This document shows, in pieces, positions 1-60,263 of a stretch of 60,263 nucleotides of DNA. A program made the position numbers and the translations under genes. The notes beneath the pieces were generated by a model. That model searched no databases. It had not been told where the DNA came from and saw only the letters and a program-made list of their open reading frames with translations. The stretch comes from Clostridia bacterium (GTDB lineage Bacteria > Bacillota > Clostridia > Christensenellales > Aristaeellaceae), in the NCBI GenBank assembly GCA_017434775.1, contig JAFSGG010000067.1, forward strand, positions 1-60,263. Reading direction: 5' to 3'. Numbering within the stretch: position 1 is the first letter of the stretch; each line of letters opens with the position of its first letter.

Positions 1-505
1 CTCTGTTTTCCCCGGATGCAGAGCATCCGGCAGGCGGTGTTCCACCGCCAGCCCGTGGACGTGCGGCAGTACCGCAGCCGTTTTTTATTATGTTACTCTG
101 TTTTTGTTGAAATAATCGTCATCCATGTGCAAAGCGTTTTATGCATGTTGCCCCATCGGGAAAACAGTGTGGAAGTGTTCACACCTGTGTCCGGGGGATG
201 GGTCAAGGGTGAATGAGGCGACCGGCCCTCCAGTGGAGGGAGCGGCTGAAAGCCGCAGAAAGCCGAATGAATCAACCGAAACAAGCGTTGGGAGCGCCAG
301 CGACCAAGGCGTAGATTGAGGTTGCGGAACGTTGTCCCTTGTGGGGGTGGAGGGGGCAAAGCCCCTCCATCGTTCCCCTTGCAGCCATATGAACACATAA
401 GAAAAGGGAGGGGCAAGCCCCTCCCCTACGGTGCCGGGAAGCCGCACATGGCTGACATTTCCCGGTATCATCACAAACAAACGATCATTCTGCATTCTTC
501 ATTTT
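1..505 (+). repeat. Composite non-coding repeat, copy 1 (cut by window edge)
   Basis: This gene-free stretch is a mosaic of modules that recur in four other gaps. Module A (11-55) has two short hairpins, CCGGATGC/GCATCCGG at 12-30 and GGCGGTG/CACCGCC at 33-49. Module E (about 198-385) is a two-hairpin unit whose first hairpin is split by about 125 nt of extra sequence. Module D (402-425) is a GGGAGGGG/CCCCTCCC hairpin, and module C (about 480-505) is related to GAATGAAGAATG. The order A-E-D-C matches the copy at 39449-40275 on the other strand. I see no convincing gene; the ORFs here lack ribosome sites and known protein features. Confidence 0.7.
402..425 (-). terminator. Hairpin terminator (module D) behind the GH130 gene
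   Basis: Read on the minus strand, an 8-bp GGGAGGGG/CCCCTCCC stem with a 4-nt loop is followed by TTTT. It lies about 145 nt past the stop of the GH130 gene and probably ends the folT-nth-GH130 transcript. Equivalent hairpins follow kduD and alaS. Confidence 0.6.
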
Positions 506-567
506 GAATGAACACCGGGTGCGAGCGCATCCCACGAACGGTTCTCCTCAGCAGCAGGCTGAAAGCA

Positions 568-1737
568 TCACTTTCCCAGCAGTTCCAGGTTTTTCTTGAT
601 CAGTTCACAGCGCTGCTTTACGCAGTCCACGCTGCGCAGGGGATCGGAAGGGGTGTTGATGCAGTAATCCACCAGCTTTTCCACCGTGGTTTCGGCCACA
701 TGCAGCCGGGTGTCGGAGGAAGCGTAGTAGATCAGCAGGCGGCCGTTTTCGTTGACGGCGGCGCCGTTGGTGAAGGTGACGTTGGATACGTCGCCCACCC
801 GTTCTTCGCCCTTGGGGCCGATGAGGAAGCCGCCAGGCTCATGGGTTACCACCCAGGGCTTTTTAAGATCCGTCATGAAGCAGTAAATCACATACCGCAG
901 GCCTGCGGCCGTATTGCGTACGCCGTGGGCAATGTGCAGCCAGCCCTTATCCGTTTTGATGGGGGTGGCGCCGGCGCCGTTCTTGGCTTCGGTGATGGTA
1001 TGGTATTTGCGGATGGAGGTCATCATTTCTTCATCAATGACGGCGTTTGTGATATCATCGCACAAGCCGAAACCGATACCGCTGCCGGAGCCGGTTTCAA
1101 TGAAGCCGTCCATAGGCCGGGTGTAGAAAGCGTATTTGCCGTTCACAAAGGTGGGGTGCAGGCAAACGTTGCGCTGCTGGGGGGAGCGGAGGGTCACAAG
1201 GTTGGGCAAACGTTCCCAGGTTTTCAGGTCTTTGGTGCGCACAATGCCGGCGGCGGCCACAGCGGCGGACAGGTCGGCATTGTCGGGATCCTTGCTTTCG
1301 GAGCAGAACACGCCGTAAATCCAGCCGTCTTCATGCTGCGTCAGGCGCATATCGTACACATTGGTTTCTTCGGGGCAGGTGTCCGGCAGCAGGATGGGGT
1401 AATCCCAGAAGCGGAAGTTATCCACCCCGTTCTCGCTTTCTGCCACGGCGAAGAAGGATTTGCGGTCGCTGCCCTCCAGCCGGGCGACCACATAATATTT
1501 ACCGTTCATGTAAATGGCGCCGGCGTTGAAGGCGGCATTGACCCCCAGCCGCTCCATGAAGTGGGGGTTGGTTTCCCGGTTCAGGTCATATTTCCAGAAC
1601 AGCGGAATATGATCCCGGGTGAGCACGGGGTACTGATACCGGTCATAAATGCCGTTGTAATCATCGGATACGATATTTTTCCGGGTAATGAGGGCTTCCT
1701 GTTTCTTCAGTTCCTGTTCATAGCGCGGGTGAATCAT
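568..1737 (-). CDS. GH130 beta-mannoside phosphorylase (mannosylglucose phosphorylase type)
   Basis: The 389-residue protein matches glycoside hydrolase family 130, inverting phosphorylases that use inorganic phosphate to split beta-mannosides, releasing alpha-mannose 1-phosphate. The N-terminal stretch around residues 25-50 ([18 protein letters not shown]) resembles 4-O-beta-D-mannosyl-D-glucose phosphorylases of subfamily GH130_1. Asp129 in NVYDMRLT sits where the proposed general acid is found. There is no signal peptide, so it should act in the cytoplasm on imported mannan fragments. The start at 1737 is chosen because AAGGAGG lies 7 nt upstream; an earlier in-frame start would add a basic tail. 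It overlaps the end of nth by 20 nt, implying translational coupling. No mannan transporter is seen nearby. Subfamily assignment is less certain than family. Confidence 0.85.
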
Positions 1738-2407
1738 GGGGCGCCTCCTTCTTCTTTTTCCGGGCATCCAGTTTGGGGTTGATCATGCGGGTATTGGCTG
1801 CCAGGCATAATTGTTTCAGTTCGCAGTTGGCACAGTCCGGCTTCTGGGAATGGCACACCCTGCGTCCGTGATAGAGGATCCAGTGATGAGCGTCGCACCA
1901 GTCTTTTTCCGGGATCACGTCCATCAGCTGTTTTTCTGTTTCCTCCGGGGTCAGGGCAGAGGCCAGCCCCAGCCGGTTGGAAACCCTAAGCACATGGGTG
2001 TCCACCGGAATGGCCGGAATCTGAAAGGCAAAGGCCCTTACCACATTGGCGGTTTTCCGGCCCACGCCGGGCAGCGCTACTAAACTTTCCATATCGGAGG
2101 GGACATTTCCTGCATGATCGGAGACAATTTTTCGGCTGGCCAGCACAATATTTTTCGCCTTGGCGGAAAAACCGCAGCTTTTCACATAGGGGTATATTTC
2201 TTCCGGCTCGGCTTTGGCCATGGCAAAGGCGTCCGGATAATCCCGGAACAGCGCCGGGGTTACCATGTTCACCCGGGCATCGGTGCACTGGGCGGCCAGA
2301 ATGGTGGATACCAGCAGTTCAAAAGGGTTATGATACACCAAAGCCGGCTCCATGTGGGGATACATGGAAGCCAGCTTTTCAAGGATTTTTTTGCGGTTGA
2401 TTTCCAT
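1718..2407 (-). CDS. nth: Endonuclease III, DNA glycosylase/AP lyase
   Basis: The 229-residue protein removes oxidised pyrimidines from DNA and nicks the resulting abasic site in base-excision repair. It has the helix-hairpin-helix [12 protein letters not shown] with catalytic Lys118, the conserved Asp136 in VDTHVLRV, and a C-terminal [4Fe-4S] ligand set Cys185-X6-Cys192-X2-Cys195-X5-Cys201. Length is normal apart from a short lysine-rich tail of about 20 residues. It starts 16 nt behind folT and overlaps the GH130 gene, so the three probably form one transcript under the THF riboswitch. That would make a repair gene folate-responsive, which may be incidental. Confidence 0.95.
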
Positions 2408-2423
2408 CGGGGAAAACCTCCGT

Positions 2424-3053
2424 TTATTTCAGGCGCAGCACGCTCTTGGGCATTTTATCCACGGCACGCAGCACCAGATACAGCATGACGATATTTACCG
2501 GGCAGGCTACCAATTGCTTGATAAAGCGATTGCCCACGCTGATCCAGTTGGGCAGCAGAGAACCTTCCGGATACACCGGCGTCACCAGGGTGCGGAAGAA
2601 AGCAGGCCAGTCTGTTCCGTCCGTTACCGCCACCCACCCGGCCTGGGCCAGGAAATAGGTATTCAAAAGGAAATTGCAAATCAGGGAAATGAGCACCAGA
2701 CTCACAATGCAGCGCCACAGGGAATACTTCCGGGGATAGAGGAAGAGGCCGAAAATGAGGCCGTTGAGGGCGTTGGCCACCACAAGCCCCCAGATAATGG
2801 GCGGCGTAAACACCAGTGTGCCCAGAATATCCCCCACGGCAGCCACCACAAGCCCCCATACCGGACCCAGCAGATACCCAGCAATGCCCACCGGCAAAAA
2901 ACCGAAACCGATGCGCAGCCAGCTGCCCACCGGAATGGCGGTGATGCGGGCCAATACAATCTGCAGCGCCACAAGTACGCCCATCAGGCACAGCTTGTAG
3001 GGGTTCATGTGTACGGATTCGCGCCAGTAAGCAGCCGTAAACCATTGTTTCAT
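2424..3053 (-). CDS. folT: ECF transporter S component, folate family
   Basis: This 209-residue, very hydrophobic protein has about six membrane segments. The N-terminal block LCLMGVLVALQIVLARI, followed by a loop with RIGFGFLPVGIAGYLLGP, is typical of folate-family substrate-binding S components. These bind folate and share the EcfA/EcfA'/EcfT energising module, which is not encoded here. The assignment is supported strongly by the tetrahydrofolate riboswitch directly upstream. AGGAGG lies about 10 nt before the ATG. It is the first gene of the folT-nth-GH130 unit. Confidence 0.9.
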   Translation of the reverse strand: MKQWFTAAYWRESVHMNPYKLCLMGVLVALQIVLARITAIPVGSWLRIGFGFLPVGIAGYLLGPVWGLVVAAVGDILGTLVFTPPIIWGLVVANALNGLIFGLFLYPRKYSLWRCIVSLVLISLICNFLLNTYFLAQAGWVAVTDGTDWPAFFRTLVTPVYPEGSLLPNWISVGNRFIKQLVACPVNIVMLYLVLRAVDKMPKSVLRLK

Positions 3054-3098
3054 ACGAAAAAAGCCTCCTGTTCATCAAAAAAGATTTCGACTCGCAAG

Positions 3099-3241
3099 AG
3101 GCAGTTTGCCAAAATGACCAAAGCAGCGGGATGCGCCGCCGGCACCGCGGAACGGCTTGCTTTTCTTTTTCGCAAGCCCCCTTCGTTTCATGACAACTCC
3201 CCGTTCATGAACACTTAACGCGCCGGCAGCTACTCTGCCTG
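3099..3241 (-). promoter_or_regulatory. Tetrahydrofolate (THF) riboswitch
   Basis: On the minus strand the folT leader carries the conserved THF-riboswitch blocks in order: GGCAGAGTAG (3239-3230), GCGTTAAGTG, GGGGAGTTGTC, ACGAAG, and the GCGGTGCC/CCGC segment. The outer helix is formed by AGGCAG near 3240 and CTGCCT at 3099-3104. No terminator with a U-run precedes folT. The folT Shine-Dalgarno AGGAGGC can pair with GCCTCTT at the 3' edge of the outer helix, which suggests translational control. The motif identification rests on recalled consensus; the translational mechanism is inferred. Confidence 0.88.
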
Positions 3242-3260
3242 ATACGAATCATTCGGTTGT

Positions 3261-3289
3261 ATTTTACCCTGCTTTCAGGGAAAAAGCAA
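3261..3289 (-). promoter_or_regulatory. Promoter of the folT operon
   Basis: On the minus strand TTGCTT (3289-3284), a 17-nt spacer and TAAAAT (3266-3261) precede the THF riboswitch, placing the transcript start about 15-20 nt before its first conserved block. Confidence 0.6.
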
Positions 3290-3303
3290 GGATAAAAGCG
3301 GGT

Positions 3304-4536
3304 TTAGTCCACCAGCGTGGCGAAATAATCGGCCGGGGTTTCGGCCCGGCGGATCATGCGGAAGGTGCCGTCCTGTTGAAGCAGGATTTCCGCGCTGCGC
3401 AGGCGGCCGTTGTACTGATAGCCCATGCAATGGCCGTGGGCGCCGGTATCGTGGATCACCATCAGATCGCCGATCTCTGCCTTGGGCAGCATACGATCTA
3501 CGGCGAATTTATCGTTGTTTTCGCACAGGCAGCCGGTCACGTCGTAGAGGGTATCGGCCATTTCGTCCCGCTTGCCGCAGATGTGGATGTGGTGATAGGC
3601 GCCGTACATGGCAGGCCGCATCAGATTGGAGGCACAGGCATCCACGCCGATGTAGTGCTTATGGATGTTCTTTTCGTGGATCACCCGGGTTACCAGCCAG
3701 CCGTTGGGGCCGGTCATGAAGCGGCCAAGCTCGGTTTTGATTTTGACTTTGCTTCCTTCGCCCAGCACACGCAGGTATTCTTCCTTCACCATTTCACCGA
3801 TGTAGCGGATATTAGCCTTTTCTTCTTCCGGGCGGTAGGGGATGCCGATGCCGCCGGACAGGTTCACAAAGGTGAATTCCAGGCCGGTTTTTTCGGAAAG
3901 TTCCTTGCCGGTTTCAAAGAGCAGAGCGGCCAGCTTGGGGTAATAGCTCTTTTCGGTGGTGTTGCTCACAAGAAAAGCGTGCAGGCCGAATTTCCTGGCA
4001 CCCAGTTTCTTCAGCTTTTCCATGCCGGGCACCAATTGTTCCGGCATCCAGCCGTATTTGGCATCGCCGGGATTGCCCATAATGGAATTATTCAGCCGGA
4101 AATTGCCGCCGGGATTGAACCGCAGGCAGATTTCTTCCGGAATGCCGCCGTTGTCCCGCAGGGTTTCGATATCGGTGATATCGTCCAGATTCACAATGGC
4201 GTTCAAAGCCCGGGCATGGGCAAATTCCGCCGGGGGCATGGCGTTGGCGCTGAACATGATCTGATCCCCGGAAAAGCCGGCCATTTCGGCCAGCTGCAAT
4301 TCACATTCGCTGGAGCAGTCCACGCCGCAGCCTTCTTCTTTCAGAATACGCAGGATATGGGGATTGGGCAGGGCTTTCACGGCAAAATATTCTTTGAAGG
4401 CCGGGGCCCAGGAAAAAGCGGCGTTCAGGCTGCGGGCTGTTTCCCGCAGGCCTTTTTCGTCATAGAGATGAAAGGGGGTGGGGAAAAGCTTGGCGGCCTG
4501 TTCAAATACACTGTCATTCACGGAAAAATTCGGCAT
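3304..4536 (-). CDS. lysA: Diaminopimelate decarboxylase
   Basis: This 410-residue fold-III PLP enzyme makes L-lysine from meso-diaminopimelate. Lys54 in YFAVKALPNP is the PLP-binding lysine. LSGGIGIPY corresponds to the glycine-rich phosphate loop, and ELGRFMTG to the conserved ExGR motif. The C-terminal active-site region reads CENNDKFA and DTGAHGHCMGYQYNG, a variant form rather than the CESGD/GAY form of Escherichia coli LysA. The start at 4536 is preferred because AAAGGA lies upstream and the preceding 22 codons look like leader. It is monocistronic with its own promoter. Another decarboxylase of the same fold is possible but less likely. Confidence 0.87.
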   Translation of the reverse strand: MPNFSVNDSVFEQAAKLFPTPFHLYDEKGLRETARSLNAAFSWAPAFKEYFAVKALPNPHILRILKEEGCGVDCSSECELQLAEMAGFSGDQIMFSANAMPPAEFAHARALNAIVNLDDITDIETLRDNGGIPEEICLRFNPGGNFRLNNSIMGNPGDAKYGWMPEQLVPGMEKLKKLGARKFGLHAFLVSNTTEKSYYPKLAALLFETGKELSEKTGLEFTFVNLSGGIGIPYRPEEEKANIRYIGEMVKEEYLRVLGEGSKVKIKTELGRFMTGPNGWLVTRVIHEKNIHKHYIGVDACASNLMRPAMYGAYHHIHICGKRDEMADTLYDVTGCLCENNDKFAVDRMLPKAEIGDLMVIHDTGAHGHCMGYQYNGRLRSAEILLQQDGTFRMIRRAETPADYFATLVD

Positions 4537-4573
4537 AAAACAAAAATCCTTTCCTTGGCGGTGATACCGCTTC

Positions 4574-4602
4574 ATTATATAGAAATTGCATACAATCATC
4601 AA
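4574..4602 (-). promoter_or_regulatory. lysA promoter
   Basis: On the minus strand TTGATG (4602-4597), a 17-nt spacer and TATAAT (4579-4574) lie about 40 nt before the lysA start. Confidence 0.7.
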
Positions 4603-4646
4603 GCGGCAAAAGGGGAAAGCACAATTTTAGAACAGCCCGAAAGTGG

Positions 4647-4674
4647 TTGACATTTTTGCATTCCTGCATATAAT
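4647..4674 (+). promoter_or_regulatory. cysE-cysS promoter
   Basis: Perfect -35 TTGACA (4647-4652) and -10 TATAAT (4669-4674) hexamers are separated by 16 nt. Transcription should start near 4681, giving a leader of about 235 nt that contains the T-box. Confidence 0.85.
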
Positions 4675-4680
4675 AAATAA

Positions 4681-4905
4681 CAGGCAGGGAACGGGAAAAA
4701 AGCCTGATTCCGGCAATGAAAGAGACGGTGCGTCACCGGCTGTAAGCGCGCCCCATTGCCCCAGGCAGTGCCCCCGGGAGCCGCTGTGCCGAAATATGCA
4801 GTAGGCATGGCCGTATGCGCCGCGTTAAGGCGATATCCATGGCAAGTAAGAGTGGATTGATGGCAATGCGCCGTTCTCTGAAGGGAACGTGCGTTATTTT
4901 TTTAG
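4681..4905 (+). promoter_or_regulatory. T-box riboswitch, cysteine-specific, with terminator
   Basis: The leader has T-box architecture. The stem I distal part carries AGAGACGGTGCGTCACCGG. The specifier TGC at 4769-4771 lies 5 nt before GGAGCC, the same spacing as in the Ala and Met T-boxes of this window. AGTAGG and a CCG...CGTTA block follow. The antiterminator is AGAG (4849-4852), UGGA bulge (4853-4856) and CTCT (4876-4879). The UGGA bulge fits tRNA-Cys with discriminator U. The competing terminator is an 11-bp, one-bulge stem at 4865-4895 with a U-run to 4903. Uncharged tRNA-Cys should allow readthrough into cysE-cysS. The usual ACCGCG after the bulge is absent. Confidence 0.85.
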
Positions 4906-4916
4906 GAGGAATCTGC

Positions 4917-5633
4917 ATGTTTGATACCCTGAAAAGGGATCTGGATGCCGTGCTGAAAAGGGACCCGGCCGTACATTCCCGGGCGGAAGTGTTCTTCTGC
5001 TATCCGGGGTTCAAGGCTGTCAGACGGCACAGAAGGGCCCACAAAGCATACCTGAAGGGTCGGTATTTCCTGGCCCGGTGGATTTCCAGCCGCACCAAGA
5101 AAAAAACCGGCATTGAAATTCACCCCGGTGCCACCATCGGCGATGGGCTGTTCATTGATCACGGTGCCGGTGTGGTCATCGGCGAAACGGCTATTCTGGG
5201 GAAGAACGTAACGCTCTATCAGGGGGTCACCCTGGGCGGTACCGGCAAGGATACCGGCAAGCGCCACCCCACCCTTGGGGATGACGTGGTGGTGGGTGCC
5301 GGGGCCAAGGTGCTGGGGCCTATCACCCTTGGCAACCATGTAAAAGTGGGCGCCGGGGCCATTGTGCTCAAAGACGTGCCGGACCAGTGTACCGTGGTGG
5401 GCAATCCCGGCCGCATCGTCCGCGGCCCGGCCAAGCGCCCGGAAATCGACCTGAACCACGGCGACCTGCCCGACCCCATGCTGGACAAAATGCAGCAGCT
5501 CTATAAGCGGCTCAGCCAGCTGGAAAAGGTGCTGACGGAACATGCCATCAAAGTGGGCTGCACCGGGTGTCCGGTGGAGGATTGTCCCGGAAGGGAAAAC
5601 GGCGGCTGTCAGAATATCACTGAAAATCCGTAA
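4917..5633 (+). CDS. cysE: Serine O-acetyltransferase
   Basis: The 238-residue enzyme transfers acetyl from acetyl-CoA to L-serine, the committed step of cysteine synthesis. A short helical N-terminal domain leads into a left-handed beta-helix of hexapeptide repeats with the signatures IDHGAGVVIGETA and YQGVTLGGTG. The ATG at 4917 has AGGAGGA 7 nt upstream, just behind the T-box terminator; longer reading would run into the riboswitch. The C-terminus ends in an unusual cysteine-rich tail (GCTGCPVEDCPGRENGGC), four cysteines that could bind metal or act as a redox sensor. It lies ahead of cysS under the Cys T-box, a common clostridial pairing. Confidence 0.95.
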   Translation: MFDTLKRDLDAVLKRDPAVHSRAEVFFCYPGFKAVRRHRRAHKAYLKGRYFLARWISSRTKKKTGIEIHPGATIGDGLFIDHGAGVVIGETAILGKNVTLYQGVTLGGTGKDTGKRHPTLGDDVVVGAGAKVLGPITLGNHVKVGAGAIVLKDVPDQCTVVGNPGRIVRGPAKRPEIDLNHGDLPDPMLDKMQQLYKRLSQLEKVLTEHAIKVGCTGCPVEDCPGRENGGCQNITENP

Positions 5634-5707
5634 CAGGCATTTCAGCGCATCTTGGTTTTCCGATACAACAAGCACCCAGGAAAAAATACCGGCTTTCTTG
5701 GGAGAGC

Positions 5708-5749
5708 GCGAGAGGGGGTTCTTTGGCCTCCCAAAGAACCTCCTCTCGC
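5708..5749 (+). other. Near-perfect 19-bp hairpin between cysE and cysS
   Basis: The arms 5708-5726 and 5731-5749 match over 19 bp with one G-U pair and a 4-nt loop. No U-run follows; the cysS ribosome site begins about 13 nt later. It could protect or process the mRNA, or tune cysS expression relative to cysE. Confidence 0.75.
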
Positions 5750-5775
5750 ATAATAAATAACAGGAGGCACTTTCT

Positions 5776-7176
5776 ATGTTGATTTACAATAGCAAGACCC
5801 GGAAGAAGGAAGAACTGGTCACGCTGCAGCCCGGCAAGGTGGGCATTTACGCCTGCGGCCCCACGGTGTATGATTATTTCCACATCGGCAACGCCCGTCC
5901 CTTCATTGTGTTTGACGTGCTGCGCCGCTATCTGGAGCACCGGGGCTACGAAGTGAAGTTTGTGCAGAATTTCACTGACATTGACGACAAAATGATCCGC
6001 CGCGCCAATCAGGAAGGCATCACCGTGAAAGAACTGGGCGACCGGTTCATTCAGGAATACTATCAGGATGCCGCAGCCCTTGGCATCCGCAAGGCCACCG
6101 TGCACCCCCGGGCTACCGAGCACATCGGCGATATCATCAAGCTGGTGAAGAACCTGCAGAATAAGGGCTATGCCTATGAAGTGAACGGCGATGTGTACTT
6201 CGATGTGAAGAAGGATACCGCTTACGGCAAGCTTTCCGGCCAGAACATGGACGATCTGGAAGCCGGCGCCCGCATCGACGTGGACGACGTGAAGCACAAC
6301 CCCGCCGATTTTGCCCTCTGGAAGGCCCAGAAGCCCGGCGAACCTGCCTGGAACAGTCCCTGGGGTCAGGGCCGTCCCGGCTGGCACATTGAATGCAGCG
6401 CCATGAGCATGAAATACTTAGGCGAAACCTTTGATATTCACTGCGGCGGCAAGGATCTTCTGTTCCCCCACCATGAAAACGAAGTGGCACAGTCCGAATG
6501 CGCCACCGGCAAGCCCTTCGCCAACTACTGGATGCACAATGGATTCATCAATATCGATAATGAAAAGATGAGCAAGTCCGCCGGTAATTTCTTTACCGTG
6601 CGGGATATTCTGAAGGAATACGCACCGGAAGATGTGCGCATGTTCATGCTCTCTGCTCATTACCGCAGCCCTGTCAACTTCAGCCGGGATATGATTGCCC
6701 AGGCCCATGCTTCCCTCCAGCGGCTCTATACCGCAAGGGATCGCATGGCGTTCCTCATGGACAGCGCTGCCCAGAAGGATATGAGCGAAGCGGAACAGCA
6801 GCTGATGGAAAAACTGCAGGAAAGCGTGAATCGCTTCGACGCCGCCATGGACGACGATATGAACACTGCCGACGCTATGGGCGCGCTGTTTGAAATCGTG
6901 AAGGAAGCCAATGTGGTGCTCAACGAAAACAGCAGCAAAGAAGCCCTGGAAAAGACCCTGGCCACCCTGCAGAGCCTGTGCGACGTGCTGGGCATTCTGG
7001 TGAAACCCTATGTGATGGAACTGCCGGAAGAAGTGCAAGCCCTGGCCGATGCCCGCGCCGCCGCTCGCAAGGAAAAGAATTGGGCCAAGAGCGACGAACT
7101 GCGTGATGCCCTCAAGGCACTGGGCTACATGGTGGAAGATACCGCCAAGGGCCAGAAGATTTCCAAGCTGAACTGA
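5776..7176 (+). CDS. cysS: Cysteine-tRNA ligase
   Basis: The 466-residue class I synthetase charges tRNA-Cys. ACGPTVYDY near residue 30 holds the zinc-ligand cysteine, YFHIGNARP is the HIGH motif, GWHIECSAM holds further zinc-site residues, and KMSKS appears as NEKMSKSAGN. The C-terminal DALR-like and anticodon domains are present and length is normal. CAGGAGG lies upstream of the ATG. It is the second gene of the T-box operon, so enzyme and amino-acid synthesis respond to the same uncharged tRNA. Confidence 0.97.
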   Translation: MLIYNSKTRKKEELVTLQPGKVGIYACGPTVYDYFHIGNARPFIVFDVLRRYLEHRGYEVKFVQNFTDIDDKMIRRANQEGITVKELGDRFIQEYYQDAAALGIRKATVHPRATEHIGDIIKLVKNLQNKGYAYEVNGDVYFDVKKDTAYGKLSGQNMDDLEAGARIDVDDVKHNPADFALWKAQKPGEPAWNSPWGQGRPGWHIECSAMSMKYLGETFDIHCGGKDLLFPHHENEVAQSECATGKPFANYWMHNGFINIDNEKMSKSAGNFFTVRDILKEYAPEDVRMFMLSAHYRSPVNFSRDMIAQAHASLQRLYTARDRMAFLMDSAAQKDMSEAEQQLMEKLQESVNRFDAAMDDDMNTADAMGALFEIVKEANVVLNENSSKEALEKTLATLQSLCDVLGILVKPYVMELPEEVQALADARAAARKEKNWAKSDELRDALKALGYMVEDTAKGQKISKLN

Positions 7177-7192
7177 CGGAGTGTGCGATATA

Positions 7193-7585
7193 GGAGGGCT
7201 TGCGCAGCCCCCATGCCCATGCGGCAGGAGCACAGCTCCTGCACCCATTCTGCGATGCAGAAAACTGCTTTTTTCAAACGGCTTTCCGCATGATGCTTGA
7301 GAAAGCGAGAAGAGAGCCCACGGGCACAATGAAAATGATAAAAAATAGCGGTTGGGAAAATGCATTTTCTCACCGCCTATTTTTTCATTTTCCCCGGATG
7401 CCAGAGCATCCGGTTGGCGGCGGAATGCCGCCCAGCCCGTGGGGGGACGGAGGATACCCGTGTGTTTCAGCGGCACGTTGTTTGGAAGAAACGAATTCTG
7501 TGTCCGCAGGAAGGGTCAAGGGTCAATGACCCTTGTGGGGGTGGAGGGGGCAACGCCCCTCCATGGTTCCCCGGCTGTGCCGATA
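7193..7585 (+). repeat. Composite non-coding repeat, copy 2
   Basis: The gap behind cysS has no supportable gene and holds several modules. A reversed module E lies at 7193-7262, with a GCAGGAGC/GCTCCTGC hairpin at 7224-7242. A terminator hairpin lies at 7346-7385. Module A follows at about 7391-7440. A forward module E at 7505-7575 has stems CAAGGGT/ACCCTTG (7517-7535) and GGAGGGG/CCCCTCC (7543-7562). Modules C and D are absent here. Confidence 0.7.
7340..7385 (+). terminator. Probable cysS terminator hairpin
   Basis: GCGGT (7348-7352) pairs with ACCGC (7372-7376) around a self-complementary core GAAAATGCATTTTC, followed by a long T-run. It lies about 170 nt past cysS inside the repeat. The A-rich left flank would let it work in both directions. 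Confidence 0.65.
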
Positions 7586-7614
7586 CATAACTATTAGAAT
7601 GAAGGAATAACTAT

Positions 7615-8289
7615 ATGAAGAAAGAAACATTCACTCTGCTGGAAAACTACATGCTCTCCTGCATGCAGGATGCGGCGCATGACAAGGATCATGTGTACCG
7701 GGTGCTGTACACGGCTATGGAAATTGCGGAAAATGAAACGGTGAACAAAGACGTGCTGATCGCCGCTTGTCTTTTGCACGATATTGCCAGGAAGGATCAA
7801 TTGGAAAACCCAGCCATCTGCCATGCGGAGAAGGGAGCGGAAAAGGCGGAACAGTTTTTGCGGGAAAATGGCTTTGCGCCGGAATTTGCCGCTCATGTAA
7901 GGAACTGCATTTTCACCCATCGTTTCCGCAAGGCCATGCCGCCTGAAAGTATGGAAGCGAAAATATTGTTTGATGCGGACAAGCTGGACGTGGCCGGGGC
8001 CATCGGCATTGCCAGGACGCTGATGTACCGGGCGGATGCCCGGGAACCTTTGTATACCTTGCAGCCGGACGGCACGGTGTCCGACGGCAGCGGCGATGTG
8101 CCGGATTCTTTCTTTCATGAATACCGGTTCAAGCTGGAAAAGATCTACGACCGTTTTTACACGGAAAAGGGAAAGCGCATGGCGGCAGAAAGACAGCAGG
8201 CGGCGGAAGATTTTTACCGCAGTTTGTATACGGAAATCAGCGGTGCGTATACGTCTGGCCGGGCAGCACTGGAAAAAGAAATTTTGTAA
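7615..8289 (+). CDS. HD-domain metal-dependent phosphohydrolase
   Basis: The 224-residue soluble protein has the H...HD...D layout of the HD superfamily: His in AAHDKDHVYRV near residue 22, LLHDIAR near 53, a further His in CHAEKGA, and Asp in LFDADKLD near 120. These residues hold one or two metal ions and hydrolyse phosphoester or nucleotide bonds. It resembles small stand-alone HD hydrolases of the YedJ type, whose substrates are mostly undefined. It appears monocistronic. Family is secure, substrate unknown. Confidence 0.85.
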   Translation: MKKETFTLLENYMLSCMQDAAHDKDHVYRVLYTAMEIAENETVNKDVLIAACLLHDIARKDQLENPAICHAEKGAEKAEQFLRENGFAPEFAAHVRNCIFTHRFRKAMPPESMEAKILFDADKLDVAGAIGIARTLMYRADAREPLYTLQPDGTVSDGSGDVPDSFFHEYRFKLEKIYDRFYTEKGKRMAAERQQAAEDFYRSLYTEISGAYTSGRAALEKEIL

Positions 8290-8299
8290 ATTCTATGTA

Positions 8300-8328
8300 T
8301 TGACAGCAAATAGGTAATATGTTATCTT
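8300..8328 (+). promoter_or_regulatory. Promoter of the marR-flavodoxin operon
   Basis: TTGACA (8300-8305), 17-nt spacer, TATCTT (8323-8328). The spacer is occupied by the first of two palindromic operators. Confidence 0.75.
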
Positions 8329-8348
8329 TATAAGGTAATGTATTACCT
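8312..8348 (+). promoter_or_regulatory. Twin palindromic operators, probably autoregulatory MarR sites
   Basis: Two related 16-bp palindromes lie at 8312-8327 (AGGTAATATGTTATCT, near-perfect) and 8333-8348 (AGGTAATGTATTACCT, perfect). Their starts are 21 bp apart, two helical turns, so two dimers could bind the same face. The first fills the -35/-10 spacer and the second covers the expected transcript start. Both sit directly ahead of a MarR gene, suggesting autorepression. Confidence 0.8.
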
Positions 8349-8371
8349 ATTTCTTGTTTCGGGAGGAAAGC

Positions 8372-8848
8372 ATGGATTTTGAACAGGTGATGCAGCAGGA
8401 GAACGTATCCTTTGCGGGGATCGAAGCGCCTTATTTTCTGCTGGGGTTACTCAGCGCCTTTGATAACCGGTTTCAGGCGGCGGCGGACAAGCTGATTGGG
8501 GCAATGAGCTGGAAACAGTTTTTTGCCGTGATCTGCATCCATATGTGCCGGGAAGCGCCGGGGATCAAGGAGCTGGCTGGCATCCTGGGCACCAGTCACC
8601 AGAATACCAAGCAAATTCTTCTGAAATTGGAAAAGAAGGGGTTTGTGCGGCTGGAAACGGATGAAAAAGACCGGCGGAAACAGCGTGTGCAGCTTACAGA
8701 AAGCTGCCGGACATTCTGTGAAAAGAATGACGAAATCGGCATAAAAGTAATACAGCAGATGTTTTCCGGCATTGCGCCGGAAGATTTACAGGCAACCATC
8801 CGCACCATCATGCAAATGGAAAGTAATTTGAAAGGCTTGGGTGAATAA
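8372..8848 (+). CDS. MarR-family transcriptional regulator
   Basis: The 158-residue protein has a winged helix-turn-helix: APGIKELAGILGTSHQNTKQILLKLEKKGFVRLETDEKDRR is split between the recognition helix (around SHQNTKQ) and a wing containing the DxRxR-type motif DEKDRRKQR. Members are dimeric repressors released by small ligands or oxidation. The ATG at 8372 is chosen for its GGGAGGA site 7 nt upstream. The flavodoxin gene begins at the stop codon, so the two are co-transcribed. The twin palindromes upstream suggest autorepression. The inducer is unknown; the partner hints at redox or quinone stress. Confidence 0.9.
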   Translation: MDFEQVMQQENVSFAGIEAPYFLLGLLSAFDNRFQAAADKLIGAMSWKQFFAVICIHMCREAPGIKELAGILGTSHQNTKQILLKLEKKGFVRLETDEKDRRKQRVQLTESCRTFCEKNDEIGIKVIQQMFSGIAPEDLQATIRTIMQMESNLKGLGE

Positions 8849-8849
8849 G

Positions 8850-9383
8850 ATGAAAAAGGGAATTATTCTGTATCAGTCCAAATACGGCGCCACGGAGAAG
8901 TATGCAAAATGGCTGCAGGAAAAAACGGGCTTTGCCCGGATGGAAACGAAAAAAGCGTCTCTTTCCGATGTACTGCCCTATGACACCATCATCCTGGGCG
9001 GCGGGCTGTATGCCGGGTTCATTTCCGGCCTGAATTTCCTGAAAAAGCATTATGGCAAACTGAAGGATAAAAAAGTGCTGGTCTTTGCCGTAGGCGCCAC
9101 TCCCTACGATGAAAAATACATTGCCACCTGTAAGGATGCACAGATGAAAGATGAGCTGGCTTCTCTGCCCCTGTATTACTGCCGGGGCGCATGGGACGAC
9201 AGCAAAATGAAGCCCTTTCACCGCTTTATCATCAATATGGGAAGAAAAATGATGCAAAAGCAGAAGGATCCGTCCATGGCATCCATGGCGGAAGGTCTCA
9301 TGGGCTCTGCCGGTCAGGCGGCTGACTGGACGGACGAAAGCTATCTGGCACCCATTCTGGCTGCCGTGCAGGAAGGAACATAA
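8850..9383 (+). CDS. Flavodoxin-domain protein
   Basis: The 177-residue protein starts with IILYQSKYGATEKYAKWL, the FMN-phosphate loop of flavodoxins, followed by DTIILGGGLYAGFISG, as in the HemG/flavodoxin_5 group. It likely carries FMN and acts in electron transfer or quinone reduction. It follows the MarR gene immediately. The ATG at 8850 places the first beta-strand normally, but a GTG at 8841 overlapping the marR stop has a better-spaced AAAGG, so three extra residues are possible. The C-terminal 60 residues are less conserved. Confidence 0.82.
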   Translation: MKKGIILYQSKYGATEKYAKWLQEKTGFARMETKKASLSDVLPYDTIILGGGLYAGFISGLNFLKKHYGKLKDKKVLVFAVGATPYDEKYIATCKDAQMKDELASLPLYYCRGAWDDSKMKPFHRFIINMGRKMMQKQKDPSMASMAEGLMGSAGQAADWTDESYLAPILAAVQEGT

Positions 9384-9430
9384 ATACAATTTTGATACAC
9401 AACGGAAACAGTGAAAAAACAGAAAAGGCC

Positions 9431-9460
9431 TTGCCATTGTATGCAAAAATACAGTATAAT
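9431..9460 (+). promoter_or_regulatory. gdhA promoter
   Basis: TTGCCA (9431-9436), 18-nt spacer, TATAAT (9455-9460), about 35 nt ahead of the start codon. Confidence 0.65.
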
Positions 9461-9495
9461 TGCCCCGTTATCTTTGATGAAAGAGGCGAAAGTAA

Positions 9496-10842
9496 ATGAG
9501 CAATTACGCATCCCGAGTTCTGAACGATCTGAAAGTCCGTTATGCCAATGAACCTGAATTCCTTCAGGCGGCTACTGAAATCCTGACCACCCTGGAGCCC
9601 GTTATCAGCCGCAACGAAGCCAAGTATGAAAAGGCTGCCCTGCTGGAAAGCTTCGTGGAACCTGAACGCATCATCACCTTCCGTGTACCGTGGATCGACG
9701 ATCAGGGCCAGACCCAGATCAACCGCGGCTACCGTGTGCAGTTTAACAGCGCCATCGGCCCCTACAAGGGCGGCCTGCGCTTCCATCCTTCTGTAAACCA
9801 GAGCATCCTCAAGTTCCTGGGCCTGGAACAGACCCTGAAAAATTCCCTCACCGGCCTGCCCATGGGCGGCGGCAAGGGTGGCAGCGACTTTGACCCCAAG
9901 GGCAAGAGCGACATGGAAGTGATGCGCTTCTGCCAGTCCTTCATGACCGAACTTTCCAAGTACATCGGTGCGGATACCGACGTGCCTGCCGGCGATATCG
10001 GCGTGGGTGCCCGCGAAGTGGGCTATCTGTTCGGCCAGTATAAGCGTCTGCAGAACGAATTCACCGGCGTGCTCACCGGCAAGGGCCGCGCTTTCGGCGG
10101 TTCCCTGATCCGTCCCGAAGCTACCGGTTTCGGTGCAGTGTATTATACCGTTGAAATGCTCAAGTCCTTCGGCGAAGACATCAAGGGCAAGACCTTTGCT
10201 GTGTCCGGCTTTGGCAACGTGGCTTGGGGCACCTGCCTGAAGGTTACCGAACTGGGCGGCAAGGTGGTTACCATCTCCGGCCCCGACGGCTACATCTACG
10301 ACGAAGACGGCATCAACACCCCCGAAAAGATCAACTTCCTGCTGGAAATGCGCGCTTCCTGCCGCGACAAGGTGCAGGATTATGCTGACAAGTTTGGCGT
10401 GCCCTTCTTCGCCGGCAAGAAGCCCTGGGAAGTGAAAGTGGACGTGGCCATGCCCTGCGCCACCCAGAACGAAGTGCGCATGGAAGATGCCAAGAACATC
10501 GTGGCCAACGGCACCAAGTTCTATGTGGAAGTTTCCAACATGCCCACCACCCTGGACGCTGTGGAATACATGAAGGAAAACGGCGTGGTTATCGCTCCCT
10601 CCAAGGCTGTCAATGCCGGCGGCGTGGCCGTGTCCGGTCTGGAAATGAGCCAGAACGCCATGCACTACAGCTGGACCGCCGAAGAAGTGGACCAGAAGCT
10701 GCAGCAGATCATGAAGGGCATCTACGAAGCCTCCTACAATGCTGCCAAGGAATACGGCATGGAAGGCGACCTCATCGCCGGCGCCAACATCTCCGGTTTC
10801 CTGAAGGTGGCCGATGCCATGCTGGCTCAGGGTGCTGTGTAA
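9496..10842 (+). CDS. gdhA: Glutamate dehydrogenase, hexameric (probably NADP-dependent)
   Basis: The 448-residue enzyme interconverts 2-oxoglutarate plus ammonia and glutamate. The glutamate-binding region reads YKGGLRFHPSVN (Lys91) and the catalytic lysine is in PMGGGKGGSDFDPKGKS (Lys127). The Rossmann motif FAVSGFGNVAWG follows near residue 235. Length and motifs match the class of clostridial and enterobacterial assimilatory enzymes. It has its own promoter and a strong terminator. Codon use is strongly biased to preferred codons, suggesting high expression. Confidence 0.95.
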   Translation: MSNYASRVLNDLKVRYANEPEFLQAATEILTTLEPVISRNEAKYEKAALLESFVEPERIITFRVPWIDDQGQTQINRGYRVQFNSAIGPYKGGLRFHPSVNQSILKFLGLEQTLKNSLTGLPMGGGKGGSDFDPKGKSDMEVMRFCQSFMTELSKYIGADTDVPAGDIGVGAREVGYLFGQYKRLQNEFTGVLTGKGRAFGGSLIRPEATGFGAVYYTVEMLKSFGEDIKGKTFAVSGFGNVAWGTCLKVTELGGKVVTISGPDGYIYDEDGINTPEKINFLLEMRASCRDKVQDYADKFGVPFFAGKKPWEVKVDVAMPCATQNEVRMEDAKNIVANGTKFYVEVSNMPTTLDAVEYMKENGVVIAPSKAVNAGGVAVSGLEMSQNAMHYSWTAEEVDQKLQQIMKGIYEASYNAAKEYGMEGDLIAGANISGFLKVADAMLAQGAV

Positions 10843-10860
10843 TCAATAAGCAAAACAAAA

Positions 10861-10889
10861 GAAGCTGTGGAAACACGGCTTCTTTTTTT
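10861..10889 (+). terminator. Bidirectional terminator between gdhA and the convergent gene
   Basis: GAAGCTGTG pairs with CACGGCTTC (one G-U) around GAAA, followed by TTTTTTT. The A-rich left flank makes it work for the convergent minus-strand gene too. Confidence 0.9.
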
Positions 10890-10895
10890 GTGTTG

Positions 10896-11795
10896 CTATT
10901 TTTGCGGCAGGGGATGGATGCGGATGAAATGGCCGTCCCGGTAAGGAGCACCTTCAAAGCCCCGGGGTGGAATCAGCGGATGGCCGGGCACGGCTTGCAG
11001 CAGGGCGCAGACCCGGCTGTTCCTGACCTGATAGCCCATAATGCTGTAGGGCAGGGCAGGATTTTTGGCCGGAACCTTCACACAGCGGAATTCGGGCTTC
11101 CAAAAAGGACGGTAAGGCGTGCCGGTATTGAATAAGGCTTGCAGATGGGTGAGAGCAGGGGGCCATGGAAGAGCCGGCAGGGTCATGACGGACGGGGCAG
11201 AGGATCGGGGTTTCAGTATGGGCGGCGGCAGGGATTCGGGCTGTGTTTTTTCTGGCAGGGTATTAGCCGGCTGTGAAACAGGGATGGGCGGCGTAATGCG
11301 GTTGCCGAACGAAAGCGGTGCGGCCTGCTCGGGGGTGGTTTCATCGTTGAAAGGGGTGGGCAAATTCACTTCCGGCATATGCTGCGGTTCGTTGGCGAGG
11401 ATGGGTACCGGTGAATTTGGATGTTCGTGGATTTGCGGTGCCTGAACCGGCGGTTCGGACGGGGAAACCGGAGCGGAATCTGTCGGTTTTTCCAGCCTGG
11501 GAATCAGCCGCTGTGCCCGGAAATAATTCTGGCTTCCATTTTCTCCTTCTTCCCACAAAAGCAGATTGCTTTCGTGGCAGAGGAAGAAAAAGCCGTCCCG
11601 GTGGCAGGTGAATTGCAGGGTGCCCTGAAGGGAGGAAGGCCGCGTATCGACCACATGGCCGTCCCGGTACAGGGTGCAGGGCAGGGAAGGGGGGAGATGA
11701 CGAAAGGAAAGACTCACCTGTTGCCCTTCTTTTCGTATGTGGCCACTTTTTCCGCCTTTGCCCTGCATCATGCGGAAGGAAAAATCCTGGTTCAT
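10896..11795 (-). CDS. Unknown protein with proline-rich middle
   Basis: I do not recognise this 299-residue protein. It has an N-terminal globular part of about 95 residues rich in beta-strand pattern (FRHLPPSLPCTLYRDG; HRDGFFFLCHESNLLLW). A linker of roughly 110 residues, rich in Pro, Ser, Glu and Gln, follows. A C-terminal globular part of about 80 residues (from GTPYRPFWKPEFRCVKV to the end) repeats a YRDG phrase. There is no signal peptide or membrane segment. AAGGAGG about 9 nt upstream fixes the ATG at 11795; 16 further upstream codons are in frame. It is divergent from surE. A two-domain binding or scaffold protein is plausible; no function is assigned. Confidence 0.75.
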   Translation of the reverse strand: MNQDFSFRMMQGKGGKSGHIRKEGQQVSLSFRHLPPSLPCTLYRDGHVVDTRPSSLQGTLQFTCHRDGFFFLCHESNLLLWEEGENGSQNYFRAQRLIPRLEKPTDSAPVSPSEPPVQAPQIHEHPNSPVPILANEPQHMPEVNLPTPFNDETTPEQAAPLSFGNRITPPIPVSQPANTLPEKTQPESLPPPILKPRSSAPSVMTLPALPWPPALTHLQALFNTGTPYRPFWKPEFRCVKVPAKNPALPYSIMGYQVRNSRVCALLQAVPGHPLIPPRGFEGAPYRDGHFIRIHPLPQK

Positions 11796-11842
11796 GGGGT
11801 AAACACCTCCTTGTATACATTTATGCAAAGAACGGACCGCCA

Positions 11843-11871
11843 TTGCCAGAAAGGAAAAATTCCGCTATAAT
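11843..11871 (+). promoter_or_regulatory. surE promoter
   Basis: TTGCCA (11843-11848), 17-nt spacer, TATAAT (11866-11871), about 30 nt before the start. Confidence 0.7.
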
Positions 11872-11901
11872 GAACGGGAAGAAAAACAGGAGGGTTCATC
11901 C

Positions 11902-12672
11902 ATGCGGATTTTGATCACCAACGACGACGGTATTCAGGATACGGGTATCCGTGCGCTGGCGGATGCTGCCATTGCCCGGGGCCATGAAGTGCTTATCAGT
12001 GCTCCGGCCTCCCAGTGCAGCGCCAACAGCCAGCACATTACCCTCACCCATCCTTTGATGGTGCGGAAAGTGGAATGGGAAGGAGCAACGGCCTATTCCG
12101 TGGAAGGCACTCCCTGTGATTGCGTGCGCTTGGGGCCGTTCCTGACGGAAAACAAGCATTTTGATTTTTGCCTGTCCGGCATCAACCGGGGAGATAATGC
12201 CGGATCTGCCGTGTATTACAGCGGCACCGTGGCAGCTGCCCGGGAAGCGGCTATGATGTATGTGCCCTCCATGGCGATATCCATCGTCCGGGGGGCTACG
12301 GAGGAAATGTATAAGAACCTGGCGGAAAAAGCCGTGGAGCTGGCTGAGCATTTTGAAGGAGAAAAACTGCCCCGGTTTACCGTCATGAACCTCAACGCCC
12401 CCAAACTGCCGCCGGAAAAAGTGAAGCCCATGGTGGTATGTCCTCTGGATACCGGTTACTTTCTGGACACCTATGAACTGCGCCTGAGCCCCAACAACCG
12501 CCCCTATTACTGGGTGCAGGAAGTGGATACGGCGGAACTGCCCATTGAACCGACTACGCCGGGGAGTGACCGGTATTTCTTGCAAGAAGGGCACATGACT
12601 TGCAGTTTTGTGGGCCATTTTGGGGATGAAAACGGAAAATATACGGAAAAAATGCAAGAAATGTGGAAATAA
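11902..12672 (+). CDS. surE: 5'/3'-nucleotidase SurE
   Basis: The 256-residue metal-dependent acid phosphatase hydrolyses nucleoside 5'- and 3'-monophosphates. RILITNDDGI supplies the N-terminal metal-binding aspartates. SAPASQCSANSQHITL carries the conserved Ser/Asn region, GTPCDCVRLG follows, and LSGINRGDNAGSAVYYSGTVAAAREA is the family signature, split here around the Asn metal ligand. Length is normal. CAGGAGGGTTC precedes the ATG. It appears monocistronic. Confidence 0.96.
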   Translation: MRILITNDDGIQDTGIRALADAAIARGHEVLISAPASQCSANSQHITLTHPLMVRKVEWEGATAYSVEGTPCDCVRLGPFLTENKHFDFCLSGINRGDNAGSAVYYSGTVAAAREAAMMYVPSMAISIVRGATEEMYKNLAEKAVELAEHFEGEKLPRFTVMNLNAPKLPPEKVKPMVVCPLDTGYFLDTYELRLSPNNRPYYWVQEVDTAELPIEPTTPGSDRYFLQEGHMTCSFVGHFGDENGKYTEKMQEMWK

Positions 12673-12674
12673 AC

Positions 12675-12703
12675 TTGCAAAAACAGGTGTACTTTCGTAT
12701 AAT
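12675..12703 (+). promoter_or_regulatory. rpiR operon promoter
   Basis: TTGCAA (12675-12680), 17-nt spacer, TATAAT (12698-12703). Confidence 0.75.
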
Positions 12704-12734
12704 GGGCTCATCCTGAAAAGAGAAGGGATGCGCC

Positions 12735-13601
12735 ATGGAACGGAAACACGACCTGATTGACCGGCTGAACCTGACCGGCAAAAAACTGAGCAAGAGCCAC
12801 CGGCTGATTGCCGATTATATTGTGGACCACTATGACAAAGCAGTGTTCATGACCGCGGCTGTACTGGGGGATATTGTGGGGGTCAGCGAAAGCACGGTGG
12901 TTCGCTTTGCCGTGGCGCTGGGGTACGAAGGGTATCCCCAATTGCAGCATGCTCTGCAGGAACTGGTGCGCCACCGGCTGACGGCGGTGCAGCGTTTTGA
13001 AATGAGCAGCGATATGGAAGAAAACGCCGTGCTGTCCACCGTGCTCAAAGCCGATATGCTCAACATTCGCCATACAGCGGATGCAGTGGATGAAAAAGCC
13101 TTTGCGGACGTGGTGAGCAAAATGCTTTCCGCCAAGTCTATCTATATCCTGGGTCTGCGCTCGGCAGCGCCTCTGGCCCAGTTTTTTGCCTATTATCTCA
13201 GCTTCATTTTTGACGATGTGCGGCTGGTAGCGGCCAGCAGCACCGACGTATTTGAATCCATTGCCCGTATCAAAAAGGACGACGTGCTCATCGGCATCAG
13301 TTTTCCCCGCTATTCCACCCGTACCCTGGAAGCTATGCGCTTTGCCCAGGAATGCGGCGCAGAAGTGATCGGCATTACCGATGGCATGATGAGCCCCTTG
13401 TACCGGCAGGCGGATATCTGCCTCACGGCCCGGACGGATATGGCCTCCTTTGTGGATTCACTGGTGGCGCCTCTGTCCCTGGTGAATGCCCTGCTTGTGG
13501 CGCTGGCCATCAAGAAAAAGGAAGACTTGAGCCGGCATTTTGAAAAACTGGAAGGAATCTGGGATGCATACAGCATTTACACAAACAGAGAAAACCAGTG
13601 A
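12735..13601 (+). CDS. RpiR/MurR-family transcriptional regulator
   Basis: The 288-residue protein has an N-terminal HTH_6 domain (about 1-80; VVGVSESTVVRFAVALGYEGYPQLQ covers the recognition helix) and a C-terminal SIS sugar-isomerase domain (about 110-260; YILGLRSAAPLAQFF and ISFPRYSTRTLE). Such regulators sense phosphosugars through the SIS domain. The next gene starts inside its 3' end, so it is co-transcribed with an FAD oxidoreductase and an exonuclease, neither of which reveals a sugar target. Confidence 0.9.
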   Translation: MERKHDLIDRLNLTGKKLSKSHRLIADYIVDHYDKAVFMTAAVLGDIVGVSESTVVRFAVALGYEGYPQLQHALQELVRHRLTAVQRFEMSSDMEENAVLSTVLKADMLNIRHTADAVDEKAFADVVSKMLSAKSIYILGLRSAAPLAQFFAYYLSFIFDDVRLVAASSTDVFESIARIKKDDVLIGISFPRYSTRTLEAMRFAQECGAEVIGITDGMMSPLYRQADICLTARTDMASFVDSLVAPLSLVNALLVALAIKKKEDLSRHFEKLEGIWDAYSIYTNRENQ

Positions 13602-14835
13602 CGTGATGGTCATTGGCGGCGGCGCAGCCGGGATGATGGCTGCGCTGTTTGCTGCGCAGGAAGGTGCCCGGGTAACCTTGCTGGAAAAGAACGAAAAGCT
13701 GGGCAAAAAGATCTACATCACCGGCAAAGGCCGCTGCAATGTGACCAACCAGTGCGATATGGATACCTTTTTGCAGAACGTGCCCCGGAACCCAAGATTC
13801 TTGTACAGTGCCCTCCGGTTGATGAACCCGGATGATCTGCTTTTTCTTTTGCAGCAGTATGGCTGCGAAACCAAGGTGGAAAGAGGCCGCCGGGCGTTCC
13901 CTGTTTCCGATAAGGCCAGTGATGTGACCAAAGCGCTGGAAAAGGCTCTGCGGCAGCAGGGGGTGCAGGTGAAGCTGAATACCGAAGTGAAAGGGCTTTT
14001 GCAGGACGATACCGGCCTTTGTGCCGTGCAGACGGATAAGGGTGTGCTGCCTTGCAGGGCGGTTATCGTATGCACCGGCGGCGTTTCCTATCCCTCCACC
14101 GGCTCCACCGGGGACGGATACCGGTTTGCGGAAAAAATGGGCTTGCATGTAACGGAACGGAAGCCCTCTCTTGTGGGGATATTGACCCAGGAAACCTGGC
14201 CTATGGAGCTGCAGGGGCTGACGCTGAAAAATGTTTGCCTAACGGGCATGAGTTGTGGTAAAATAATATACTCGGAGCTGGGTGAAATGCTGTTCACCCA
14301 TTTCGGGGTATCCGGTCCTTTGGTGATCGAGCTTTCTTCCCATTTGCCGGACAAGGGGGAAACGGTGTTTTACCTGGATCTGAAGCCGGGGCTGACGGAA
14401 GAACAGCTGGACCAGCGGCTGCAAAGAGAAATCAAGGCCGCCGGGAAAAAGCAGGTGAATTCCATTTTGCAGACCCTGCTTCCCCAGCGGATGGCGGCGG
14501 TTTTTGCCAAAGTCTGCGGAATGGAGGGCACCAAAGTGTGCAGCCAGATCACCGGCAAAGAAAGAAGCCGGATGGTGCAGCTGCTGAAAAAACTGCCCCT
14601 CACCGTGAAGGGCACCCGGCCCATTGCAGAGGCCATTGTGACAAGAGGCGGCGTGGATGTGAAGGAAATTGCTCCCGGCACCATGGCGGCAAAGAAGATC
14701 CCCAATCTGTTTTTTGCCGGGGAAGTGATGGACGTGGATGCCCATACCGGCGGCTATAACCTGCAGATTGCCTTTTCCACCGGTGCGCTGGCCGGCAAAA
14801 GCGCTGCGAAACTGATCAAAGATAGGAATGAATGA
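13564..14835 (+). CDS. HI0933-type FAD-dependent oxidoreductase
   Basis: The 423-residue flavoprotein starts with the dinucleotide-binding motif VIGGGAAGMMAALFAA, continues with LLEKNEKLGKKIYITGKGRCNVTN, and ends with LFFAGEVMDVDAHTGGYNLQ, the signatures of the HI0933/YhiN group. Natural substrates of this group are largely unknown. GGAAGG 9 nt upstream supports the ATG at 13564, overlapping rpiR by 38 nt. Its stop overlaps the exonuclease start (ATGA). Confidence 0.93.
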   Translation: MHTAFTQTEKTSDVMVIGGGAAGMMAALFAAQEGARVTLLEKNEKLGKKIYITGKGRCNVTNQCDMDTFLQNVPRNPRFLYSALRLMNPDDLLFLLQQYGCETKVERGRRAFPVSDKASDVTKALEKALRQQGVQVKLNTEVKGLLQDDTGLCAVQTDKGVLPCRAVIVCTGGVSYPSTGSTGDGYRFAEKMGLHVTERKPSLVGILTQETWPMELQGLTLKNVCLTGMSCGKIIYSELGEMLFTHFGVSGPLVIELSSHLPDKGETVFYLDLKPGLTEEQLDQRLQREIKAAGKKQVNSILQTLLPQRMAAVFAKVCGMEGTKVCSQITGKERSRMVQLLKKLPLTVKGTRPIAEAIVTRGGVDVKEIAPGTMAAKKIPNLFFAGEVMDVDAHTGGYNLQIAFSTGALAGKSAAKLIKDRNE

Positions 14836-15788
14836 CCATGCAGTATATTGTACTGGATCTGGAATGGAACCAGCCCATATCCTATAATTCCGCCGCGTAT
14901 AAGGCCGTGGGCGGCAAATTGCTGTTCGAACTGATCCAGATCGGCGCGGTGAAAGTGAATGAACAGATGCAGGTGGTGGATTCTTTCAGCCAGCTGATCT
15001 GCCCCCAGCAGTATCTGAAACTGCACCCCCGCATTGCCCGCATCACTCATATTTCCCAGGAAGATCTGATGGGCGCGCCGGAATTTAACGAAGCGGTGCA
15101 GGCTTTTGCCGCCTGGTGCGGGGAAGATTATGTGCTGCTCACCTGGGGCTGTGACGACGTATCGGTGCTGGATCAGAACATGACCTTTTTCAAGTGCGAT
15201 ACGCCCCTTGCTAAGGTGTATGATATTCAGCAGTTCTTTGGCCGGGTGATCGGCAACAGCAAAGAACGCAAGGGTCTCAAGGCTGCCATGGAGCATTTTG
15301 AAATGGAGCCCGATGAAGAAAACATGCCCTTCCACAACGCTGTGAACGATGCCTATTATACGGCGCTGGTATTTGCAAAGCTGCCCGATCCCAAACAGGT
15401 GCTGGAATTCCCCCTGACCCCCCGGAAACTGCAGCATCTGGACCGGAAAAAGAAGGAATGCCAGGCCATCCTGCGGGTGCGCAGCATCAAGGATGCACTT
15501 GCTTCTTCCGCGGCCATGAAACCCCCGTGCCCTGCCTGCGGCAAAAAGCTGGAGGTGAAGGAAGGGTATGTGAAGCAGGGGGAAAACAAATACATGGCCC
15601 TGGCCGATTGCCCCCAGCACGGGCTGGCTTTCTTTAAGCTGAGCTTTGGCAAAAATGATGACGGTAAACGGATTATGACGAGGGCTGCTTCCCTGTCCGA
15701 AGAGCAGAGCCCGGCTTATGTAAATACCAAGCACCTGCAGTGGCAGCAGAAAATGGCCTTGCAGCAGGCTGCGGAAGAAAAAGAATAA
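14832..15788 (+). CDS. DEDDh 3'-5' exonuclease with zinc-finger-like C-terminus
   Basis: The 318-residue protein has an N-terminal DnaQ/KapD-like exonuclease domain. DLEWN near residue 8 gives the first Asp-Glu pair, TWGCDDVSVLDQNM the second acidic site, and HNAVNDAYYTA the His-Asp pair, consistent with DEDDh two-metal catalysis on DNA or RNA ends. The C-terminal 100 residues carry PPCPACGKKLEVKEGY and a later DCPQHG, possibly a zinc ribbon that aids nucleic-acid binding. It is coupled to the FAD gene through a 4-nt ATGA overlap and closes the operon before a terminator. An alternative ATG lies 6 nt downstream. Confidence 0.88.
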   Translation: MTMQYIVLDLEWNQPISYNSAAYKAVGGKLLFELIQIGAVKVNEQMQVVDSFSQLICPQQYLKLHPRIARITHISQEDLMGAPEFNEAVQAFAAWCGEDYVLLTWGCDDVSVLDQNMTFFKCDTPLAKVYDIQQFFGRVIGNSKERKGLKAAMEHFEMEPDEENMPFHNAVNDAYYTALVFAKLPDPKQVLEFPLTPRKLQHLDRKKKECQAILRVRSIKDALASSAAMKPPCPACGKKLEVKEGYVKQGENKYMALADCPQHGLAFFKLSFGKNDDGKRIMTRAASLSEEQSPAYVNTKHLQWQQKMALQQAAEEKE

Positions 15789-15798
15789 GAGAAACAAA

Positions 15799-15837
15799 GG
15801 GGCGGCTTTCCTATTTGGGAAGCCTGCGCCCCTTTTT
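15799..15837 (+). terminator. Terminator behind the exonuclease gene
   Basis: GGGGCG pairs with CGCCCC and GCTTTCC with GGGAAGC (one G-U, small bulge) around TATTT, followed by TTTTT. The next gene starts only 20 nt later, so some readthrough is possible. Confidence 0.85.
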
Positions 15838-15856
15838 GCATCATGGAGGAATAAAA

Positions 15857-17518
15857 ATGTTTGTAAATGTTTCCATGCTGGGGAAAGAGAAGACGTATGA
15901 TACCGCAGCGCAGCCGGTGACGGTGCTCAACGCAGTGGAAGATTTGACTCCGGAATATAAAAATACGGCGCTGGGCTGCTTTTGCGGCGGCCGGGCGCTG
16001 GAGCTGAACCAGGTGCTGGGGGAAGATTGTGCCCTGCATCCCATCACGTTCCGGAATGAAGAGGGGCGGCGCATTTATGAACGTACCCTCCGTTTTGTGC
16101 TGCTGCTGGCGGTGAAAAGGGTACTGGGGGATGGGTGCCGCGTGCGTATTGAACATTCCATCGGCTATGGTGTATACATGCGCTTTCTGGGCCGGGATGC
16201 CGATGAAAAAACGGTGGCGGCTGTGGAAAGGGAAATGCGGGAAATTGTGAAGGAAAACTTGCCCTTCACCCAGGAAAAATGGAGCAGGGATGAAGCAATC
16301 CGCCATTTTGCCATGCATGGCATGACGGAAAAAGCCCATCTGCTGGCGTTCAGACCCTATGATTATTTTCATATTTACCGCTGCGGCGGCATGGCGGAAT
16401 ATTTCTACGGGGCTATGCTGCCGTCCACCGGCTATGTGAGCGCATTCAGGCTTTTGTATCACGAGCCCGGGATGGTGCTGCAGATGCCTTCGCCAGTGAA
16501 TCCGGGTCTGCCTGCACCCTTTGAGGAAAGAAAAAAGCATCTGGCGGTTTTTGCCCAGTCCAATCGCTGGCTGGATATTCTGGATTGTAAAAATGCGGCG
16601 GACCTCAACGACATGACGGTGGGCGGAAAGCTGCGGGAATTCATCCGCATCAATGAAGCGCTGCATGATAAATCCATTGCCGAAATTGCCGACGGCATTG
16701 AAAAAAAGGGCGCTCGGGCGGTGTTTGTGGCCGGGCCTTCTTCCAGCGGTAAAACCACCTTCTCCAACCGTCTGTGCATCCATTTGCGGGTATTGGGGAA
16801 AAAGCCGGTGCTCATTTCCCTGGATGATTTTTACCGGGATCAGCACACCCTGCCCCTGGAAGCGGACGGCAAGCCGGACCTGGAAGCCCTGACGGCGCTG
16901 GATGTGGATTATTTCCGGCTGTGTATGCAAAAATTGCTTTCCGGAGAAGAAGCGCAGATGCCCGCTTTTGACTTCACGACCAAATGCCGCAAGCCTGTCC
17001 TGAAACCCCTGCAGCTGGCGGAAGGGCAGATTGTGGTGATTGAAGGCATTCACGGGCTGAATCCGCAGATGCACGAAGGGCTGGATCCGGAGCGGATTGC
17101 CAAGGTGTATATCAGCGAGCTGACCTGCCTGAACCTGGATAACCACAACCGCATCCGCACCACCGATGCCAGGCTTTTGCGCCGGATTGTGCGGGATCAT
17201 CAGTTCCGGGCTACCTTGCCGGAAGACACCCTGAAAATGTGGAACAGTGTGCGAAGGGGAGAGGAAAAGTGGATTTTTCCCTATCAGGAGAAGGCGGATT
17301 TCATGTTCAATTCTGCCCTGCATTATGAACTGCCGGTGCTGAAAAAATACGCCTATGATCTGCTCATGCAGATTCCCCCGGAAAACGAATGTTACCTGGC
17401 AGCCCGGCGGCTGATCAAGATTCTGCATTATCTGGTGCCGGCTGCGGATGAAGTTTTGCAGGAAATTCCGCCCCTTTCCCTGCTGCGGGAATTTATCGGC
17501 GGCTGTACTTTCTATTAA
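15857..17518 (+). CDS. Long uridine-kinase-family nucleoside kinase
   Basis: The 553-residue protein joins an N-terminal region of about 280 residues, resembling the TGS and second additional domains of threonyl-tRNA synthetase, to a uridine kinase/phosphoribulokinase-type P-loop domain. The P-loop GPSSSGKT is at 293-300, followed by ISLDDFYRD. IVVIEGIHGLNP (around 395) is the Walker B region. This long form is common in Clostridia, where it is annotated as nucleoside kinase. The start at 15857 has GGAGGAATAAAA upstream. yunB follows at about 40 nt, so the two may be co-transcribed. Substrate is unproven. Confidence 0.88.
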   Translation: MFVNVSMLGKEKTYDTAAQPVTVLNAVEDLTPEYKNTALGCFCGGRALELNQVLGEDCALHPITFRNEEGRRIYERTLRFVLLLAVKRVLGDGCRVRIEHSIGYGVYMRFLGRDADEKTVAAVEREMREIVKENLPFTQEKWSRDEAIRHFAMHGMTEKAHLLAFRPYDYFHIYRCGGMAEYFYGAMLPSTGYVSAFRLLYHEPGMVLQMPSPVNPGLPAPFEERKKHLAVFAQSNRWLDILDCKNAADLNDMTVGGKLREFIRINEALHDKSIAEIADGIEKKGARAVFVAGPSSSGKTTFSNRLCIHLRVLGKKPVLISLDDFYRDQHTLPLEADGKPDLEALTALDVDYFRLCMQKLLSGEEAQMPAFDFTTKCRKPVLKPLQLAEGQIVVIEGIHGLNPQMHEGLDPERIAKVYISELTCLNLDNHNRIRTTDARLLRRIVRDHQFRATLPEDTLKMWNSVRRGEEKWIFPYQEKADFMFNSALHYELPVLKKYAYDLLMQIPPENECYLAARRLIKILHYLVPAADEVLQEIPPLSLLREFIGGCTFY

Positions 17519-17557
17519 CGGCGGCAGCATATCCTTTCCTGAAAGGAAGGGATGTGC

Positions 17558-18220
17558 TTGGCGGAAAAAAAGAAACAAAGAGGCAGGCGGCTTCTGCGGG
17601 GATTGCTGCTTTTGCTGCTTTTGCTGAGCGCCCTGTTTTTGATTTTGCAGAAAAATCTGCAGGGCGTGATTCTGGATATGGCCCATGCACGGGCGGAAGC
17701 CATGGCGGTTTCCTATGTACAGGAAGCCATCAAAAGCCTGATGACAGGCGAAAATCTTTACAGCAAAATGATCACCGTGCATGTCAACGATGCCGGTCAG
17801 GTGACGTATCTGGAAGCCAATACAGCGGAAATGAACCGGTTCAGCAGCGAAGCAGCCCTGCAGACCCAGAAGCGATTGGAAAGCGCGGAAACCCAAATCG
17901 TTCATATTCCCCTGGGAGCGGCCCTGGGGATCCCCTTCTTTTCTGCCCTTGGGCCGAAAATTCCGGTGCGCATTGTGCCGGTGAGCGCCGTTTCGGCGGC
18001 CTTCTTTACGGAATTTGAATCCGCCGGCATCAACCAGACAAGGCATAAAATTTATCTTTCTTTGCAGACCACCGTGCGCCTGGTGATCCCAACCGGAGCA
18101 AAACAGGTGAAGCTGGAAAGTCAGGTATTGGTGGCGGAATCCATCATTGTGGGCAATGTGCCGGCCACCTTTGTGCAGGTGCCCCAGTATGATGATGTAT
18201 TAAATTTCGCAATTCCTTGA
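17558..18220 (+). CDS. yunB: Sporulation protein YunB
   Basis: The 220-residue protein has a basic N-terminus, one membrane anchor (about residues 13-33, mostly Leu) and an extracytoplasmic domain. The blocks YVQEAIKSLM and VHIPLGAALGIPFFSALGPKIPV match YunB, a SigE-controlled sporulation membrane protein. Its presence indicates an endospore former. TTG at 17558 is chosen over the ATG at 17552 because AAGGAAGGG ends at 17551, leaving proper spacing only to the TTG and giving MAEKKKQRG. Confidence 0.85.
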   Translation: MAEKKKQRGRRLLRGLLLLLLLLSALFLILQKNLQGVILDMAHARAEAMAVSYVQEAIKSLMTGENLYSKMITVHVNDAGQVTYLEANTAEMNRFSSEAALQTQKRLESAETQIVHIPLGAALGIPFFSALGPKIPVRIVPVSAVSAAFFTEFESAGINQTRHKIYLSLQTTVRLVIPTGAKQVKLESQVLVAESIIVGNVPATFVQVPQYDDVLNFAIP

Positions 18221-18270
18221 TTTTTTTGTGTTTATATGATAATATTTTCGTAACAAATTGCGCGGATTAC

Positions 18271-18299
18271 TTGACATTCAGGCCTATATGCTCTAAAAT
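18271..18299 (+). promoter_or_regulatory. Promoter of the Ig-like-repeat protein gene
   Basis: TTGACA (18271-18276), 17-nt spacer, TAAAAT (18294-18299), about 70 nt ahead of the start. Confidence 0.8.
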
Positions 18300-18365
18300 G
18301 ATAGAGAATATGGATATTTATCTCCCAGCATGGATAGCCGTGCTTGGAGGGAGGGAGGGGCAAGC

Positions 18366-20222
18366 ATGACATTTGCCCGGAAAATGATAAAATTTGCTGG
18401 CCTTTTGCTGATGACGGCACTGCTTTTTGGCATGTGCACCCAGGCACTGGCCGTAACCGATCCTGTGGAATTCACCATCCAGGTGACGCCGGACAGCCTC
18501 ACAGCCCCCGGGGATGTGCAGGTGTCTTTGCGTGTGGCCAATACCGGCGACCGGGATCTGACGGATCCCGTAACGCTGTATGATCCCGCCGGCAATGTGG
18601 TTGCTTCCTTTGGCGACGGCGGCAGTGTAATGCTGCCGGCTGGTGCGTTCAAAACCTGGGAAGGCACCTGGAAGGTAACGGAAGATCAGCTGGATCAGGG
18701 CAAGGTGGCTTATACGCTCAAGTATTATCTGGAAGATGAGAGCGGAGAACTGGTTGCCATCAACAGCACCGCCGATGCACCGGTGAAATTCACCGGCGAA
18801 AAGGCGGATCTGACGGTCAAGCGCACGGTGAGCCCTGAAGTGGTGCGCTCCGGCAAGCAGGTAACCGTCACCTACGAACTGTATAACAGCGGCAATGTGC
18901 CCCTTTCCGACATCCGCGTGAAGGAAGAAATTTCCCGCAATGCGGAAAAAGTGGATGCACTGCAGCCCGGTGAAAAAAAGACGGTCACCTTCACCAGCAA
19001 GATCGGCAATGCCGATCTGATCAGCAAGGCAACCATCACCTATAAGGCGGGGGAGGATAAAAAGGCTACCACCGAAGATATCGGCGAGCAGACCATCCCC
19101 CTGGCCAAGCCCGGCCTGAGCATTGAACTGGCTTCTCCCACCACCGGTGTGAACATCGGTGAAGCGGCCCGGCTGCAGGTGACCTTTGTCAATAACGGCA
19201 ACATCACCTACTCCAACGTCTCTGTCAAGGACGTCAATAAGGGTGAAATCATCACCAACCTGACCATCCCTGCCGGCGCCACTGTGACCGAAGAAAAGGA
19301 ATTCATTCTCACCGAAAAAACCACCTTCAAAGTGACGGCCACCCTGCCCAATAATACCGGCGATACGTCCAGCCTCACCTCGGATGAACTGGTGGTAGGC
19401 GTGTATGACCCCCAGAAGCAGCTGATTCTTTCCCTGAACCTGGAAAGCAATCCCCAGACGGTGGAAAAGACCCCGGCGGATGTGCGCTTCACCCTGACGG
19501 TGACCAATAACAGCAACATCAAGGCTGAAGACGTGGTGATCACCCACGGCGGCACCTATATCACCACCATCGATGAAATGGACGTGGGCGAAATCAAGAA
19601 GATCGTCCGGGACGTTACCATTTCCCAGCCCGGTATTTTCCGCTTCACAGCTACAGCCAAAGATACCATGAACAATGAAGTATCTTTCTCTTCCAACGAT
19701 AAGAAAATCGAAGTGGAACGTTTGACCGGCACGGCTGAAGCAGCGCCTACCAATACGCCCCTGCCCCCCAAGCCTGTCAAGCCCACCAATGTGCCCGTGC
19801 AGCCTGTGGATCCCTGGCTTACCCAGGCCAAGAGCGTGCTGCCCTATGCCCTCTATGGCGTAGGCGGGCTGTTCGCGGTGCTGTTTGTGCTGTTTGCGGT
19901 GTCCACTGTGATGCGCGCCAAGAACAAGAATAAGTCCAAAGCGGCTTATGATCATCTGGAACTGTCCGAACGCCGGGATTATACGGAACCTGCCGATGCA
20001 GACACCCAGGAGATCCGGGAAGAATGGGGCGAATTGCCGCCTGTACGTTCCCTGCAGGAAAATGAAGAATTGTTCCAGGCCCAGCCGCCTGTGGATATGT
20101 CTGCTCAGATGAACCCGGAAGGGGCCTACCGCATTTCCCGCAGCGCGGATGAAATGCCGGCGGAGCAGGGCGAAAAGCGCAGTGCTGTGCAGTTTGTCCA
20201 GAGCCCGGAGGAAGAAGAATAA
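18366..20222 (+). CDS. Secreted, membrane-anchored protein with CARDB/DUF11-like repeats
   Basis: The 618-residue protein has a signal peptide (residues 1-28, ending near ALA). Three or four beta-sandwich repeats follow, each with a VTNxGN-like phrase (RVANTGDRDL, YELYNSGNVPL, FVNNGNITY, VTNNSNIKA), typical of CARDB or DUF11 adhesion-type domains. Next come a threonine/proline linker (NTPLPPKPVKPTNVP), one membrane helix (about 497-520) and an acidic cytoplasmic tail of about 100 residues. The topology is that of an outside binding array with a cytoplasmic tail, possibly interacting with cell envelope proteins. GGAGGG upstream supports the ATG at 18366. The ligand is unknown. Confidence 0.8.
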   Translation: MTFARKMIKFAGLLLMTALLFGMCTQALAVTDPVEFTIQVTPDSLTAPGDVQVSLRVANTGDRDLTDPVTLYDPAGNVVASFGDGGSVMLPAGAFKTWEGTWKVTEDQLDQGKVAYTLKYYLEDESGELVAINSTADAPVKFTGEKADLTVKRTVSPEVVRSGKQVTVTYELYNSGNVPLSDIRVKEEISRNAEKVDALQPGEKKTVTFTSKIGNADLISKATITYKAGEDKKATTEDIGEQTIPLAKPGLSIELASPTTGVNIGEAARLQVTFVNNGNITYSNVSVKDVNKGEIITNLTIPAGATVTEEKEFILTEKTTFKVTATLPNNTGDTSSLTSDELVVGVYDPQKQLILSLNLESNPQTVEKTPADVRFTLTVTNNSNIKAEDVVITHGGTYITTIDEMDVGEIKKIVRDVTISQPGIFRFTATAKDTMNNEVSFSSNDKKIEVERLTGTAEAAPTNTPLPPKPVKPTNVPVQPVDPWLTQAKSVLPYALYGVGGLFAVLFVLFAVSTVMRAKNKNKSKAAYDHLELSERRDYTEPADADTQEIREEWGELPPVRSLQENEELFQAQPPVDMSAQMNPEGAYRISRSADEMPAEQGEKRSAVQFVQSPEEEE

Positions 20223-20241
20223 GCCCAATTTGGTATCTGTC

Positions 20242-20269
20242 AACTGCCGTTCATCCGAACGGCAGTTTT
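20242..20269 (+). terminator. Hairpin behind the repeat protein gene
   Basis: Perfect 11-bp stem AACTGCCGTTC/GAACGGCAGTT with ATCC loop. The U-run is weak (TTTTCTGT counting the stem end), so termination may be partial and the next gene may share the transcript. Confidence 0.7.
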
Positions 20270-20301
20270 CTGTCAAAAAAAACAGAAGGAAGGGGAACAA
20301 T

Positions 20302-20898
20302 ATGCAGAATGATTTGCTGACGGATGCGGCGGAAATCGGCCGCCGGGCTATCGCCATGAAAACACCGCTGATTGTAATCGACGGTTTATGCGGCAGCGGA
20401 AAAACCACCCTGGCAGACAGCTTATCTTCCATGCTGCAGGCGCCTGTGGTTCATATGGACGATTTTTTTCTCCCCTTTTCACTGCGCACGCCCCAACGGC
20501 TTTCGCAGCCCGGCGGCAATGTGGATTATGAACGCTTTGAAAGGGAAGTGCTGCCCCGGATCGGGTCGGGTGCTGCATTTCCATACGGGAAATTTCATTG
20601 CAGTGATGGGACGGTGACCCCGGCTGTATGTCCTCCAGCCCGGGTGAGGATTGTGGAGGGCACCTACAGTATGCATCCCCGTTTTATGCCGGTGTGGCAG
20701 GAGATGGGCGCGCTGACGGTGTTTGCATCGGTGCCGGCTCAGGAACAGCTGCGCCGCATTGCGTTGCGGAACCCCCGGCTGCTGGAACGCTTCGAGAAGG
20801 AGTGGATTCCCATGGAAAACAGCTACTTTTCAGCGTTTGACGTGGAAGAAGCAGCGATGATAAAATGGACAAGTTTCACGAAGATGAGCCAAAAATGA
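20302..20898 (+). CDS. Uridine-kinase-like P-loop kinase
   Basis: The 198-residue protein has a P-loop in IDGLCGSGKTTLADSL (near residue 30), then VVHMDDFFLPF, the DDF motif of uridine kinase/pantothenate kinase-like enzymes, and RIVEGTYSMHP as Walker B. It is probably a small-molecule kinase for a nucleoside or similar alcohol; the substrate cannot be told. AGGAAGGGGAAC precedes the ATG. It sits 79 nt behind the repeat protein. Confidence 0.8.
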   Translation: MQNDLLTDAAEIGRRAIAMKTPLIVIDGLCGSGKTTLADSLSSMLQAPVVHMDDFFLPFSLRTPQRLSQPGGNVDYERFEREVLPRIGSGAAFPYGKFHCSDGTVTPAVCPPARVRIVEGTYSMHPRFMPVWQEMGALTVFASVPAQEQLRRIALRNPRLLERFEKEWIPMENSYFSAFDVEEAAMIKWTSFTKMSQK

Positions 20899-20918
20899 CA
20901 AAAAACAGCTTATTTTGG

Positions 20919-20947
20919 TTGACAGACGGCAATCGATGAAGTATAAT
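20919..20947 (+). promoter_or_regulatory. Consensus promoter for the gene at 21016
   Basis: Perfect TTGACA (20919-20924), 17-nt spacer, TATAAT (20942-20947). Confidence 0.88.
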
Positions 20948-21015
20948 CTTGCTGACAAGCCGTATGGTTTATAATGGGTAAATAAATTGTGATAAGCAAG
21001 AAGGAGCGTATTTCG

Positions 21016-21936
21016 ATGGAGAATTATGCAGTAGGCTCGAAGAAAAATCGCCTTACCTCCGTAAAGGGGATTATTTTTATGGTGGCCGGGGCTGTTTTCC
21101 TGCTTCCGTATCTGGTTGCATCCGTGCCCTCGTTGGCAACGTTTTTCATTTCCCTGTTCAAATTGTTTGCCAACCTGTTCTCTTTCTCCGGCGAAGGTCT
21201 GTCCCTGGCTTTTGCCAGCCTGACGCCCTTGCTCAGCTCCTTTACTGATTTGCTGCAGTGCTTTGTGGGCCCTGTATCCCTGGTGTTGTGCTTTATCCTG
21301 ATTGCTTTCCGCAATGAAGAAAAGGCTTCCATCTTTGCCGTGCTGAACCTGATATCTTCTCTGGTTACCCTGTTTGCCGGCAAGGTGAGCATGGCTACCC
21401 CTGTCTGGGCCGTCAATTTGCTGGCGGACCTGATGCTGGCCTTTGTTCTGCTGGCTTTCTCCCTGTGCGAAGGGAAGCTCCGCAATAGTCAGCGCTGGAT
21501 CTGGCTTGCCGTTGTCAGCTGTGTGATCCGCATTGCCGGCTATGTTTTCAGCATGCAGACGGAAACCACCGTTTATCCCCTGGAATACTACCCTGTGTTC
21601 GATTATGAAGCTTTCATTGCTTCCTTCCGTCAGTTTGTTACCGCTGTGCTGGATAAGAAGAGCATTGCCACCGAAGTAAAGGTAACCGGCTATGCCTTCT
21701 CCTTCAACACCTTGGCTGAAAACTGGGCCGCTTACATCGGCGCAGCGGATGCCCTGGATAAGGTGCCCGTGAATGCCATCAATTGGTTTGACGGTGCCCG
21801 CAGCATGGCCAAGACCATTGCCACCGGCTTCAATGGCCAGCCCGCACTGGTAAACCTGCTCTATATCGTTTCTTCCTGCCTGACCAGCCTGTTTGGTTTT
21901 GTGATGGTGTATGAACGCAACGGCAGCAAGGAATAA
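21016..21936 (+). CDS. Unknown integral membrane protein
   Basis: I do not recognise this 306-residue protein. It has about six hydrophobic segments: near residues 19-40 and 45-65, 75-100, 107-125, 130-150, 158-175 and a last one at 275-298. A soluble loop of about 100 residues (roughly 180-275) lies before the final helix. No known motif is visible. The start at 21016 has AAGGAG about 11 nt upstream. It is monocistronic between a perfect promoter and a strong terminator, so it is probably well expressed. Confidence 0.8.
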   Translation: MENYAVGSKKNRLTSVKGIIFMVAGAVFLLPYLVASVPSLATFFISLFKLFANLFSFSGEGLSLAFASLTPLLSSFTDLLQCFVGPVSLVLCFILIAFRNEEKASIFAVLNLISSLVTLFAGKVSMATPVWAVNLLADLMLAFVLLAFSLCEGKLRNSQRWIWLAVVSCVIRIAGYVFSMQTETTVYPLEYYPVFDYEAFIASFRQFVTAVLDKKSIATEVKVTGYAFSFNTLAENWAAYIGAADALDKVPVNAINWFDGARSMAKTIATGFNGQPALVNLLYIVSSCLTSLFGFVMVYERNGSKE

Positions 21937-21953
21937 TCCGTCCGGACAATATA

Positions 21954-21989
21954 ACAGCCGATTCCAGAACAGGAATCGGCTGTTTTTTT
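21954..21989 (+). terminator. Terminator behind the membrane protein gene
   Basis: Perfect 12-bp stem ACAGCCGATTCC/GGAATCGGCTGT with AGAACA loop and TTTTTTT. Confidence 0.92.
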
Positions 21990-22016
21990 GCACAGAAAAC
22001 CCGGGGAAAAGGGTGC

Positions 22017-22046
22017 AAAAAAAGCAGGGGATAAGCCCTGCTTTTT
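22017..22046 (-). terminator. pyk terminator
   Basis: On the minus strand AAAGCAGGG/CCCTGCTTT forms a 9-bp stem followed by TTTT, directly past the pyk stop. Confidence 0.88.
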
Positions 22047-22052
22047 GTCTTG

Positions 22053-23474
22053 TCAGCCCACCGTCTGCACTTTCAGCAGATTGGTGGTGCCGGAAACGGA
22101 CAGCGGCACGCCGGCGGTGATGACCACCAGATCGCCGGTTTGCACCAGATCCAGGTTCCGGGCGCAGTCCACAGCATGGAGGAACAATTCGTCCGTGCTG
22201 CTCTGATTGAGGGCCAGCACGGGGTATACGCCCCAGGAGAGGCTGAGCTGATGATAGGCTTTTTCCACAGGCGTGGCGGCCACTACGGGTTCGAAGGGCC
22301 GATACTTGCTGATGCCCCTTGCCGTCTGGCCGTAAAGGGTGACGGCAATGATGGCCTTGGCCTTGACGTCCCTTGCGGTGGTGCAGGCGGCATCGCAGAT
22401 GGCGTTGGTGGTGTCGTTGAAGGCGGAATCAAAGATCATGGATTTGTACACGCCCATGTCAAAGGCGTCCTGCTCGGCCTGCTCGGCAATGCGGGCCATG
22501 GCCTTAACGGATTCAACCGGATATTCACCGGCAGCGCTTTCGCCGGAGAGCATCACGGCGGAAGTACCGTCAAAGACGGCGTTGGCCACGTCCGTAATTT
22601 CAGCACGGGTGGGCATGGGGGAGTGCATCATGCTGTCCAGCATCTGGGTGGCGGTGATGGCCATTTTGCCGGAAGCGAAGCAGGCGCGGATGAAGCGCTT
22701 TTGCAGGCCGGGCAGCTTTTCGTATTCCACTTCCACGCCCATATCGCCGCGGGCGATCATGATGCCGTCGGAATTTTTCAGAATTTCGTTAAAATTTTCG
22801 ATGCCTTCCAGGTTTTCAATCTTGGAGATAATCTTGATATCGTGGCCGCCGTGGTAATTGATGAATTTACGCAGGGCGATCACGTCTTCCTTGCGCCGGA
22901 CGAAGGAAGCGGCTACAAAATCCACCTTGTGTTCCACGCCGAAAATCAGGTCCTGCTTATCGCGTTCGCTGAGGTAGGGCATATCGATGGATACCCGGGG
23001 GATATTGATGCCCTTGCGGTTGGAAACGATGCCGCCGTTGAGCACGGTGCATACGGCTTTTTCATCGTCCGCTTCTTCCACCCGCAGATGAATGCGGCCA
23101 TCGTCAATGAGCACGGTGTGGCCGGGCTTGAGCTGCCGGGGCAGATCGGGGTAAGATACGGAGCAGCCGTTTTCATCTCCGTCCCTTTCCTTGGCCCAGA
23201 GAGTGAAAAGCTGGCCGGGTTTCAGCTGAATTTTTCCGGCCGGAAACAGCCCGGTGCGGATTTCCGGGCCTTTGGTGTCCAGCATTACGGCGGCTGCTAT
23301 GCCCAGGGAATCCCGGACGGAGCGGAAGGTGTTGATCACCTTTTCGTGGCTTTCATGGGTACCGTGGGAAAAATTGAGCCGGGCTACGTTCATGCCGGCC
23401 TTCAGCATTTCGGCCATAACGGCAGGATCCGTGCTGGCTGGGCCCAGGGTGCAGACGATTTTGGTTTTTCTCAT
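22053..23474 (-). CDS. pyk: Pyruvate kinase
   Basis: The 473-residue glycolytic enzyme converts phosphoenolpyruvate and ADP to pyruvate and ATP. TKIVCTLGPAS and NVARLNFSHG open the barrel, IISKIENLEG holds the catalytic lysine, and MIARGDMGVEV is the metal-site signature. The B domain lies between. It lacks the extra C-terminal PEP-utiliser domain found in many Bacillus-type enzymes. The start at 23474 has CAGGAGG upstream. Confidence 0.97.
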   Translation of the reverse strand: MRKTKIVCTLGPASTDPAVMAEMLKAGMNVARLNFSHGTHESHEKVINTFRSVRDSLGIAAAVMLDTKGPEIRTGLFPAGKIQLKPGQLFTLWAKERDGDENGCSVSYPDLPRQLKPGHTVLIDDGRIHLRVEEADDEKAVCTVLNGGIVSNRKGINIPRVSIDMPYLSERDKQDLIFGVEHKVDFVAASFVRRKEDVIALRKFINYHGGHDIKIISKIENLEGIENFNEILKNSDGIMIARGDMGVEVEYEKLPGLQKRFIRACFASGKMAITATQMLDSMMHSPMPTRAEITDVANAVFDGTSAVMLSGESAAGEYPVESVKAMARIAEQAEQDAFDMGVYKSMIFDSAFNDTTNAICDAACTTARDVKAKAIIAVTLYGQTARGISKYRPFEPVVAATPVEKAYHQLSLSWGVYPVLALNQSSTDELFLHAVDCARNLDLVQTGDLVVITAGVPLSVSGTTNLLKVQTVG

Positions 23475-23528
23475 GAATAAAACCTCCTGTACGGATGGAA
23501 AGATTATGGAATCATCAGTGCTGTTTCT

Positions 23529-23557
23529 ATTATACAGGAAATGGGGCGTATGCGCAA
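23529..23557 (-). promoter_or_regulatory. pyk promoter
   Basis: On the minus strand TTGCGC (23557-23552), 17-nt spacer, TATAAT (23534-23529). Confidence 0.65.
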
Positions 23558-23615
23558 GCGGCAGCAGAACACCGGCAGGAACAGGATGCAAGAAAAAAGA
23601 GGGGAGAGGCGTTTT

Positions 23616-24497
23616 TTATTTGCCCGTCATGCTGTTGCGGTTCACCCAGGGCACGCGGCCGGAAATTGGCGGCTCTTCATAAAACCGGGCAGTCTGATCC
23701 CGGTTGGTATCGTTCCATTTATCAAAGCCGGCGGCGGCAATATGGGGCCCGTAGCTGCAGTCTTCAAACCGGCACAAGCCCCAGTCCCGCCAGGGACGGG
23801 CCAGATAAATGGAGCCGGGGCGCACGGTGTCTTCACAGGTGAAGCGGCAATGGCGGAATACATAGCCCTCCTGCTGTTCCAGGGGATGAGCGGGCGCGGC
23901 TGTATAGCCCACCTGGCGCACGTCGTGCACATTGCGGATTTCGCAATGTTCAAACAGGGCGTTGCCGCAGCCGAAAATGAAATCCACCGATCCTTCGATC
24001 AGGCAATTTTCGTATACCTGCCTGGATGGGCCGGGGGCCAGCAATTCTTCCCGATGAAAACCCTGATACCGCTGGATCAGATCCGGCGGCAGAGGTCCGG
24101 CAAAGAGGGTGTCCTGGGTGGAAGCGAGGCGGCAGTCTTCCATCCGGAAATCATCGCCCAGCACGGAAAGGGCTACTTCCTGCCCCTTTTTTTCCGGTTC
24201 CAGGGCATCGTTCACAATGGACAGATGCCGCATCGTGACGTGATCGGCGCAGACGGCCACCGTCCAGGTGCGGAAGGTGTTGTATTCCACACCGTTTTCA
24301 TCCAGCTTCAGGGCATAGTCGTTCCAGACGATTTTTGTTGCATCCCGGCCTGCGCCCAGGAGAGTAAGCCCAGGGGTTTTGATGATCACTTTTTCCCGGT
24401 ATGTGCCATCGGCCAGGTGAAAAACCGTGCCGGGCGCCGCCTGATCAAAGGCTTTTTGCAGGGAATCGGCAGGGGTCAGGTAAACAGGGGTGTTCAT
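23616..24497 (-). CDS. Pectin methylesterase (CE8), cytoplasmic
   Basis: The 293-residue beta-helix esterase removes methyl groups from galacturonate residues of pectin. Family CE8 signatures are present: RMEDCRLASTQDTLF (Gln and Asp of the active site), EGSVDFIFGCGNALFE (catalytic Asp) and IYLARPWRDWG (Arg). The protein starts at the enzyme domain without a signal peptide, so it should demethylate imported oligomers. GCAGGAGG precedes the ATG at 24497. It is divergent from the pectin transport operon. The family is secure; intracellular location is inferred. Confidence 0.92.
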   Translation of the reverse strand: MNTPVYLTPADSLQKAFDQAAPGTVFHLADGTYREKVIIKTPGLTLLGAGRDATKIVWNDYALKLDENGVEYNTFRTWTVAVCADHVTMRHLSIVNDALEPEKKGQEVALSVLGDDFRMEDCRLASTQDTLFAGPLPPDLIQRYQGFHREELLAPGPSRQVYENCLIEGSVDFIFGCGNALFEHCEIRNVHDVRQVGYTAAPAHPLEQQEGYVFRHCRFTCEDTVRPGSIYLARPWRDWGLCRFEDCSYGPHIAAAGFDKWNDTNRDQTARFYEEPPISGRVPWVNRNSMTGK

Positions 24498-24681
24498 GGC
24501 GTTCCTCCTGCAAGTTATTTCTGTATTTGTTATACCATAGAAATGGGAATCGGAAAAGAGAAAATGTCGGAATTGTACATAAAAAGTTTTCTTTTGGCTA
24601 TGTACGCACAGGGCGAAAACATGTAAAATAAGGTTGGATATGATTCGAATTTTACCATCATTCAGCTGCGTGTCATGATAT

Positions 24682-24710
24682 TTGATAAAACGATGGTTGA
24701 ATAGTATATA
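24682..24710 (+). promoter_or_regulatory. Candidate promoter of the pectin operon
   Basis: TTGATA (24682-24687), 17-nt spacer, TATATA (24705-24710), just ahead of the first gene of the plus-strand operon. The rest of the divergent gap from 24498 is AT-rich and shows no further clear element. Confidence 0.5.
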
Positions 24711-24735
24711 TTGTTTTTGTTTCGGAGGTCGGTAT

Positions 24736-25338
24736 ATGCAAAGGCAGATCACGTTCCGGCAATACCGCAGCATGGATATATTTCTCTTTTCTGTGATGCT
24801 TTGCATCAGTGAAGTGCTGATTGTGCTGGGTGCCAATTGCTGGTTCCGGGGTGCGGATTATACATTGTCCCTCTCCTGTGCAGTCACTGCCATTGTGCTG
24901 GTCAGGTGGGGAGCCTGGGCTGCGGTACCGCTGGCAGCGGGCAGCACGGCGTTTTGCCTGGTATCGGCGCTGACAATCCCCGGAGGCATTCAGTGGCAGC
25001 AATGGATCATTTACCTGATCGGCAGCCAGGCCGGGCTTATTATGCTCTGGTTCCTGAAAAAATGGGATTGGCAGCAAATGAAAAAAAGTGCGCTGACCGC
25101 CCTTTCCTACGGGCTGCTGACAGCTCTTTTGATACAAGCCGGGCGGATGGCGGTTTCCATGATGCTGGGAAATACTCCCGGTGTCAGCTTCGGGTTTATC
25201 ACCACCGATATCCTGTCCACCCTGTTTGCGGTCCTGCTCACATGGATCGCCTCCCGGCTGGACGGGCTGCTGGAAGAGCAGAAGCATTACCTGCTGCGCA
25301 TCCAGAAAGAACAGGAAGAAGCCAAAGGAAATGGATAA
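24736..25338 (+). CDS. Membrane protein, first gene of the pectin operon
   Basis: The 200-residue hydrophobic protein has about six membrane segments and a charged C-terminal tail (LLEEQKHYLLRIQKEQEEA), probably coiled-coil. The overall look, with short hydrophobic helices and a central GSQAGLIMLWFLKK, resembles small ECF-type or sensor-associated membrane proteins, but I cannot assign it. CGGAGG lies 8 nt upstream of the ATG. It is followed at once by the first ABC permease gene. Confidence 0.75.
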   Translation: MQRQITFRQYRSMDIFLFSVMLCISEVLIVLGANCWFRGADYTLSLSCAVTAIVLVRWGAWAAVPLAAGSTAFCLVSALTIPGGIQWQQWIIYLIGSQAGLIMLWFLKKWDWQQMKKSALTALSYGLLTALLIQAGRMAVSMMLGNTPGVSFGFITTDILSTLFAVLLTWIASRLDGLLEEQKHYLLRIQKEQEEAKGNG

Positions 25339-25372
25339 CGTATCGAAGATAAAAGGCAAGGGGGATGAAGGC

Positions 25373-26425
25373 ATGTCGACGAAAGCGGCGGATTTTCTGA
25401 TTTATGATGCCGAAAGCGGCGTATACCGGGAAAATCCGGAACAAGTGGTTCGTGACGATGTGGAAAAACATTATTGGAAGCATGTGGCGCTGACCGTTCT
25501 GAAAGACTGGCGGCTGTACCTGATGCTGGTGCCCATGCTGCTGGTGTTCCTTCTGTGGCGCTATCTGCCCATGTATGAACTGCTGGGCAGCTTTAAGAAA
25601 GCGGATAATGTGAAGCCGGTGGCGGATCAGTTCTTTACCGGTTTTTCCACTTTCAAGGAATTGATGGTGGGGGCTCAGGCGTCGGATTTCTGGCGCGCCC
25701 TGCGCAATACGTTCCTGCTGAGCTTCTACGGCCTGTGCTTTGGTTTCCCTATGCCGATTCTGCTGGCCCTGTTCTTCAACGAAGTGCGCAATAATCTGGT
25801 GCGTTCCACTTGCCAGGTGCTCACTTATCTGCCCAAATTCATGTCCACCGTTGTTATGACCTCCCTGGTAACCATGCTGGTGAAGCAGGGGGCACTGACC
25901 ACCGGGTATGGCATTCTCAACCAGGCGCTGGAAGGCCTGGGGCTCATTTCCCATGAAGTGGCCAAGGGCGGCCTTCTGAACCGGCCGGAATTCTTCCGGG
26001 CTATTTACCAGATTTCCGGCATCTGGGAAGGCGCAGGCTATGACAGCATTGTGTATTTCGCTGCTATTATTGCCATTTCACCCACCAGCTATGAAGCCGC
26101 TCAGATCGACGGCGCCGGCAAGATGAGCCAGATGCGCTATGTGGTGCTGCCGGGTATTCTGTCCACGGTGGTTATCATGCTCATCACCCGTATCGGTTCC
26201 CTGCTGAATATCGGCTATGAAAAGGTGCTGCTGCTGTATAACATCAACACCTATGAAACGGCGGACGTGGTTTCCACCTATGCTTACCGCTTGGGTATGG
26301 ACCAGGGCAGCAGCCGGCCGGACCTTGCTTCCGCCGCTGAAATGCTCAACAACGTCATCAGCATGCTGCTGGTGATCAGCGCCAATACCATTGCCCGTAA
26401 GGCGTCCGATACGTCGCTGTACTGA
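25373..26425 (+). CDS. ABC sugar permease, LplB type
   Basis: The 350-residue carbohydrate-import permease has six membrane segments and the EAA loop YEAAQIDGAGKMSQMRYVVLP (around residue 240, split by the conserved Gly), which contacts the ATPase. It resembles LplB/YteP/YtcP-partner permeases of oligogalacturonide or rhamnogalacturonan importers. AAGGGGG precedes the ATG at 25373; an ATG at 25331 would add 14 residues. It overlaps no neighbour and precedes the second permease by 13 nt. Confidence 0.92.
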   Translation: MSTKAADFLIYDAESGVYRENPEQVVRDDVEKHYWKHVALTVLKDWRLYLMLVPMLLVFLLWRYLPMYELLGSFKKADNVKPVADQFFTGFSTFKELMVGAQASDFWRALRNTFLLSFYGLCFGFPMPILLALFFNEVRNNLVRSTCQVLTYLPKFMSTVVMTSLVTMLVKQGALTTGYGILNQALEGLGLISHEVAKGGLLNRPEFFRAIYQISGIWEGAGYDSIVYFAAIIAISPTSYEAAQIDGAGKMSQMRYVVLPGILSTVVIMLITRIGSLLNIGYEKVLLLYNINTYETADVVSTYAYRLGMDQGSSRPDLASAAEMLNNVISMLLVISANTIARKASDTSLY

Positions 26426-26438
26426 TAAGGAGAAGCGT

Positions 26439-27329
26439 ATGAAAAGAAAGCTTGAAACATCAGAACAGATTTTTAAGGTCATCAGCTATACGCTGCTGTG
26501 CATTTTCTCCCTGGCGTGCCTGTATCCTTTCCTGTATGCGGTTTCCGCAGCCATCAGCGGCAAGGAGGCGGTGGAATACGGCCGGGTGATCCTCTTCCCC
26601 AAGGATGTGCAGTTCCAGGCTTTTGCCCACATGTTCAATAACAATATGTTCTGGAACGCCTATTCCAATACCCTCTTCCTTACCTTCTACGGTACGGTGT
26701 GGGCCCTGTTTGTGGCGATCCTGGGCGCATATGCCCTGAGCAAAAAGCGGCTTTTGTTCCGCCGGTTCTTCAATTTCTTCCTGGTGTTCACCATGCTTTT
26801 CTCCGCCGGCCTCATTCCCCAGTACCTGAATTATCTGGCCACCCAGAAAGCATTCAATTCCATCGGCATCATGGACGATAAATGGCTGGTGGTCATTGCC
26901 ATGGGTATGGCGGCCATGAACATCATCCTTCTGCGCAACGCTTTTGAGGGCGTGCCCAGCGAAATCGAAGAAGCGGCCATTGTGGACGGCGCCACGGAAT
27001 TCCAGGTGCTCAGCAAAGTGTACATCCCCATGAGCAAGTCCACCATCGCCACCGTTACCTTGTTCTTTGCCATCTCCCGCTGGAACGGCTATTTCTGGGC
27101 CAAGCAAATGATTGCCAACAAGAACGAACGTCCCTTGCAGGTGTTCATCCGCCAGACCCTGGAAGATTTCACGGATCCCGACCAGATGACCTACTGGGAT
27201 TATCCCTACGCATCGGACTCTGTGATCTTTGCCCTGATTGTCTGTTCCATCATTCCCATTCTGATCATTTATCCCTTCATCCAGAAATACTTCGCTAAAG
27301 GCGTGAATCTGGGCGGCGTGAAGGAATAA
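26439..27329 (+). CDS. ABC sugar permease, YtcP/LplC type
   Basis: The 296-residue permease is the usual partner of the LplB-type protein. It has six membrane segments, the EAA loop IEEAAIVDGATEFQVLSKVYIP, and the C-terminal FAKGVNLGGVKE typical of YtcP/LplC proteins. AAGGAG lies upstream of ATG 26439. Together the permeases form the channel of a CUT1-type importer whose binding protein is the next gene. Confidence 0.93.
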   Translation: MKRKLETSEQIFKVISYTLLCIFSLACLYPFLYAVSAAISGKEAVEYGRVILFPKDVQFQAFAHMFNNNMFWNAYSNTLFLTFYGTVWALFVAILGAYALSKKRLLFRRFFNFFLVFTMLFSAGLIPQYLNYLATQKAFNSIGIMDDKWLVVIAMGMAAMNIILLRNAFEGVPSEIEEAAIVDGATEFQVLSKVYIPMSKSTIATVTLFFAISRWNGYFWAKQMIANKNERPLQVFIRQTLEDFTDPDQMTYWDYPYASDSVIFALIVCSIIPILIIYPFIQKYFAKGVNLGGVKE

Positions 27330-27339
27330 AAAAGCGATG

Positions 27340-27400
27340 TTTGCCGGGAAAATCCCGGTCAACATATATCACGATCTATGCACCGGAAGGATTCCGGTGA
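27340..27400 (+). other. Two hairpins ahead of the binding-protein gene
   Basis: CCGGG...CCCGG (about 27344-27358) and CACCGGAA/TTCCGGTG (about 27380-27398) precede the ribosome site AGGAGG. Without a T-run they are more likely to protect the 5' end of a processed mRNA, raising binding-protein output over the permeases. Confidence 0.5.
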
Positions 27401-27420
27401 CAAAAAAAGGAGGAAAACCT

Positions 27421-29505
27421 ATGAAGCGCACTCTTTCCCTGCTGGCAGCAATCGTTATGCTCATTTCTGTGTTTGCTGTCCCGGCCGTTGCTGAAACGGC
27501 TGAACTGACCTATGCCGAAGGCACCACCCTGCGGATGGCCACCGGCTACAACAATGCCAAGACCGGTCTCTTCTTCAGCCCCGACGTGGCTGGCGAAGGC
27601 GTGACCCTGGCCGACGGCAAGACCTACTACTCCGGCGACCTCAAGCCCACCTGGGTGGCTGTGGAAGAAAAGCTGGGCGTGAAGTTTGAAGACCGTTATC
27701 AGGGCAATTCCACCAGCGCGGAATTCGACTATTGGAAAGACCGCCTGAACGAAGTGGACATGCTGAGCGGCACCGCTTCCAAGCTGACCGAATACGGCGA
27801 AATCGGCGCCATCGTGAACATCGCCGAATATCTGGACATGATGCCCAACTTCAAGGCTTATCTGGACCAGAACCCCATCGTCCGTCTGTCCATCACCGGT
27901 AATACCAACACCGGCGCCATCTACTTCAGCCCCTATTTCGACGGCGTGAACGACATCGAACGTATGCCCCTCATGCGTACGGACTGGGTTGTGGCCCTGC
28001 TGGACGGCGAAGGCGAATTCACCGCTGAAAAGAGCAACATGCTGGCTGCTCCCGTGTACACCCCCTATATGCCCACCACCGGTTCCGTGACGGTTGACGT
28101 GGTGAACGCCGAAGGCACCGCTGTGGAAACTGTGACCAAGAACTATGACGCCGCCGGCAACATCGTTCAGCTGATGAACGATGCCGGTTCCATCGATGGC
28201 GTGACCGCTGTGAACATGCTGCGTACCTACATCGACGTAGCTTACGGCGGCTATTACGGCACCAAGCGTTCTGACCTGTTCATCGGCCAGAATGCCGCCT
28301 GGGATGCTGACGAACTGGTGGCCCTGCTGCGCTGCGTGGTGGCCAATCCCCAGACCCTCAACGGCACCGATTCCGTGCAGGGCTTGTTCTCCCGTGAAGA
28401 TGACAACAACCAGCGTCGTGTGGATATGATGCGCTTTGCCGGCGTTCTGTTCGGCGTGCGCGGCATGGAATCCCGTCAGGATCATCTGTGGATTGACGAA
28501 AACGGCAATCTGCGCGATGCCCGTCAGGAACTGGATGCTTATGACGCTATGGAACGCATGAACTGGATGGCTCAGGAAGGCCTGATCTCCAAGGCTTTCC
28601 TGGAAACCGCCAAGGAATCTTCCAAGACCTATCTGGAAAACGACCTGGGCTTCATGCACTACGACTACAACCAGACCCAGACCGTTTACAACAAGACCGC
28701 CCTGCAGGAAGGCGAAAAGTACATGGCCGTGATGGTTCCCGTGGCCTGCTGGTATGACGGCACCAACGAAAACGGCGTGTATATGCGCTTTACCGAATCC
28801 TGGCGCTCTGTGAAGACGGACGGCTGGGGCATCTCCGTGGCCGGCGTGGAAGGCAATCCTGACAAGCTGTATGCCTGCCTGAAGCTGATTGACTTCGCTT
28901 ACAGCCCCGAAGGCATGATCCTGATGAGCTATGGCCCCGATGCTTTCATCAAGCAGAATGAAGATGGCTCCTATGTGACCTTCAACTTCAACGGCACCGA
29001 AATGCCCGTGATCGCCGATGCTACCTTCGAAGAACTGTGGGACAAGGCTTCCGGTAACTACACCAACTATGCCCGTCAGTTCCTGGGCTCCACCCTGTCC
29101 TTCGCCAAGAGCCAGGCCTTCGAATATCAGTGCACCCACGAAGTGGGTAAGGAAGGCGCCGGCAAGCTGAGCGTTGCTATCGCTCTGGGCACCATCAAGC
29201 ACCCCGAACTGGCCATCACCGAAAATCCCTGGTATACCTCTGTTCCTACCGTGCTGCCCAACACCAAGGTGGAAAACGAAGAAATCAACACCTTCTCCGA
29301 ACTGCCCACCCTGTTCAACGCCGGTAAAGGCAAGCAGAACCTGTTTGTGGATCAGATCGTGAACGGTTATGCCGTTGAAAATATGGGTGACGCTGTTGAA
29401 GCTGCCACTTATGTTTCCGAAAAACTGGGCGGCGGCCGTTATCTGGAACTGAAGCAGGATGCCTGGGTTCGCCTGCAGGCCTACTATGCAACCATCGGAA
29501 AGTAA
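27421..29505 (+). CDS. Large extracellular solute-binding protein for the pectin importer
   Basis: The 694-residue protein has a Sec signal peptide (residues 1-24, cleavage expected after AVA) and a long type-1 binding-protein body of the LplA/YtcQ kind. It is longer than the usual 500-570 residues. The mature start (ETAELTYAEG) has no lipobox cysteine, unlike most Gram-positive binding proteins, so anchoring must be different. It directly follows the permeases and precedes pectin genes, so oligogalacturonides are the likely ligand. Codon use is strongly optimised, suggesting very high expression. Confidence 0.9.
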   Translation: MKRTLSLLAAIVMLISVFAVPAVAETAELTYAEGTTLRMATGYNNAKTGLFFSPDVAGEGVTLADGKTYYSGDLKPTWVAVEEKLGVKFEDRYQGNSTSAEFDYWKDRLNEVDMLSGTASKLTEYGEIGAIVNIAEYLDMMPNFKAYLDQNPIVRLSITGNTNTGAIYFSPYFDGVNDIERMPLMRTDWVVALLDGEGEFTAEKSNMLAAPVYTPYMPTTGSVTVDVVNAEGTAVETVTKNYDAAGNIVQLMNDAGSIDGVTAVNMLRTYIDVAYGGYYGTKRSDLFIGQNAAWDADELVALLRCVVANPQTLNGTDSVQGLFSREDDNNQRRVDMMRFAGVLFGVRGMESRQDHLWIDENGNLRDARQELDAYDAMERMNWMAQEGLISKAFLETAKESSKTYLENDLGFMHYDYNQTQTVYNKTALQEGEKYMAVMVPVACWYDGTNENGVYMRFTESWRSVKTDGWGISVAGVEGNPDKLYACLKLIDFAYSPEGMILMSYGPDAFIKQNEDGSYVTFNFNGTEMPVIADATFEELWDKASGNYTNYARQFLGSTLSFAKSQAFEYQCTHEVGKEGAGKLSVAIALGTIKHPELAITENPWYTSVPTVLPNTKVENEEINTFSELPTLFNAGKGKQNLFVDQIVNGYAVENMGDAVEAATYVSEKLGGGRYLELKQDAWVRLQAYYATIGK

Positions 29506-29524
29506 TTCCGTTTTTCGCCATGGC

Positions 29525-29592
29525 GGGGGCTTCGGCCCCCGTCATGGGTTCCCATCAGCCCCTGCGAAAAGGAGAGGCTGATGGGAGCCTTT
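29525..29592 (+). terminator. Tandem hairpins behind the binding-protein gene
   Basis: GGGGGC-TTCG-GCCCCC (29525-29540, UUCG tetraloop) is followed by CCCATCAGCC/GGCTGATGGG (29551-29585) with a short T-run. They probably attenuate transcription into the downstream membrane-protein genes and protect the binding-protein message. Confidence 0.7.
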
Positions 29593-29642
29593 TACAAAAA
29601 AGTTACAGCAAATGTAGCTGACATGATTGACAGGAGGTCATT

Positions 29643-30257
29643 ATGTATAAAAAACAATTAACCTGGCAAAGAATTGTCTGCCTGGCGGCTGTGGCTGTCA
29701 GTGCCCTGGTGTTTATTTATGCCTTGGGCATCATGACCGATTTGTATGATGGGTTGTATTATTTAATAAAGGATGAAAGGTATCCTGAAATGGACATGAT
29801 TCAGGGTGCGCGTATTTATTACGATATGCAGCCCTTCAACAAGCAGTTTTCCAGCTTTTCCATTTATATGCTGCTTTTGTCCGGCTTGCTTTTCATAACC
29901 AATACGCACAATCGCCGCAAGTACTACATTGGCAATGCCGTGAGTACGGGGCTGTTTGTTGTTGGCAGTGTTTCGTTAAGCATTTGGGCGCATAGCCAGA
30001 TTTCGGCTTTCAAACATCAATTTCTGACGACGATCGACTTTGCCGCATATAAGAAGCTCATTGATGATGCCATTGCACAACAGAAACCGTTGGCAGCCAA
30101 GTATATCGATTCCACTTTCTGGTTTGATGCACATTATGTGGTGTTTGGGCTGGTGCTGCTGGTATGTGTTTTCCTGATCTGCAATTTCCTGTGGAAAATG
30201 CAGCTGATGAAGAAAGAAGCAGAGCTGATCGCACAAGGAAAGGATGTGGAAGCATGA
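29643..30257 (+). CDS. Unknown 4-TM membrane protein I of the pectin locus
   Basis: I do not recognise this 204-residue protein. It has four membrane segments (about 13-32, 73-90, 96-116, 163-186), a first extracytoplasmic loop of about 40 residues (LYDGLYYLIKDERYPEMDM) and a charged cytoplasmic tail (KKEAELIAQGKDVEA). GACAGGAGG precedes the ATG. Its stop overlaps the start of the next gene (ATGA). It is the first of four similarly sized 4-TM proteins placed two on each side of an ABC ATPase gene. Confidence 0.8.
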   Translation: MYKKQLTWQRIVCLAAVAVSALVFIYALGIMTDLYDGLYYLIKDERYPEMDMIQGARIYYDMQPFNKQFSSFSIYMLLLSGLLFITNTHNRRKYYIGNAVSTGLFVVGSVSLSIWAHSQISAFKHQFLTTIDFAAYKKLIDDAIAQQKPLAAKYIDSTFWFDAHYVVFGLVLLVCVFLICNFLWKMQLMKKEAELIAQGKDVEA

Positions 30258-30799
30258 CGAACACAGCGTTTGATAACCGGACCATTCGATTGGATCGGAT
30301 GCGGTATAACAAAAACCTGTTCTCTTCCCGTATTTGCTATCTGGCCATTCTTTTCAATGTGTTCTATTTTGTAATCGTCTATGAAATCAACAACAACCAA
30401 TTTTATCAAATGCTGATGGGCCTTTCCATTGTGTACAACCTGCTGTTCCTGCTGCTGTGTTTCCTTTCTTCTGAAGGGGTCAAGAATTACAAAAAGAGCT
30501 ATGGTTACCTGCTGCTGGGGCTGGGTGTCGGGCAGATCGTCCGCATCTTCATTTTGCCGGCCCAGATGGCACGGGTGACGTCCACCATTGAATATGTGAA
30601 TGAACGACAGGGTCGGCAAATGGTGAAGGTTGCCAAAGAAGTCATTGTGCCTGCTGCGCTGCAGCCCACGGAACATATGATGACTGTTGTTTTCCTGTGC
30701 CTTTCTGCCGCTTGCTGCCTGGTGGCCGGTGCAGTTGCCGTGATCCGCAGCCACAAGCTGCATGCCTATAACGCCTCCCTGACAGAAAACACCAAGTAA
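30254..30799 (+). CDS. Unknown 4-TM membrane protein II of the pectin locus
   Basis: This 181-residue protein has segments near residues 27-46, 52-70, 86-104 and 140-161, with a 35-residue extracytoplasmic stretch (ARVTSTIEYVNERQGRQMV) between the third and fourth. Topology resembles proteins I and III, suggesting a divergent paralogous set. It is coupled to protein I by a 4-nt overlap and followed 12 nt later by the ATPase. No function is known to me. Confidence 0.8.
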   Translation: MTNTAFDNRTIRLDRMRYNKNLFSSRICYLAILFNVFYFVIVYEINNNQFYQMLMGLSIVYNLLFLLLCFLSSEGVKNYKKSYGYLLLGLGVGQIVRIFILPAQMARVTSTIEYVNERQGRQMVKVAKEVIVPAALQPTEHMMTVVFLCLSAACCLVAGAVAVIRSHKLHAYNASLTENTK

Positions 30800-30811
30800 A
30801 GGAGATGCCTT

Positions 30812-31879
30812 ATGGCCAATATCAGCTTACAGCATCTGGATAAAATTTACGATAATAATGTACAGGCCGTATTTGATTTCAACCTGGATGTGAAAGACGG
30901 CGAATTTATTGTGCTGGTGGGGCCTTCCGGCTGCGGCAAATCCACCACGCTGCGGATGGTGGCCGGGCTGGAAGACATCAGTGCCGGCCAGCTTTTGCTG
31001 GATGGGGAAGATATCACTGCCGCTCCGGCCAAGGATCGCGACATGGCCATGGTGTTTCAGAACTACGCCCTTTACGGCCACATGACGGTATACGAAAACA
31101 TGGCGTTTTCCCTGACGCTGCGCAAGGAAGACCCCAATGTGATTCATACCAAAGTGCTGGCAGCGGCGGAGATTCTGGGGCTGACGGATCAATTGAACAA
31201 AAAGCCCAAGCAGCTTTCCGGCGGCCAGCGCCAGCGCGTGGCCATGGGCCGTGCCATTGTGCGCAACCCCAAAGTGTTCCTCTTTGATGAGCCGCTTTCC
31301 AACCTGGATGCCAAGCTCCGCGGCGCCACCCGCCGGGAGATCATGCTGCTGCACAAGCGCATGAACGCCACCATTCTCTATGTGACCCATGACCAGACGG
31401 AAGCCCTGACCCTGGCTGATCGCATTGTGTGCATGTCCATGGGCCATGTGCAGCAGGTGGGCACGCCTCTGGAACTGTATGATACCCCGGCCAATCTCTT
31501 TGTGGCCAGCTTTATTGGCCTGCCGCCCATGAATTTCTACGATGTGGAGATCCGGGATGGCGTGGCAGAAAACCAGTATTTTTCCATTCCTCTGACGGAA
31601 AAGGAAAAGGAGTTGCTGGCTGCGTACGAAGGCAAAACCCTGGTGCTGGGTGTGCGTCCGGAAGACGTGGAGGAAGGCGGCAGTGTGCAGGTCAAAGTGT
31701 TCTCCAATGAAAACCTGGGCATGAATACCCTGGTGCATGGCCGCCTCGGTGAAGGGGCCGAAGCTGTGATCACCTGTAAACTGCGGGGCTGGTGCGATTA
31801 TCAGCAGGGCGACGAAGTGAACGTGCAGTTTGTCAAGCGCCATTTCTTTGATAAAGAAACCACCAACGCCATCCGCTGA
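30812..31879 (+). CDS. ABC ATPase, MsmX/UgpC type (first copy)
   Basis: The 355-residue importer ATPase has Walker A GPSGCGKST (37-45), Q-loop FQNYALY, signature LSGGQRQRVAMGRA, Walker B VFLFDEPLSN, switch His in YVTHDQTEA, and a C-terminal MalK-type OB domain. Such ATPases energise carbohydrate importers and can serve several. It is flanked on both sides by small membrane proteins rather than permeases, which raises the question of whether it powers the upstream importer or a separate complex. A second copy is encoded at 36676. Confidence 0.95.
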   Translation: MANISLQHLDKIYDNNVQAVFDFNLDVKDGEFIVLVGPSGCGKSTTLRMVAGLEDISAGQLLLDGEDITAAPAKDRDMAMVFQNYALYGHMTVYENMAFSLTLRKEDPNVIHTKVLAAAEILGLTDQLNKKPKQLSGGQRQRVAMGRAIVRNPKVFLFDEPLSNLDAKLRGATRREIMLLHKRMNATILYVTHDQTEALTLADRIVCMSMGHVQQVGTPLELYDTPANLFVASFIGLPPMNFYDVEIRDGVAENQYFSIPLTEKEKELLAAYEGKTLVLGVRPEDVEEGGSVQVKVFSNENLGMNTLVHGRLGEGAEAVITCKLRGWCDYQQGDEVNVQFVKRHFFDKETTNAIR

Positions 31880-31893
31880 AGGGAGGAAGAACC

Positions 31894-32445
31894 GTGACAA
31901 AGCAAAAACTGTTGGAGGGCTTCCGGGAATTTATCCGCAAGAAGATCGTGGGGCTCAAGCGTAAACCGCAGATCATTCCCATGATCGTCCTGGGGATTGC
32001 TTTCATTATCTATTCCTTTAACCTGACCAATGTTTCGGATACCACGGCCCGCATCAATTATTCCGGCATGGGGCTTTCTCAGTTCTGCACCATGCTGTTT
32101 TCCATGCTCTCTTTTGTGTGCTTCCTCAATGCGTTTCCCCATCGGAAGAAGGTCAATGTGCCCATGCTGGTGCTGCTGTTTGTGATGAACGGCATTCTGG
32201 TGGGCTGTGACATTTTCTACATTGCCCAGATCACCCGTTCCCTTGAGGAAAATGCGGCCAACCGGGATCTTCTGTACATCTATCAGGCCAGGGATATGCT
32301 GCATGTTCATCTGATTGTGCTGGGCGTGGGAACGGTGCTGACTACGCTGCTGCCGGTGATCCGCAAATTGCTCAATAAGATCAACACCAATCCCGAACTG
32401 GAAAAGGGTGCTGAAATGGCCGGCATTGTGCTGTCGGAAGATTGA
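31894..32445 (+). CDS. Unknown 4-TM membrane protein III of the pectin locus
   Basis: The 183-residue protein starts with GTG, with GGGAGGAAG 6 nt upstream. A basic N-terminus (REFIRKKIVGLKRKPQ) precedes membrane segments near residues 28-45, 62-80, 89-109 and 138-158. An acidic C-terminus ends the protein. It shares size and topology with proteins I and II. Function unknown. Confidence 0.78.
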   Translation: MTKQKLLEGFREFIRKKIVGLKRKPQIIPMIVLGIAFIIYSFNLTNVSDTTARINYSGMGLSQFCTMLFSMLSFVCFLNAFPHRKKVNVPMLVLLFVMNGILVGCDIFYIAQITRSLEENAANRDLLYIYQARDMLHVHLIVLGVGTVLTTLLPVIRKLLNKINTNPELEKGAEMAGIVLSED

Positions 32446-32446
32446 T

Positions 32447-33082
32447 ATGGTAAAAAAGACGGAAAAACAGACTGAAAAGAATCAGGCGGATTACTATCGC
32501 CTGCATACCGAAGCGGCGGACAGGTTGGTGAATACCACCAGCGAAAATACACCTCACTATTCCCGGGAAGAGCTGAATCGTTACCGGGGCGGAAAGAAAC
32601 GCTGGCGTTTTCCGGAACCTTTGAAAGTATTGCTGATCAAGTTCTGGTTTTACGGCGCCATCTGCTATTTTGTGTTCATGGGGCTGGGGATGTACATACC
32701 GTCCCTGCTGGATATGTTTGTTGTGGCCGGCGTCATTACCGGGATGGTAACGGATTTGCTGGTGAATCATTTCCTGCGTTTCACGGAAAACATGGCCGGG
32801 GGCAGCAAGCGCTGGATGATGGTGACCAAACGGGGGATGGGCGGCTTTTTGCTGAACATCCTGTATGGTTTGGTGCTGATGTTCCTGGTGATCACCCTGT
32901 ATTACGGCATCAATGCTGTCCTGCAGCCCTCCGGCGCGCAGGAACCGGCCGCTGTGGTGCTGGTGGAGCCGCTGCTGTTTGGTCTATTTACCACGGCGCT
33001 GGATGCCGCCTGTGTGGGGATCAAGCGCGGATTGATGAAAATTTTGGCAGATGCCAAAGAAAAAGTTGCGAACGGGAGATAA
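32447..33082 (+). CDS. Unknown 4-TM membrane protein IV of the pectin locus
   Basis: This 211-residue protein starts at 32447, one base past the protein III stop, so it is probably translated by coupling. A polar N-terminal 60 residues (rich in Lys, Glu, Arg) precede hydrophobic segments near 62-82, 85-105, 133-157 and 172-190. The polar start distinguishes it from I-III. GH28 begins immediately after its stop. Function unknown. Confidence 0.78.
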   Translation: MVKKTEKQTEKNQADYYRLHTEAADRLVNTTSENTPHYSREELNRYRGGKKRWRFPEPLKVLLIKFWFYGAICYFVFMGLGMYIPSLLDMFVVAGVITGMVTDLLVNHFLRFTENMAGGSKRWMMVTKRGMGGFLLNILYGLVLMFLVITLYYGINAVLQPSGAQEPAAVVLVEPLLFGLFTTALDAACVGIKRGLMKILADAKEKVANGR

Positions 33083-34654
33083 ATGATGATCAGCCTGATT
33101 TATGCCGGCAGTACCAGTGCCTGTTTTGAACTGGATCATGCCTCGCCCTATTATGCCCCTGCGGCATATACCGTGTATCTGAACGGGGAAGAAAAGCAGA
33201 CGGGCAACAGCAATGTGTTTTCCCTTTTCGCCCTGCAGCCGGATACGGAATATACCGTGGCCGTGAAGCAGGAAGAGGGCATGGAGGAAATCACTTTCCG
33301 CACGGCTTGTGAAGCCTGCGCACTGGATGTGCGGCTCTTTGGCGCCGTGGGAGACGGCGAGCACGACGATACCGATGCCATTCAGGCAGCCATTCATTTT
33401 GCGCCCAAAGGAGCCCGTCTGTATTTCCCGGCAGGCACGTATCTTTGCCGGCCGCTGGCGCTCCGCAGCCATCTGACGTTGGAAATTTCCGAAAATGCCG
33501 TGCTCCTTGGCAGCGCCGATCGCAGCCAATATCCCATTCTGCCGGGGCTGCTTCCGGACATGAACGGCGGAAACAATGTGATGATTGGCACCTTTGAAGG
33601 GCTGAACCGCACCATGTACCAGAGCCTCATCCATGCCGAATATTGCGAAGATATTGTGATCTGCGGCCGTGGCGTGGTGGACGGCAATGCCCAGAACAGC
33701 GATTTCTGGACGGAGCACCGCCATTTTGAAACGGCCCGGCCAAGGCTCATGTTCTTTTGCAACTGCAAGAATGTGACCGTCCATGGCGTGACGGGCAAAA
33801 ACTCTCCCTCCTGGAATCTGCATCCCTTTTATTCCGAAAACGTGTCTTTTTATGACCTGGCCATTGAAGCCCCCAAGGACAGCCCCAACACCGACGCCAT
33901 CGACCCCGAAGCCTGCGTGGGTGTGAACATCATCGGCTGCCGACTGAGTGTGGGGGATGACTGCATCGCCATCAAGTCCGGGAAAATTGAACTGTGCCGG
34001 GAGCGCTGCCAGGCGGCAAGCGACCATGTGATCCGCAATTGCCTGATGGCTTTCGGCCACGGGGCGGTGACTCTGGGCAGCGAAACGGCCTGCGGCGTGA
34101 AAAACCTGACGGTAACCCGCTGCTTCTTCAACCGTACCGATCGCGGTTTGCGCATCAAAACCCGGCGGGGCCGGGGGAAGGACTGCGATATTACCGGCAT
34201 CACCTTTGATAACATCCGCATGGAAAACGTGATCACCCCCTTTGTGGTGAACATGTGGTATAACTGCTGCGACCCGGACCGCTTCTCTGATTATGTGAAG
34301 TGCCGCACGCCCCTTCCCGTGGATGAAAGAACGCCCCATCTGGGCACCTTTACTTTCCGGGATATTGATTGCACCGGGGCGGAAGCCGCTGCCTGCTATA
34401 TTGACGGGCTGCCGGAAGCCCCCATTGATCAGGTGAATTTCTCCCGGGTGCGCATTGCGTTCAATCCCGATGCCAAGCCCTTTGTGCCGGCTATGCAGAA
34501 TGATGCCGTGCCCAGGCTGAAAATGGGCCTGTACCTGAACAATGTGAAAAAAGTAAACATCGAAGATGTGGTGGTTCAGGGCGCGGAGGGGGATATCCTG
34601 ATTGCCGAAAACTGCGGCCAGGTGGAAGCCTTTGCCCTGCGCGAGGTGGAATGA
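33083..34654 (+). CDS. GH28 polygalacturonase, cytoplasmic
   Basis: The 523-residue enzyme hydrolyses alpha-1,4-galacturonide bonds. An N-terminal fibronectin-like segment (about 1-75) precedes a right-handed beta-helix. GH28 catalytic motifs are complete: SPNTDAID (Asp271), VGDDCIAIKSG (Asp292-Asp293), GHGAVTLGSE (His326) and LRIKTRRGRG (357-359). The N-terminal module and lack of a signal peptide fit exo-acting PehX-like enzymes that trim imported oligomers. Its ATG directly follows the previous stop, and its own stop overlaps GH105 by 4 nt. Confidence 0.94.
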   Translation: MMISLIYAGSTSACFELDHASPYYAPAAYTVYLNGEEKQTGNSNVFSLFALQPDTEYTVAVKQEEGMEEITFRTACEACALDVRLFGAVGDGEHDDTDAIQAAIHFAPKGARLYFPAGTYLCRPLALRSHLTLEISENAVLLGSADRSQYPILPGLLPDMNGGNNVMIGTFEGLNRTMYQSLIHAEYCEDIVICGRGVVDGNAQNSDFWTEHRHFETARPRLMFFCNCKNVTVHGVTGKNSPSWNLHPFYSENVSFYDLAIEAPKDSPNTDAIDPEACVGVNIIGCRLSVGDDCIAIKSGKIELCRERCQAASDHVIRNCLMAFGHGAVTLGSETACGVKNLTVTRCFFNRTDRGLRIKTRRGRGKDCDITGITFDNIRMENVITPFVVNMWYNCCDPDRFSDYVKCRTPLPVDERTPHLGTFTFRDIDCTGAEAAACYIDGLPEAPIDQVNFSRVRIAFNPDAKPFVPAMQNDAVPRLKMGLYLNNVKKVNIEDVVVQGAEGDILIAENCGQVEAFALREVE

Positions 34655-35787
34655 TGTATCAGAAAATCAACGATTATGTGCTGCATCTGATCCGTACGTC
34701 TTCCCCGGAAAAAACGGCCTGGAATATCGAACGTGCCCGGCAGGGCTTGCCCGCTACCTGGAATTATATTGACGGGTGTATGCTGGGGGCGCTGCTGGAG
34801 ATGACGGATATCACCGGCGATCCCCGTTTTGCCGATTTCGTGGAATACTTTGTAGACAGCTTCGTATCGGAAGACGGCAGCATCCGCACCTTTCAGGCAG
34901 AAAAGCAGACCCTGGATGATATCAATGAGGGCAAGGTGCTGTTCCCTTTGTATCGCATGACCGGCAAGGAAAAATACCGCCGGGCTATGGATACTTTGCA
35001 AAGGGCGCTGGATGCCCAGCCCAGAACCTATGAGGGCAGCTGGTGGCACAAAAAAATCTATCCTCATCAGGTATGGCTGGATGGTATTTATATGGCCCAG
35101 GTGTTCCGCACGCTGTATGAAAAGCATGTGGGAAACGGGGATTACAGCGATGTGATCGCCCAGATCCGGGTGGTAAGAAACCGGATGTTTGACGAAAAAA
35201 AGCGCCTCTACTATCATGGCTATGACGCCAGCAAAACCGTCTTCTGGGCGGATAAGGAAACCGGCCTGTCCCAGAGCTTCTGGCTGCGGGCCATGGGCTG
35301 GTTTGCTGCGGCCCTTGTGGATATTGCGGATATCCTGCCGGAAAGCGAAGCGAAAACCTATATTGCCGGCCTGCTTCATGAAATGATGGAAGGCATCCTG
35401 CCTTATGCTGATGATGAAACCGGCCTATACTGGCAGGTGGTGGATCAGGGCGGCAGGGAAGGCAATTATCTGGAAACCAGTGGTTCTTCCATGATGGCCT
35501 ATGCCATGCTGAAGGGCGCGCGGCTTGGCTTTTTGCCAAAGAAATATGCCGTCCAGGGCAAAAAAACCTTTGACGGCATTGTGAACCGGTATTTATCTTT
35601 TGAAGGGGAGAATCTGGTGCTGGGTGGCATTTGCCTGGTGGCCGGGCTGGGTCCGGAAAGCGATCGGCGCCGGGACGGCACCTATGCCTATTACATTTCC
35701 GAGCCCGTGGTGCAAAACGATGCCAAGGGCGCAGCCCCCTTTGTGATGTGCTATACGGAAGTGAAGCGCCTTATTCCGGAAGGATGA
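34651..35787 (+). CDS. GH105 unsaturated galacturonyl/rhamnogalacturonyl hydrolase
   Basis: The 378-residue alpha6/alpha6-barrel enzyme removes the 4,5-unsaturated uronic acid left at the end of lyase-cut pectin fragments. Asp89/Asp90 in TLDDINEGK and Asp144 in VWLDGIYMA match the catalytic aspartates of Bacillus YteR. Length is as expected and no signal peptide is present. The product rearranges to 5-keto-4-deoxyuronate, the substrate of KduI encoded 2 kb on. It overlaps GH28 (ATGA) and the 3' end of the convergent araC gene by 17 nt. Confidence 0.93.
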   Translation: MMYQKINDYVLHLIRTSSPEKTAWNIERARQGLPATWNYIDGCMLGALLEMTDITGDPRFADFVEYFVDSFVSEDGSIRTFQAEKQTLDDINEGKVLFPLYRMTGKEKYRRAMDTLQRALDAQPRTYEGSWWHKKIYPHQVWLDGIYMAQVFRTLYEKHVGNGDYSDVIAQIRVVRNRMFDEKKRLYYHGYDASKTVFWADKETGLSQSFWLRAMGWFAAALVDIADILPESEAKTYIAGLLHEMMEGILPYADDETGLYWQVVDQGGREGNYLETSGSSMMAYAMLKGARLGFLPKKYAVQGKKTFDGIVNRYLSFEGENLVLGGICLVAGLGPESDRRRDGTYAYYISEPVVQNDAKGAAPFVMCYTEVKRLIPEG

Positions 35788-36565
35788 TCTTCTGGCTGTC
35801 AGAATCGGCGGACAGTTGTTTTTCCGTCACTTTCAGCCGGTAATATTCCTTGGGGGACACTTCGTACTTCTTTTTGAAGAGCCGGGAGAAATACAAAGGA
35901 TTTTTGAAGCCGCACATCAGCGCTACCTCAGTGATATTGCCGTTATTGTGGGCTGTGCACAAAAGCTCCGCTGCCGCCTGCAGGCGCAGGTTGGTCAGGT
36001 ATTTGTGAGGCGTCATGCCCATCTCCTTGCGGAAGAGTTTGCACAAATGATCGTAGCAGTAGGGCAGGGTGTGCAGGAAAGCGTCCAGTTCGTAATTGGC
36101 GTTGGCGTAATTGCGCACAATGCTGCGTTCAATCTCCTCCGCCACTTTGTTCTTGGGATGGGCGGATTGATTGGCAATGACGGACTTGACGATCAGATTG
36201 CCATAAGCCGGCAGCAGCAGCATGCGGTGTTCCTGATCACTGCTGAAGTGATAATAGGCATCCGCAAACAGATGCAGCAGGGAATGATTGGCGTCATCGT
36301 GCAGCAAAATGGGCTGGTCAAAGGCCAGGGCAGCATTGACGATGTTCAGATGGATGTTGGTAAAGCCGGAAATGCTGGTGTTCTCATGAGGCACTTCCGG
36401 CGGAATGACCACAATATCACCGGCGGCATAGGGCAGCTCCATCCGATCATCAAAAATAAACTTGCCGGCATCCTTGGTGCAATACACCAGTTCCCAGCTT
36501 TCATGTTTGTGACGGCTGACATTGAAGGTAAGGAAGTGCTTTCCGGCAAAAATGATATCGTTCAT
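35771..36565 (-). CDS. AraC-family transcriptional regulator of the pectin locus
   Basis: The 264-residue regulator has an N-terminal cupin-like sensor (about 1-150; HKHESWELVYCTKDAGKF and GDIVVIPPEVPHEN) and a C-terminal double helix-turn-helix (about 165-255) ending VALMCGFKNPLYFSRLFKKKYEVSPKEY (given across two motif parts: ALMCGFKNPLYFSRLF, YEVSPKEYY). It sits between the two halves of the pectin locus and is divergent from the second half, so it probably activates both in response to a uronate. RBS AGGTGAT precedes the ATG. Confidence 0.92.
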   Translation of the reverse strand: MNDIIFAGKHFLTFNVSRHKHESWELVYCTKDAGKFIFDDRMELPYAAGDIVVIPPEVPHENTSISGFTNIHLNIVNAALAFDQPILLHDDANHSLLHLFADAYYHFSSDQEHRMLLLPAYGNLIVKSVIANQSAHPKNKVAEEIERSIVRNYANANYELDAFLHTLPYCYDHLCKLFRKEMGMTPHKYLTNLRLQAAAELLCTAHNNGNITEVALMCGFKNPLYFSRLFKKKYEVSPKEYYRLKVTEKQLSADSDSQKIILPE

Positions 36566-36612
36566 CGGATCACCTCAAAACTATTTACACATACCGATAT
36601 TGTAGCAAACTT

Positions 36613-36627
36613 TGGACATTTTGTCCA
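36613..36627. promoter_or_regulatory. Palindromic operator candidate in the araC/ABC intergenic region
   Basis: TGGACATTTTGTCCA is a perfect inverted repeat with a 3-nt centre, between the divergent araC and ABC ATPase genes. It may be a regulator site for the locus; AraC proteins usually bind direct repeats, so another regulator is possible. Confidence 0.45.
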
Positions 36628-36675
36628 CCCTATGATAACAATTGACAAAACAACCATGAAAAGGAGCGCAGGGCA

Positions 36676-37758
36676 ATGGCATACTTAACGCTCAGGAATG
36701 TGAACAAAATCTACCCCAATGGCTTCCATGCCGTCCATGATTTCAATCTGGAAGCGGAAAAGGGCGAGTTTATCGTATTTGTGGGGCCTTCCGGCTGCGG
36801 AAAATCCACCACGCTGCGGATGATCGCCGGGCTGGAGGACATCAGCAAGGGCGAATTTCTCATCAATGGGGAATTGGCGAATCAGTGGAGCCCCCGTCAG
36901 CGCGAGGTGGCTATGGTGTTCCAAAGCTATGCCCTCTATCCCAACATGACGGTGTATGATAACCTAGCTTTCGGCCTGAACCTGCAGGGTGTGGACGAAG
37001 ACGTAATCGAAGAGCGGGTTATGAAGACGGCGAAGATCCTGGGCCTGACGGAATATCTGGATCGTATGCCCCGCGCCCTGTCCGGCGGCCAGCGCCAGCG
37101 CGTGGCGGTGGGCCGTTCCATCATCCGCAAGGTGGGCGTATTCCTGATGGACGAACCTTTGTCCAATCTGGACGCCAAGCAGCGCGTGACCATGCGTTCC
37201 GAAATTACCCAGATTCACCGGGAAACCGGCGCCACCACCATCTATGTGACCCATGACCAGACCGAAGCCATGACCATGGCGGACCGGATCGTGGTGATGA
37301 AGGATGGCTATGTGCAGCAGGTCGGCACGCCCCGGGACGTATACTTCCATCCCCGGAATATGTTTGTGGCCGGGTTCATCGGCGAGCCGCCCATGAACTT
37401 TATCCGCCGCAAGGTGGAAAACGGCTGCATCCGGATCGGCGGCCGTACACTGGACCTGAGCAGGAAGCTGGGCGAAGGAATTGCCGCTTATGAGGGCAGG
37501 GAAATTGTATTCGGTTTCCGGCCTGAAGCCATTGTGCTGGGCGATATGGAAAACGCTTATGCCATCCAGGGTATCGTGGAGCTTACCGAAATGCTGGGCG
37601 ATAATGCCAATGTGTATATGGATGTGGATGAAAACAAGGCCATCCTGAAGGTGACGCCCCATCAGATTCCGCCGCTGGACTGCGAAATTGTGTTCTCCGT
37701 GCCGGTGGAGCATGTGTATCTGTTTGATGCCGAAACCGAAAAAGTAATCCATGCATAA
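36676..37758 (+). CDS. ABC ATPase, MsmX/UgpC type (second copy)
   Basis: The 360-residue ATPase has Walker A GPSGCGKST (39-47), LSGGQRQRVAVGRS, Walker B VFLMDEPLSN and YVTHDQTEAMTMADR, then a MalK-type regulatory domain. It is co-directional with kduI-kduD (25 nt spacing to kduI). It shares the N-terminal KxYxNxxxAVxDFNL layout with the ATPase at 30812 but clearly differs in its C-terminal domain. It may be the real engine of the pectin importer or a multi-task ATPase. Confidence 0.95.
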   Translation: MAYLTLRNVNKIYPNGFHAVHDFNLEAEKGEFIVFVGPSGCGKSTTLRMIAGLEDISKGEFLINGELANQWSPRQREVAMVFQSYALYPNMTVYDNLAFGLNLQGVDEDVIEERVMKTAKILGLTEYLDRMPRALSGGQRQRVAVGRSIIRKVGVFLMDEPLSNLDAKQRVTMRSEITQIHRETGATTIYVTHDQTEAMTMADRIVVMKDGYVQQVGTPRDVYFHPRNMFVAGFIGEPPMNFIRRKVENGCIRIGGRTLDLSRKLGEGIAAYEGREIVFGFRPEAIVLGDMENAYAIQGIVELTEMLGDNANVYMDVDENKAILKVTPHQIPPLDCEIVFSVPVEHVYLFDAETEKVIHA

Positions 37759-37783
37759 AAATATATATTCGGAGGAAACCAAT

Positions 37784-38626
37784 ATGGATATTCGTTATTC
37801 TGCCAATCCTCAGGACGTGCGCCGCTATACCACGGAAGAATTGCGCAAGGAATTCCTGATCACGGATCTGTATCAGAAAGATACGGTACAGGCCACCTAT
37901 TCCCATGTGGATCGCATGGTGGTGATGGGCATTATGCCCGTGGATGAAGAAGTGCCGGTGGATAAGGGCATTGACGTGTGGGCAAACTTTGGCACCCAGT
38001 ATTTACTGGAACGCCGGGAAGCCGGCGTGTTCAACCTGGGCGGCGACGGCTATATTGTGGCCGACGGCCAGCGCTATGATATGACGTTTGAAGATTGCCT
38101 GTACATCACCATGGGCACAAAGGAAGTGAAATTTGGCAGCAAGAATCCGGAAAACCCGGCCAAGTTCTATCTGTGCTCTTCTCCGGCTCACCGTGCCTGC
38201 AAAACTACCTTCATTTCCTTTGCGGAAGCGCAGAAACGGCCCCTTGGGGAAGATAAGCTGAGCAACAAGCGGGTCATCAACCAGTTCATCCATCCTGCTG
38301 TATTGGAAACCTGCCAGCTGCTCATGGGCCTTACCCAGCTGGCCCCCGGCAGCGTGTGGAACACCATGCCCAGCCATACCCATGAACGCCGCATGGAAGT
38401 GTACACCTATTTCGAAATCCCCGAAAATCAGGTGGTCATGCATTTCATGGGCCAGCCCCAGGAAACCCGTCATATTGTGATGAACAATTTTGACGCTGTT
38501 ATTTCTCCTTCCTGGTCCATCCACAGCGGCTGCGGCACCTCGAATTATACCTTCATCTGGGCTATGTGCGGCGAAAACCAGGCCTTTGACGATATGGATT
38601 CCTTCCAGCCGACGGATATGAAGTGA
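37784..38626 (+). CDS. kduI: 5-dehydro-4-deoxy-D-glucuronate isomerase
   Basis: The 280-residue cupin enzyme isomerises 5-keto-4-deoxyuronate to 2,5-diketo-3-deoxygluconate in pectin breakdown. The metal-binding motif is in TMPSHTHERRMEVYTYF, and the family phrases MVVMGIMPV and SPSWSIHSGCGTSNYTFIW (within 19 residues) are present. GGAGGAAACC precedes the ATG at 37784. kduD follows after 11 nt. Confidence 0.96.
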   Translation: MDIRYSANPQDVRRYTTEELRKEFLITDLYQKDTVQATYSHVDRMVVMGIMPVDEEVPVDKGIDVWANFGTQYLLERREAGVFNLGGDGYIVADGQRYDMTFEDCLYITMGTKEVKFGSKNPENPAKFYLCSSPAHRACKTTFISFAEAQKRPLGEDKLSNKRVINQFIHPAVLETCQLLMGLTQLAPGSVWNTMPSHTHERRMEVYTYFEIPENQVVMHFMGQPQETRHIVMNNFDAVISPSWSIHSGCGTSNYTFIWAMCGENQAFDDMDSFQPTDMK

Positions 38627-38637
38627 GGTAAAGAACA

Positions 38638-39441
38638 ATGGCATTTGATATGAGCAAATTTTCCCTGCAGGGCAAGGTGGCCCTGGTGACCGGCGGCAGC
38701 TATGGCATCGGTTTTGCCATCGCCAAGGGTTTCTCCGCTGCCGGCGCTACGGTGGTATTCAACGATATCAATCAGGAACTGGTGGATAAGGGCCTCAGCG
38801 CTTACGAAGCCGAAGGTATCAAGGCCTATGGCTATGTATGCGACGTGACGGATGAAGACGCTGTGCAGGCCATGGTGAAAAAAATTGCCCAAGACGTGGG
38901 CGTCATCGATATTCTGGTGAACAATGCCGGCATCATCCGCCGCATTCCCATGATCGAAATGGCCAGCAGCGAATTCCGCAAGGTGATCGATGTGGACCTG
39001 GTGGCTCCCTATATCGTGGCCAAGGCCGTGATCCCCGGCATGATGGAAAAGGGTCATGGCAAGATCATCAATATCTGCTCCATGATGAGCGAACTGGGCC
39101 GGGAAACCGTGTCCGCCTATGCTGCGGCCAAGGGCGGCTTGAAAATGCTCACCCGGAACATCTGCTCCGAATACGGACAGTACAACATCCAGTGCAACGG
39201 CCTGGGCCCGGGCTATATCGAAACGCCCCAGACGGCACCCCTGCGCGAAATTCAGCCCGATGGCAGCCGTCATCCCTTTGATCAGTTCATCCGCGCCAAG
39301 ACCCCCGCTGAACGCTGGGGCACCCCGGAAGATCTGATGGGGCCGGCTCTGTTCCTGGCTTCCGATGCCAGCGATTTCGTCAACGGCCAGGTATTGTATG
39401 TGGACGGCGGTATCCTTGCCTACATCGGCCGTCAGCCCTGA
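38638..39441 (+). CDS. kduD: 2-dehydro-3-deoxy-D-gluconate 5-dehydrogenase
   Basis: The 267-residue short-chain dehydrogenase reduces 2,5-diketo-3-deoxygluconate to 2-keto-3-deoxygluconate. It has the TGGSYGIG cofactor motif (about 18-25), NNAGII, catalytic Ser in ICSMMSELG, and Tyr-x3-Lys in SAYAAAKGG. Position next to kduI makes the call firm; on sequence alone gluconate 5-dehydrogenase would be an alternative. KDG kinase and aldolase are not in this window. Confidence 0.93.
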   Translation: MAFDMSKFSLQGKVALVTGGSYGIGFAIAKGFSAAGATVVFNDINQELVDKGLSAYEAEGIKAYGYVCDVTDEDAVQAMVKKIAQDVGVIDILVNNAGIIRRIPMIEMASSEFRKVIDVDLVAPYIVAKAVIPGMMEKGHGKIINICSMMSELGRETVSAYAAAKGGLKMLTRNICSEYGQYNIQCNGLGPGYIETPQTAPLREIQPDGSRHPFDQFIRAKTPAERWGTPEDLMGPALFLASDASDFVNGQVLYVDGGILAYIGRQP

Positions 39442-39448
39442 AGGGGAA

Positions 39449-40275
39449 TGCAGAATTCCGAATGAAGAATAATGAAGAATTGTAGTATGTTTCCTTGATG
39501 CGATGAATGCCTGTCCTTTCTGACTGTCATCACTGTAAGTGAATATCATCACCATAGGAAAAAGGCGGATGTATCGATCTGCAGACACCGTGGGGGAGGG
39601 GCTTGCCCCTCCCTTTTTCATGCAATGTGCCGCCGGGAGTAGAGGAACCGTATGTGGGGTTTCACCCCACGCCCCACAAGGGACATTGTCCCTTGACCCA
39701 TCCTGCGGATGGAGTTGACGGCACTTACAAACCATGTTCCGCTGTCATTGAAACAACCTTGTATAAATGAGAAAAATGCAACAATTCTCCCATGGATAAG
39801 CACACCTTCATCTATTCCAAATTCATGTTCTATCTAAATTCCGAATTATTCTTCTCTCCACGGGCTGGCGGTGTCCGCCGCCTGCCGGATGCTATGCATC
39901 CGGGGAAAACAGAGAAACGGCGAAGGAGAAAACTTGTTTTCTCTCTCGCCGTTCTCTTGTTTTCATTGCGCCCGTGGAGGACTGGATTGGCTTTGTGCGT
40001 GCATAAGGTTTCAAGGGTGAAAGAAGGACGGCCAATGGCCGCCCCTACAGTATCCGTTTCCTCACGTGTCGCGCGGAAAGGCATTTGTGCTGTAAGTCAA
40101 CCACTTCGCGGAATGGTGTCCAGAGGATGTGTCCTCTGGTGCAGGGTTCAGGGGCTGCATAAGCCCCTGTCCTGGTTTTCAATGCGTGCAGAAAAGTATT
40201 TGCCCCTCAAGACAACTATTTCGCGGGGATGGGTGCAGGGGACGAGGACCCTTGCTCCGGTTGTCCTTCACGTTT
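39449..40275 (-). repeat. Composite non-coding repeat, fullest copy
   Basis: This gap of about 1 kb between kduD and the MATE gene shows no supportable gene and is nearly filled by repeat modules. Starting 8 nt past kduD on the plus strand come C (39449-39485), D with terminator (about 39560-39618), E (39650-39720; stems 39654-39670 and 39677-39695), A (about 39857-39905), a terminator-like hairpin (about 39905-39955), a stretch shared with 50510-50650, and two further E-type units (about 40110-40175 and 40222-40275). Stems in 40120-40139 (CCAGAGGA/TCCTCTGG) and 40149-40169 (CAGGGGCT/AGCCCCTG) are perfect. Confidence 0.75.
39594..39618 (+). terminator. kduD terminator (module D)
   Basis: GGGAGGGG-CTTG-CCCCTCCC followed by TTTTT, about 150 nt past kduD. 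Confidence 0.8.
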
Positions 40276-40379
40276 TGTGCGGAAATGCATTTCGCTTGCA
40301 GCTCGGTTGTATAGCGGCAGGGCTGCAGAAGGTTGCGTCATCCGGCGCTTTTTTGCGCAAAAAATGAATGGGAAGTTTC

Positions 40380-40408
40380 TTGCAGGGAAAGGTGATTTTT
40401 GTTACAAT
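40380..40408 (+). promoter_or_regulatory. MATE gene promoter
   Basis: TTGCAG (40380-40385), 17-nt spacer, TACAAT (40403-40408). Confidence 0.65.
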
Positions 40409-40445
40409 AGACGATGTGTTATTTGTAAGGAAAGAGGATGTACGC

Positions 40446-41825
40446 ATGCAACAGGCAAAGAAAACCATGGTGCAGGATCTGACCGGGGGCAGTGTGGCCA
40501 AACTATTGTTAAAGTTTGCCTTCCCCCTGTTTGTGTCCAATGCGCTGCAGGCTGTCTATAATATTGTGGACATGGTGGTGATTGGCCAGAAGATGGGGGA
40601 CGTGGGGCTCAGTGCCGTTTCCAACGGCGGTGAAGTGCTGCATCTGCTTACCTTTGTAGCCATGGGCTTTTCCTCCGCCGGCCAGGTGATCATCGCCCGT
40701 CAGGTTGGTGCCGGGCAGATGGACAAGGTGAAAAAAACCATCGGCACCATGTTCAGCTTCCTGCTGGGTATTGCGCTTTTGATGAGCGTGGGTTGCTATT
40801 TTATCCGCAACTGGATGCTGGATACTCTCAATACCCCGCCGGAATCCTATCAGTACACCATGGACTATACCGTTACATGCATTGTGGGTCTGGTATTTAT
40901 CTATGGGTACAATATTGTCAGTGCCATCCTCCGCGGTATGGGGGACAGCCGCCGGCCTTTTATGTTTGTGGCCATTGCGGCTGTGATGAATATTGTGCTG
41001 GACCTTGTGTTTGTTTATGGCATGGGCATGAAAGTATTCGGCGCTGCGCTGGCGACGGTGATCAGCCAGGGCTTCAGCTTTATCATTGCGCTTATTTATC
41101 TTTACCGCAGCCGGGAAAGCTTCGGCTTTGATTTTAAGCCAGCCAGCTTCAAAATAGACCGGGAAACGCTGAAACCGCTGGTGTCCCTTGGCATCCCCAT
41201 GGCCATTCAGTCTGCCGCCATCAATATTTCCAAGATCGTGCTGATGGCATGGATCAATGCAGCAGACGTGGCGGCCGGCGGCGTGCTCTATTCCGCACTG
41301 GCGGGGATTTATAACAAGGTGGGCATGATGAGCGGCATTGTGTCCAATTCCTTCACCACCGCCGGGGCCAGCATGGTGGGGCAGAATCTGGGTGCCAGGA
41401 AATATGACCGTGTGCCCCGGATCATGGGCGTGGTTTTCCTTTGCGGTGGCACGATCAGCGTGGTGCTGACGCTGGTGGTATTGCTGTTCCCCACGGCGGT
41501 CTTTTCCATTTTTACCACAGAACAAGCTGTGCTTGCGGCAGCCGGCATTCTGATTGCCCCCACCATCATCAATTTCTTCGGCAGCGCTACCCGTGCCGTG
41601 GCTTTCTCCCTCATCAACGGCAGCGGCAATACCAAGCTGAACTTTGCCATTGCCATCATTGACGGGATGATCAGCCGGGTGGGGATTGCGGCTTTGCTGG
41701 GATACGGCATGAAGATGGGCTGCCAGGGGTTCTGGTTTGGCGATGCGCTGGCCGGGTGGATGCCCTTCGTGATCGGCATGACGTATTTCCTCTCCGGCTA
41801 TTGGCGCAAGGAACGGAAAAAATAA
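40446..41825 (+). CDS. MATE-family multidrug/metabolite exporter
   Basis: The 459-residue membrane protein has about 12 helices in two halves. KFAFPLFVSNALQAVYNIVDMVVIG opens the first half (motif split: FAFPLFVSNALQ, VYNIVDMVVIG), and GIPMAIQSAAINISKIVLMAW-like helices open the second (SLGIPMAIQSA). It matches NorM/DinF-like antiporters that expel cations or organic compounds using Na+ or H+. GAGG lies 9 nt before the ATG at 40446. Substrate unknown. Confidence 0.93.
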   Translation: MQQAKKTMVQDLTGGSVAKLLLKFAFPLFVSNALQAVYNIVDMVVIGQKMGDVGLSAVSNGGEVLHLLTFVAMGFSSAGQVIIARQVGAGQMDKVKKTIGTMFSFLLGIALLMSVGCYFIRNWMLDTLNTPPESYQYTMDYTVTCIVGLVFIYGYNIVSAILRGMGDSRRPFMFVAIAAVMNIVLDLVFVYGMGMKVFGAALATVISQGFSFIIALIYLYRSRESFGFDFKPASFKIDRETLKPLVSLGIPMAIQSAAINISKIVLMAWINAADVAAGGVLYSALAGIYNKVGMMSGIVSNSFTTAGASMVGQNLGARKYDRVPRIMGVVFLCGGTISVVLTLVVLLFPTAVFSIFTTEQAVLAAAGILIAPTIINFFGSATRAVAFSLINGSGNTKLNFAIAIIDGMISRVGIAALLGYGMKMGCQGFWFGDALAGWMPFVIGMTYFLSGYWRKERKK

Positions 41826-41831
41826 CATACA

Positions 41832-41862
41832 AAAAAAGCAGGCTGTGCAGCCTGCTTTTTGT
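41832..41862. terminator. Bidirectional terminator, MATE gene / SH3-repeat gene
   Basis: Perfect AGCAGGCTG/CAGCCTGCT stem with a 2-nt centre, A-run before and T-run after, so it serves both convergent genes. Confidence 0.92.
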
Positions 41863-41873
41863 TTGGGAAAAGA

Positions 41874-42641
41874 TCAATAGGTCAATTGATTCTTGCGGAT
41901 GTAGCCGATCTTGCCGTCGCCGCTTTCCACCAGGGCGTATTCATCGTCGGCGTACCAGTCGATCACGCCAACCTTGGCGCCGTTGTTGTAGCGGCCCATG
42001 TTCTTGCCGGTGACGGAGGAGGGCTGATTGTACATATAGCAGTAACCCTTGGGGCTGGTGGAGTACACATACACATAGAACTGCACGGGCTTGTAATCGT
42101 CTTCGAACACCAGGCAATCCTTGCGGATGTAGCCGTATTTTTCATCCGTTACGCTGTATACCTTGGCGTACACTTCGTCGGCGTAGTAGTCGATCATTTC
42201 CATATAGGCGCCGTTATCATAGCGGCCCAGGTTGATGCCTTCAATATCGGAAGGCTGATCGTACATATAGCAATAGCCGTTGGGCTCCACGCTGTACACG
42301 CGCCACAGGTTGCGTTCCTTCACCTGCATGTTGGGCACCAGGCTGGTCTTGCGGATATAGCCCACTTTGCCGTTGGAGCAGATGACGTAGGCGAAGTTTT
42401 TATCGGCGTCCCAGTCGATCACCTTCACGATTTCGCCGTTGTTGTGGCGGCCCAGATTGCGGCCTTTGATATCGGAGGGCTTATCGTACTGGTAGCAGTA
42501 GCCGTTGGGGGAATAGCTTTCCACCACGTACTGGGGGTAATTGTCATAATAGCTGTAGGCCTGGGCGGCGGGGGCTGCGCACAGGGTGAGCAGAATCAGG
42601 GCAAAGGCCATGGAGAGAATACGGTTCATCAGGTTTTTCAT
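41874..42641 (-). CDS. Secreted protein with three SH3-like repeats
   Basis: The 255-residue protein has a signal peptide (1-28, ending AQA) and three repeats of about 70 residues, each with GYCY-x-Y-x-(Q/K)PS, a GRxxNG step and a (V/M)IDWxAD phrase, ending GYIRK. This is the bacterial SH3 pattern seen in cell-wall-binding or wall-associated proteins. No catalytic domain is attached, so it is probably a wall-binding or spore/wall accessory protein. GGAGGCG precedes ATG 42641. The closely alike repeats suggest recent internal duplication. Confidence 0.85.
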   Translation of the reverse strand: MKNLMNRILSMAFALILLTLCAAPAAQAYSYYDNYPQYVVESYSPNGYCYQYDKPSDIKGRNLGRHNNGEIVKVIDWDADKNFAYVICSNGKVGYIRKTSLVPNMQVKERNLWRVYSVEPNGYCYMYDQPSDIEGINLGRYDNGAYMEMIDYYADEVYAKVYSVTDEKYGYIRKDCLVFEDDYKPVQFYVYVYSTSPKGYCYMYNQPSSVTGKNMGRYNNGAKVGVIDWYADDEYALVESGDGKIGYIRKNQLTY

Positions 42642-42767
42642 CAGCGGCGCCTCCTTCGAATCTCTTGCAATCATAAAACGAAACCGGATTTCCTTTTGTT
42701 GCAGGATTTTCTGGTTTTTGTAAAATTATTTTAGCATGGCAAGGAAAAAGAATCAAGGTTTTTTGCC

Positions 42768-42796
42768 TTGACAGAAGGGGAAAATGGCGGTATACT
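42768..42796 (+). promoter_or_regulatory. alaS promoter
   Basis: TTGACA (42768-42773), 17-nt spacer, TATACT (42791-42796). Confidence 0.85.
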
Positions 42797-42804
42797 TTTT
42801 TGTA

Positions 42805-43050
42805 ATTGAATAAGGCTGTGAAGCAGAAAGTGTCCTGGAGCCTTTCCTTCAGCGAGCCGGGGATGGTGGAAGCCCGGCAGGAAAGAAAGTGCGCTGCCGC
42901 TGCGGAGCCAAACGCCCAAGCTATTTTGCCCAAGGCGCTTCGGTAGCTGCCGTTATCAGCATTGAGGTGGGCGCGTTCTGCGCCAATTGAAGTGGTACCG
43001 CGAATACAGTGTGTCTGTTCGTCTTCAGCGAAAAGGCACACTTTTATTTT
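42805..43050 (+). promoter_or_regulatory. T-box riboswitch, alanine-specific, with terminator
   Basis: Stem I distal part is AGCGAGCCGGGGATGGTG. The specifier GCC (42896-42898) lies 5 nt before GGAGCC. A CCGTTA block follows, then the canonical T-box AGTGGTACCGCG (42991-43002). The terminator is AGTGTGTCT (43008-43016) with AGGCACACT (43034-43042) and TTTATTTTT. Uncharged tRNA-Ala should pair through GCC and the UGGU bulge and prevent termination ahead of alaS. Confidence 0.93.
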
Positions 43051-43072
43051 TGAAAAGGAGCTGAAGAACCCA

Positions 43073-45043
43073 ATGAAATCCTTGACTGCCAATGAACTGC
43101 GTGCTCTGTTCCTGCGTTTCTTCCAGGAAAAGGGCCATCAGCTGATCCCCTCTGCTTCCCTGATTCCCGAAAATGACCCCACGGTGCTCTTCACCACCGC
43201 CGGTATGCATCCCCTGGTTCCCTATCTTCTAGGCCAGAAGCACCCCGCCGGCACCCGGCTGACCGACGTGCAAAAGTGCATCCGCACCGGCGATATTGAC
43301 GACGTGGGCGATCCTTCCCACCTGACCTTCTTCGAAATGCTGGGCAACTGGAGCCTGGGCGATTATTTCAAGAAGGAAATGATCCCCTGGAGCTGGGAAT
43401 TCTTGACCGGCAAAGAATGGCTGGGCATTGACCCAGATAAGCTGGCCTTCACCGTTTTTGAGGGCGATGCCGATTGCCCCCGTGACGAAGAAGCCGCCAA
43501 TCTCTGGCGCGCCTGCGGCGTGAAGGAAGACCATTTGTTCTACCTGCCCAAGGAACACAACTGGTGGGGGCCTGCCGGTGTGACCGGCCCCTGCGGCCCC
43601 GATACCGAAATGTTCATCATCACCAAGGAGCCCTGCGGCCCCGATTGCTCCCCTGCCTGCAAGTGCGGCGCCTATCTGGAAATCTGGAACGACGTGTTCA
43701 TGCAGTATAACAAGCAGCAGGACGGCACCTTCCTTCCCCTGACCCAGAAGAACGTAGACACCGGCATGGGTTTGGAACGCACCATCTGCGTGCTCAACGG
43801 TGTGAAGAGCGTGTATGAAACCGAAATCTTCGCCCGTATTCTGGGCCGCATTGAGGAACTGAGCGGCAAAAAGTATTCTCCCAACGATGAAAACACCAAG
43901 GCTTTCCGCATCATTGCCGATCATATGCGCACCTCCACCTTCATCCTGGGCGATCCCCGGGGCGTATCCCCCTCCAATGTGGACCAGGGCTACATCCTGC
44001 GCCGCCTCATCCGCCGTGCTGTGCGTTACGGTATGAGCCTGGGCCTGGGAGCTGGGTTCACCTGCGAAATCGCCAAGGTGATCATTGACCAGTACTGCGA
44101 AGTGTACCCCGAACTGAAAGACAACAGTGCTTTCGTGCTGGAACAGCTGAAGCTGGAAGAAGAGCGCTTTGCCCGTACCCTCATTCAGGGTGAAAAGGAA
44201 TTTGAAAAGGTGTATAACAACACCATGAATACCAAGGCCTTGCTGGAAAGCATTCTGCATGCGGAAGACAAAGTGGCTTTCGCCCAGGAAATGGCCAGGA
44301 TCAAAAAGCTTCGTCCTTCCCCTGACATGATGCCCATCATCGAAGCCGCCAATGCCGGTGACGAAGCGGTGCTGGTGGCTGCCGTGGAAAACCGCATGGC
44401 GTCCCTGAACGTATTGGATGGCCGCAGCGCCTTCAAGCTCTACGACACCTTTGGCTTCCCCATTGAAATGACCATGGAACTGGCTGCCGAAAAGGGCCTC
44501 ACCGTGGATGAAGCGGACTTTGCCGAACGCTTCGAGCAGCATCAGGAAAAGAGCCATCAGGGCGCTGAACAGAAATTCAAGGGCGGCCTGGCCGATAACA
44601 GTGAACAGACGGCCTGCCTGCACACCGCTACCCACCTTCTGCAGGCTGCCCTGCGGAAAGTGCTGGGCGACGAAGTGCACCAGAAGGGTTCCAACATCAC
44701 CGCCGAACGCCTGCGTTTCGACTTTACCTTCGGCCGCAAGATGACCGCAGAAGAAATTGCCGAAGTGCAGCGGTTGGTGAACGTGGCCATCGAAGCGAAA
44801 GTCCCCGTGACCCTGGAAGAAATGACGGTTGCCGAAGCCAAGGCTCAGGGCGCCATGGGCCTGTTCGAAAGCAAGTACGGCGAACGGGTGAAGGTGTACA
44901 CCATGGGAGAATATTCCAAGGAAATCTGCGGCGGCCCCCATGCTTCCAATACCGGCGATCTGGTGTCCTTCAAGATCCAGAAGGAAGAATCTTCTTCCGC
45001 CGGCGTACGCCGCATCAAGGCCGTCATCGGCCGGCAGGCGTAA
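43073..45043 (+). CDS. alaS: Alanine-tRNA ligase, short form
   Basis: The 656-residue enzyme charges tRNA-Ala and clears mischarged Ser/Gly. The class II catalytic domain (about 1-260) includes FFEMLGNWSLGDYFKKEM and DTGMGLERT, followed by the tRNA-recognition domain and an editing domain with the zinc motifs HTATHLLQAALR and CGGPHASNTGDL. It stops right after the editing domain, lacking the linker and C-Ala (DHHA1) region that brings typical bacterial enzymes to about 870 residues. The reading frame ends cleanly, so this looks like a natural short class rather than truncation. GAAAAGGAG precedes ATG 43073. Confidence 0.95.
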   Translation: MKSLTANELRALFLRFFQEKGHQLIPSASLIPENDPTVLFTTAGMHPLVPYLLGQKHPAGTRLTDVQKCIRTGDIDDVGDPSHLTFFEMLGNWSLGDYFKKEMIPWSWEFLTGKEWLGIDPDKLAFTVFEGDADCPRDEEAANLWRACGVKEDHLFYLPKEHNWWGPAGVTGPCGPDTEMFIITKEPCGPDCSPACKCGAYLEIWNDVFMQYNKQQDGTFLPLTQKNVDTGMGLERTICVLNGVKSVYETEIFARILGRIEELSGKKYSPNDENTKAFRIIADHMRTSTFILGDPRGVSPSNVDQGYILRRLIRRAVRYGMSLGLGAGFTCEIAKVIIDQYCEVYPELKDNSAFVLEQLKLEEERFARTLIQGEKEFEKVYNNTMNTKALLESILHAEDKVAFAQEMARIKKLRPSPDMMPIIEAANAGDEAVLVAAVENRMASLNVLDGRSAFKLYDTFGFPIEMTMELAAEKGLTVDEADFAERFEQHQEKSHQGAEQKFKGGLADNSEQTACLHTATHLLQAALRKVLGDEVHQKGSNITAERLRFDFTFGRKMTAEEIAEVQRLVNVAIEAKVPVTLEEMTVAEAKAQGAMGLFESKYGERVKVYTMGEYSKEICGGPHASNTGDLVSFKIQKEESSSAGVRRIKAVIGRQA

Positions 45044-45047
45044 GATA

Positions 45048-45480
45048 ATTCAGAATTCGGAATGAAGAATGAAGAATTGCAGTTGGGATCAATGATGCCA
45101 GGAATTGCCGTTTGCTTCATTCTTCCGTCAACGTAGGTAAAGGACGGATGTATCGATCCGAAGATACCGTTAGGGAGGGGTGAGCCCCTCCCTTTTGTGT
45201 TGCATTTATGCTGTTGCAAGGGGAACGATGGAGGGGGCGGAACAGGGCGCCTGCCGCGGGGGACAGGGGGCGAGCCCATGGCTTCGTTTCCTCGATAGCG
45301 GACAGTCCATGGCTGCCCCCTGCAGTCTCTCGTTCCTCACATATCACGAACAAACTGTAATTCTGAATTCTGAATGCTTCATTCTTCATTTTCTCAGGAT
45401 GCATCCTCGGATGCAGGGTTCAGGGGCTGTATAGGCCTCCGTTTCGTTTTCTCAGAACCGAACGGCAATTTTTTTGTTTT
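45048..45480 (-). repeat. Composite non-coding repeat, copy 4
   Basis: The gap behind alaS shows no convincing gene. Five nt past the stop begins module C (45048-45085), then D (about 45135-45205, sharing CGGATGTATCGAT with the copy at 39565) and the end of module E (45210-45240). A second C in reverse orientation lies at about 45355-45395, with E-like remnants near 45400-45450. Confidence 0.65.
45173..45196 (+). terminator. alaS terminator (module D)
   Basis: GGGAGGGG-TGAG-CCCCTCCC followed by TTTT, about 130 nt past alaS. Confidence 0.75.
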
Positions 45481-45494
45481 CCCCGGTTGAAAAC

Positions 45495-45523
45495 TTGCAT
45501 TTCTTCATAAAATAGCGTATCAT
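45495..45523 (+). promoter_or_regulatory. Promoter of the DUF1858/ferritin-like/yhaM operon
   Basis: TTGCAT (45495-45500), 17-nt spacer, TATCAT (45518-45523). Confidence 0.7.
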
Positions 45524-45562
45524 AAAAAGGTACATTATCTTCCCGAAAAAGGAGCTTGATTT

Positions 45563-45775
45563 ATGATGGAAAACACCGTGACCAAAGATATGCCCATTGG
45601 CAAGGTTCTCAGCATTCATCGCGGCACTGCCCGCATCCTGATGGAATTTGGCATGCACTGCCTGGGCTGCCCCCACGCCACCGCCGAATCCCTGGAAGAC
45701 GCCTGCCGGGCCCATGGCGCCAATGTGGACGAACTGGTGCACCAGCTGAACGAATTCCTGGCGGAAGCCAAGTAA
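45563..45775 (+). CDS. DUF1858 redox-disulfide domain protein
   Basis: The 70-residue protein is a stand-alone DUF1858 domain, known as the hybrid-cluster-protein-associated redox disulfide domain. Its CLGCPHATAESLEDAC holds the CxxC pair expected to cycle between thiol and disulfide. Such proteins occur in anaerobes near oxidative or nitrosative stress genes. It is one base upstream of a ferritin-like gene, supporting a redox role. The ATG at 45563 has AAAAAGGAGCTTG upstream. Confidence 0.85.
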   Translation: MMENTVTKDMPIGKVLSIHRGTARILMEFGMHCLGCPHATAESLEDACRAHGANVDELVHQLNEFLAEAK

Positions 45776-45776
45776 G

Positions 45777-46232
45777 ATGAATATTCAATCTGCCGGCGAA
45801 GCCGTCTTCCTGGCCTGTGAAATGGAAAAGCAGGCAGTGCGCTTGTACGAGCGTGCACTGATGATTTTTCCGGATGAAAACATGCAGCAGGCTGTCCGTG
45901 AGATTCTGGCAGAAGAAAAGAGCCACCTGGCCCAGTTTGAACAGCTGGGTCAGGCGGCCTGTTCATTTGAGCAGGCACAGCTGCTTTCTGCAAAGGCTGC
46001 CAAAACGCTCAATGCCGGCGGCCTGATGGCTGCCCAGCGCAAGGGGGCTTTTGAAACGCCCAAAGCGCTTTTTTCCCATGCCGCCCAGGAAGAAAAGAAC
46101 GCCATCCAGACCTATACATCCTTTGCCGATGCCCTGACCGGGGAAGCAGCGGAAGCCTTCCGCCACATTGCCCGGGAAGAAGAACGCCATCTGGCAGAAT
46201 TTGAGGGCTATCTTTCTGCCCTCGGAAAATGA
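45777..46232 (+). CDS. Ferritin-like (rubrerythrin-type) diiron protein
   Basis: The 151-residue four-helix protein has two sets of diiron ligands: a Glu in AVFLACEMEKQAVRLYERA plus ILAEEKSHLAQFE (ExxH), and a Glu in HAAQEEKNAIQTYTSF plus IAREEERHLAEFE (ExxH). It lacks the C-terminal rubredoxin domain of classical rubrerythrin. Peroxide reduction or iron handling is likely. It is coupled to the yhaM-like gene by a 4-nt overlap. Confidence 0.87.
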   Translation: MNIQSAGEAVFLACEMEKQAVRLYERALMIFPDENMQQAVREILAEEKSHLAQFEQLGQAACSFEQAQLLSAKAAKTLNAGGLMAAQRKGAFETPKALFSHAAQEEKNAIQTYTSFADALTGEAAEAFRHIAREEERHLAEFEGYLSALGK

Positions 46233-47248
46233 GGAATCAGACCATGCTTCAGCCCACCCTGGCTTCCATGCAGCGGGATCACAAATTTGAAGGTTTTTTG
46301 CTGGTGCGCACGGCCGAACAGCGCACATCTTCCAACGGCGGCAAATACCTGGATATGACCTTGTGCGATACTTCCGGCGATATCAACTGCAAAATGTGGG
46401 ACGGTACCGTTCCGCCGCCCCGGCAGGGCAGCATTGTAAAAGTGCGCGGCACCGTGCAGGAATACAACGGCCGGCTGCAGATGCGCATTGAACGGTTGCG
46501 CAATCCTGCCCCGGAAGATGATATTGACGTTTCCGCCCTGATGCCCTGCGCTCCGGAAAAGCCGGAAGATATGCTTTCCGAAATCAACCGCACCATTGAC
46601 CGGATGAAAGCGCCTCAGCTTCGCGGCATCATGAAGGAAATGATCAAAATGTGCGGCGATAAGCTGATGTATTATCCGGCTGCCCAGCGGCTGCATCACG
46701 CGGAGCGCAGCGGTCTTTTGCACCATACCATCAGCGTGCTGCGGGCGGCGGAAAAGCTTTTGCCTCTTTATCCTTTCCTGAATGGGGATTTGCTCCGGGC
46801 CGGAGCCATTGCCCATGACCTGAGCAAAACAGCCGAATTCCTCAGCGACGAAGCCGGCAATGTGTCCGATTATTCCGCAGAAGGGCAGCTGCTGGGCCAT
46901 CTGGTGCACGGTGTGGCCCAGGTGAAGGAAGCGGCGCGCCGGGCCAATGTGACCGGCGAATATGTGCTGCTGCTGAGCCACATGGTGATCAGCCATCATG
47001 GTGAAGCAGATCACGGCAGCCCCCGGCCGCCCATGTTCCCCGAAGCCGAAATGCTGCACATGCTGGACGATATGGATGCCAAAATGAACGAAATGGAAGG
47101 CGTCATGCGCCGCACGCCGGCGGGTGCCTTCAGTGAAAAGATCTGGAGTCTGGATCGCCGTCTCTATCATCCCTGTTACGGCACCCCAACTGCCGACCGC
47201 GGGGAAAAAACCGAAAACAATCAGGACGCCTACCTGGGTCTTTTGTAA
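46229..47248 (+). CDS. YhaM-type 3'-5' exoribonuclease
   Basis: The 339-residue protein joins an OB-fold nucleic-acid-binding domain (about 15-95, with VRGTVQEYNGRLQMRIERL split over strand and loop) to an HD domain (about 140-300). HD motifs are LLHHTISVL, IAHDLSKT and SHHGEADHGSPRPP. This is the layout of Bacillus YhaM/CBF1, metal-dependent 3'-5' exonucleases acting on RNA ends. It shares an operon with the redox-disulfide and ferritin-like genes. Confidence 0.9.
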   Translation: MRNQTMLQPTLASMQRDHKFEGFLLVRTAEQRTSSNGGKYLDMTLCDTSGDINCKMWDGTVPPPRQGSIVKVRGTVQEYNGRLQMRIERLRNPAPEDDIDVSALMPCAPEKPEDMLSEINRTIDRMKAPQLRGIMKEMIKMCGDKLMYYPAAQRLHHAERSGLLHHTISVLRAAEKLLPLYPFLNGDLLRAGAIAHDLSKTAEFLSDEAGNVSDYSAEGQLLGHLVHGVAQVKEAARRANVTGEYVLLLSHMVISHHGEADHGSPRPPMFPEAEMLHMLDDMDAKMNEMEGVMRRTPAGAFSEKIWSLDRRLYHPCYGTPTADRGEKTENNQDAYLGLL

Positions 47249-47285
47249 AACTCCTGTCCGCAACACCCTTTTCACGGGAAAAAGC

Positions 47286-47314
47286 TTGACGCTTCATGAA
47301 GAAAGTGTTACAAT
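47286..47314 (+). promoter_or_regulatory. Promoter of the lipoprotein gene
   Basis: TTGACG (47286-47291), 17-nt spacer, TACAAT (47309-47314). Confidence 0.78.
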
Positions 47315-47380
47315 AATATAAAATCATGATGCTGTTTTGTTAAGCTTCCGGTCTGCCGGAACATTAAGGAGGTTTTCCCC

Positions 47381-48139
47381 ATGAAAAAACGTATTTGCCT
47401 GTTGCTGGCCCTCATGATGACGGCTGTGCTGCTGTGCGGCTGTGCTTCCACGCCGGAAAGCAATCCCGCTGCCGTGCCTCAGAATGATCCTCTGGCACTG
47501 CCCACGGATGCCCCGGCAACAGAACTGCCCTATAACCCCCTGGATGAAGAAGACGGGGATACCTATGTGCCCGGTGCCGTTTATGATGAATTCGGCAATA
47601 TGATGTATGCCGGTGCCACGCCCATTCCCCTGGATCCTGTAAATATGCCCACCGCTACGCCCAAGCCTGCCCTGGCTTTCGGCTACACCCTGGTTCCCTT
47701 CGAAAACCTGGGCATCCAGTTTGAGGCTCCTCAGGGCTGGTATCTGGATTCTTCCGCCCCCAACTCCATTACGCTGCTGGATCCCAACACCTATGACGGC
47801 GTGCAGGCTTCTCTGTCTGTCAGCATCACGCAGGTGGATAAGGATTATAAGCTTTCCAATGTGAAGCAGACCCTGAACGATACCCTGAAGGAACTGAGCC
47901 GCAATTATGCCACATGGACCCAGCGGCAGGCTGCCTCCCGTACCCTGCTGAAGAAAGACGGCTATTACAACCGCTACAACGCCACCACGGTGGATGGAGT
48001 GGCAGTGGCCGGTCAGGTGCGCATCGCCCTGCTGGACGATAACCGCATTATCACTGTGATCCTCACCGCTCCCGGCGGCTATATCAACAGCTACGAAGAT
48101 CTCCTCAATCACGTTCGGGACACCATGAAGTTCCTGTAA
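47381..48139 (+). CDS. Lipoprotein of unknown function
   Basis: The 252-residue protein has a lipobox LLCGC (Cys20) after a signal peptide, a low-complexity Pro/Asp/Thr stretch to about residue 100, and a C-terminal alpha/beta domain from GIQFEAPQGWYLDSS onward, resembling PsbP/MOG1-like or other small secreted domains with a LxxxFxxPxGW start. It is surface-anchored. Ligand or partner is unknown. Confidence 0.82.
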   Translation: MKKRICLLLALMMTAVLLCGCASTPESNPAAVPQNDPLALPTDAPATELPYNPLDEEDGDTYVPGAVYDEFGNMMYAGATPIPLDPVNMPTATPKPALAFGYTLVPFENLGIQFEAPQGWYLDSSAPNSITLLDPNTYDGVQASLSVSITQVDKDYKLSNVKQTLNDTLKELSRNYATWTQRQAASRTLLKKDGYYNRYNATTVDGVAVAGQVRIALLDDNRIITVILTAPGGYINSYEDLLNHVRDTMKFL

Positions 48140-48204
48140 TTCATCCGATTATATGCATTCCGGCTGTCGCCTGTGCGGCAGCCTTTTTTTACGGAGTACC
48201 GCTG

Positions 48205-49533
48205 ATGAAACGATTTTTTGCCTGTATTGCGTGCCTTGTGATGCTGTGCACTGCTGCGCGTTGTGAATCTGGCCGGCCTATCCCTACCTGTCTGCATTTT
48301 GACCTCCTTACGCTTGCAACGCAAGCCCTGGGCCAACACACGCGCCTGCGCAAAAGCTATCCCAGGACTGCCCTTCCCCGGGTGGATCAGGAAATAAAGA
48401 GGCTTGTGGACCATCTGGCTGATACGGCTCCACGCCCCGGGAAATGCAAAAAAGAAGGGTATCTGGACGTCACCTGCCGGGTGAGCCGTTCCGGCAGCAG
48501 CGCCATGAGCTTCCTTGTGCTGGCAACCACCATGGAAGATTACGTGCAGACAAATGCCGCCATTGAAAACCGGGTGTATGATATGCGGACCGGGGAGCAG
48601 ATCCTGCTGCCCCAATTGTTTGAAGAGAACGATGAAGTCTGGGCTTTCCTTGCCGGGGAAATACGCCGGCAAACGGAAGCTTATTATCCCCATCTGACCG
48701 CAAATGAAGCGGCACTGGCCGATATGTGCCGGCCGGAAAACGTCCGCGCCGCTGCCTTTTCCCTGACCCCGGCCCGGCTGGAACTGCATTACACGGCCGC
48801 TTCCGTTTACGATATGCCCACTGTGATGCATGTGCGCATTCCATACCGTGTCCTGCAGCCCTATCTTTCTGTGTATGGCCGGGAACAGACGGATAATACC
48901 GGCTATAAGCTGATTGCCCTGACCTATGATGACGGCCCGGTGCGCAATACAACGAATCGGGTGATGGATACTTTGCTTGCTTATGGAGCCAACGCCACCT
49001 TCTTTGTGGTGGGCACCCGGCTGAACAGCAATGAGGATATTCTCTGCCGGGAACAGGATACGGGTTTCCAGGTGGCGAGCCATAATTACGAGCATGTGTA
49101 CAAGGAAACGGATCTGAAAAAGATCCGCCGCTGGAAAGAAAAATTTGATGCCGAAATCACCGGCATCACCGGCGCCCTGCCCACTGCCATGCGCGCCCCC
49201 GGCGGTAATTACAAAAACTATGCCAAAGCCCCGGTGAACCTGCCGCTGATTCAGTGGAGTGTGGTATCGGACGATGCTTCCGCTGATCACTCGGAACAAA
49301 GATACCGGCGCATTGTGGGCACGGTGTGCAATCGGGCCCAGCCCGGCGCCATTGTGCTGATGCATGATATGAACTATGAAAGTCCCCGGTATACCGAGGA
49401 AATCCTGCAATATCTGGAACAGCATCATTTCCTCTGTGTTACGGTGGACGAACTGTTTCTCCATTACGGCATTGAACTTCAGCCCAATCAGGTGTATTAT
49501 GATGCCATGACCCCTGCGGAAACTGTAAAATGA
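48205..49533 (+). CDS. Secreted polysaccharide deacetylase (NodB/CE4)
   Basis: The 442-residue protein has a signal peptide (about 1-20) and an N-terminal region of about 210 residues, similar to the DUF3298-type fold (VYDMRTGEQILLPQLF). A NodB domain follows (about 235-430): ALTYDDGP (Asp-Asp), VASHNYEHVY (His-x3-His, with Asn where Ser/Thr is usual), MRAPGGNYKNY and IVLMHDMN. It should remove acetyl groups from peptidoglycan or another wall glycan. It shares a transcript with miaA, 10 nt on. Confidence 0.9.
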   Translation: MKRFFACIACLVMLCTAARCESGRPIPTCLHFDLLTLATQALGQHTRLRKSYPRTALPRVDQEIKRLVDHLADTAPRPGKCKKEGYLDVTCRVSRSGSSAMSFLVLATTMEDYVQTNAAIENRVYDMRTGEQILLPQLFEENDEVWAFLAGEIRRQTEAYYPHLTANEAALADMCRPENVRAAAFSLTPARLELHYTAASVYDMPTVMHVRIPYRVLQPYLSVYGREQTDNTGYKLIALTYDDGPVRNTTNRVMDTLLAYGANATFFVVGTRLNSNEDILCREQDTGFQVASHNYEHVYKETDLKKIRRWKEKFDAEITGITGALPTAMRAPGGNYKNYAKAPVNLPLIQWSVVSDDASADHSEQRYRRIVGTVCNRAQPGAIVLMHDMNYESPRYTEEILQYLEQHHFLCVTVDELFLHYGIELQPNQVYYDAMTPAETVK

Positions 49534-49543
49534 GGGTGAAACC

Positions 49544-50431
49544 ATGTCAGGTAAGTTGATCGTCATCGCCGGAACCAATGCTTCCGGCAAAAGTAACCTG
49601 GGTGTGCAGATGGCAGCCCGGTTCAATGGGGAAATTATTTCTGCCGATTCCAGGCAGGTCTTTGAACGGCTGGATCTGGGCAGCGGAAAAATCACCAGGG
49701 AAGAAATGATGGGTGTACCCCACCATCTGATTGATGTTTGCAAACCCGGGGATTTCTTTTCCATGGCAGATTTTCAGAAACTGGCTTATGAAGCCATTGA
49801 CGATATTCTTTCCCGGGGCAAGGTGCCCTTCCTTGTGGGCGGTACCGGCCTGTATGTGAACGCCGTGGCCGACGGGTATGAGCTTTCCGACCGGGCACCG
49901 GATTTGGAACTGCGGGCGCACCTGGAAACCTTTGAAACCCCTGAGCTGTACGAAATGCTGCTGGAAAAGCTGCCGGGTACCGATATTGACCCGAAAAACC
50001 GCAACCGGGTCATGCGGGCGCTGGAACGCATCGCTGCCGATGATTACCACCCCGGCAAACGTACTCCCCGGTATGAAACATTGAAAATCGGCGTTTCCTG
50101 GGACAGAGAAACCCTGAAGCAGCGCATTGATGAACGGCTGGAGAGACGGTTGCAGCAGGGCATGGTGAAAGAAGTGGAAGATTTGCTTCGCGATGGCTGC
50201 AGCGAAGAATTCCTCATGAAGCTGGGTTTGGAATACCGCTTCCTTACCCGCTACATCAAGGGCGAAATCGGCTACGATCAGATGGTGCTGGAGCTGGGCA
50301 ATGCCATCAAAAAGTTCGCCAAGCGCCAAGTCACCTGGTTCAAAAAGGATAAGGATATCCACTGGTTGGATATGCATGGTACCCCCAACGAGGAAGCCGC
50401 CACGCTGATCGATGCATTTTTGAAATCGTAA
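49544..50431 (+). CDS. miaA: tRNA dimethylallyltransferase
   Basis: The 295-residue enzyme transfers a dimethylallyl group to A37 of tRNAs reading U-initial codons. It has the P-loop GTNASGKSNL (about 10-19; canonical G-P-T-A-S-G-K with Asn inserted variation), ISADSRQVF with the catalytic Asp, and VGGTGLYVNAVADG. QVTWFKKDKDIHWL is the typical C-terminal block. It is slightly shorter than Escherichia coli MiaA (about 316). Confidence 0.94.
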   Translation: MSGKLIVIAGTNASGKSNLGVQMAARFNGEIISADSRQVFERLDLGSGKITREEMMGVPHHLIDVCKPGDFFSMADFQKLAYEAIDDILSRGKVPFLVGGTGLYVNAVADGYELSDRAPDLELRAHLETFETPELYEMLLEKLPGTDIDPKNRNRVMRALERIAADDYHPGKRTPRYETLKIGVSWDRETLKQRIDERLERRLQQGMVKEVEDLLRDGCSEEFLMKLGLEYRFLTRYIKGEIGYDQMVLELGNAIKKFAKRQVTWFKKDKDIHWLDMHGTPNEEAATLIDAFLKS

Positions 50432-50434
50432 AAT

Positions 50435-50735
50435 CAGGGCAAGGGCTTATGCAGCCCCTGTACCCCATACCAAAGGACACTGTCCTCTGGACACCTTTCC
50501 TGCGATGAAGCATCATGACACAGCAAAGGCATTTCCGCGCGCAGCAAGAGGAATGGATAACACAGGGGAGGGACTTGCCCCTCCCGTTAATCTTGTGCAT
50601 TGAAATATGAAACATGCACAAAGCCAATCCACGCTTCCGTGGGCGTAATGAAAACATGAAAAAGGGCCGGGAGAAAAGCTATGTCTTTTCTCCCGGCGTT
50701 TTCTTGTTTCCGTTGTTACGGATGGCGCTGCATGG
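50435..50735 (+). repeat. Composite non-coding repeat, copy 5
   Basis: The gap of about 320 nt behind miaA has no gene. It begins a few nt past the stop with reversed module E (50440-50510; stem 50470-50490), then a stretch homologous over about 150 nt to 39960-40110 (opposite strand), a CCCCTCCC hairpin near 50565, and a large hairpin (GCCGGGAGAAAAG/CTTTTCTCCCGGC, about 50667-50698) with a T-rich tail that may terminate miaA. Confidence 0.7.
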
Positions 50736-50749
50736 TTCGTCCTTGCTGC

Positions 50750-51739
50750 TTACGATTCCGTTTTGCTTGAAAAGGTGGCAATCGAGACGCGGAGCACGGC
50801 AAAAAGCACACCGGCAACGGGCCACATCACCCAGCTGATATCCCAGGCGTTGCCAAGAAAGCTCCAGGTGAGAAAAACAGCGGTGGCGATCAGCCAGTAA
50901 CAGGTGCTGATGGCACCCATTTTATCACCGTTTTCCTTGTTTTTACGGCTGTAATCTCCTTCTTCCATTAGCTTTTCCATGGCGGCATTTTGCACACCGA
51001 CCCAAATGAGCATAAACACAGCAATGGCTGCCAGCAGGATGGTGATGCCAAGGAACAAAAGGGTGAGCATGTTGCTGTTTTCCGCTTCGGAGAAAGCGCC
51101 GCAAAGAAGGGGAATGGGGGAAAGGATCAGCAGGGAGACGGCAAAGATATTTCCTTTCAGGCTGGTATTGCGGAAAGCCTTTTGCTTCTCCTGTACCATG
51201 CCCCGCACGCCGTATTCCGTTTCAAAGGGTTCTTTTTCAAGGAAAGCAAAGGGTTCTGCCTGATGGCCGGTGTAGATAAACATCCCCACGGCAGCTGCTA
51301 CCATAATGAACATTAGCGCCAGGCTGCCCACAGCGGCCGTTTCCGCTTGCATGGAAAGGTAACCGAATTCCGTGGCACCGGTAAACAGGAACAGGGGGAT
51401 GACGCTGATCATGCACAAAACGGTAGCAATGGCAATGCGCAGAGCGGCGCTTTTGCGCAGGGCCAGGTATTCGTTGGCCTGGGCCAGGGTCACTTTGCGC
51501 AGGGCGGACGGAGCATCATTCCCTGTGTAGCTTTCGGTTTCCAGTTCATCTTTCAGCAGGTAATCCGTGGTGACACCAAAGAGCTGGGATAATTGCAGCA
51601 CCCGTTCCAGATCGGGCACGCTCTGGGCGCTTTCCCATTTGGAAACAGCCTGACGGGATACGTTCAACTGATGAGCCAGTTCTTCCTGACTCCAGCCCAT
51701 TTTTTTGCGCAGGGAGATAATTTTGTCGGCTAAGATCAT
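50750..51739 (-). CDS. XRE-family regulator with six-helix membrane domain
   Basis: The 329-residue protein starts with an XRE helix-turn-helix (about 5-60: MGWSQEELAHQLNVSRQAVSKWE is split as WSQEELAHQLNVS and RQAVSKWESAQSVP). Six hydrophobic segments follow from about residue 110 to the end. Membrane-bound XRE regulators of this kind are common in Firmicutes and may sense envelope or membrane states. GAGGTGAACC precedes the ATG. Target unknown. Confidence 0.88.
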   Translation of the reverse strand: MILADKIISLRKKMGWSQEELAHQLNVSRQAVSKWESAQSVPDLERVLQLSQLFGVTTDYLLKDELETESYTGNDAPSALRKVTLAQANEYLALRKSAALRIAIATVLCMISVIPLFLFTGATEFGYLSMQAETAAVGSLALMFIMVAAAVGMFIYTGHQAEPFAFLEKEPFETEYGVRGMVQEKQKAFRNTSLKGNIFAVSLLILSPIPLLCGAFSEAENSNMLTLLFLGITILLAAIAVFMLIWVGVQNAAMEKLMEEGDYSRKNKENGDKMGAISTCYWLIATAVFLTWSFLGNAWDISWVMWPVAGVLFAVLRVSIATFSSKTES

Positions 51740-51871
51740 GTTCGGTTCACCTCGGTATTGATTTTGCGGTTTTCCTCTCCGCAGGGCAAATATACCATTT
51801 TTTGCGGTTGCAGCGCTACCAAGGAGGCCTTGCAATGTGTCAACCGGTGGTTGCAACCGGTGATTTCCATG

Positions 51872-51906
51872 AAAAAACGCCGCATTTTCCAAAGAAACGC
51901 GGCGTT
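51872..51906 (-). terminator. Terminator of the acyl ligase-ACP-AOS gene
   Basis: On the minus strand AACGCCGC/GCGGCGTT forms an 8-bp stem followed by TTTTC, a dozen nt past the stop. The remaining gap to the XRE gene (51740-51870) holds overlapping repeats of ACCGGT and GGTTGCA but no clear promoter. Confidence 0.85.
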
Positions 51907-51917
51907 TGACGTGGTTT

Positions 51918-54900
51918 TTACGCATCCATGGGGGGCAGATCAATGCCGGCTTCCTTGGCGCAGACCAGCAGAGCGTCCAATGCTTCCACGATCTGTTCGG
52001 GCTGATGTTCACTGATGACGCAGAAGCGGAGCCTGGCCTTGCCCTTGGGCACGGCGGGGTACACAGCCGGGGGCACGAACACGCCTTTGCTGCGCAGCAT
52101 ATTGGAAAGCAGGAAGGCATCTTCGTCGCTGCCCACCATGACGGGAACGATGGCGGTTTCGCCGGCCAGGCAGGTGTTCAGGTTGCGCTTGTGCGCTTCT
52201 TCCACGAAACACTTGATGTTGCGTTCCATGCGTTGCATGATGGAAGGATCGTTCCGCAAAAGGCGAATGGCGCAAAGGGAGGCGGCAGCCAGGGCGGGGC
52301 TCAGACCCACCGAGAACACAAAGCCGGGCAGGTTATAGCGCATATATTCGATGATTGCCTTGCTGCCGGCCAGGTATCCGCCGCAGGTGCCAAGGCCTTT
52401 GGACAGGGTGCCCATCTTGATATCGATATCTTTGCCGTCCAGGCCGAAGTATTCGTCCACGCCGCCGCCGGTTTTGCCGATAACGCAGGCGGAGTGAGCT
52501 TCGTCCACCATCAGGAAGCAGCCGTACTTTTTCTTGATTTCCACAAATTTCGGCACGGGGGCAATATCGCCGTCCATGGAATAGGCACCTTCAATGATGA
52601 TGAGGACTTTTGCGTACTTATGCCGCTGGGTGCGCAGGATGCCTTCCAGCGCTTCATAATCGTTATGGGGGAAGGGACGGCAGGTGGCCAGTGAAAGCTG
52701 GCAGCCCTGGGCTACGGAATTGTGGGCGATGGCATCGTAGAGGATCAGATCGCCCTTGCCGCAGAAATTGCCCACGCAGGTGACGTTGGTGGAATGGCCG
52801 CCCACCAGTACCAGTGCGGTTTCAGTGTGCTTCCAATCGGCAATTTCCTTTTCCAGTTCCTGGTGCAGGGTCTTTTCACCGGCAAGCAGGCGGCTGCCGG
52901 AAGCGGAGGTGCCGTACAGATCGATAGCGTGCTTGGCGGCTTCCTTGACTTCCGGACGGCCGGACATGCCCACATAGTTGTAGCTGCCGAAATTCAATAC
53001 ACGCTGGCCGGCCATATTGGAGGTATCCAGCAGGGGAGAATCATGGCAGACAAAGTAGGGGTTTTCCATGCCGCTGCCAAGCAAATCTTCCTGCCGCTTC
53101 TGGAAAGCAATGTATTCCGGGCTGTCTTCAAAGCGGGTGATGGGGGTGACGGGGCCGTCGTTTTCTTCTTTTTCTTCGGTGCCGCTCTGCTTTTTCAAAA
53201 GGAGGGCCGTCAGGTCATTGACGGTGGTGCAATTGCCGTATTCTTCCACGGGGATGAGGATGCCCATGGTTTCTTCCAGCTTCAGGCTCATGCCCAGTAC
53301 CTGCAGGCTGTCGCCGCCCAGCTCATCAATGAAGTGGGCGTCATCCCGGATTTCGGAAACGTCCATATCCAGGGTTTCGGCGTAAATGAGGCGCACCTGC
53401 TTTTTGATTTCTTCAGCCTGGGCACCGGCAGGCGCAGCAGGGATTTCGGCAGCTTTTACCTGTGCTTCCTGAATGACGGCGGAGGCCAGATCCACTTCCC
53501 GGAAAGCGATGGTATTTTCCGCAATGGCTTTTTTCAGGGCGGCGCGCTTGATTTTGATGCCGTTGGCATTGGGCAGCTGTTCGTTAGTGATCAGCACGCG
53601 GTTGAGGCGCTTGAGCGTGGGCAGGCCGGCGTTTACTTTCTTGATGCGGCCCAGCATGGGCTGGAGAGCTTCATCATTCTGCCAGTTTTTGCCGGCATTG
53701 ACGATGAGGGTGATATCCTCATACTGGCTGTTCTTATCCTTCAGGGAGGGGGTGCCCAGCACGGAAATCTGCTCCGCGCCGTCCAGAATGCCCAGAGCAC
53801 TTTCAATTTCATCCGGGTACACGTTTTCGCCGGATTCGTTGATGATGATATCCTTGGTGCGGCCTTCCACATACATGCGGTTGCCTTTTTTCAGGCGAAC
53901 CACGTCGCCGGTACGGTACCAGCCGTCGGCATCCAGGTCCGGCGGCAGCATTTTGCCGTCTACCAGACGGCCGGTGTGCACGGTATTGCCGCGGATGAAC
54001 ATTTCACCCACATTGGGGTCGTCGCCGGTGGGTTCCACCCGGTATTCGGCGCTGGACAAGGGACGGCCCACGGAACCGGAGGTGCGCTTGATGATGTTGT
54101 TGCCCGTTTCTACGCTGGTGATGCCGGTTTCCGTCATGCCAAAGCCGGATACCACATAATAGCCCAGGGCAGAAAGCGTGCGCATATATTTGGCGGGGGT
54201 ATGGCTGCCGCCCAGGATGATGCACTTGATATCCTTGCCCAGCAGCTGGGAAACCACATTGCGGAACATCACTTTCCGGGCCAGGCCAAGCCCCAGACGG
54301 GGATTCACCGTCTGCAGGGCGATGGAGGTACCCTTCATGGACTTGAAGGCAGCGCGCTTGAAGCGTTTTTCCTTGGCCACCTTTTTGTTCAGGGCCACGC
54401 TCAGATTATTGGCCAGCAGCGGCACGGCCAGAAGATGGGTCACATGGAAGCGGCGGGCCGTTTCCTGAATGGTTTTGGGGCTGCGATCCCGGAGATAGAC
54501 GTTTTCATAGCCGATGAAGTGGATCCACTGGATGCACACCATAAAGCCGAAAATGTGATGGAAGGGCAGGAAAGCCAGGTTCCGGTTGGGCTTATCGTTG
54601 ATGATGCGCTTATTGGAACGGTACAGAAGCTCGGAATTGAGCACCTGATTGCAGATGGCTGTTTCATTATAGACAAAAATGCGGCTGGTGGAGGTGGTGC
54701 CGGACGTGCACAGGGCCACCATGGTGCCAAAGACGGGACGGAAAGCCGGGGCAGCAGGGGCTGCTTTCATTTCGTCCAGGGTGATCTGGGTATAGCATTC
54801 GGGCAAAGCGCGCTTTTTGCCGCCGATGATGGCTGCAGCACCGGCCTGGCCCAGCATGTAAGCCGTCATTTCATCATTGAGGGCAAAATCCAGAAGCAGG

Positions 54901-55190
54901 GCCTGATGGCCGCTGGCGATGATCCCCCAGAAAACGCTGAACCAATCCGGGCAGGTATCCAGCTGCAGGGCAATGAACTTGCCTTCGCTTTCCACCGGCA
55001 GGATGCCATTGATATACTGTGCCATGGCCATGGCTCTTTCTTTATACTGGGCATAGGTGATGGCCTTTTCTTCATCGCCTTCCAGGTAACGGGCGGCTAC
55101 TTTATCGGGATTGGAGCAGATGATGGAAAACAGGTTTTCCAGCGTCATGTTCTGCTGCAGATTTTTGCTTCTTGCCAGAATTTCTTTCAT
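51918..55190 (-). CDS. Fused acyl-AMP ligase, acyl carrier protein and alpha-oxoamine synthase
   Basis: The 1090-residue cytoplasmic protein has three parts. Residues 1-570 form an adenylate-forming ligase with TSGTT (162-166), GMTETG (351-356), YRTGDVV (425-431), GRTKDII (443-449) and a catalytic lysine in GIKIKR (about 546). Residues 595-670 form an ACP with GGDSLQ, Ser628 being the phosphopantetheine site. Residues 690-1090 form an alpha-oxoamine synthase with YDAIAHNS (His823), VDEAHSACVIG (Asp896, His899) and PLP lysine TLSKGLG (Lys931). The likely chemistry is fatty acid activation, loading on the ACP, and decarboxylative condensation with an amino acid to a 2-amino-3-ketone. The reductase gene upstream overlaps by 4 nt. 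It could also be a 7-keto-8-aminononanoate-like enzyme, but the fused ligase and ACP argue for lipid synthesis. Confidence 0.88.
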   Translation of the reverse strand: MKEILARSKNLQQNMTLENLFSIICSNPDKVAARYLEGDEEKAITYAQYKERAMAMAQYINGILPVESEGKFIALQLDTCPDWFSVFWGIIASGHQALLLDFALNDEMTAYMLGQAGAAAIIGGKKRALPECYTQITLDEMKAAPAAPAFRPVFGTMVALCTSGTTSTSRIFVYNETAICNQVLNSELLYRSNKRIINDKPNRNLAFLPFHHIFGFMVCIQWIHFIGYENVYLRDRSPKTIQETARRFHVTHLLAVPLLANNLSVALNKKVAKEKRFKRAAFKSMKGTSIALQTVNPRLGLGLARKVMFRNVVSQLLGKDIKCIILGGSHTPAKYMRTLSALGYYVVSGFGMTETGITSVETGNNIIKRTSGSVGRPLSSAEYRVEPTGDDPNVGEMFIRGNTVHTGRLVDGKMLPPDLDADGWYRTGDVVRLKKGNRMYVEGRTKDIIINESGENVYPDEIESALGILDGAEQISVLGTPSLKDKNSQYEDITLIVNAGKNWQNDEALQPMLGRIKKVNAGLPTLKRLNRVLITNEQLPNANGIKIKRAALKKAIAENTIAFREVDLASAVIQEAQVKAAEIPAAPAGAQAEEIKKQVRLIYAETLDMDVSEIRDDAHFIDELGGDSLQVLGMSLKLEETMGILIPVEEYGNCTTVNDLTALLLKKQSGTEEKEENDGPVTPITRFEDSPEYIAFQKRQEDLLGSGMENPYFVCHDSPLLDTSNMAGQRVLNFGSYNYVGMSGRPEVKEAAKHAIDLYGTSASGSRLLAGEKTLHQELEKEIADWKHTETALVLVGGHSTNVTCVGNFCGKGDLILYDAIAHNSVAQGCQLSLATCRPFPHNDYEALEGILRTQRHKYAKVLIIIEGAYSMDGDIAPVPKFVEIKKKYGCFLMVDEAHSACVIGKTGGGVDEYFGLDGKDIDIKMGTLSKGLGTCGGYLAGSKAIIEYMRYNLPGFVFSVGLSPALAAASLCAIRLLRNDPSIMQRMERNIKCFVEEAHKRNLNTCLAGETAIVPVMVGSDEDAFLLSNMLRSKGVFVPPAVYPAVPKGKARLRFCVISEHQPEQIVEALDALLVCAKEAGIDLPPMDA

Positions 55191-56035
55191 AAAACAGTCC
55201 CCTTTTCTGATTGATCAGGTTTTGTCTTTTTGCTGTAGTAAGATGCAATAAAGACGGAAAACAGCCGCACAGGCAGCACATCGTGCAGGATGACTGCCAT
55301 GTGCTGATCCCACTTGGCAATGCACAGCCGGCAGGGCAGGCGCTTTTTTTGCAGCGCATTTGCTACCTTCCGGCCCAGCCTGGCAGGATCGCTTCCGTTT
55401 TTTTCATCATGGTCAATGACAGCCGTTCCCCTCTGATAGGCTTTCCAATAGGGGGATTGGGGCGTCATCTGTTTTCCGTGGCGGCGGTAGAGGCTGCTGC
55501 CGGAGCGGTGATCCCCGGGTTCCACCGTCATCACTTCAATGCCGAAGGGCTTCACTTCCATCCGCAGGCATTCCAGATACCCTTCGATGGCGTGCTTGCT
55601 GGCGGTATAGGCGCCCTCAAAGGGAATGCCAAGCAAACCGTTGATGGAGGAAAAGGCCACCAGTTTTCCTTTTCCTTTTTCCCGCATCAGGGGCAGCACC
55701 TGCCGTACCATTCGGGTAAGGCCGAAGAAATTGGTTTCCATCACCAGACGGATTTCATCGTCGGTGTAGCTTTCGCAGGCCCCCAGGTTCAATACCCCGG
55801 CTGCGTGGATCAGCACGTCCGGAACGCCGGTCATCTGAAGGGCCTTTTTCACAAAGGCACTTACGCTTTCATCGCTGGTCACATCCAGGGGCAGGCAGCG
55901 GTCATCCGTGCAGTTTTCCGGCTTTGCAAAGGAACGGGCGCCGGCTACTACCGTGAAGCCGTTTTGCCGCAGGGCATTGGCAGTATGCAGGCCCAGACCG
56001 CTGGATGCGCCTGTAATCCACACACATTTTCCCAT
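55187..56035 (-). CDS. Short-chain dehydrogenase/reductase partner of the fusion
   Basis: The 282-residue SDR has TGASSGLG (about 8-15), the NAG-like site AAGVLNLGA, catalytic Ser in AFSSINGLLG, and Tyr-x3-Lys in GAYTASKHAIEG. A C-terminal extension (RLFSVFIASYYSKK) resembles the membrane-associating tail of retinol-dehydrogenase and 3-ketosphinganine-reductase-like enzymes. It is transcribed first, and its stop overlaps the fusion start by 4 nt. It is well placed to reduce the 2-amino-3-ketone to an amino alcohol (sphingoid-type base). The exact substrate is inferred from context. Confidence 0.9.
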   Translation of the reverse strand: MGKCVWITGASSGLGLHTANALRQNGFTVVAGARSFAKPENCTDDRCLPLDVTSDESVSAFVKKALQMTGVPDVLIHAAGVLNLGACESYTDDEIRLVMETNFFGLTRMVRQVLPLMREKGKGKLVAFSSINGLLGIPFEGAYTASKHAIEGYLECLRMEVKPFGIEVMTVEPGDHRSGSSLYRRHGKQMTPQSPYWKAYQRGTAVIDHDEKNGSDPARLGRKVANALQKKRLPCRLCIAKWDQHMAVILHDVLPVRLFSVFIASYYSKKTKPDQSEKGTVL

Positions 56036-56068
56036 ACTTTCCCCTCCAAAGTTGAAAATACAACTATG

Positions 56069-56097
56069 ATTATAGCACGATTTGTGTTATAATGCAA
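56069..56097 (-). promoter_or_regulatory. Promoter of the SDR/fusion operon
   Basis: On the minus strand TTGCAT (56097-56092), 17-nt spacer, TATAAT (56074-56069). It overlaps the -10 of the divergent methyltransferase gene. Confidence 0.8.
56085..56093 (+). promoter_or_regulatory. Extended -10 promoter of the methyltransferase gene
   Basis: TGTTATAAT fits an extended -10 (TG-N-TATAAT) without a good -35, embedded in the divergent promoter. Confidence 0.55.
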
Positions 56098-56155
56098 TCA
56101 CCCTGATAAAATCCATGGGCAGGGGTACAGAATAAACACAAAACGAGGCAGAATT

Positions 56156-57325
56156 ATGGCAGATGTAATCTTACTTCCCGGCAAGGAAAAGCGGGTTTTC
56201 GGCGGCCATCCCTGGGTATTCCGCAGTGATATTGCAAGAACAAAAAACGATCCCAAACCCGGCGATACGGTACGGGTGACGGCCTCCAACGGCCGTTTTC
56301 TGGCCATGGCGGTGTATAACCCCAAATCCCAGATTGCCCTGCGCATCTTAAGCCGGAAGGACGAAGTGATCGATGATGCTTTCATCCGGGGAAGGGTGAA
56401 GCGGGCCATTGATTACCGCCGCACGTTTGCGGATCTCAAATCCTGCCGGATGATCTTTGCCGAATCCGACGGGCTGCCGGCGGTGATCGTGGACAGCTTC
56501 GGGGACGTATTGTCCATGCAGATGCTGTGCCTGGGCATGGAAAAGTATAAAGACGTGATCTGCGATACTTTGATGGAAGAGTTGCACCCCGTGGGCATTT
56601 ACGAACGGGGCGACGTGCCGGTGCGCACGCTGGAGGGCCTGCCCCTTACCTGCGGCACCCTCCGGGGGGAAGTGCCGGATAAAGTGGAAATCGTGGAAAA
56701 CGGCGTGAAGTTCTCCGTGGATGTGAAAAACGGCCAGAAGACCGGCTTCTTCCTGGATCAGAAGGAAAACCGGGCGGCCATCGCTCCCTTTGTGAAGGGA
56801 AAAACGGTGCTGGATTGCTTCACCCACACCGGTTCTTTTGCCCTGCATGCGGCGCGCTACGGTGCGGCGAAGGTGGTGGGTGTGGATATTTCCGAATTTG
56901 CCTGCGAATGTGCCCGGGAAAACGCCGCCCTCAACGGCTTTGACAACGTGGAATTTGTGGCGGCTAACGCCTTTGATTATCTGAAGGAGCAGTGCGCTGC
57001 CGGGAATCAATTTGACGTGGTGATATTGGACCCACCGGCCTTCACCAAATCCAGGGCCAATATTGATGCGGCTACCCGGGGTTATAAGGAAATCAACCTG
57101 CGGGGCATGCAGCTGGTGAAAAACGGTGGGTATCTGGTTACCTGTTCCTGCAGCCAGCATATCCTGCCGGATATGTTTATGAACATTGTCAAATCCGCCG
57201 CGCAGGATGCCCGGGTGAATCTTTTCCAGGTGGAATACCGCACCCAGGGCAAGGATCATCCCATCCTGCCCAATGCCATCGAAACGCAGTACCTCAAGTG
57301 CGGCATTTTCCGCATTGATAAATAA
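56156..57325 (+). CDS. RlmI-like rRNA cytosine methyltransferase
   Basis: The 389-residue class I SAM methyltransferase has an N-terminal PUA domain (about 1-80; FGGHPWVFRSDI) and a Rossmann domain with VLDCFTHTGSFALHAA (SAM motif I, near 215) and VILDPPAFTKS. It matches the RlmI/YccW family, which in Escherichia coli makes m5C1962 of 23S rRNA. Gram-positive members are usually annotated as such on homology only. Divergent from the lipid locus. Confidence 0.9.
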   Translation: MADVILLPGKEKRVFGGHPWVFRSDIARTKNDPKPGDTVRVTASNGRFLAMAVYNPKSQIALRILSRKDEVIDDAFIRGRVKRAIDYRRTFADLKSCRMIFAESDGLPAVIVDSFGDVLSMQMLCLGMEKYKDVICDTLMEELHPVGIYERGDVPVRTLEGLPLTCGTLRGEVPDKVEIVENGVKFSVDVKNGQKTGFFLDQKENRAAIAPFVKGKTVLDCFTHTGSFALHAARYGAAKVVGVDISEFACECARENAALNGFDNVEFVAANAFDYLKEQCAAGNQFDVVILDPPAFTKSRANIDAATRGYKEINLRGMQLVKNGGYLVTCSCSQHILPDMFMNIVKSAAQDARVNLFQVEYRTQGKDHPILPNAIETQYLKCGIFRIDK

Positions 57326-57355
57326 GCAAAAACAGGAAAAAGACGGCGTATTCCA

Positions 57356-57384
57356 TTGACTTTCCCTTTTTTGCATGGTATCAT
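57356..57384 (+). promoter_or_regulatory. metY-metA promoter
   Basis: TTGACT (57356-57361), 17-nt spacer, TATCAT (57379-57384). Confidence 0.75.
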
Positions 57385-57391
57385 CTTCGCA

Positions 57392-57654
57392 ACGGCAATG
57401 ACGGAGAGGGCCGGAAAGAGAAGCTTCCAGAGAGTCGGCGGCAGGTGAAAGCCGATAAGCGGGCATTTCCAAGGGTCTATGGCTCCCGAGCCGGAAGTTC
57501 GAGGAACGAAAGTTTGTAGGGCTTCCCGTATGGCTGCGTGAAAGCACAGGGCGTAAAGGCGCTCCAAGAGGTGGCATTGGCAACAATGCAATTTGAGTGG
57601 TACCGCGGGTTATTTCCACCCGTCTCAAGCAAAGCTTTGGGACGGGTGTTTTTT
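57392..57654 (+). promoter_or_regulatory. T-box riboswitch, methionine-specific, with terminator
   Basis: Stem I distal part AGAGAGTCGGCGGCAGGTGAA is present (split AGAGAGTCGGCGG, CAGGTGAA). The specifier ATG (57479-57481) lies 5 nt before CGAGCCGG. TTTGTAGGG and GCGTAAAGGCG blocks follow, then AGTGGTACCGCG (57596-57607). The terminator is CACCCGTC (57617-57624) with GACGGGTG (57641-57648) and TTTTTT. Control of methionine synthesis by a Met T-box rather than an S-box is less common in Firmicutes. Confidence 0.9.
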
Positions 57655-57679
57655 CTTGAAAAGAAAGGAAGGATATTTT

Positions 57680-58963
57680 ATGAGCAATAGAAGAATGGAA
57701 ACCAAGTGCGTCCAGGGCGGCTACACCCCCGGCAATGGCGAACCCCGGCAGATTCCCATCATCCAGTCCACCACCTTCAAGTATGCCACCAGCGAAGCCA
57801 TGGGCCAGCTTTTTGACCTGGAAGCCAGCGGCTATTTCTATTCCCGGCTGCAGAACCCCACCTGCGATTATGTGGCGGCCAAGATCTGCGAAATGGAAGG
57901 CGGCACCGCGGCCATGCTCACCTCTTCCGGTCAGTCTGCCAATTTCTTTGCGGTGTTCAATATCGCGGGTAACGGCGATCATGTGGTGTCCACTTCTGCC
58001 ATCTACGGCGGCACCTATAACCTCTTTGCCGTCACCATGAAGCGTATGGGCGTGGAGTTCACCTTCGTTTCCCCCGACTGCACGGAAGAAGAACTGGAAG
58101 CGGCTTTCCGGCCCAACACCAAGGCGGTTTTCGGCGAAACCATTGCCAATCCGGCGCTGGCTATTTTCGATTTTGAAAAATTTTCCCGGGCAGCCCATGC
58201 CCACGGCGTGCCGCTGATTGTGGATAATACCTTCGCCACCCCTGTCAACTGCCGTCCTTTCGAACACGGCGCCGATATTGTCACCCATTCCACCACCAAG
58301 TACATGGACGGCCACGGCGCAGCGGTGGGTGGCTGCATTGTGGACAGCGGTAAATTTGACTGGCTTAGCCATGCGGACAAATTCCCCGGCCTGTGCACCC
58401 TGGACGATAGCTACCACGGCATCACCTATGCCGAAAAGTTCGGCCAGGGCGGTGCTTACATCACCAAGGCCACGGCTCAGCTCATGCGGGACTTTGGCTG
58501 CACCCCGGCGCCCCAGAGCGCTTTCATCCTGAATTTGGGGCTGGAAAGCTTACATGTGCGCATGCAGCGGCACTGCGAAAATGCCCAGGCTGTGGCGGAA
58601 TACCTGCAGCAGCATGATAAGATTGCCTGGGTCAATTATGCCGGGCTGCCGGGCAATAAATATTATGACCTGGCGAAAAAGTATCTTCCCAACGGCACCT
58701 GCGGCGTGGTTTCCTTTGGCGTGAAGGGCGGCCGCAAGGCGGCGGAAACCTTCATGGCGGCCCTGAAGCTGGCGGCCATTGAAACCCATGTGGCGGATGC
58801 CCGCACCTGCTGCCTGCATCCGGCCAGCGCCACCCATCGCCAGATGAACGAAGAAGAACTGATTGCTGCCGGCGTACCCGGGGATCTGGTGCGTTTCTCC
58901 TGCGGTCTGGAGAGCAAGGAAGATCTGATCGAAGATATTGCCCAGGCGCTTGAGCAAGTGTAA
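57680..58963 (+). CDS. metY: O-acetylhomoserine sulfhydrylase
   Basis: The 427-residue Cys/Met-metabolism PLP enzyme makes homocysteine from O-acetylhomoserine and sulfide. Motifs include TSSGQSANFFAVFN, LIVDNTFATPVNCRPFEHGAD (split: VDNTFATP, FEHGADIVTHS) and the PLP lysine in STTKYMDGHG. The longer insertion region (SHADKFPGLCTLDDSYHGI) separates MetY from MetB/MetC. metA follows within 16 nt, giving a complete direct-sulfhydrylation route. Confidence 0.94.
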   Translation: MSNRRMETKCVQGGYTPGNGEPRQIPIIQSTTFKYATSEAMGQLFDLEASGYFYSRLQNPTCDYVAAKICEMEGGTAAMLTSSGQSANFFAVFNIAGNGDHVVSTSAIYGGTYNLFAVTMKRMGVEFTFVSPDCTEEELEAAFRPNTKAVFGETIANPALAIFDFEKFSRAAHAHGVPLIVDNTFATPVNCRPFEHGADIVTHSTTKYMDGHGAAVGGCIVDSGKFDWLSHADKFPGLCTLDDSYHGITYAEKFGQGGAYITKATAQLMRDFGCTPAPQSAFILNLGLESLHVRMQRHCENAQAVAEYLQQHDKIAWVNYAGLPGNKYYDLAKKYLPNGTCGVVSFGVKGGRKAAETFMAALKLAAIETHVADARTCCLHPASATHRQMNEEELIAAGVPGDLVRFSCGLESKEDLIEDIAQALEQV

Positions 58964-58978
58964 GGAGTTACAGAATTT

Positions 58979-59896
58979 ATGCCCATCAAAATTCCAAACG
59001 GGCTGCCGGCAGCAGCTACTTTGCAGGAAGAAAACATTTTTGTCATGACAGAACTGCGGGCGGCCAGCCAGGATATCCGTCCCCTGCGTATTATGCTTTT
59101 GAACCTGATGCCCACAAAAATCGATACCGAAACCCAATTGTCCCGGCTGCTTGGCAATACACCCCTGCAGGTGGAACTGACGCTGGTGAAAACCGCTTCC
59201 CACCAGAGCAAAAATACCTCCGAAGAGCACATGCTGGCTTTCTACAAGACCTTCGATGAAGTGAAACATCTCAACTTCGACGGGCTGGTGATCACCGGGG
59301 CGCCGGTGGAGCAGATGGAATTTGAAGCGGTGGATTACTGGCCGGAACTGTGCGAAATTATGGAATGGAGCAAAACCCACGTCCATTCCACTTTCCACAT
59401 CTGCTGGGGAGCCCAGGCCGGGCTGTATTACCACTTCGGCGTGCCCAAAGTGCCGCTGGAGAAGAAAATGTTCGGTGTGTTTCCCCACAAGAGGGACTAT
59501 GAAAAATCCATTCTCTTCCGGGGCTTTGACGACGTGTTCATGGTGCCCCACAGCCGCCATACTACGATCCTTAGGGAAGATGTGGAAAAGGTGCCGGAAA
59601 TCAAAATTCTGGCTTCCTCCGAAGAAGCGGGCATCTACGCCATGGCCACCAAGAACGGCCGGCAGATCTTCATCACCGGCCATTCGGAATACGATCCTTT
59701 GACCCTGGAAAAGGAATACAAGCGGGACGTGGCCGCCGGCAAGCCCATCGAAGTGCCGAAGAATTATTACCCCGGCGATGACCCGGAAAAGGATCCCATC
59801 GTTTCCTGGCGCAGCGGCGCCAATCTGCTCTATTGCAACTGGCTTAATTATTTCGTCTACCAGACCACGCCTTTCGATCTGGATCAGCTGAAATAA
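58979..59896 (+). CDS. metA: Homoserine O-acetyltransferase, MetA family
   Basis: The 305-residue enzyme acylates L-homoserine. The catalytic Cys142 is in [18 protein letters not shown], with the later His in [10 protein letters not shown]. Residue 111 is Glu ([10 protein letters not shown]), the residue reported to favour acetyl-CoA in MetA proteins, where Gly111 favours succinyl-CoA. The product O-acetylhomoserine is what MetY next door needs. Preceded by AAGGAG. Confidence 0.94.
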
Positions 59897-59950
59897 GGGA
59901 AGAAAATTGTAAAAAAGCCGGGTTTTGCCTGCTGAAATTTCCAAAAAGCC

Positions 59951-59979
59951 TTGCAATGGGTAAAAATCCGTGTTATAAT
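59951..59979 (+). promoter_or_regulatory. rpmE promoter
   Basis: TTGCAA (59951-59956), 17-nt spacer, TATAAT (59974-59979). Confidence 0.85.
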
Positions 59980-59987
59980 CATTCCTG

Positions 59988-60030
59988 CGGCTCATGGGCA
60001 GCCACCCATGAATCTGCCATCCGTAATGGA
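59988..60030 (+). promoter_or_regulatory. rpmE leader hairpin, possible autoregulatory site
   Basis: The leader of about 60 nt folds through CATGGG/CCCATG (about 59995-60010) and outer GGC/GCC pairs. Ribosomal protein L31 leaders with autogenous control are known in Firmicutes; this match is only by position and a hairpin. Confidence 0.35.
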
Positions 60031-60048
60031 AAAAGAGGTGAAATTGGC

Positions 60049-60246
60049 ATGAAGGAAAAGATCCATCCGAATTATCAGAAGGCGATCGTTCGTTGCGTGT
60101 GCGGCGAAACTTGGGAAACCGGTTCCACCAAGAAGGAACTGAAGGTTGAAATTTGCTCCAAGTGTCATCCGTTCTACACCGGCAAGCAGAAGCTGGTGGA
60201 CACCGGCGGGCGTGTGGACCGCTTCAAGAAGCGTTTCGGCATCTGA
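60049..60246 (+). CDS. rpmE: 50S ribosomal protein L31, zinc form
   Basis: The 65-residue ribosomal protein has the four zinc-binding cysteines Cys16, Cys18, Cys36 and Cys39 (RCVCGE and [10 protein letters not shown]), so it is the zinc-containing C+ type rather than the zinc-free paralogue induced under zinc starvation. AGAGGTGAAATTGGC precedes the ATG at 60049; upstream in-frame codons belong to the leader. Confidence 0.97.
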
Positions 60247-60263
60247 AGCACATAAAAGCAGCA

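Follow-up and report, generated by a model that had tools for sequence, protein, structure and literature searches.

Whether Clostridia may build sphingoid bases is the question raised by a two-gene locus in the window, the 60,263-nucleotide stretch of DNA analysed here, from an uncultured Clostridia bacterium of the gut. Sphingolipids of gut bacteria are credited mainly to the Bacteroidetes, and to our knowledge Clostridia are not known for them. One gene of the locus joins an acyl-AMP ligase, an acyl carrier protein (ACP) and an alpha-oxoamine synthase (AOS) in a single chain, and the other encodes an SDR. Judged from its sequence, the operon probably makes a sphingoid base, with a fused acyl-ACP synthetase, ACP and serine palmitoyltransferase (SPT) converting a free fatty acid and, probably, serine into 3-ketosphinganine that the SDR would then reduce. 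The parts are already known; the novelty is their arrangement.

Gene prediction relied on a codon-scored caller, and the features are collected in Table 1. Open reading frames and Pfam matches confirm what the earlier note had proposed, a 1090-residue protein with a ligase, an ACP (Ser628) and an AOS (Lys931): the matches are AMP-binding (residues 27-406), PP-binding (598-664) and Aminotran_1_2 (731-1074), with Ser628 lying within GGDSLQ and Lys931 within GTLSK. They equally bear out the adjoining SDR (adh_short, 282 residues), the stop and start codons of the two genes overlapping as ATGA. The stem-loop and T-run directly 3' of the fusion stop are probably the end of the operon; the hairpin, whose 14 base pairs are interrupted by a bulge, folds at -18.5 kcal/mol (z -3.9, equalled by 0 of 200 shuffles) and was not listed by a consensus scan, and the promoter went unreported by such a scan because its first hexamer agrees at only three of six positions. 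None of the five neighbours tested by Pfam is a capsule, export, glycosyltransferase, condensation or synthetase gene. The tested neighbours also include no polyketide synthase, the AOS being joined instead to the ligase-ACP, and, outside the fusion/SDR pair, no lipid genes common to several lineages. Neither a ceramide synthase nor a head-group gene came to light, and neither did, in an analysis without a model for it, an N-acyltransferase.

Table 1. Features of the fusion/SDR locus, in positions of the window.
Feature	Position	Strand	Basis
Fusion gene, acyl-AMP ligase / acyl carrier protein / alpha-oxoamine synthase (AOS)	51918..55190	-	1090 aa ORF
Ligase part, ~residues 1-560; TSGTTSTSRIF at 162-172, late lysine K546	53511..55190	-	Pfam, alignment
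Acyl carrier protein domain, residues 598-664; phosphopantetheine serine Ser628	53199..53399	-	Pfam PP-binding, alignment
AOS domain, ~residues 690-1090; Tyr737, His823, Lys931, Val961, Arg1055	51921..53123	-	Pfam, trees, alignment
SDR, candidate 3-ketosphinganine reductase, 282 aa; TGASSGLG, Ser129/Ser130, Tyr143, Lys147	55187..56035	-	NCBIfam, alignment
Putative promoter TTGCAT-17-TATAAT (56097-56069) and ribosome site GGAGGGG (56047-56041), upstream of SDR	56041..56097	-	by eye
Probable intrinsic terminator of the two-gene operon: GC-rich hairpin, then T-run	51872..51907	-	fold

Both genes are real and conserved. The full-length open frame of the fusion is present in 28 of 60 related genomes (the window's own counted), and pieces of it occur in four (G009, G013, G016 and G040), those of G009, G013 and G040 at contig edges. 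Within the genus of the window 28 of 29 genomes have the fusion or its pieces, counts that are not independent, as 28 of the 32 relatives with fusion or pieces belong to this one genus and many genomes are incomplete. A scan of named genome contigs yielded 23 loci, of which 20 (L024-L038 and L040-L044) match both the ligase and AOS parts, L037 without its first 44 residues; of the other three, L039 is a truncated locus, and L045 and L046 align to the AOS only. The class-wide survey was limited to two scored candidates per genome at most. When the protein of the window was aligned with those of 20 loci (all but L037, L045 and L046; 21 proteins, numbering one lower), the TSGTT loop of the ligase, K546 and Ser628 proved invariant; the same is nearly true of Lys931, one row ending before it. 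A chance frame or a single assembly artefact was rejected, the fusion being found in many separate genomes. Among the literature matches listed, in which subscription journals are sparsely covered, there is no report of a ligase-ACP-AOS fusion or of SPT in Clostridia.

In phylogenetic trees, the AOS domains of the fusions form a clade (100/99) that is sister to polyketide-linked (SgaB/RkpG-like) AOSs (joint branch 100/99), apart from KBL, BioF and ALAS and outside the canonical SPT clade of Bacteroidetes and Sphingomonas. Firm placement inside BioF, together with a biotin gene context in relatives, had been named in the earlier note as one refuting outcome; forcing the fusion AOS together with KBL and BioF, or with BioF alone, was rejected at p-AU 0.0004-0.0006 (0.00036 and 0.00055, respectively). 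The first tree held 18 fusion rows (the window, 14 loci and L098-L100), a subset of the fetched fusions, and three solo AOSs; the second left out 9 of 63 rows (five fusion, ALAS and three clostridial AOSs). The AOS of the window shares 40-46% identity with six polyketide-linked AOS rows; with rows of the SPT group the figure is 32-39%, and with KBL/BioF rows 26-36%. In trees built without PfSgaB, Caulobacter SPT or SulA sequences, the closest kin of this AOS appear to be polyketide-linked synthases, not the Caulobacter SPT.

Lys931, His823, Arg1055 and Tyr737 align with SPT rows at SPT catalytic positions, for which roles of Lys, His, Arg and Asn/Tyr are given in PMC9304779. Because Lys931, His823 and Arg1055 are also found in KBL, BioF and ALAS rows, they mark a working AOS and not SPT specifically. 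Val961 stands where SPT has Ala; it also replaces the Lys, 30 residues after the PLP lysine, that is diagnostic of SulA (cysteate acyl-ACP transferase), and a cysteate/sulfonolipid synthase was rejected for that reason. A CAI-1/hydroxyketone autoinducer synthase was rejected as well (151 bits, versus 343 for BioF and 302 for SPT). As had been stated from the outset, the kept residues do not tell which amino acid (Ser, Ala, Gly or other) is used.

Clostridial ligases and ligase-ACP proteins share 30-40% identity with the fusion ligase, whose loop is without the usual PK and, in the window, carries Ser at the consensus Gly; the ACP serine and the ligase lysine are both present, as for predicted acyl-ACP loading. 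Ligase-ACP homologs in two genomes (G275 and G136) adjoin fatty-acid-kinase-like, MFS and PlsC-like genes. The ligase tree is weakly supported at its base, and in it a ligase-ACP protein of G055 is placed with the fusion ligase of G032 (L098; 82/91), so there may have been one fusion event or several.

The best NCBIfam family of the SDR is KdsR (NF049977, 3-ketosphinganine reductase), at 225 bits below the cut-off of 400. Its Ser129, Ser130, Tyr143 and Lys147 are invariant in 12 aligned rows, and Ser-Tyr-Lys and GxxxGxG, features general to SDRs, are present. Orthologs (51-75% identity) occur in 31 of the 60 relatives, every one of them among the 32 with the fusion or its pieces (0 of the 28 others), and in all 15 further named fusion genomes, away from the fusion in 13. 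Overall, 46 of 47 genomes with fusion or pieces have the ortholog, mostly unlinked outside the window's lineage; none was found in G040, which is 51% complete. The ortholog is absent (best E 1.7e-16) from G423 and G182, two near-complete Clostridia that carry other AOS genes. Among the three genomes with a solo AOS, G452 has the SDR, and G031 and G451 lack it. The SDR of the window is 31-32% identical to three SDRs of other polyketide/AOS loci. In the rumen lineage, a phosphodiester-glycosidase-like gene comes after the SDR.

Bacteroidetes-like SPT genes (503-561 bits to NF047600, the SPT equivalog with a cut-off of 640 bits) are present in 10 of the 60 relatives, none of which holds the fusion; five of these relatives have an SDR beside the SPT-like gene. 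No SPT-like gene was found in the 15 further fusion genomes. Because the genomes searched have the SPT-like gene or the fusion but never both, the trait seems to be important and to be kept by different enzymes, and the fusion appears to take the place of the Bacteroidetes-like SPT of neighbouring genera.

In the proposed pathway, the ligase domain would adenylate a free long-chain fatty acid and load it on the phosphopantetheine arm that Ser628 of the chain's own ACP carries. From the acyl-ACP thioester and an amino acid, L-serine most probably, the PLP-bound AOS (Lys931) would form 3-ketosphinganine or an analogue in a condensation that releases CO2, and the SDR would turn the 3-ketone into sphinganine. 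The relay of AasR, AcpR and SPT known from Caulobacter would thereby run within one chain, its parts being a clostridial ligase-ACP and a polyketide-type AOS. Co-occurrence with the SDR and kinship with polyketide-fed AOS enzymes support a sphingoid-base unit, as first suggested, although "self-contained" could reach the amino alcohol only. The likeness to Caulobacter-type synthesis drawn in the earlier note holds for the logic of free acid, own ACP and SPT, but the nearest AOS kin are polyketide-linked.

Each known system shares some of these features. In Caulobacter and rhodobacteria, a dedicated acyl-ACP synthetase, carrier and SPT channel free fatty acid to 3-ketosphinganine, and the preferred donor of the Caulobacter SPT is acyl-ACP made by the dedicated synthetase (PMC9386255); there, however, AasR, AcpR and SPT are three separate proteins, and CerR reduces the ketone after N-acylation. 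The KdsR-like reductase of the window resembles the Bacteroides/Sga route more closely than the Caulobacter route. Bacteroidetes SPT with KdsR (BT_0972) and the clostridial SPT-like/SDR pairs would be expected to perform the same two reactions, with an identical best family for the SDR, but their SPT stands alone, in another AOS clade, without fused ligase or carrier. Planktothrix PKS-AOS and Streptomyces anthocyanicus KS-AT-ACP-AOS likewise have an ACP and then an AOS in one chain, PigH and SxtA being further carrier-AOS fusions; in contrast to the window's protein, these polyketide fusions have no adenylating ligase, and synthase modules make their chain or starter. The PfSgaA/SgaB/SgaC system of Pseudomonas fluorescens MYb115, a polyketide-fed sphingolipid pathway (PMC12134224), also pairs an AOS of the polyketide-linked type, acting on a carrier-bound chain, with a KDSR-like SDR, but its chain comes from an iterative polyketide synthase, whereas the window's ligase, in one chain with carrier and AOS, would start from a ready-made fatty acid. 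The Oaa fatty acid amide pathway of Coprococcus eutactus (PMC13142362) resembles the locus in applying a gut-Clostridia ligase and ACP to free fatty acids; by its description there, rather than by sequence comparison, it differs in having a condensation domain, an amide product and separate proteins. Fatty acid amide synthesis was rejected for the window, as no condensation gene is among the five tested neighbours.

Other products of the same domains must be weighed against a serine-derived sphingoid base. The same machinery might take alanine, glycine or another amino acid to make 1-deoxy-sphingoid bases or other 2-amino-3-hydroxy lipids, a reading compatible with kept residues that do not reveal the choice and with Val961 in place of the Ala of SPT; it is unlikely, since PfSgaB, an assayed polyketide-fed AOS (an SPT), prefers L-serine almost exclusively over Ala and Gly (PMC12134224), and the missing SulA lysine speaks against cysteate. 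That the aminoketone or amino alcohol is a secondary metabolite, exported or anchoring a surface polymer, and not a membrane lipid, would agree with what may hold for capsule-linked polyketide/AOS clusters: sister AOS genes adjoin capsule or polysaccharide genes at four loci (L053, L055, L056 and L058), sga sphingolipids are termed secondary metabolites in the literature, and the phosphodiester-glycosidase-like gene of the rumen lineage fits. Such a role is nevertheless quite improbable, as the tested neighbours include no capsule, export or glycosyltransferase gene and the near-universal presence of the fusion or its pieces in the genus (28 of 29) resembles that of a core trait.

Two readings depart further from lipid synthesis. 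The adenylation superfamily is broad, and the best 12 plasmid matches of the ligase are just 23-28% identical, so the domain might load an amino acid or aryl acid, and a small aminoketone or a pyrrole-like compound could be the end point of a short non-ribosomal pathway; this is highly improbable given that clostridial ligase and ligase-ACP genes are the nearest relatives of the domain, with fatty-acid-kinase-like and PlsC-like genes lying near two of them, and that no condensation or synthetase gene is among the five tested neighbours. For biotin synthesis, with the fusion as pimeloyl ligase, ACP and KAPA synthase, BioF tops the NCBIfam matches of the AOS part (343 bits, versus 302 for SPT NF047600, all below cut-off), and G040, with its fusion pieces, has bioB over the cut-off; polyketide-linked AOSs, however, likewise score higher to the BioF model than to the SPT model, and the phylogeny rejects a BioF/KBL placement. 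In searches with bioB, of bioA, bioB and bioD the one sought, 0 of 29 genomes of the same genus and 2 of 60 relatives were over the cut-off, so that the biotin gene context named in the earlier note as part of a refutation did not appear in the genus; we also know of no place for the SDR in biotin synthesis. The biotin reading is largely refuted and scarcely credible.

The sphingoid-base reading extends to a wider proposal, held tentatively and at somewhat below even chances: one polypeptide converting free fatty acid, from the diet or the host, directly into 3-ketosphinganine may have arisen by the joining of a clostridial acyl-ACP ligase-carrier and a polyketide-type AOS, and may have replaced the canonical SPT as core sphingoid-base synthase in one uncultured gut lineage of the Clostridia, a Gram-positive class, with many members from ruminants; the lineage may thereby feed a hidden bacterial sphingolipid pool in rumen and hindgut. 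The fusion, if it acts in this way, would be a compact enzyme for producing sphingoid bases. The question whether such Clostridia make sphingolipids becomes testable, and a one-chain unit leading from fatty acid to sphingoid base in Clostridia would, if true, be a second gut source and a hint at the use of free fatty acids.

The two adjoining genes in the window (table below) encode a ligase/ACP/alpha-oxoamine synthase (AOS) fusion and a reductase of the SDR type, as the earlier note had described and as Pfam domains bear out. Pfam assigns AMP-binding (residues 27-406), PP-binding (598-664) and Aminotran_1_2 (731-1074) domains to the fusion and adh_short to the SDR. An ORF check recovered both open frames at the place given in the note, the genes overlap by ATGA, and the note's placement of Ser628 and Lys931 is correct. 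A hairpin and T-run lie directly 3' of the fusion stop codon, and TTGCAT-17-TATAAT was read by eye upstream of the SDR gene; neither was in the output of a consensus scan of the window. An HTH_3 protein gene is next downstream of the pair; upstream are a divergent RlmI-like methyltransferase gene, then OAH-sulfhydrylase-like and MetA genes (Pfam/NCBIfam), and none of five neighbours tested is a lipid-pathway gene. The window also contains a THF riboswitch (RF01831, 78 bits).

Features of the window and of related loci in other genomes
Feature	Locus	Positions	Strand	Remarks
Fusion gene	window	51918-55190	-	1090 aa, open frame
SDR gene	window	55187-56035	-	282 aa, open frame
HTH_3 protein gene	window	50750-51739		Pfam domain
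THF riboswitch	window	3122-3239	-	RF01831
SDR, phosphodiester-glycosidase-like	L127	6747-8617		rumen lineage
SDR, phosphodiester-glycosidase-like	L128	6501-8308		rumen lineage
SDR, phosphodiester-glycosidase-like	L130	7074-8921		rumen lineage
SDR, phosphodiester-glycosidase-like	L131	5847-8655		rumen lineage
Solo AOS	L097	5865-7112
Solo AOS	L045	1588-2829
Solo AOS	L046	6001-7224
Polyketide synthase, AOS	L095	1572-9550
Ligase-ACP gene run	L096	2705-9255
Ligase-ACP gene run	L104	2879-9517
Most distant fusion	L098	5711-8944		G032
SPT-like AOS, SDR	L134	397-2354
SPT-like AOS, SDR	L135	7183-9152
SPT-like AOS, SDR	L139	1-2026
SPT-like AOS, SDR	L140	2994-5238
SPT-like AOS, SDR	L141	8030-10002

HMM scores are ambiguous as to the identity of the AOS domain (BioF 343, TIGR01825 307, Bacteroidetes serine palmitoyltransferase (SPT) 302, KBL 293, with none of these four cut-offs reached), but the tree is clearer. 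Among 56 rows, the fusion AOS domains form a clade (support 100/99) that a further 100/99 branch unites with its sister group, eight AOS proteins with links to polyketide synthases; a second clade (99/97) unites Bacteroidetes and Sphingomonas SPT with many clostridial AOS, and a 100/99 branch separates KBL, BioF and ALAS from the fusion AOS. A second tree with seven rows added and nine dropped agrees. The earlier note had named a position firmly inside BioF, with a biotin gene context in relatives, as a ground for refutation; constraining the fusion AOS to group with KBL/BioF (p-AU 0.00036) or with E. coli BioF alone (p-AU 0.00055) was rejected. The biotin-synthesis reading was likewise rejected, bioB being above cut-off in none of the 29 genomes of the genus and in two of 60 relatives, one of which (G040) holds pieces of the fusion. 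Sequence identity of the fusion AOS is 40-46% with polyketide-linked rows, compared with 32-39% for the SPT group and 26-36% for KBL/BioF, values that would not by themselves settle kinship. Among the 25 aligned rows shown, only fusion and polyketide-linked rows have HNS instead of HAS/HMS; Streptomyces anthocyanicus has HDS there. The polyketide-linked kin occur in Planktothrix, Paraburkholderia, Pseudomonas, Streptomyces, Shinella, Sinorhizobium and Caballeronia, and four of their genes adjoin capsule or polysaccharide genes; the Sinorhizobium set is presumably rkpA-rkpG-rkpH, from its gene order. One such polyketide synthase-AOS pair lies within a Clostridia genome (G423). At L095 of a Clostridia genome, a polyketide synthase (KS, AT, DH, KR, ACP and a weak ER-like match) adjoins a polyketide-type AOS, with no SDR alongside, as an sga-like pair outside the Proteobacteria.

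PfSgaB of Pseudomonas fluorescens, a polyketide-fed AOS with an almost exclusive preference for L-serine over Ala and Gly (PMC12134224), would belong to the polyketide-linked clade judging by its architecture. In PMC9304779, Lys, His, Arg and either Asn or Tyr are the residues that carry SPT catalysis, and a Lys 30 residues after the PLP lysine marks cysteate enzymes. The window AOS has K931, H823, R1055 and Y737 at the catalytic positions; the first three denote a working AOS and not an SPT in particular, because KBL, BioF and ALAS rows share them, and the Tyr is common to S. paucimobilis SPT, the polyketide-linked rows and one Streptomyces row. Val961 occupies the cysteate-marker position, where SPT has Ala.

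Clostridial ligases and ligase-ACP proteins that are not part of fusions share 30-40% identity with the fusion ligase, and its best 12 matches among plasmid sequences share 23-28%. Ligase-ACP homologs in two genomes (G275 and G136) accompany fatty-acid-kinase-like, MFS and PlsC-like acyltransferase genes, neighbours that point to long-chain fatty acids as a putative ligase substrate. Other Clostridia have gene runs (L096, L104) in which fatty-acid-kinase-like, MFS, ligase-ACP and PlsC-like genes recall a lysophospholipid recycling set. In the ligase tree, the ligase of the most distant fusion (L098, 42% identical) clusters weakly with a separate ligase-ACP and not with the ligases of other fusions, which hints at either a second fusion or a domain swap. 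According to PMC9386255, Caulobacter SPT favours acyl donors carried by a dedicated ACP, which a dedicated synthetase charges; all three roles would be united in the window protein.

A full-length fusion frame is present in 28 of 60 relatives, the window's own genome included, and pieces only in four (G009, G013, G016 and G040). The window's genus has 25 full fusions and three sets of pieces among 29 genomes, with none found in G003; full fusions beyond it come from three other genera (G032, G034, G035), and G031 has the AOS part alone. In a class-wide survey of 391 genomes (E <= 1e-60), in which no more than two candidates were scored for each genome, the window's own genome alone gave a whole-fusion match; the other matches listed covered either the ligase(-ACP) or the AOS. 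Record titles of 23 named loci give a goat, sheep or water buffalo gut site for 11 and no host for 12. In an alignment of 21 proteins drawn from the window and these loci, all rows retain the ligase core and Ser628, and those that reach position 931 retain Lys931. Three solo AOS genes (L097, L045, L046), 69-73% identical to the fusion AOS, nest within the fusion clade of the AOS tree, their ligase-ACP having been either lost or never gained; the SDR, too, is missing from two of their genomes (G031, G451) but present in the third, G452.

The top NCBIfam family of the SDR is 3-ketodihydrosphingosine reductase (225 bits, below the cut-off of 400). Its orthologs (51-75% identity) occur in 31 of 60 relatives, all within the 32 holding the fusion or pieces, and are absent from the other 28; the sole exception among the 32 is G040, which is 51% complete. 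Each of 15 additional fusion genomes, the sources of named loci, has one as well (46 of 47 overall); G457 and G465 are not counted, since their coordinates are identical to those of G021 and G020. Fisher p-values among relatives (2.8e-16 by genome, 1.4e-4 by genus) are only descriptive because genomes share descent. The SDR gene adjoins the fusion in the window's lineage, L028 and L039, and is apart from it in 13 of the 15 additional genomes and in G032, G034 and G035; in G464 the two are ~40 kb apart on one contig. Linkage therefore does not explain their joint retention. Two nearly complete Clostridia genomes that carry other AOS genes (G423, G182) have no such ortholog. In the rumen lineage, a phosphodiester-glycosidase-like gene comes after the unlinked SDR gene and overlaps it at three of four loci; Pfam assigns PF09992 to this gene in L127 and L131, and similarity identifies it in L128 and L130. 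Its product might act on the lipid head group.

Ten of the 60 relatives have an AOS scoring 503-561 bits against the Bacteroidetes SPT model (below the cut-off of 640), and the second tree places every one of them in its SPT clade. An SDR gene adjoins it in five (G029, G033, G038, G044, G045). The five pairs, from the window's own family or order and with overlapping genes in at least three (L134, L135, L140), are candidate canonical sphingoid-base operons. None of the ten genomes has the fusion, and none of the 32 plus 15 fusion genomes has an SPT-like AOS, other AOS matches there reaching at most 332 bits. With 31 fusion genomes counted, Fisher p for SPT-like gene versus fusion is 0.0003 by genome but 0.28 by genus; replacement of one by the other is therefore a pattern rather than a proven fact, and the incompleteness of genomes makes it weaker.

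The best reading, which we consider likely, is an acyl-ACP synthetase, carrier and SPT-like AOS fused in one protein with a ketosphinganine-reductase-like partner. The main text of PMC12134224 never mentions Clostridi-, Firmicutes or Bacillota, and the matches listed in a literature search include neither a ligase-ACP-AOS fusion nor work on SPT in Clostridia. The individual activities are already known; their arrangement on one chain in Clostridia is the new part.
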